NCBI GenBank assembly: GCA_003157225.1
Contig: PMIZ01000450.1
Span: forward strand, 284-5,336
Direction of reading: 5' to 3'
Source of the DNA: Actinomycetota bacterium
GTDB taxonomy: Bacteria > Actinomycetota > Thermoleophilia > RBG-16-64-13
Length of the DNA: 5,053 nt
Shown piece by piece: positions 1 through 5,053 of this stretch. The notes below the pieces were generated by a model. That model made no database searches, had not been told where the DNA came from, and saw nothing but the letters and a program-made list of their open reading frames with translations. Both the position numbers and the translations under genes were made by a program. Within the stretch, counting starts at the first letter, position 1. Every line of letters starts with the position of its first letter.

Positions 1-300
1 CTTGTCGCTTCTCTGGTAGCGCTCGAACATCTGCGTGGAGAACGTGCCTTCGCGGTCCTGGGGGACGAGCAGGTTGAGGTCACCTACCGCGGTGGTGAGC
101 GTGCGGGTCTTGTAGCCGTTGCGGTATCCGGTCCGCTCGCCGGTCCTCTCGTAGGGCTCTGCTCCCAGGTGGTCTGAGATCTCCACCTCGAGGGCCTGCT
201 GGCAGATGAGCTCGAGCAATCCTCTCAGGGGATTGTCATCTGCTGTCGCCAGCACCTCTTGAATCGCCTCGTTCAACGGCATAGTCTTTTTCTTGGCCAT
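1..300 (-). CDS. IS256-family transposase, N-terminal 100 residues (runs off the window)
   Basis: This is the start of a mutator-type (IS256 family) transposase, which catalyses cut-and-paste or copy-out transposition through an RNase-H-fold DDE domain. Only the N-terminal part is visible. After a lysine-rich start (MAKKKTMPL) come a helical segment and, around residues 46-65, the stretch GAEPYERTGERTGYRNGYK. That arginine/glycine-rich motif is highly characteristic of the family. It is followed by VGDLNLLVPQDREGTF, which leads into the region before the catalytic domain; the DDE residues lie outside the window. Two in-frame ATGs occur at 303 and 300. I chose 300 because an AGGAGG at 312-307 lies 6 nt before it and only 3 nt before the other. 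The frame is open to the window edge with no damage, so the gene could be intact. Confidence 0.9.
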   Translation of the reverse strand, partial: MAKKKTMPLNEAIQEVLATADDNPLRGLLELICQQALEVEISDHLGAEPYERTGERTGYRNGYKTRTLTTAVGDLNLLVPQDREGTFSTQMFERYQRSDK

Positions 301-306
301 CATGTC

Positions 307-312
307 CCTCCT
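307..312 (-). promoter_or_regulatory. Ribosome binding site of the IS256 transposase
   Basis: A perfect AGGAGG on the minus strand precedes the two tandem ATG codons (303 and 300). Its spacing favours the second one. Confidence 0.7.
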
Positions 313-381
313 CTGATTTCGGTTTGGACGCCTCAATCTTGGAGGGCGATGGCCACCTTAGTCAAAACGGCTGCATCGCTT

Positions 382-413
382 GGGGGTTTTTACAGAAGTT
401 TAGGGGCACTGCC
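382..413 (-). repeat. Terminal end (probable inverted repeat) of the IS256 element
   Basis: On the minus strand this reads GGGCAGTGCCCC, then TAAACTTCTGTAAAAACCCC. The CTTCTGTAAAAA core resembles the TGTGTAAAA-type ends known for IS256-family elements, and the position about 85-110 bp upstream of the transposase start is right. The tip GGGCA-C-TGCCC is itself a small palindrome. The partner repeat is outside the window, so this is a call from one end only. Confidence 0.55.
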
Positions 414-706
414 CAGCAAGCAGGAGCACGACATTCTTGGACTTTGTTGAATGAGGAAGAGGATAACGGATGCTTCCTTACGATTTAGTTTGAGTGACAC
501 GAAGGATTTCAGGCAATGGGCAACGCCAACAAACGCAGACAAGTTCATGCCGCCCGAATCGATCTCCGCTGACAACATATACATCGCCGAGAAGAGATGA
601 TGTGTCTGTCTGTCGTCGCACCGGTGGAAGTCTCTCCTCAACCTCAATACCTGTTAGATGATTGATGGAATGATTTAGGCTAGATACGCGATATGATGCT
701 GCGATA
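414..706. other. Gene-poor flank between the IS256 end and the IS21 element
   Basis: About 290 bp of less GC-rich DNA with no convincing complete gene and no tRNA or rRNA signature. The only coding-like signal is the short frame at 451-600. The longer minus-strand open frames here have no recognisable protein character. Confidence 0.5.
451..600 (+). pseudogene. Short open frame of 49 codons, possible remnant of a gene
   Basis: The frame runs from ATG at 451 to TGA at 598-600 and encodes MRKRITDASLRF, then SLSDTKDFRQWATPTNADKF, then MPPESISADNIYIAEKR. From about residue 13 on, the composition looks protein-like and third codon positions are mostly G or C. I do not recognise a family. No Shine-Dalgarno sequence precedes the ATG, and a TGA lies immediately upstream in frame. 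A 3' fragment of a broken gene, cut by neighbouring insertions, is more likely than an intact small gene. It could also be a chance frame. Confidence 0.25.
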
Positions 707-712
707 CAGGTG
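707..712. repeat. Left copy of the probable IS21 target-site duplication (CAGGTG)
   Basis: CAGGTG here is matched by CAGGTG at 4783-4788. The match extends to 8 bp (ACAGGTGT, 706-713 and 4782-4789) because the outer bases also match the element's terminal T and A. Both copies abut similar inverted termini. The family makes short duplications of this order. Confidence 0.6.
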
Positions 713-761
713 TGATCAGCGACACCTGTAAGAACCCAAGTCAAGATAGCTCTCTCCTGAT

Positions 762-780
762 ACCACCTTCCGGTGGTTTT
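762..780 (+). terminator. Hairpin with T-run (possible plus-strand terminator; GNRA hairpin on the other strand)
   Basis: ACCACC-TTCC-GGTGGT followed by TTT has the outline of a weak intrinsic terminator on the plus strand, though nothing obvious is transcribed into it. On the minus strand the same DNA gives a 6-bp stem capped by a GGAA tetraloop, which better suits a 3' element of the IS110 structured RNA. Confidence 0.3.
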
Positions 781-825
781 GCATGATGCGAATATCTTGC
801 TTGGGAGGACGCCCGACCCGGTCCA

Positions 826-852
826 TGACCAAAGCGCTTCTCACCTCGTGAC
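826..852 (-). repeat. Hairpin module, copy 2, in the IS110 non-coding region
   Basis: On the plus strand this matches 1113-1139 at 19 of 27 positions, sharing TGACC, AAGCGCTT and a closing GAC. On the minus strand it folds as AGGTG-AGAAG-CGCTT (846-832). The two copies differ at many positions yet both keep a stem at the same place. Confidence 0.5.
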
Positions 853-1112
853 TACCTTCTCCCTACGGTTTCCCGGACCACTAAAACCTTCTGGTACGTT
901 TCGGTTTCTAACCCATACACCTGTCTGAGACTCGAAGTCCCGTTACTACAGGAACCCGGCCTATGGAATAATCGGGCTTGTGTGATCCCGGGGCCTATCC
1001 AATTAGTGATACTCACACCTTCCTTTACGGAAGGTCTGGCATATGTCGCTTGAATGAGACTTCCCGGGACCACCCGGTCCGGTCGAAGGGAGATAAGTGT
1101 ACCGCCACCGGT

Positions 1113-1139
1113 TGACCGAAGCGCTTTTAGCACCACGAC
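1113..1139 (-). repeat. Hairpin module, copy 1, in the IS110 non-coding region
   Basis: This is the partner of 826-852. On the minus strand it folds as GGTGCT-AAA-AGCGCT (1134-1120) inside the larger GCCGCCGG/CCGGTGGC stem. It begins about 26 nt after the transposase stop codon. Confidence 0.5.
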
Positions 1140-1165
1140 ACCGGCGGCATCCCCTCAAGAGGCGG

Positions 1166-2203
1166 TCAAGCCCTTGGACCTAGAAACATCTCGTCTGAAT
1201 AATCTGTGCCATCTCTCCACATCGCGTTCATCATTGAAAGTATCTTTCGCTGGGTTGAAAGCCTTGCGTGGTCGTAGTCTCCGCAGTTCCTGTACGACCT
1301 TTTGAGAAAGATCTGTATCCCGTTGGTCTTCTTTGTCCTCATCGCGCCGTCGAACGCCTTCCTGGACAGGTCCTTCATCGCGCTTACACCGGCCTTGTCC
1401 AGGTACTGCCTTCCAAGTGAGACCCCGTCGCTGCTCCTGTTCACGATCCCCAGGCACGAGAACTTCCACAACCCCCTCTTGTTGAAGCGGTTCGGGTCGA
1501 GCACGTATGCCACGAACCTCGCGGCCAGCACCGGTCCAACTCCCGGGATCCTCTTGAAGTGCTCTATCACCGGAAAGTTGAGGGACATCCTCATCACCTG
1601 TGATCCTGCTTGTACCTTCTTCCTGGAGAGGTAATCGAGCAGGTCGTACTCCTGGACGAGGATCTCCTGCATGAACGGGTCCTTCAATCTACCAACGTGC
1701 TCGATCCTTCCCTCTGCGCCGTACACCCGCTTCCCTTCCGTAAACACCCCCTGGGCGCGGAACAATGCCTTTACCTGCACCATCTGCCTTGCCGCCCTCT
1801 TTGTCGCCTCCTCGTAGCGCTGCACAGATATCTTGAATGCGGCCATCTCCTCACGCGGGGTGTGGTAGATGGTGGCGAAGCTGTTGATCCTCAGGAGCTC
1901 AGACAGCTTATCCGCATCCACCTTGTCACTCTTGCTTTTTCCCTTTGCCACCCATGCGTTTCTCTTGGGATCGCAGACGATCACTTCCCGCGCATGGGGA
2001 AGCAGAGTTCTGTAGGCCCACCCGGCAAGCTCTCCTTCCTCGAACAGCACCCTCACGTCCTCCCCGTACCTCGTAACGCTCTCTACGAGGCTTTCGCGGC
2101 TGGTCCTGAATGTCAGCCTTTCAACGACCTCACCGTTTTCGCCTCTTGCGGCAACCGCCGTCACCTTTGACCCGACATCCATTCCAACATACACTGTTTC
2201 CAC
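1166..2203 (-). CDS. IS110-family transposase (DEDD/serine recombinase), full length
   Basis: A 345-residue RNA-guided DNA recombinase of the IS110 family. The N-terminal RuvC-like DEDD domain shows the first aspartate in YVGMDVGSK (D9), an acidic pair in VLFEEGELAG (E55/E56) and the paired aspartates in KSDKVDADKL (D93, D96). A long helical linker follows (about 115-205). The C-terminal Transposase_20 domain begins with the helix-hairpin-helix-like IPGVGPVLAARFVAYVLDPNRF (219-240) and continues through LGIVNRSSDG (251-260), where S257/S258 are the candidates for the catalytic serine. The tail HARLSTQRKILSMMNAMWRDG is typical of the family. The start is GTG at 2203: AAGGGAGG at 2217-2210 lies 6 nt upstream. 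Length and motifs look intact. A structured leader precedes it and a long non-coding region follows it. Confidence 0.93.
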   Translation of the reverse strand: METVYVGMDVGSKVTAVAARGENGEVVERLTFRTSRESLVESVTRYGEDVRVLFEEGELAGWAYRTLLPHAREVIVCDPKRNAWVAKGKSKSDKVDADKLSELLRINSFATIYHTPREEMAAFKISVQRYEEATKRAARQMVQVKALFRAQGVFTEGKRVYGAEGRIEHVGRLKDPFMQEILVQEYDLLDYLSRKKVQAGSQVMRMSLNFPVIEHFKRIPGVGPVLAARFVAYVLDPNRFNKRGLWKFSCLGIVNRSSDGVSLGRQYLDKAGVSAMKDLSRKAFDGAMRTKKTNGIQIFLKRSYRNCGDYDHARLSTQRKILSMMNAMWRDGTDYSDEMFLGPRA

Positions 2204-2261
2204 CGGACGCCTCCCTTCTCGGTCGATTTGCTATACATACCGAGTATATAGAGGGCGTCCG
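2204..2261 (-). promoter_or_regulatory. Nested inverted-repeat leader of the IS110 transposase, containing its RBS
   Basis: CGGACGCC (minus 2261-2254) is the exact complement of GGCGTCCG (minus 2211-2204), which ends right at the GTG start. Nested inside, CTCGGT (2244-2239) pairs with ACCGAG (2223-2218). The Shine-Dalgarno AAGGGAGG (2217-2210) lies between the stems, and its last two bases are in the outer stem, so folding could limit translation initiation. A TATACT matching a -10 box sits at 2248-2243 with no good -35 in place. If that -10 is used, transcripts would begin inside the outer stem and escape it, while read-through transcripts would fold. Confidence 0.5.
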
Positions 2262-2271
2262 TTTCTTATCA

Positions 2272-2318
2272 TTCCAATTAAAACTCCCGTCCGGCGACAA
2301 TTGAAATTCCCGTTCCGG
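2272..2318 (+). repeat. Tandem terminal repeats at the IS21 left end
   Basis: Two related units at about 23-bp period: CCAATTAAAACTCCCGTCCG from 2274 and ACAATTGAAATTCCCGTTCC from 2297. The second contains CGACAATTGAAATTCCC (2295-2311), perfectly inverted at 4736-4752. A weaker third unit, CGACACCTGTAAGAACCC, lies at 720-737 on the far side of the IS110 insertion. Multiple terminal repeats that bind the transposase are a known feature of IS21 elements. Confidence 0.75.
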
Positions 2319-2349
2319 GCAGCGGGATAGACTAACCAAGTTCCTGTTT

Positions 2350-2356
2350 AAGGAGG
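2350..2356 (+). promoter_or_regulatory. Ribosome binding site of istA
   Basis: AAGGAGG ends 8 nt before the ATG at 2365 and fixes that start. Confidence 0.75.
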
Positions 2357-2364
2357 GGGCTTGG

Positions 2365-3840
2365 ATGGTCACGGACAGACAGGTGAGATTGCTTATGTCG
2401 CTGACAAAGACGGAGAAGACTTTCAAGGCCGCGGCCGCCAAGGCCGGCATGGACGAGAAGACCGCCCGCAAGTGGCGGGACTCAGGGGATCTGCCGAGCC
2501 AGATCCAGAAACAGCGATCGGGAAGAACCAGAGAAGACCCGTTCTCCGATGTCTGGGGCGACATCAGAGCCCTCTTGGAAGTGAACCCTGGCCTCGAGGC
2601 CAAGACGATCTTCGCACACCTGCAAGCTGAGTACCCTGGGAAATTCGCCGACGGGCAGCTGCGGACATTGCAGAGGCGCGTGAAGACCTGGAGGTGCACC
2701 GAGGGTCCGCCGCGTGAGGTCTTCTTCCCGCAGGACCACAAGCCCGGAAGGCTCGCAGAATCAGACTTCACCCACATGACCAGGCTCGGCGTAACGATAC
2801 GCGGAGTGCCATTCAACCACCTGATCTTCCACTTCGTCCTGACCTTCTCGAGCTGGGAGACCGGCACCATCTGCTTTTCCGAGAGCTTCGAGTCTCTCGC
2901 CGAAGGTCTGCAGAACGCTCTCTGGGAACTGGGCGGCACGCCGGAGACGCATCGCACCGACCGGCTCTCGACTGCGGTCCACAAGGTGGAGAACCCCGAG
3001 GAGTTCACCAGGAGGTACCGGGGGTTGCTGGACCACTACGGGATCAAGCCTCACGCTACCAACCCGGCCTCCCCCAACGAGAACGGCGACGTGGAGAGCC
3101 TGCACAGAAACTTCAAGAGGGCCGTCGACCAGACGCTGATGATGCGCGGATCGCGCGACTTTGCCTACCGCGCCGACTACGAGGCCTTCCTCAAGGCCAC
3201 CTTCACCCAGCTCAACGCCGGCAGGAGGGCACGATTCGAAGAGGAACTCAAGGTCTTGCACCGACTGCCCTTGAAGCGTCTGGAGTCCTTCACCCGCGAG
3301 ACAGTCCGGGTGGGCCCGGGCTCGACGGTGCGCGTCAAGCACAACACCTACTCGGTCAACAGCCGCCTCATCGGCGAGTCGGTCGAGGCCAGGGTCTACA
3401 TAGACTACATAGACATCTGGTACGCGCAGAAACGCGTCGAGAGACTGCCGCGCCTCAGGGGATCGGGAAAGCACTACATCAACTACCGCCACATCATCGA
3501 CTGGCTGGTTCGAAAGCCCGGCGCCTTCGCCGACTACCGCTACCGTGAAGACCTGTTCCCCTCATCCACCTTCCGGATCGCCTACGACGTGCTCAAGAAG
3601 CGCTCGGAGGCAAGAGCCGACCGCGAGTACCTGAAGATCCTTTTCCTTGCTGCTCGGGAGACCGAGTCCGGGGTGGAGGCCGCTCTCGCCGCTCTCGTCG
3701 ACAACGGCGGGCAGATCTCGGCCGAGGCCGTGGAGGAAACGCTCCTGAGCGCCGCCGTGCTCGAGTCCCCCAGGGAGATCATCGTCGCCGACGTCGACCT
3801 CTCTACCTACGATGCCCTCCTCGAGGAGGTGGGTGTCTGA
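2365..3840 (+). CDS. istA: IS21-family transposase IstA
   Basis: A 491-residue DDE transposase that cuts and joins the element's ends, acting with IstB. The N-terminal region (about 3-45, TDRQVRLLMSLTKTEKTF then KAAAAKAGMDEKTARKW) is a helix-turn-helix domain for end binding. The RNase-H-fold core shows D134 (ESDFTHM), D199 (HRTDRLS) and E244 (SPNENGDVESLH), a complete catalytic triad in the family's usual contexts. The C-terminal part from about 310 includes a beta-rich stretch with VRVKHNTYSVNSRLIGE (322-338), common in IstA proteins. It overlaps istB by one base (TGATG), and the GAGGAGGT at its 3' end serves istB. No frameshift or missing key residue is seen. The IS110 insertion lies upstream of the coding region and leaves only about 85 bp between it and the ATG. 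Confidence 0.95.
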   Translation: MVTDRQVRLLMSLTKTEKTFKAAAAKAGMDEKTARKWRDSGDLPSQIQKQRSGRTREDPFSDVWGDIRALLEVNPGLEAKTIFAHLQAEYPGKFADGQLRTLQRRVKTWRCTEGPPREVFFPQDHKPGRLAESDFTHMTRLGVTIRGVPFNHLIFHFVLTFSSWETGTICFSESFESLAEGLQNALWELGGTPETHRTDRLSTAVHKVENPEEFTRRYRGLLDHYGIKPHATNPASPNENGDVESLHRNFKRAVDQTLMMRGSRDFAYRADYEAFLKATFTQLNAGRRARFEEELKVLHRLPLKRLESFTRETVRVGPGSTVRVKHNTYSVNSRLIGESVEARVYIDYIDIWYAQKRVERLPRLRGSGKHYINYRHIIDWLVRKPGAFADYRYREDLFPSSTFRIAYDVLKKRSEARADREYLKILFLAARETESGVEAALAALVDNGGQISAEAVEETLLSAAVLESPREIIVADVDLSTYDALLEEVGV

Positions 3841-4616
3841 TGGCGACAAAGACAGAGGTCAACGCCCAGCTGACCGATCGCTTGAGGGAACTCCACCTGC
3901 CCGCGTTCCGCGACTGCTTCTCAGAGGAGGCCGAGCGGGCACGCAAGGCAACATCATCCTACGAGCGCTACCTGCTCGAGCTCGCCGAGCGCGAAGCAGA
4001 GGCAAGGCGACAACACAGGATCGAGCGCCTGCTCCGCCAATCGAAGCTGCCCCCGGGAAAGACGTTCGAGACGTTCGACCTCAAGCGCCTGCCGGCGCGT
4101 GTCGCCTCCCAGGTGAACGTGCTAGCCGAGGGTACGTTCCTGGGCAACGCGGAGAACGTCCTCGCCTTCGGCAATCCGGGCAGCGGCAAGACGCACCTCT
4201 TGAGTGCCATCGGCCACGAGCTGGTCTACCAGGGTCACCGGGTGCTGTTCGTTGCATGCAGCCTGTTGGTCCAGGACCTCCTCATTGCCAAGAGGGAGCT
4301 GCGCCTGGCCAAGGCCTTGAAGAAACTCTCGAAGTTCGAGGCTCTGGTGATCGACGACATCGGCTACGTACAGCACGATCGCGAAGAGATGGAAGTTCTC
4401 TTCACGCTTCTCGCGGATCGCTACGAGAGGACCAGCGTGATGCTCACCTCGAACCTGCCGTTCTCCAAGTGGGAGCTCATCTTCAAGGACCCGATGACCA
4501 CCGCGGCCGCCATCGACCGCCTGGTCCACCACTCGGTGATACTGGAACTGAACCTCTCCAGCTACAGGCTGGAGCATTCAAAGGGAAAGAAGGCGAAGGC
4601 AGAAGGAAAGGGATAG
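3840..4616 (+). CDS. istB: IS21-family helper ATPase IstB
   Basis: A 258-residue AAA+ ATPase, DnaC/DnaA-related, that loads on target DNA and stimulates IstA. An N-terminal helical segment (1-70, rich in arginine and glutamate) precedes the nucleotide-binding fold. Walker A is GNPGSGKT (111-118), Walker B is ALVIDDIGY (168-176), and the sensor-1 region is MLTSNLPF (201-208). The C-terminal AAAIDRLVHHSVILELN (222-238) holds R227, in the position of the arginine finger/sensor 2 of the family. Length and motif order are normal, and the tail is a lysine-rich KGKKAKAEGKG. The start ATG at 3840 overlaps the istA stop, with GAGGAGGT ending 9 nt upstream, so translation is probably coupled to istA. 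Confidence 0.95.
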   Translation: MATKTEVNAQLTDRLRELHLPAFRDCFSEEAERARKATSSYERYLLELAEREAEARRQHRIERLLRQSKLPPGKTFETFDLKRLPARVASQVNVLAEGTFLGNAENVLAFGNPGSGKTHLLSAIGHELVYQGHRVLFVACSLLVQDLLIAKRELRLAKALKKLSKFEALVIDDIGYVQHDREEMEVLFTLLADRYERTSVMLTSNLPFSKWELIFKDPMTTAAAIDRLVHHSVILELNLSSYRLEHSKGKKAKAEGKG

Positions 4617-4624
4617 GTGTTTGT

Positions 4625-4668
4625 GGTCATACAGAAGTGCACCATTTATGGTCAAGTGAAAATGCACC
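4625..4668 (+). repeat. Tandem repeat downstream of istB (IS21 right end, inner repeats)
   Basis: GGTCATACAGAAGTGCACC (4625-4643) and GGTCAAGTGAAAATGCACC (4650-4668) agree at 13 of 19 positions with a 25-bp period. They lie just after the istB stop and inside the inferred right terminus, where IS21 elements carry internal transposase-binding repeats. Confidence 0.5.
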
Positions 4669-4684
4669 GAGCAAAGCAAGGTCG

Positions 4685-4702
4685 CCCACCCCTAGGGGTG
4701 GG
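4685..4702. other. 18-bp perfect palindrome between istB and the IS21 right end
   Basis: CCCACCCCTAGGGGTGGG is fully self-complementary. As RNA it would give a very stable 7-bp G/C-rich stem with a CTAG loop. No T-run follows, so a classical intrinsic terminator is not supported. It may still block transcription leaving or entering the element, or serve as a protein site. Confidence 0.6.
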
Positions 4703-4735
4703 GCAGGTAGGGAAGGAAAGGCAGCCATAGGAAAA

Positions 4736-4752
4736 GGGAATTTCAATTGTCG
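4736..4752 (-). repeat. IS21 right-end inverted repeat
   Basis: On the minus strand this reads CGACAATTGAAATTCCC, identical over 17 bp to 2295-2311. It lies 30 bp inside the inferred right terminus. Confidence 0.85.
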
Positions 4753-4782
4753 TTGTGGGGAAGAACTAGTTGACGCTGAGCA

Positions 4783-4788
4783 CAGGTG
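4783..4788. repeat. Right copy of the probable IS21 target-site duplication (CAGGTG)
   Basis: Identical to 707-712 and directly outside the inferred CA-3' end of the element. Confidence 0.6.
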
Positions 4789-4973
4789 TTACAAAGAGAA
4801 TCACTGCGGGAGTTATTAAGCATAAAAACGCTCTCGAGGAAGTGGTGCGGGAGCTCGACCGCAGAGGGCCCAAAGTTTCCGAGGTCGCGCGCGTTCTGGG
4901 ATGCGAGTACACGACCGCCTTGCGAAGCATGCCCCAACAGGAAGCCCGGATCACAACCCCTCAGTGCCCTTGA
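4788..4973 (+). pseudogene. Possible fragment of a helix-turn-helix protein gene beside the IS21 insertion
   Basis: This frame encodes VTKRITAGVIKHKNALEEVV, then RELDRRGPKVSEVARVLGCE, then YTTALRSMPQQEARI, before a TGA at 4971-4973. The middle part has the spacing of a helix-turn-helix (VSEVARVLG then a recognition-helix-like EYTTALR), and third codon positions are strongly G/C-rich. I recognise no family. There is no convincing start outside the IS: a TTG at 4770 lies inside the inferred IS21 end. In the rejoined flank, a TGA lies a few codons before the duplication. The other two plus-strand frames are also open for 80-90 codons up to the window edge, so a frameshifted or truncated gene cannot be told from chance. 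Confidence 0.25.
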
Positions 4974-4981
4974 CGGGCACT
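4963..4981 (+). other. Hairpin AGTGCCC-TTGAC-GGGCACT
   Basis: A 7-bp perfect stem with a 5-nt loop that overlaps the end of the preceding open frame. It is placed like a terminator, but no T-run follows. The remaining bases to 5053 hold no recognisable gene; one frame from ATG 4991 stays open to the window edge with no ribosome site. Confidence 0.4.
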
Positions 4982-5053
4982 CTCAGTCAGATGGAATTAT
5001 TATCGAAGGCCTGTCTCGGGCTGGGCATGACGTCGGCATTTGCTCCGACTTCT

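Follow-up and report, generated by a model that had tools for sequence, protein, structure and literature searches.

A predicted guide RNA in the 3' non-coding end of an IS1111-type IS110-family element inserted into an IS21-family element

The window, by which we mean the whole 5,053-nt stretch of Actinomycetota DNA analysed here (contig PMIZ01000450.1), contains one insertion sequence inside another, and its first 291 nt (1-291, minus strand) hold the start of an IS256/mutator-family transposase truncated by the window edge. The main features are:

725..2275, minus strand: whole IS1111-type element, bounded by its two GG core copies (1549 bp if a single copy is counted)
1166..2203, minus strand: gene for a DEDD transposase/recombinase of 345 aa (Pfam DEDD_Tnp_IS110 and Transposase_20)
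762..777, minus strand: GNRA-capped hairpin ahead of the right end (ACCACC-GGAA-GGTGGT, read from 777 to 762)
713..4782, plus strand: IS21-family element with istA (2365-3840) and istB (3840-4616), recognised from Pfam and NCBIfam matches, its ends and its duplication

The ends of the IS21-family element, TGATCAGCGACACC and TGCTCAGCGTCAAC, are identical at 11 of 14 positions, and a 6-bp duplication (CAGGTG at 707-712 and 4783-4788) bounds it. The IS1111-type element is inserted 12 bp inside its left tip, so that the left inverted repeat of the IS21-family element is the insertion target. Because it is split in this way, the IS21-family element is probably immobilised.

Both the DEDD RuvC-like domain (PF01548) and the C-terminal Transposase_20 domain (PF02371) of the IS1111-type transposase score above the Pfam cut-offs, and the NCBIfam model transpos_IS110 gives it 120 bits, below the cut-off of 140. 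Six residues are invariant in 25 aligned sequences (D9, E55, E58, D93, D96 and S258), and we take these to be the catalytic residues. A profile of transposase relatives matches IS621 (8wt6) in both domains with an E-value of 2.7e-11. The right-end GG core of the element lies at 726-725, which is 439 nt past the transposase stop codon, compared to only about 70 nt of non-coding sequence upstream of the gene.

A contig scan found three related loci (L001-L003), in two Actinomycetota MAGs and one Planctomycetota MAG, whose transposases are 44-50% identical. In the phylum of L001, clade members were found in 5 of 396 genomes at E <= 1e-60, and a search of its class returned the identical five (among 31 genomes). 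L003's own genome was the sole positive both in its class (1/9) and, at E <= 1e-70, in its phylum (1/392). A looser limit of 1e-25 gave 14 of 396 genomes and added two clade copies, one of them split (into L011 and L020, which represent opposite ends of a single decayed element) and the other lying where its contig stops (L013). The element is present once per genome, apart from a single genome with two copies. Absence in these searches of about 400 genomes is not exhaustive, because just the best few candidates per genome were scored (five with the protein profile, seven with the RNA model). A protein search found 233 relatives; among the best 120 of the 233, about four-fifths come from genomes whose longest contig is no more than 3 kb. 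No homologue was confirmed in viral contigs among 2 and 105 candidate stretches, plasmids and phages searched by DNA gave no match, and a protein search of plasmids gave 335 records, of which the best 30 are all less than 30% identical. A degenerate motif scan of viral contigs was discarded: it picked out seven stretches, and there was a transposase relative in none of them.

Six elements with both ends on one locus measure 1513-1549 bp from core to core. Inverted repeats occur near the ends of all seven elements compared, with best matches from 6/6 to 10/11 (6-11 bp, counted without a shuffled control); by the same count the window element's own repeat is 6/6, which is shorter than the usual 11-13 bp. 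In the counts that follow, L009 (left end only) contributes to the leader alone, L010 (a decayed copy that lacks the distal part and in which no left end was found) to RNA-core and right-side counts only, and L013 (cut by the contig end) to RNA-core and right-side counts without a left end. The decayed copy L010 (2705-2766) has lost about 140 nt of its distal 3' region and has kept both guide loops.

The original prediction pointed to 762-1165 as a large structured region lacking a convincing gene, and this description proved to be correct. On the minus strand the region has a predicted folding energy of -172.3 kcal/mol, compared to -140.1 +/- 5.6 in 100 dinucleotide shuffles (z = -5.76; 0/100 as low). 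When we scanned 48 overlapping 400-nt windows on both strands, with 20 shuffles for each, 801-1200 minus ranked first (z = -4.53), followed by 1-400 minus (z = -2.89) and 801-1200 plus (z = -2.23); the median was -0.15. On the transposase strand, the largest open reading frame confined to the region is 852-1136, of 94 aa, and it matches nothing in NCBIfam. Throughout the window, all Rfam families score below their gathering thresholds, and searching 300-1300 against Rfam up to E = 5 returned nothing other than a single sub-threshold CRISPR-repeat match. That match (698-723, plus strand, 20.7 bits against a cut-off of 37) lies over the IS21 tip and is taken as chance. The stem-loop with a GNRA tetraloop named in the same prediction is present at 777-762, and by eye a hairpin occupies the equivalent place in aligned relatives. 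The 'nested two-stem arrangement' assigned to 952-920 corresponds to the upper stem of the donor loop described below plus part of the right-end guide. The limit placed at 762 was wrong, since the conserved unit continues to the right-end core at 725-727.

An alignment of eight 3' regions, extending from the stop codon as far as the right-end core, has 62% mean column identity, and an RNA core of 150-169 nt (1081-913 in the window) aligns in nine elements. Within the 3' region we recognise the following features:

913..1081, minus strand: core of the guide (bridge/seek) RNA, comprising the target and donor loops (nine-element alignment, covariance model and covarying stems)
986..1069, minus strand: target-loop base stem TCCCGGG/CCCGGGA, assigned manually, and all that it encloses
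1044..1050, minus strand: right-target guide AGCGACA, complement of the right flank TGTCGCT
999..1005, minus strand: left-target guide and core TAATTGG, same letters as the left flank and core
965..973, minus strand: left-end (donor) guide GATTATTCC, complement of the left-end GG-AATGAT; imperfect, 5/7 in the window
918..924, minus strand: right-end (donor) guide ACAGGTG, a copy of the right end and core; 3/5 pre-core positions in the window

RNAalifold's first consensus was dropped, as it paired the guide segments with each other, and manually assigned stems were used instead. Across the nine elements, double changes occur in three of the seven pairs of the target-loop base stem and, in the donor-loop base stem, likewise assigned manually, in two of four; the covarying stems include G-U pairs. 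The apex stems also vary on both sides, with a register fitted sequence by sequence (the target-loop apex entry is missing for L003 and L011, and the donor-loop apex entry for L003), and because these registers were chosen per sequence we rely on the base stems only. A candidate helix closing the whole region (GCTTG/GCTTT with CAAGC/AAAGC) was rejected: each element's own pairs were not more stable than swapped ones. The covariance model of the core, R1, scores the window, which is part of the model, at 112.1 bits; the window and 9 of 27 other loci score 111-151 bits, two of the nine being one copy, and sequences used to build R1 match it by construction. Over 396 genomes R1 found seven copies in six genomes, all at known RNA cores 3' of transposases; it revealed no new copies, nor any lacking a nearby transposase. 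Conservation and covariation among related elements, which the original prediction had proposed looking for, are thus both found, and the alignment stops at the right-end core.

Nine elements contain four segments in a fixed order: the first complements the right flank, the second copies the left flank with GG, the third complements the left end and the fourth copies the right end. We compared the fit of each segment to its own element with its fit to the other elements, in a register that was picked after inspection of the data and that the swapped controls share. Right-flank guides match their own flanks at 8.0 of 9 positions on average compared to 5.1 when swapped (P = 4e-5, n = 9 elements), and left-flank guides at 5.0 compared to 3.1 of 7 (P = 0.0018, n = 7). 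For the ends, the left-end guides give 5.1 compared to 3.9 of 7 (P = 0.0095, n = 7) and the right-end guides 3.7 compared to 2.75 of 5 (P = 0.0007, n = 9). The elements are few and partly related, and these permutation P values ignore relatedness; with one representative of the L008-like elements, the right-flank test gives P = 0.00137, or about 1/720, which is the minimum for six elements.

Exact right-flank runs of 8-10 nt are present in L001, L002, L008, L010, L011 and L013. In L001, L002 and L008 the right-side target differs, and the guide loop is changed to match. Independently of register, the window's own 7-nt matches are not significant by themselves (P = 0.135 each) and L003 and L007 give no right-flank match; combining six representatives by Fisher's method gives 0.0029. 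Some guides fit poorly or fit another element better. The left-flank guide of L003 matches 2/7, the right-flank guide of L007 matches 5/9 of its own flank yet 6 positions against four L008-like flanks, and the left-flank guide of L001 matches 7/7 on the flank of L002 compared to 4/7 on its own. The window's left end is matched at 5/7 by its own guide compared to 6/7 by the guides of L007 and L008, and its right end at 3/5 compared to 4/5 by the guide of L011. In L012, whose transposase was matched only at an E-value of 1e-36, the corresponding places are occupied by a right-flank guide of 8 nt and a right-end guide of 9 nt; by eye, its left flank has no clear match. This distant element of the IS110 family (L012, 1366-2910) thus shares the guide layout.

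In the window, the right-target guide matches the IS21 inverted repeat itself. A reconstructed empty target of the L008 type was absent from all five genomes searched (0/5), and the L001/L002 target pattern, which is too degenerate to discriminate, had 77 matches in two genomes compared to 58 for a reversed control. In the relatives L053, L054, L049 and L050 the insertion is just past the end of an unrelated open reading frame, with no other insertion sequence visible. In L002, inspection by eye suggests that a GC-rich hairpin could form in the right flank.

These results support the guide-RNA reading of the original prediction: a conserved, covarying 3' region contains guide segments that track each element's own flanks and ends. 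Very probably, this is where an IS110-family element of the IS1111 type has its non-coding 3' end, encoding a predicted guide RNA. By Siddiquee et al. (2024, PMC11187229), IS1111-type elements are described as having a longer non-coding region downstream of tnp and subterminal inverted repeats that are usually 11-13 bp, and a guide order, opposite to that of IS110, in which the complement of the top strand precedes the match to the bottom strand. The window element has the IS1111 order, with the top-strand complement ahead of the bottom-strand match. It resembles ISEc11 and other IS1111-type elements in its downstream non-coding region, guide order, predicted junction promoter (below) and candidate subterminal inverted repeats, and differs from them in its 439-nt region, its repeats of 6-11 bp, its GG core and a transposase below the NCBIfam IS110 cut-off (120 vs 140 bits). 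The same paper gives 154 nt for the long seekRNA of ISEc11, and reports that deleting bp 1170-1374 of this 1443-bp element abolished circles and that a 270-bp fragment supplied in trans restored them. The longer or distinct architecture that had been suggested for the window holds only in part: the guide core of 169 nt is ordinary (150-169 nt in the clade), whereas the 439-nt conserved region, of which the part outside the core may belong to the mature RNA, is longer than that of ISEc11. Like the IS621 bridge RNA described by Durrant et al. (2024, PMC11208160), the RNA has separate target and donor loops and two guide halves around a short core; the IS621 RNA is in the left end, whereas that of the window element is in the right end. 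Their paper also places the donor-binding bases of many IS1111 orthologues in a multiloop. We assign the RNA to the IS1111 seek/bridge kind because of its place, its guide order, its two loops and the junction promoter.

We weighed three other explanations. The strong folding and the hairpin near the right end would also suit a terminator or an RNA-stability structure, and the region might do no more than end the transposase mRNA, as a terminator or structured 3' untranslated region without guide function; this leaves unexplained both the segments that correspond to each element's own flanks and ends and their constant places in the aligned RNA core, and we consider it very unlikely. Slightly less likely again is that the region acts as DNA and not as RNA, providing a recombination substrate, subterminal inverted repeats and protein-binding sites. 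The 6-11 bp inverted repeats near both ends and the inverted recurrence of a left-end segment at 807-814 would fit such a role, but of the two strands it is the transposase strand that folds more strongly (z = -4.5 vs -2.2), the stems covary with G-U pairs included, and the target guides are placed in predicted loops at a distance of more than 270 nt from the right end.

We give almost no weight to the possibility that this is an element of the IS110 type whose bridge RNA lies in the left end and whose 3' region is accessory. Although the profile of the transposase clade matches the IS110-type enzyme IS621 in both domains, there are only about 70 bp between the left-end core and the start codon, and these hold the -10 half and the ribosome-site hairpin described below; moreover, the guide order is that of IS1111 and all four guide segments are downstream of tnp.

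On the guide-RNA reading, a junction promoter would form when the ends of the excised element join, and transcription would start there. The RNA from the non-coding end would form two loops, one for the target and one for the donor. Of the two guide segments in the target loop, the upstream one would pair with the right flank (top strand) and the downstream one with the left flank and GG core (bottom strand); the donor loop would likewise pair with the element's left end and right end. By analogy with IS621 and ISEc11, the RNA-loaded transposase may then recombine circle and target at GG. The features concerned with the junction and the leader are:

739..744, minus strand: -35 half of the junction promoter, TTGACT, in the right end, with 17-nt spacing to the -10 half
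2265..2270, minus strand: -10 half of the junction promoter, GATAAG, in the left end, spaced across the joined ends
2253..2260, minus strand: leader arm GGACGCCC, approximately where transcription from the junction promoter would start
2204..2211, minus strand: GGCGTCCG, beside the start codon and ribosome-binding site, with a run of 8 in its pairing to the leader arm
807..814, minus strand: distal segment GGGCGTCC, complementary to the leader arm at 2253-2260

When the ends are joined with a single GG, TTGAC(T/C), 17 nt and a -10-like hexamer are found in 7 of 7 elements by sequence, TTGAC having been among the conserved letters used to find right ends. The -10 halves are GATAAG, TATAAA, AATAAA, GATGAA and GATAAA, several of them weak. 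The spacing of this putative promoter agrees with the ends inferred from flanks and guides.

The leader of the window element has a predicted fold of -27.2 kcal/mol, and in 8 of 8 leaders, examined with no shuffled control, a hairpin is predicted in which the segment adjacent to the start codon is paired with a 5' arm. The distal 3' region can form 7-14 contiguous Watson-Crick pairs with the leader arm in 6 of 7 elements. In the decayed L011/L020 element, 13 of 14 positions pair, yet the longest run is 4 because of an A.C mismatch at the fifth position. The distal segment and the leader change together in L007 and L008, and the complementarity is greater within elements than in swapped combinations (P = 0.003, n = 7 elements), which is weak as covariation because the seven elements amount to two related groups. 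In the distant element L012, the leader (GGTCTCC), the ribosome-site arm (GGAGACC) and the distal copy (GGAGACC) have all changed together, with a leader/ribosome-site match of 10 bp. L014 has a 9-nt match to the leader-arm complement (GAGGCCCGA) at about 2639, in the middle of the region and not distal.

As a general IS110 feature, this complementarity was rejected: in 12 distant elements the mean run was 6.75 within elements compared to 5.86 when swapped, little above background, and the nine plasmid elements alone had a mean of 6.3. The panel of 12 was made up of 9 of 10 plasmid regions and 3 of 9 other distant loci (L012, L014 and L019), leaving out L065, where no transposase is annotated, and L015-L018, L021 and L022; it leans, if anything, towards the idea, because L012 and L014 had been examined beforehand.

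We tentatively raise the possibility, which we think rather unlikely, that control of the transposase is a second role of the guide RNA, with the segment at 807-814, a copy of the ribosome-site arm, pairing with the leader at 2253-2260. Only transcripts that span the whole guide, or free guide RNA, would open the ribosome-binding site. There is a precedent for an RNA that opens a leader in ISPpu9, where, according to Gomez-Garcia et al. (2021, PMC8450116), an element-encoded RNA pairing with the leader affects translation. The two elements are alike in a leader structure that likely covers the ribosome-binding site, and they differ in that the proposed opener in ISPpu9 is an antisense RNA encoded over the leader, whereas the candidate in the window is a 3' segment of the same strand. 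The complementarity of the distal segment to the leader arm is the most novel part of this analysis, and we infer its function. Among the titles and abstract openings given by literature searches that covered few subscription papers or preprints, none describes an IS1111-type guide RNA that pairs with its own transposase leader, or the clade itself.

Other IS1111 members have been linked to transposon ends: Partridge and Hall are said to have found in 2003 that IS4321 and IS5075 target the inverted repeats of Tn21. Like these, the window element inserts in the terminal inverted repeat of another transposable element, the target being an IS21-family end and not the Tn21 repeats. Its target, an IS21 inverted repeat, can be read from sequence. 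The predicted RNA extends programmable bridge/seek RNAs to a rare clade represented by three MAGs of two phyla, by further genomes and by metagenomic proteins, and the clade offers natural examples of retargeting. The covariance model and guide positions are now open to experimental trial. If the leader complementarity is functional, it would link guide supply to transposase translation, and, were the guide RNA indeed to control its transposase, the enzyme would be made only when the element has a guide to load.
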